Positions 1 to 8,340 of a stretch of 8,340 bases of DNA are shown piece after piece (position 1 is the stretch's first letter; each line of letters opens with the position of its first letter). The stretch covers positions 1-8,340 of the forward strand of contig JACPKR010000055.1 in the NCBI GenBank assembly GCA_016186945.1, given 5' to 3'. The position numbers and the translations under genes were made by a program. Source of the stretch: Deltaproteobacteria bacterium (lineage in GTDB: Bacteria; Bdellovibrionota_B; Oligoflexia; Oligoflexales; Bog-1112). The notes under the pieces were generated by a model. It saw nothing but the letters and a program-made list of their open reading frames with translations. It searched no databases and was not told the DNA's origin.

Positions 1-1
1 A

Positions 2-121
2 CGCATGTGGCTCGGTCATAAGAAGCAGGAAATCCTCGAACGTTACATCCATGTGTACCAAGCGATTGTGCGAAACGCCAAGAAGAAGGCCACAAAAAAT
101 CCACGGCCTTTGAAGTTTTGA
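2..121 (+). CDS. C-terminus of a probable tyrosine recombinase/integrase (5' end outside window)
   Basis: An open frame enters from the left edge and stops at TGA 119-121, giving 39 visible residues. They contain LGHKKQEILERYIHV. The LGH, then eight residues, then Y, then x-H-V spacing is that of the last active-site block of phage-type tyrosine recombinases, where the His of LGH helps catalysis and the Tyr is the nucleophile. If so, the tyrosine is in the fourth codon block after LGH and a basic tail (NAKKKATKNPRP) follows. Such enzymes integrate or excise genomic islands and prophages by site-specific recombination. The gene ends 82 bp from the 3' end of a convergent tRNA gene, a classic integration target, which supports the call. 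The Arg-containing boxes lie outside the window, so the family is inferred from a short motif only; XerC/D-like or an unrelated protein remain possible. Confidence 0.5.
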   Translation, partial: RMWLGHKKQEILERYIHVYQAIVRNAKKKATKNPRPLKF

Positions 122-175
122 AAGAGCTTTTTTACCACAAATGAGGCTCATGGCATCCTGAAAAAAAAGCTTTTT
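121..175. terminator. Long AT-rich stem-loop, possible bidirectional terminator
   Basis: AAAGAGCTTTTTT (121-133) pairs with AAAAAAGCTTTTT (163-175), a 13-bp stem with one G-T pair, around a 29-nt loop that contains its own small ATGA/TCAT hairpin. It starts at the stop codon of the recombinase gene and lies 29 bp beyond the tRNA-Pro 3' end, exactly between two convergent genes. T-runs at the ends of both arms would serve either strand. The loop is long and the stem AT-rich, so its strength as an intrinsic terminator is uncertain. Confidence 0.45.
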
Positions 176-203
176 CTGTGTTATTTCAGTATGTTAAGTT
201 TGC

Positions 204-280
204 TGGTCGGGGCGACAGGATTTGAACCTGCGACCTCACGCCCCCCAGACGTACGCGCTACCAGGCTGCGCTACGCCCCG
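204..280 (-). tRNA. tRNA-Pro (anticodon GGG)
   Basis: On the minus strand a full cloverleaf folds: acceptor stem CGGGGCG/CGCCCCG (7 bp), D arm GCGC-AGCCTGGTA-GCGC, anticodon loop CTGGGGG with anticodon GGG, and T arm GCAGG-TTCAAAT-CCTGT with the invariant TTC. A discriminator A and an encoded CCA complete the 77-nt gene. It reads the CCC (and by wobble CCU) proline codons. The sequence is close to bacterial tRNA-Pro(GGG) genes from memory. Its 3' end faces the recombinase gene, so it is a candidate attachment site for an element extending left of the window. Confidence 0.96.
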
Positions 281-295
281 ACACTTGAATAACGA

Positions 296-324
296 AATTT
301 AGCACAAGGACCCATTCAGGTCAA
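296..324 (-). promoter_or_regulatory. Sigma-70-type promoter of tRNA-Pro
   Basis: Reading the minus strand, TTGACC (324-319) is followed by a 17-bp spacer and TAAATT (301-296), with a TG one base before the -10 (extended -10). The expected start site, about 289, lies a few bases before the mature tRNA 5' end at 280. Spacing and position are ideal for a tRNA gene. Confidence 0.7.
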
Positions 325-347
325 AAGAGGAGAGCACCGCCGAAGGG

Positions 348-899
348 CTAAAAGAATCGCGCCCAAAACATGCAAATGCCCATCATGACATAAAGGCCCA
401 CACCTCGAATGCCAAGCCACCACCACTTGCTCAGATAAAACGCCGCATAGGCAACCGCACTGGCATGGAGGATGAAGCCGAAAGCCAGGATTCCGGACAA
501 TTTCGTCAGAATGCCGATGAAAATCGGGTTCGAAAGGCTGGTCTTTATCTCTTCGGGGACCGCGTATTGATATTTTTGTGCCATGAGCACTAGCAGGGGT
601 TTGTCGATCATTTGCATGACCAACAATGTGCCCCCCATGAGTAGGCCCAACACAACTGGCTGGATTTTGAAATAAATGGACTTCTGAGTTTTAAAAGACA
701 AAAAGCCGAAGATGCCCACAAGGAGGAGAGTCCCCAAAGTGATACCATCAATCGATCCAAATGTGAAAACGGTGTATGCCGCCTCTATAACCGCAAAGAT
801 AACGGCTGCTATAACTCCCGATTTTATTCCTGCAAAACTGTCGATGACCACAAAAGCTACCAGGGGCATAAAGCCAAACAATAAAGTTGTCGCACTCAT
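348..899 (-). CDS. yciB: YciB/septation protein A-like inner-membrane protein
   Basis: A 183-residue, very hydrophobic protein with about six predicted membrane helices (roughly residues 5-22, 26-48, 54-68, 79-95, 123-147 and 158-180). The length and the middle block FKIQPVVLGLLMGG followed by QMIDKPLL match the pattern of the YciB (IspZ/septation protein A) family, in which a K-I/W-K-P-type stretch precedes a helix and then a short KPL motif. YciB proteins of E. coli are small inner-membrane proteins linked to cell-envelope synthesis and the division machinery; the molecular activity is not settled. The ATG at 899 is supported by a strong Shine-Dalgarno GGAGGAG five bases upstream. The gene stands alone, followed 67 bp later by the tRNA-Pro gene on the same strand. 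The gap between them holds only a weak hairpin (AGCCC/GGTGCT) before the tRNA promoter. The family call rests on remembered pattern, not an alignment. Confidence 0.65.
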   Translation of the reverse strand: MSATTLLFGFMPLVAFVVIDSFAGIKSGVIAAVIFAVIEAAYTVFTFGSIDGITLGTLLLVGIFGFLSFKTQKSIYFKIQPVVLGLLMGGTLLVMQMIDKPLLVLMAQKYQYAVPEEIKTSLSNPIFIGILTKLSGILAFGFILHASAVAYAAFYLSKWWWLGIRGVGLYVMMGICMFWARFF

Positions 900-966
900 G
901 AATGCTCCTCCACGGGTTTATTCCCATCACCAGAAATCTTTCTCCTCAGGCGAAACGGGTTCAATT

Positions 967-984
967 TGCAAAATTCCCAATCTG
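967..984 (+). repeat. 18-mer motif, copy 1 (TGCAAAATTCCCAATCTG)
   Basis: This 18-mer matches 16 of 18 bases of TGCAAAATTGCAAATCTG at 5846-5863. Each copy lies upstream of a CCGATAA element: 64 bp here, 52 bp at the other copy. It overlaps the palindrome TTTGCAAA (965-972). It may be a shared regulator-binding site; the role is inferred only from duplication and position. Confidence 0.4.
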
Positions 985-1010
985 GAGACGTAGAACTTTC
1001 TCAAGCTAGT

Positions 1011-1037
1011 CAACTTTTTCCTACCTATCACCGATAA
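1011..1037 (+). promoter_or_regulatory. Sigma-28 (FliA)-like promoter before the 98-residue gene
   Basis: CAACTTTT (1011-1018), 11 bp, then ACCGATAA (1030-1037). The enteric sigma-28 consensus is TAAAGTTT-N11-GCCGATAA, so the match is 5/8 and 7/8 with exact spacing. The start site would be near 1044, leaving a leader of about 25 nt to the ATG at 1069. A weak sigma-70 reading (TCAACT-N17-GATAAC) is also possible. Confidence 0.45.
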
Positions 1038-1068
1038 CACGTATGTAGCCAATCGTAGAAAGGCTGTC

Positions 1069-1365
1069 ATGCAGGTTCACATCCCTTTTTCAGTATACAA
1101 GAAAAGAATGCGTCTCCTGTCAAACCATGCCCTATCTCTTGGGATCCTTCTCAAGCCGTTTGGCATAACACCTCCAGGTGACACGGAAGATCCCACGCTC
1201 TGTGTAGGCCACGTCTTAGACTATCTAGCGAGTGAATTCTACGACTTTGAATGTATAGACCCCCTTGATGTCGCCATTGCCGCGATCGACCTGAATTTCG
1301 CCCCTGCCCAGGATTTTCTCAAGATAGGACCACACATACTCGGTTTGGTCCTGAAAGACATTTAA
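1069..1365 (+). CDS. Hypothetical protein, 98 residues
   Basis: I do not recognise a family. The frame has a plausible start (ATG preceded by AGAAAGG six bases upstream), an adjacent sigma-28-like promoter, mixed codon use like its neighbours, and no overlap with another convincing gene, so it is likely real. The product is soluble-looking, with no signal peptide or membrane helix. A basic N-terminus (VYKKRMRLL) is followed by an acidic C-terminal half with the hydrophobic pattern FECIDPLDVAIAAIDLNF. It converges on the GCS2-type ligase gene with only 14 bp between stop codons and no terminator visible, so read-through antisense transcription into that operon is possible. Confidence 0.55.
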   Translation: MQVHIPFSVYKKRMRLLSNHALSLGILLKPFGITPPGDTEDPTLCVGHVLDYLASEFYDFECIDPLDVAIAAIDLNFAPAQDFLKIGPHILGLVLKDI

Positions 1366-1379
1366 GCACGACAAATCCG

Positions 1380-2606
1380 CTAAATCTTAAAGGCTTCGTT
1401 TTTCCATAGACACTCGCAGAGTTGTCTATAGATTAGCGAGATATCCTTGGAAGAGTGGTAGGCTTTCGTGATTCTCTCTGCAAGATTGCCGTTCTCCAGT
1501 ATCCATCTGAAATCCGTGATAAAGTCCTTAATCGGCAGATTTTTTCCTGCGAAGCTTTTGGTTGCCTGACACCACAGTTCTCTAAATGTAATGGCTCTGT
1601 CAATTCCGAAACACTCCAGGTACGCCCGATTGTCTATGACACCTTGTAACCCTCTGTCCAAACCGGTCTGAAGGATATGCCGAAGTTCAAGCGTGTCAAA
1701 ATGTTCCCACTGGGACAAAGGACCCCACTGATCCTTTTCGAGCAGAATAAGCATAGAGATGATAGCAGTTGTGATGGCAAAGTCCATTTTCACGCTTTCC
1801 TGTATATCCATGACTCGAACTTCAATCGCGTTCCGATCGAAGCGTGCGATCGCTCCTCGGGAATTCAACCATTCTTTCTGCAAGATCTTCCCGGGATCGA
1901 AGGGGGCAATATCCGTGTAAAGCCGCTTCAGGATGACATCCTCGTATGTTTTGCGACTCGTCACGGGTTCTGGGATCAGATCCCCCGTAATAGAAGGGAT
2001 TTTTCTCTGGTTTTGAAGGTAGAAGTCGAGTCGATTATCCAGGCGACCCGTCAGTTTACTTTCCACGAAAGGAGAACTTGCGGCTAAGGGTGCGATCAAA
2101 GGCAGAACCAAACGCACAGCAGAGTGAACGCGAGCGAATTCCTGATCGTCGAAAAAAGGAAGATTTATGTGAACACTCTGAAGGTTCGACCACCCGTGCC
2201 CCTTACAGTTAAAGATCCGATCGTAAGCGAGAAAGATTTCGCGGTACCCGTGAGGCCAGAGTTTTACCTCATCCGGGTGCATAAACGGATGCATGGCAGT
2301 GGGCATTAGACAGCAGTCGAAGTGCTCAAGGAGCTTGTTCATTTCTCGTATTTCTTTGACGAAGGCTCTCTGAATGTCCAAGAACGAATCTTGGGGTCCA
2401 TTGGTTTTTAATTCAATCACGTGTAGGGCGAGTTCCTGCGACCATGCTGTCCCGTTCCTCTCAAACTCCTCGGTCAGTTCACCTTCCAGTGAAGTTAGAA
2501 CTTCATCGGCAATAGGAGCAATCGAGTGATCGCCCTTTTTGACAAGCATGTACTCGAGTTCTATACCGTAGGCTGAGAATTTTCTAATTTTTGCTACCTG
2601 GGACAC
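1380..2606 (-). CDS. GCS2-family carboxylate-amine ligase (glutamate-cysteine-ligase-like)
   Basis: A 408-residue protein of the glutamate-cysteine ligase type 2 family, part of the glutamine-synthetase-like fold of ATP-dependent amidoligases. Visible motifs in order: GIELEYML (14-21, metal/ATP-binding acid strand), ALHVIELKTNGP (60-71, second acid strand), SVHINLPF (144-151), SSPFVESKLTGRLDNRLDFY (177-196, substrate/nucleotide loop) and RFDRNAIEVRVMDIQES (255-271, late basic and acidic block). It should activate a carboxylate with ATP and join it to an amino group. It begins at GTG 2606 with GGAGAG upstream (about 8 nt spacing), and its first 23 bases overlap the end of the ATP-grasp gene, so it is translationally coupled and last in a three-gene operon. 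The substrate cannot be read from sequence; context argues against ordinary glutathione synthesis and for an unknown peptide-like product. Confidence 0.85.
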   Translation of the reverse strand: MSQVAKIRKFSAYGIELEYMLVKKGDHSIAPIADEVLTSLEGELTEEFERNGTAWSQELALHVIELKTNGPQDSFLDIQRAFVKEIREMNKLLEHFDCCLMPTAMHPFMHPDEVKLWPHGYREIFLAYDRIFNCKGHGWSNLQSVHINLPFFDDQEFARVHSAVRLVLPLIAPLAASSPFVESKLTGRLDNRLDFYLQNQRKIPSITGDLIPEPVTSRKTYEDVILKRLYTDIAPFDPGKILQKEWLNSRGAIARFDRNAIEVRVMDIQESVKMDFAITTAIISMLILLEKDQWGPLSQWEHFDTLELRHILQTGLDRGLQGVIDNRAYLECFGIDRAITFRELWCQATKSFAGKNLPIKDFITDFRWILENGNLAERITKAYHSSKDISLIYRQLCECLWKNEAFKI

Positions 2607-4068
2607 TGATACTCTCCACTTTCTTTAACATTCTTGACAGAAAAACATGCATGATATCGAGATAGAGTTTTTCCCCAAGTGCCAAGTCTTCAACGCCAGC
2701 GTCAATATTGGGGTTATCGTTGACCTCGATAACATAAAATTTCCCATCAAGTTCCTTGATGTCCACGCCATAAAGTCCATCACCAATCAATTTTGTCACA
2801 TTCAGAGAAGCTTCTATCAAAGATTGGGGGGCCAACTCGACGGGGATAGTTTCAAAATTTCCTGTCGTATATTTATTGCGTGGGCCTCCATGTTTGTAGA
2901 TTTGCCAATGCCCTTTAACCATAAAGTACTTACAAACAAAAATAGCCTCGTTATCCAGAACTCCGACTCGCCAGTCAAAGGCCGTTGGGATAAACTCCTG
3001 GACGATGACAAGTTCTGATCTTTCCAGGCATTCAAGCGTACTTTGGACGAATTCCTCTTTCGAGTTAACTTTGATCACACCTTTAGAAAAGGATCCGTCT
3101 GGTTTTTTTAGGACACTCGGGTATTTGAGATTATCGGCTATTTCATTTACATTTTTTGAATCTACAACTTCCGTTTTTGGCGAATAGAAACCGTTATTCA
3201 CAAGTATTTCGTGAATAAAGACTTTATTTGAACATCGAAGAATCGAGGTTGGATCGTCAATGACAACAAGTCCGAGGGCGTTTGCTTTCTGCGCAAAGCG
3301 AAAGGTGTGATGGTTCACAGCGGTTGTTTCCCGAATGAACAACCCGTCATATTCTCCCAGAGTCGAATAGTCATCACTGCTTATAATTTCCGCGTCTATC
3401 CCCAGCTTATTTGCGGCACTTAGAAATCTGTTCAAAGCTTTGGAGTTCGATGGTGCAAGCTCATCCTCGGGGTTTGTTAAAATCGCAAGGCTGAAACGAT
3501 ACTGCTTTCTAAAAATCGACCGGACAGACTTGCTAAATTGCTTATCAGCAACTTTCTGTATGAATTCCCAATGGCTTTCGGGAATATCAGCAAGGCCCAC
3601 GGGATGCACTTTCCTCAAATACCACTTTCCATTCGAACGTTTGAAAAAGGCTCGAACAAAGGGAGCCTGGAAAAACCTTGAAAGCTCTCTACAGAGGGCG
3701 TCATATTTCTTTGCCATATTCTTTCGAAAATAGAGACTGATCTCGAAAGTGTCAGATTTCAAGTCTTTCAGACTGGTTTGAATTTGTTTTTCCAGACCTT
3801 CAGAAGCGATTTTAACAAACGAAATGCTCTTTAGATCCTGGATTGCCTCAACCGAAGGGCTTGGTTTATGACCACGCGCAGAGGCTAAAAGTGATACATA
3901 GTAACCGATGGAATTGTATGTGTAGCTCCTGCAAAGATTGTAGACGCGCACACCCTTTTTCTTCGCGACATCTCCTCCTCGGATGTAGTCACGAGCAGAC
4001 ATGACGCGAACTTTGTCATTTTGAAGTTTCCAGTCCTTGGATTCCTCGACAATGATGATGTTTTCCAA
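2584..4068 (-). CDS. RimK-like ATP-grasp ligase with RLAN N-terminal domain
   Basis: A 494-residue protein. Residues 1 to about 185 fit the RimK-like ATP-grasp N-terminal (RLAN) domain, with IIIVEESKDW at the start, VMSARDYIRGG (22-32) and VYNLCRSYTYNSIGYYVSLL (42-61). Residues about 190-480 form the ATP-grasp ligase: YPSVLKKPDGSFSKGVIKV (316-334, ATP-binding lysine and glycine-rich loop), VQEFIPTAFDWRVGV (356-370), and GVDIKEL with YVIEVNDNPNID (434-456), holding the Asp, Glu and Asn that bind magnesium. It should form an amide bond through an acyl-phosphate. The start is TTG at 4068, directly after the peptidase stop (4071-4069) with no gap. The conserved N-terminal strand supports this start although the ribosome site is weak (AAGAAAG), implying coupling. 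RLAN/ATP-grasp proteins are known neighbours of GCS2 ligases and papain-like peptidases in predicted peptide-metabolite clusters; the product is unknown. Confidence 0.88.
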   Translation of the reverse strand: MENIIIVEESKDWKLQNDKVRVMSARDYIRGGDVAKKKGVRVYNLCRSYTYNSIGYYVSLLASARGHKPSPSVEAIQDLKSISFVKIASEGLEKQIQTSLKDLKSDTFEISLYFRKNMAKKYDALCRELSRFFQAPFVRAFFKRSNGKWYLRKVHPVGLADIPESHWEFIQKVADKQFSKSVRSIFRKQYRFSLAILTNPEDELAPSNSKALNRFLSAANKLGIDAEIISSDDYSTLGEYDGLFIRETTAVNHHTFRFAQKANALGLVVIDDPTSILRCSNKVFIHEILVNNGFYSPKTEVVDSKNVNEIADNLKYPSVLKKPDGSFSKGVIKVNSKEEFVQSTLECLERSELVIVQEFIPTAFDWRVGVLDNEAIFVCKYFMVKGHWQIYKHGGPRNKYTTGNFETIPVELAPQSLIEASLNVTKLIGDGLYGVDIKELDGKFYVIEVNDNPNIDAGVEDLALGEKLYLDIMHVFLSRMLKKVESISVPGSKN

Positions 4069-4758
4069 TTATTGTTTCTTTCTTATGATAAGTAAGTTTG
4101 CGTCGTATGTGATCACACCCAAAAGAACAGAGTTAATAAGGTGGTCGATAGCTACCATCCCCTTTTGGCCGGATGATACCGGGTTTGGGAAATAGGGGTC
4201 AAGGATTTCCACTTGATGATCCTGAGCGTTAGCTAGGACGACAAAATGACCCGCTGGCTCTCCCCGGACATCGTCTGGTCTGTTGGTTCTCGGATTTTCC
4301 CGGGATGCTTTATAAAGGTAGGTTGAGCTTAGTCCGCAAATGATTGGTCCGGCGGCGAGTTTTTCGCTCAGGAACTCCCTCGTCAGGTCAGCAAATCGAA
4401 TCCGCCCTCCCTTCTTGAGAAATTTTCGATAGGCCTTACAGACGCTTATTGTCTTTCGGTTCTTGGGTGTGGCGATCTGGAGGGTCAGTTTTTTGATCAG
4501 TTTCTTGTCGCTAAAGCCAAACCAAGCGGGGTCGAAAATCTTGATGTTAAAACTATAGATCTCAGCCTCATACCCCCGGCTCAAGGAATGAATACCAAGG
4601 AGAGGGGCCAAGGTTCCCCCTTCCTCCAGCATTTGTACCTCGTCGATCACCGATTCCAGGCTGACCGGATCCTGGTAGAAATTATACACTGCCGCCAAGC
4701 AGGTAGGTCCGCAAGTCTCGTCACTTGGCTGTCTTCGGATGTGCAAGCGTTTCCTCAT
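4069..4758 (-). CDS. C39-like (papain-fold) cysteine peptidase, first gene of the amidoligase operon
   Basis: A 229-residue protein with the C39-type catalytic pattern: Gln10 (oxyanion hole) and Cys16 in QPSDETCGPTC, His171 in GHFVVL, and Asp187 in ILDPYF. About 155 residues separate Cys and His, longer than the compact peptidase domain of ABC transporters. No membrane helix or signal peptide is seen, so it is probably cytosolic. It may cut or trans-peptidate the product of the two ligases encoded downstream; in related clusters a similar domain is often fused to a GNAT acetyltransferase, absent here. ATG 4758 is chosen because AGGGGGA lies four bases upstream and the conserved Gln-Cys block begins ten codons in. 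The frame stays open upstream to 4959, but that part crosses palindromic DNA and encodes a proline-rich, low-quality sequence. Its stop abuts the next start. Confidence 0.78.
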   Translation of the reverse strand: MRKRLHIRRQPSDETCGPTCLAAVYNFYQDPVSLESVIDEVQMLEEGGTLAPLLGIHSLSRGYEAEIYSFNIKIFDPAWFGFSDKKLIKKLTLQIATPKNRKTISVCKAYRKFLKKGGRIRFADLTREFLSEKLAAGPIICGLSSTYLYKASRENPRTNRPDDVRGEPAGHFVVLANAQDHQVEILDPYFPNPVSSGQKGMVAIDHLINSVLLGVITYDANLLIIRKKQ

Positions 4759-4777
4759 ATGTCCCCCTATCTCCATA

Positions 4778-4806
4778 ATTCTATCAGGTTGCACGCTCCT
4801 CGTCCG
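4778..4806 (-). promoter_or_regulatory. Candidate promoter of the amidoligase operon
   Basis: On the minus strand, CGGACG (4806-4801), a 17-bp spacer, then TAGAAT (4783-4778, 5/6 to TATAAT) preceded by TG-A (extended -10). The start site would be near 4771, giving a leader of about 13 nt that holds the AGGGGGA ribosome site of the peptidase gene. The -35 is weak. Confidence 0.4.
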
Positions 4807-4865
4807 GCAAAGTCCTAAATTTCCGTAATGCGTAAGCCACTTGGGGCAAATAGGGAGAGGGGGGT

Positions 4866-4920
4866 TTGGGGGGGAGAGTGAAAAGCCTGCCCTGAGCAAA
4901 GCGAAGGGTCGCTCCCCCAA
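4866..4920. repeat. Compound imperfect palindrome (REP-like)
   Basis: Outer arms TTGGGGGGGAG (4866-4876) and CTCCCCCAA (4912-4920) enclose an inner hairpin CCCT-GA-GC-AAA-GC-GA-AGGG (4890-4908), whose internal GA/GA mismatches could form tandem sheared G-A pairs. The inner core resembles a CCTGAGCGAAGCGAAGG-type unit that recurs in intergenic DNA of many bacteria, from memory. Only one copy is in this window, so its repeat nature in this genome is inferred. Confidence 0.45.
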
Positions 4921-4928
4921 GGGATTTA

Positions 4929-4959
4929 TTGGAGGAACCAGCTGCGCTGGTTCCTCCAA
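4929..4959. repeat. Perfect 14-bp inverted repeat, 3-nt loop
   Basis: TTGGAGGAACCAGC (4929-4942), loop TGC, then GCTGGTTCCTCCAA (4946-4959), with no mismatch. No T-run follows on either strand, so it is not a standard intrinsic terminator. It lies between the small basic ORF and the peptidase operon on the minus strand and may block or stabilise transcripts crossing from one to the other, or be part of a REP-like element. Confidence 0.75.
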
Positions 4960-5014
4960 ACCACCTCCTTGCCCTGGTGAGGATTTTAGTCAGGGGTAGG
5001 GGTGTAAGCAGTTT

Positions 5015-5032
5015 GTGGCACTTCCTTGCCAC
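5015..5032. repeat. Small hairpin downstream of the 35-residue ORF
   Basis: GTGGCA (5015-5020) and TGCCAC (5027-5032) form a 6-bp stem around a 6-nt loop, about 20 nt past the stop of the small minus-strand ORF. It could protect or end that short transcript, but lacks the T-tract of an intrinsic terminator. Confidence 0.35.
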
Positions 5033-5051
5033 GAGCGGGCTACGTTTTACC

Positions 5052-5159
5052 TTATCCGTTGGTCCTAAGAGTACGCCTTTTGCGCATCATGCGTCTTTTT
5101 TTGCGTCCAACTTTTCGTCTGCCTTTTGGGTGTTTTCGTCTGTGCCTTGAACCGTGCAA
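5052..5159 (-). CDS. 35-residue, extremely basic protein (short ORF)
   Basis: A short frame starting at TTG 5159 and ending at TAA 5052-5054. The product has 12 Arg, 6 Lys and 3 His in 35 residues, with basic clusters HRRKHPKGRRK (6-16) and GRKKRRMMRKRR (18-29). A ribosome site AGGGAG lies seven bases before the TTG, and a good promoter (TTGCTT-N16-TATAGT) sits about 37-64 bp upstream on the same strand, so start, ribosome site and promoter all agree. Such composition is typical of tiny ribosome- or nucleic-acid-binding proteins (the bTHX type and AURKAIP1/COX24-like basic peptides are examples of the class), but I do not recognise a specific family. The plus-strand frame over the same bases looks unconstrained. 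The main doubt is the small size and the A/G-rich DNA, which favours Arg/Lys codons in any case. Confidence 0.55.
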   Translation of the reverse strand: MHGSRHRRKHPKGRRKVGRKKRRMMRKRRTLRTNG

Positions 5160-5195
5160 TGCCTAACTCCCTATAGTTTTTGTAATAAACGGGAG

Positions 5196-5223
5196 ACTAT
5201 ACCCGTCCATCGACAAAAAGCAA
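5196..5223 (-). promoter_or_regulatory. Sigma-70-type promoter of the small basic ORF
   Basis: Minus strand TTGCTT (5223-5218), 16-bp spacer, TATAGT (5201-5196). The expected start is near 5189, about 30 nt before the TTG start codon. The -10 is bracketed by an inverted repeat, ACGGG (5189-5193) and CCCGT (5202-5206), which could be an operator. Confidence 0.5.
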
Positions 5224-5325
5224 GGGGAAATAAGGCATTAGCCGGGAGGCACTCATCGAGACAGGACTTTCGGCCGATGGCCATGTGAACCGCGGATCAT
5301 TTGCTAACCCAGAGAGGAGGGGGCT

Positions 5326-5814
5326 GTGGCGGAACAAAAGAATGCGAGTGTAAAACGTAGAACCCTGACGTCGCTCATCATCGAACCTTTCAAGCAGATA
5401 AAGTTTGGCCTCTACATGTTGGGGATTACAATCGCCTTTTTGGTTGTAAGTGCGATTTTATTCGTCAACTCCTTTCTGGAACAGTACAGGCACGTGTTGA
5501 GCATTTTCAATGTCGTTGACCCAAATTTGCGCTGGGATTTTATAACGGACGAAATTTTTTACACGAACCTGGTCAGGCTACTAGTCTGCTTTGTGATTTT
5601 CATGTTCGTCCTCTTCTTCACAATTTTCAGACTTACGCACCGCTATTACGGACCTCTTGTCGCTATTCGAAGGTTTCTAGCTGAACTGAAAAACGGGAAC
5701 TACAGCGCACGGGTGACGGTGAGGAAAAAGGACGAGCTTCAGGATCTTGTCGAGACCTTAAATGAACTTGCTGTGGAGCTTGAAAAAAAACATGGCAAAA
5801 AAGAAGCCCCCTGA
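5326..5814 (+). CDS. Membrane-anchored HAMP-domain protein without output domain
   Basis: A 162-residue protein: short basic cytoplasmic N-terminus, first membrane helix about 27-49, a periplasmic segment of about 30 residues (50-80), second helix about 81-103, then a HAMP domain (about 104-155). The HAMP marks are YYGPLVAIRRFL for the first helix with its proline, ELKNGNYSARV in the connector, and KKDELQDLVETLNELA for the second helix. HAMP domains relay conformational change between membrane sensors and kinases, cyclases or chemoreceptor domains; here the protein stops right after HAMP, so the partner must be another protein or the coil itself. Start GTG 5326 has a strong AGAGGAGGGGG upstream. 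It precedes fapA on the same strand by 131 bp, so a functional link to motility is possible. A weak plus-strand promoter reading exists at 5147-5177 (TTGAAC-N19-TATAGT). Confidence 0.78.
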   Translation: MAEQKNASVKRRTLTSLIIEPFKQIKFGLYMLGITIAFLVVSAILFVNSFLEQYRHVLSIFNVVDPNLRWDFITDEIFYTNLVRLLVCFVIFMFVLFFTIFRLTHRYYGPLVAIRRFLAELKNGNYSARVTVRKKDELQDLVETLNELAVELEKKHGKKEAP

Positions 5815-5829
5815 ACCCGACAGGTTCAG
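5811..5829 (+). repeat. Hairpin overlapping the HAMP-gene stop codon
   Basis: CTGAACC (5811-5817), loop CGACA, GGTTCAG (5823-5829): a perfect 7-bp stem that includes the TGA stop (5812-5814). No T-run follows (AACAAACAC), so it is more likely an mRNA end-stabilising or attenuating hairpin than a full terminator between this gene and fapA. Confidence 0.45.
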
Positions 5830-5845
5830 AACAAACACTTAATTG

Positions 5846-5863
5846 TGCAAAATTGCAAATCTG
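5846..5863 (+). repeat. 18-mer motif, copy 2 (TGCAAAATTGCAAATCTG)
   Basis: Matches the motif at 967-984 in 16 of 18 bases, on the same strand and likewise upstream of a CCGATAA element (52 bp). The 12-bp difference in distance between the copies is close to one helical turn. It lies in an AT-rich stretch before the fapA promoter and may be an activator site or UP-like element. Confidence 0.4.
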
Positions 5864-5877
5864 CTAATTCCCGTCGC

Positions 5878-5904
5878 TAACAGCATTCCCCCATTCGCCG
5901 ATAA
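5878..5904 (+). promoter_or_regulatory. Sigma-28 (FliA)-like promoter of fapA
   Basis: TAACAGCA (5878-5885), 11 bp, then GCCGATAA (5897-5904), an exact match to the sigma-28 -10 octamer at consensus spacing; the -35 matches mainly at TAA. The start would be near 5911, about 35 nt before the fapA ATG. A flagellar sigma factor would suit a flagellar assembly gene. A sigma-70 reading, CTAACA-N17-GATAAC, is also acceptable. Confidence 0.55.
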
Positions 5905-5945
5905 CAACAAAGAGGAAATCCTATAGCTGGGAGTTTGGAAAGGCC

Positions 5946-8195
5946 ATGGAAGAGCCAAAACTGTCATATATATCCACTCTCTTTCGGGTGAAGCTCACAT
6001 TGCCTCACAAGGCTTGTCAGGAACTCGAGGAGCCACCAGCTGATATTCTTGCAAGGGCAGAAGCTAGACTTGAAAAGGTCACAAGCGAGAACGCTATCGA
6101 AATATTTGAGATCTATGAAGATGAGTTCCACAATACATGGAACGCCTACCGGGAAATGCAGTCCCCACCCTTCGATCACCTCGTGATGATTATAGGGGAA
6201 GGGTGCCCGCACTTGAGTGGAATAGCAGTAAAGCCGTGTGATACACAGGACGGCATCATCAAACTCACAATCGATGAAGAGCCGTCCTATCTTCGACTGC
6301 TCCGTTTGGAATGGATCGTATGCTATGCCAATCACTATCTCCGGGAAAAAGGGCTGAAGGAAAAAGTCAACACTGCGCAAGTCCACGGAGCATGGTTACG
6401 GGCGATCGGGGGAGAAAGCATCATCGACCTGCCTATCGGAGCGCGTCCTGAAGTAGGAGGATCAAGCAAGCCCTACTCTATCTTCGCCAACCGGCCACGG
6501 AGGGAACTCACCGTAGTCTTGAATGATCTGACCGCTTCTTTGAAAGGTCTGGACCCTACACACTTTATGCGTACCATCTCGGATGCAGCTCAGAAAGTGT
6601 CATACCAGTGGCATATGGAACTCCAGGTGCTTAAATCCGAACTCCTAGCATCCTTGGAAACAGCCATACAGGGGCCTGAAGTTATCGGCGTAAATCTCCC
6701 CCTCGTCTTACTTGCCGCAGTCCCCTCTCTTGAATCTCGAGCAAAACAAATGCCTTCTTACCCTGGTGCTGGTCGGCTGAATATTAAAGTCGCTGACGAC
6801 AAACTTCTTGCGACGGTTGAAGAGTTTGACATGAAAGTTTATGCGGCAAAAGATTTCAAGGCGGATGAGGATTGGTTAAGGAAGGAAGTGAAACGTTACG
6901 GAATTTCCGATGAAGCAAGCATCGAACATTTCGATGGTCTTGCCAACGTATTGCTAACGAGGGGATCTCTGGAGGGCATGGTGGTAGCGGAAGGGATCGA
7001 AGGAATTCCCGGTACGGAACCTTTTTTAGAGGTCGCCTACCGATCCAAGCAAGGAAAAAATGTCCACACCGAGGATGAGATTGTCGACTTGAGAAGTATG
7101 CAGCAGATGGATTTCGTCAAGGGTGGACAATTGATTGCCCAATTAAGTTACAAAAATGAACCTGTCAACGGCAGGGACGTGTTTGGCAATCCCGCCATTC
7201 CCCCGCACGGAGAGGAACTCGTCATCAATGCAAAGGAGGGAGTGATCGAGAAGGAACCTGGGAAGTTTTACGCAGAATTTGACGGCATGCCTGTCATCGA
7301 CGAGAACTCAATTTCTCTTTCCAAAGTCATGATCCACCGCGGGGACGTTAATTTGAAATCAGGTAACATTTCCTTCGATGGACCTGTGGAAATTCTTGGT
7401 TCCATCGACAGCGGCGCCTACGTGGAAACACAGTCCGATCTCAAGGTGAAAGGGACTATTCTGGGAGCCGTCGTTCGCGCCAAGGGCAACATTGAAGTTT
7501 CAGAAGGAATCAACACCGGGAAAGGTGGGGTCGTAACGGCCGGAGGAAAGCTAACGGCGGAATTCATCGAAAACTCGCGGATCCAATGCGGAGGCTCGGT
7601 CATCGCAAAACGAGCCATCATCAACAGTGATGTCATAGCTGGGGAAAATATAGAAGTAACCGACCGAATGACGGGAGTCGTTGCGGGAGGAAATGTTAGC
7701 TGCAGGAAAAATATCCAAACGTCCAACCTCGGTTTTAAAAATGGGGCACTCACAAAATTGAATGTGGGAGTTGACTGGAAATCAGAAATGGCAGTCCGTA
7801 TCAGGAAAAATAGACTCGAAAACATAAATGATACCATGACCAACGATCGCCAGGTTCTGCGAGAACTCGTCTCTCGACCGAAACACCAGAAAACTTCCAA
7901 ATTACTCAAAAGAATCGAATACTACCAGAAGCGCCTGGTGAAAGAACGTGTCCTCATTGAAAAACTTCATAAACTGATCGCGGAATTCCAAGCCAAACTC
8001 ACCTACAACCCGGATTCAAAAATTCTGGTTTCCAAGACCATCTACGCAAACGTCGACATTCAGATAGGCGGAGGACCCGTGGGTATCAAGCATGATATGG
8101 CTGCCGTAGCTATCCTCGCTCGACGCAAACACGGGACCAAAGTTGTGCCGCTTGAGGTTGGACTCGCCCTCCTGGATAAGGAGGATACGGAATGA
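5946..8195 (+). CDS. fapA: FapA/DUF342 flagellar assembly protein A with long N-terminal extension
   Basis: A 749-residue cytosolic protein. Residues about 275-460 fit the N-terminal part of FapA/DUF342 (LNIKVADDKLLATVE, then a G-rich block with EGIEGIPGTEPF and GRDVFGNPAIPPHGEE). Residues about 462-600 are short beta-helix rungs of the form G-x-V/I-x-V-x-G (GDVNLKSGNISFDGPVEILG, SDLKVKGTILGAVVRAKGNI). Residues about 613-690 form a long basic coiled coil, and 694-735 are the closing strand block (VSKTIYANVDIQIG). FapA proteins help build or localise the polar flagellum in Vibrio; DUF342 proteins occur widely beyond that. The first 270 or so residues are extra relative to typical DUF342 proteins, lack a motif I recognise, and seem mixed helix/strand. 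Start ATG 5946 has GGAAAGG just upstream. It follows the HAMP gene and has its own sigma-28-like promoter. Confidence 0.82.
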   Translation: MEEPKLSYISTLFRVKLTLPHKACQELEEPPADILARAEARLEKVTSENAIEIFEIYEDEFHNTWNAYREMQSPPFDHLVMIIGEGCPHLSGIAVKPCDTQDGIIKLTIDEEPSYLRLLRLEWIVCYANHYLREKGLKEKVNTAQVHGAWLRAIGGESIIDLPIGARPEVGGSSKPYSIFANRPRRELTVVLNDLTASLKGLDPTHFMRTISDAAQKVSYQWHMELQVLKSELLASLETAIQGPEVIGVNLPLVLLAAVPSLESRAKQMPSYPGAGRLNIKVADDKLLATVEEFDMKVYAAKDFKADEDWLRKEVKRYGISDEASIEHFDGLANVLLTRGSLEGMVVAEGIEGIPGTEPFLEVAYRSKQGKNVHTEDEIVDLRSMQQMDFVKGGQLIAQLSYKNEPVNGRDVFGNPAIPPHGEELVINAKEGVIEKEPGKFYAEFDGMPVIDENSISLSKVMIHRGDVNLKSGNISFDGPVEILGSIDSGAYVETQSDLKVKGTILGAVVRAKGNIEVSEGINTGKGGVVTAGGKLTAEFIENSRIQCGGSVIAKRAIINSDVIAGENIEVTDRMTGVVAGGNVSCRKNIQTSNLGFKNGALTKLNVGVDWKSEMAVRIRKNRLENINDTMTNDRQVLRELVSRPKHQKTSKLLKRIEYYQKRLVKERVLIEKLHKLIAEFQAKLTYNPDSKILVSKTIYANVDIQIGGGPVGIKHDMAAVAILARRKHGTKVVPLEVGLALLDKEDTE

Positions 8196-8260
8196 TCCCT
8201 GAACCTATCTCACTAAATTCATAACTAATTTTTGCCATAACAGGTCCAGGAGGACTTTTT

Positions 8261-8340
8261 ATGGCCGGAAGATTTGAGGGTTTGAGTGATCCGGAGTGGG
8301 GACTTTTTGAACCTATTCTCGATAAAAAAGGCAAAAGAGG
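8261..8340 (+). mobile_element. N-terminus of an IS5/IS4-type transposase (3' end outside window)
   Basis: An ATG at 8261 with AGGAGG seven bases upstream opens a frame running off the right edge (26 codons seen). It begins MAGRFEGLSDPEWGLFEPIL, the pattern of the DUF4096 domain at the front of IS5/IS4-family DDE transposases (L-x-D-x-E-W-x-L-x-x-P). The left end of the element should lie between the fapA stop (8195) and 8260; its terminal inverted repeat cannot be fixed without the other end. Insertion just past fapA leaves that gene whole. Confidence 0.72.

Follow-up and report, generated by a model that had tools for sequence, protein, structure and literature searches.

The locus analysed here raises the question of whether a cysteine peptidase and two dissimilar carboxylate-amine ligases, encoded side by side, form one system, and what such a system would make. 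The window, that is, the whole stretch of 8,340 nucleotides under analysis, is one whole 8.3-kb contig from a 76-contig assembly totalling 2.66-Mb. On its minus strand, the operon begins with the gene of a C39-type papain-fold cysteine peptidase (4069..4758; 229 aa, ATG start), followed by those of an RLAN + RimK-like ATP-grasp carboxylate-amine ligase (2584..4068; 494 aa, TTG start) and a GCS2-type carboxylate-amine ligase (1380..2606; 408 aa, GTG start). The peptidase reading frame is open upstream as far as 4959 (long ORF 4069-4959). A start at TTG 4959 was ruled out, as homologues begin near ATG 4758, and we took the gene as 4069-4758 because the homologues support this ATG. The stop of the peptidase gene and the start of the RLAN gene abut at 4069/4068, and the RLAN and GCS2 genes overlap by 23 bp; both junctions, already pointed out in the earlier note, were confirmed from the coordinates. 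The spacing between the C39 and RLAN genes of relatives lies mostly between -29 and +35 nt, and the commonest value between RLAN and GCS2 is -4 nt. Close packing is typical of the family.

Searches with Pfam profiles placed all three proteins in the families that had been named for them (C39, RLAN/RimK and GCS2). The peptidase matched Peptidase_C39 (PF03412; E 1.2e-7, 32 bits vs a cut-off of 22), the first ligase matched both RLAN (PF14401; E 2.8e-41, 141.1 bits vs 25) and RimK (PF08443; E 6.4e-11, 42.6 bits vs 21), and the second ligase matched GCS2 (PF04107; E 3.1e-25, 89.6 bits vs 21). Roles were assigned to residues of all three enzymes by analogy with their families. The tetrad Q10, C16, H171 and D187 of the peptidase was invariant in the aligned relatives (82 C39 sequences). 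Residues K282, K321, D436, E448 and N450 of the RLAN ligase, which by analogy with RimK we take to be its ATP/Mg ligands, were identical in 99/99 RLAN relatives, and E16, E18, E58, E65, H146, R165, E262 and R264 of the GCS2 ligase were conserved in 77 relatives. The impression that the catalytic motifs are intact was borne out: the residues are present, and nearly invariant across 77-99 relatives.

We then asked how often these genes occur together. A search of one-per-species genomes with an RLAN-ligase profile yielded at least 589 relatives, of which the best 80 were read; these are the loci most like the window, and the census thus describes the window's subfamily. In profile searches of these best 80 of at least 589 RLAN loci, 66 held C39 and 71 held GCS2, and the full triad was complete in 61. 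Where there was room on both sides of the RLAN gene, both partners were observed in 53 of 69 loci. The triad is spread over at least 15 phyla. Within the window's own phylum (46 genomes with completeness of 85% or more), the 13 genomes with a family-level C39 gene are precisely those with a family-level GCS2 gene, and each of them has an RLAN gene; the carriers are related, and do not represent 13 independent events. Two further phylum-mates among the 46 carry RLAN without C39 and GCS2, and presence is patchy even within the same family (three of six genomes in this sample, the window's own included). The multi-phylum census and the identical presence pattern ruled out chance adjacency. The genes that had been read as one cassette are thus found together in related and distant genomes, and make up a genuine, conserved operon.

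The trees of the three genes covary (Mantel r 0.74, 0.72 and 0.58 vs permutation maxima near 0.3), and the RLAN tree contains at least 32 phylum changes among 19 phyla. Taken together, the phylum changes and the covarying trees point to repeated transfer of the gene set. About 15 of the 98 RLAN loci lack C39, and its presence changes state at least 13 times on the tree, so the peptidase is not always needed.

Iyer et al. 2009, in a comparative study of amidoligases, are said to have predicted pathways of this kind. The operon is a member of an already predicted kind of amidoligase system. In the earlier interpretation, the families and the conserved linkage stand, and a short peptide built by the ligases and processed by the peptidase is still the reading that we favour, but the description as an undescribed system was too strong, as later papers credit the 2009 study with linkage of this kind. 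One of these papers (PMC4431377) attributes to Iyer et al. 2009 ATP-grasp ligases operonically linked with COOH-NH2 ligases or GNATs. The pattern taken to mark an amidoligase operon, an ATP-grasp ligase linked to an unrelated second ligase and a peptidase, was drawn from that paper and from what the 2009 study is said to have proposed, and was observed in 61/80 loci. For the particular C39-RLAN-GCS2(-FGase) set, no description or biochemical test was found in the literature searched, which lay outside the full text of Iyer et al. 2009.

A set of two ATP-dependent ligases with unrelated folds and one cysteine peptidase, often joined by an amidohydrolase, is in keeping with the stepwise assembly of a small glutamate-type peptide and its trimming or transfer. 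We give a probability of about one-half to the reading that the operon serves the synthesis and turnover, in the cytosol, of a small, non-ribosomal, glutamate-type-linked peptide; its substrates, the order of the steps, the product and the direction in which the peptidase works are all what we infer. The GCS2 enzyme would phosphorylate a side-chain (gamma) carboxylate and condense it with an amine, and the RLAN-RimK ATP-grasp enzyme would attach a further amino acid, probably glutamate, via an acyl phosphate. The C39 peptidase would attack an amide of the product to give a thio-acyl-enzyme, resolved by hydrolysis or by passage to another amine, a step that we modelled on phytochelatin synthase acting on glutathione. 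Where present, the FGase-like amidohydrolase may strip an N-acyl or terminal residue.

The C39 protein has no visible leader in its sequence and is predicted to be cytosolic. Classical C39 members are fused to an ABC exporter and have a double-glycine leader as substrate, whereas here the domain is a stand-alone protein of 229 aa. Its AlphaFold2 model (pLDDT 95) was closest to the C39 domains of PCAT1/ComA (Z 16.7), followed by the pseudomurein endoisopeptidase PeiR (Z 15.6) and the glutathione acyl-enzyme of the phytochelatin synthase Alr0975 (Z 15.1 over 156 residues, 2.5 A). As these span little over 1 Z unit, structure alone cannot choose among them. By sequence, the protein is nearest to the double-glycine leader peptidases of ABC transporters, not to phytochelatin synthase, and its Pfam matches up to E 1 did not include phytochelatin synthase (PF05023; C83). 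The modelled fold that it has in common with phytochelatin synthase does not show a common function.

This fold bears on a different product, a glutathione-like thiol, for which GCS2 would make gamma-glutamylcysteine or an analogue, the ATP-grasp enzyme would add a third residue, and C39 would be a phytochelatin-synthase-like peptidase. The enzyme classes and their logic match GshA (of the GCS2 type) and GshB, the papain-fold enzyme is structurally similar to Alr0975 with its bound glutathione, and glutathione synthetase 1gsa is among the matches of the ATP-grasp part (Z 20.8). However, all three proteins are below or outside the models of the glutathione and phytochelatin synthase families. 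The GCS2 protein scored below every NCBIfam equivalog or subfamily cut-off for GshA, EgtA and YbdK (best 50.7 vs 371), including gshA_cyan_rel (44.9 vs 176.4 bits) and, among the glutamate-cysteine ligase equivalogs, gshA_cyano (39 vs 249). The window's own genome has a second GCS2 gene elsewhere, closer to EgtA/plant GCL. The ATP-grasp part is nearer to RimK/LysX than to GshB, and the peptidase is not a PF05023 member. We consider the thiol quite unlikely, because the GCS2 protein is outside the glutamate-cysteine ligase subfamilies and because of the second GCS2 gene.

The small glutamate-type peptide that we favour also draws on the structure of the RLAN ligase (model pLDDT 87). The match list of the full-length model was filled by the ATP-grasp part, of which residues 190-486 matched LysX, ArgX and RimK at Z 25-26. 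All three are amino-acid-adding ligases; RimK, which poly-glutamylates, acts on the ribosomal protein S6, and LysX/ArgX act on the carrier LysW. The ligase is nevertheless distinct from them: it has some 150 additional residues that form the RLAN domain, it is linked to GCS2 and C39 and not to ribosomal or lysine genes, and it scored below the NCBIfam cut-off of the RimK alpha-L-glutamate ligase model TIGR00768 (rimK_fam; 86.5 vs 143.4 bits). The Francisella tularensis 'rimK' FTT0178 (490 aa), the deletion of which gave no attenuation (PMC2675058), is similar in length to RLAN proteins.

Since the substrates of RimK and LysX/ArgX are proteins or carrier proteins, the acceptor in the present system may also be a protein. 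The ligases would then attach glutamate or short peptides to a cellular protein, at its C-terminus or on a side chain, and the C39 enzyme would expose the acceptor or remove the tag. Apart from the nearest structures of the RLAN ligase, such tagging is favoured by the papain fold, which includes tag-removing, isopeptide-cleaving enzymes such as PeiR. The surroundings of the operon argue the other way. A candidate target gene is missing, since no small ORF is conserved within 700 bp of the operon in relatives, and the only recurrent protein neighbours in the flanks of the relatives' loci are small-molecule amidohydrolases. In addition, no GCS2 ligase acting on proteins is known to us. Tagging of a protein is rather unlikely.

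The same flanks bear on the maturation of a ribosomal peptide, in the manner of graspetides, where C39 would cut a leader and the ATP-grasp enzyme would make lactam or lactone links. ATP-grasp enzymes do make graspetides (PMC8939145), and double-glycine leader peptidases are the nearest relatives of the C39 sequence. Neither a recurrent peptide-exporter family nor a conserved precursor peptide was found beside the C39 gene in the flanks of the relatives' loci, however, and the small ORFs that do recur within 700 bp are only antisense, FGase-internal or from near-identical strains. The largest of these groups are antisense to, or inside, FGase or GCS2. The ATP-grasp part is RimK/LysX-like and bears RLAN, and we know of no role for GCS2 in graspetides. 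This origin of the product is very improbable. Further clusters of recurrent ORFs near the operon were set aside, as they look like antisense ORFs of the high-GC operon genes.

What does recur beside the operon is in keeping with a fourth, optional enzyme of the small-peptide pathway. An FGase-like gene (N-formylglutamate-amidohydrolase-like, PF05013) follows GCS2 in 41/80 loci, or 37 of the 66 with room; a genome-wide search found none in the window's own genome. The FGase-like protein is far below the cut-off for N-formylglutamate deformylase (29 vs 278.75 bits). Of 89 further genes in the flanks, four belong to the commonest family, an EgtC-like class II GATase, and a PuuD-like C26 hydrolase lies beside one locus; neighbours of these two kinds are rare. 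The FGase, EgtC-like and PuuD-like families act on N-acyl or gamma-glutamyl amides. These hydrolases, beside some relatives, and the logic of a gamma-glutamyl ligase recall the ergothioneine (EgtA/EgtC) and Puu pathways, but otherwise no gene family of the ergothioneine or polyamine pathways is a recurrent neighbour of the operon, and the GCS2 protein is not EgtA.

Two genomes from the same order as the window have a parallel version of the system, in which the RLAN-RimK ligase adjoins a GNAT-DUF3335 fusion and GCS2 is replaced. The second half of the fusion is C39-like (HHalign probability 97% vs the C39 protein), and one of the two genomes also has a DUF2817 protein alongside, which weakly matches the aspartoacylase type. 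PMC10318531 attributes GNAT-DUF3335 fusions to Iyer et al. 2009; a ligase role for the GNAT domain here is suggested by the literature. Both versions have the same RLAN-RimK family, a C39-type peptidase and a second ligase-type domain next door, and in one genome the likeness extends to a zinc-amidohydrolase-like gene. They differ in that the operon in the window has GCS2 in place of GNAT and a separate C39 gene, and that the recurrent hydrolase of its relatives is FGase, not DUF2817. The two versions thus keep the pairing of the RLAN-RimK ligase with a C39-type domain, and differ in the hydrolase and in the second ligase-type domain.

With RLAN + C39 as the constant core, the exchange of GCS2 and GNAT restricts the possible chemistry and hints at the two enzymes by which the product is defined. 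We tentatively extend the small-peptide reading to a widespread intracellular glutamate-based peptide, either a metabolite or a cofactor, made by this constant core with a swappable second ligase (GCS2/GNAT) and hydrolase (FGase/DUF2817), in which C39 would be a bond-forming transpeptidase; in this extended form it is rather unlikely. The spread over at least 15 phyla, cultured Planctomycetota and Bacteroidota included, suggests that a common metabolite or modification of proteins has so far escaped notice. Several carriers, such as Blastopirellula marina, Marivirga and Pontibacter, are environmental bacteria in culture, which puts the product within direct reach of experiment.

The genes were also sought on plasmids. 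There was no C39 match on plasmids at E 1e-5. RLAN was found on 11 plasmid records, one of which, from Legionella adelaidensis, has GCS2 and FGase annotated after RLAN.

We observed an unannotated small open reading frame at positions 5052-5159 of the window (minus strand), comprising 35 codons with a TTG start that is preceded by GGGAG. Its product is strongly basic (MHGSRHRRKHPKGRRKVGRKKRRMMRKRRTLRTNG), and a Pfam search with this product returned no matches. In the set of closest relatives, the ORF is present in one copy per genome in 37 of the 38 genomes, with 74-94% identity when the own genome is excluded, and it is also found in 9 of 10 more distant members of the class. The start codon of the gene is mostly GTG or TTG. 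Because the codon comparison gave 19-21 synonymous versus 3-7 non-synonymous differences, the ORF is a real gene under strong selection. It may encode a small protein of the ribosome or one that binds RNA. This gene is also carried by genomes devoid of the C39-RLAN-GCS2 operon, and therefore it does not belong to the operon.

A HAMP-domain membrane protein (Pfam) is encoded at 5326-5814 (plus strand), with the small basic gene and this one transcribed divergently. A similar membrane protein gene (L139 790-1383, minus strand) adjoins the small basic gene in a further genome from the order.

The own genome encodes a second GCS2 ligase (locus L102 1183-2616, contig C52), for which the closest models were EgtA and the plant-type glutamate-cysteine ligase, with scores under both cut-offs. 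A lone RLAN-RimK ligase (locus L137) was observed on the 180-kb Pseudomonas aeruginosa plasmid NZ_CP133752.1, close to a glutamate/aspartate ABC transporter; the plasmid annotation has no GCS2 or C39 entry adjoining it.

Among the other window genes, a 98-aa ORF (1069-1365, plus strand), convergent with the GCS2 gene, had no matches in Pfam and NCBIfam searches and may be spurious. The minus strand carries a tRNA-Pro(GGG) gene (204-280) and a Septation-protein-A/VC0807-like membrane protein gene (348-899; Pfam), and the plus strand encodes a 749-aa FapA (DUF342) beta-solenoid protein (5946-8195; Pfam FapA, 166.9 bits).
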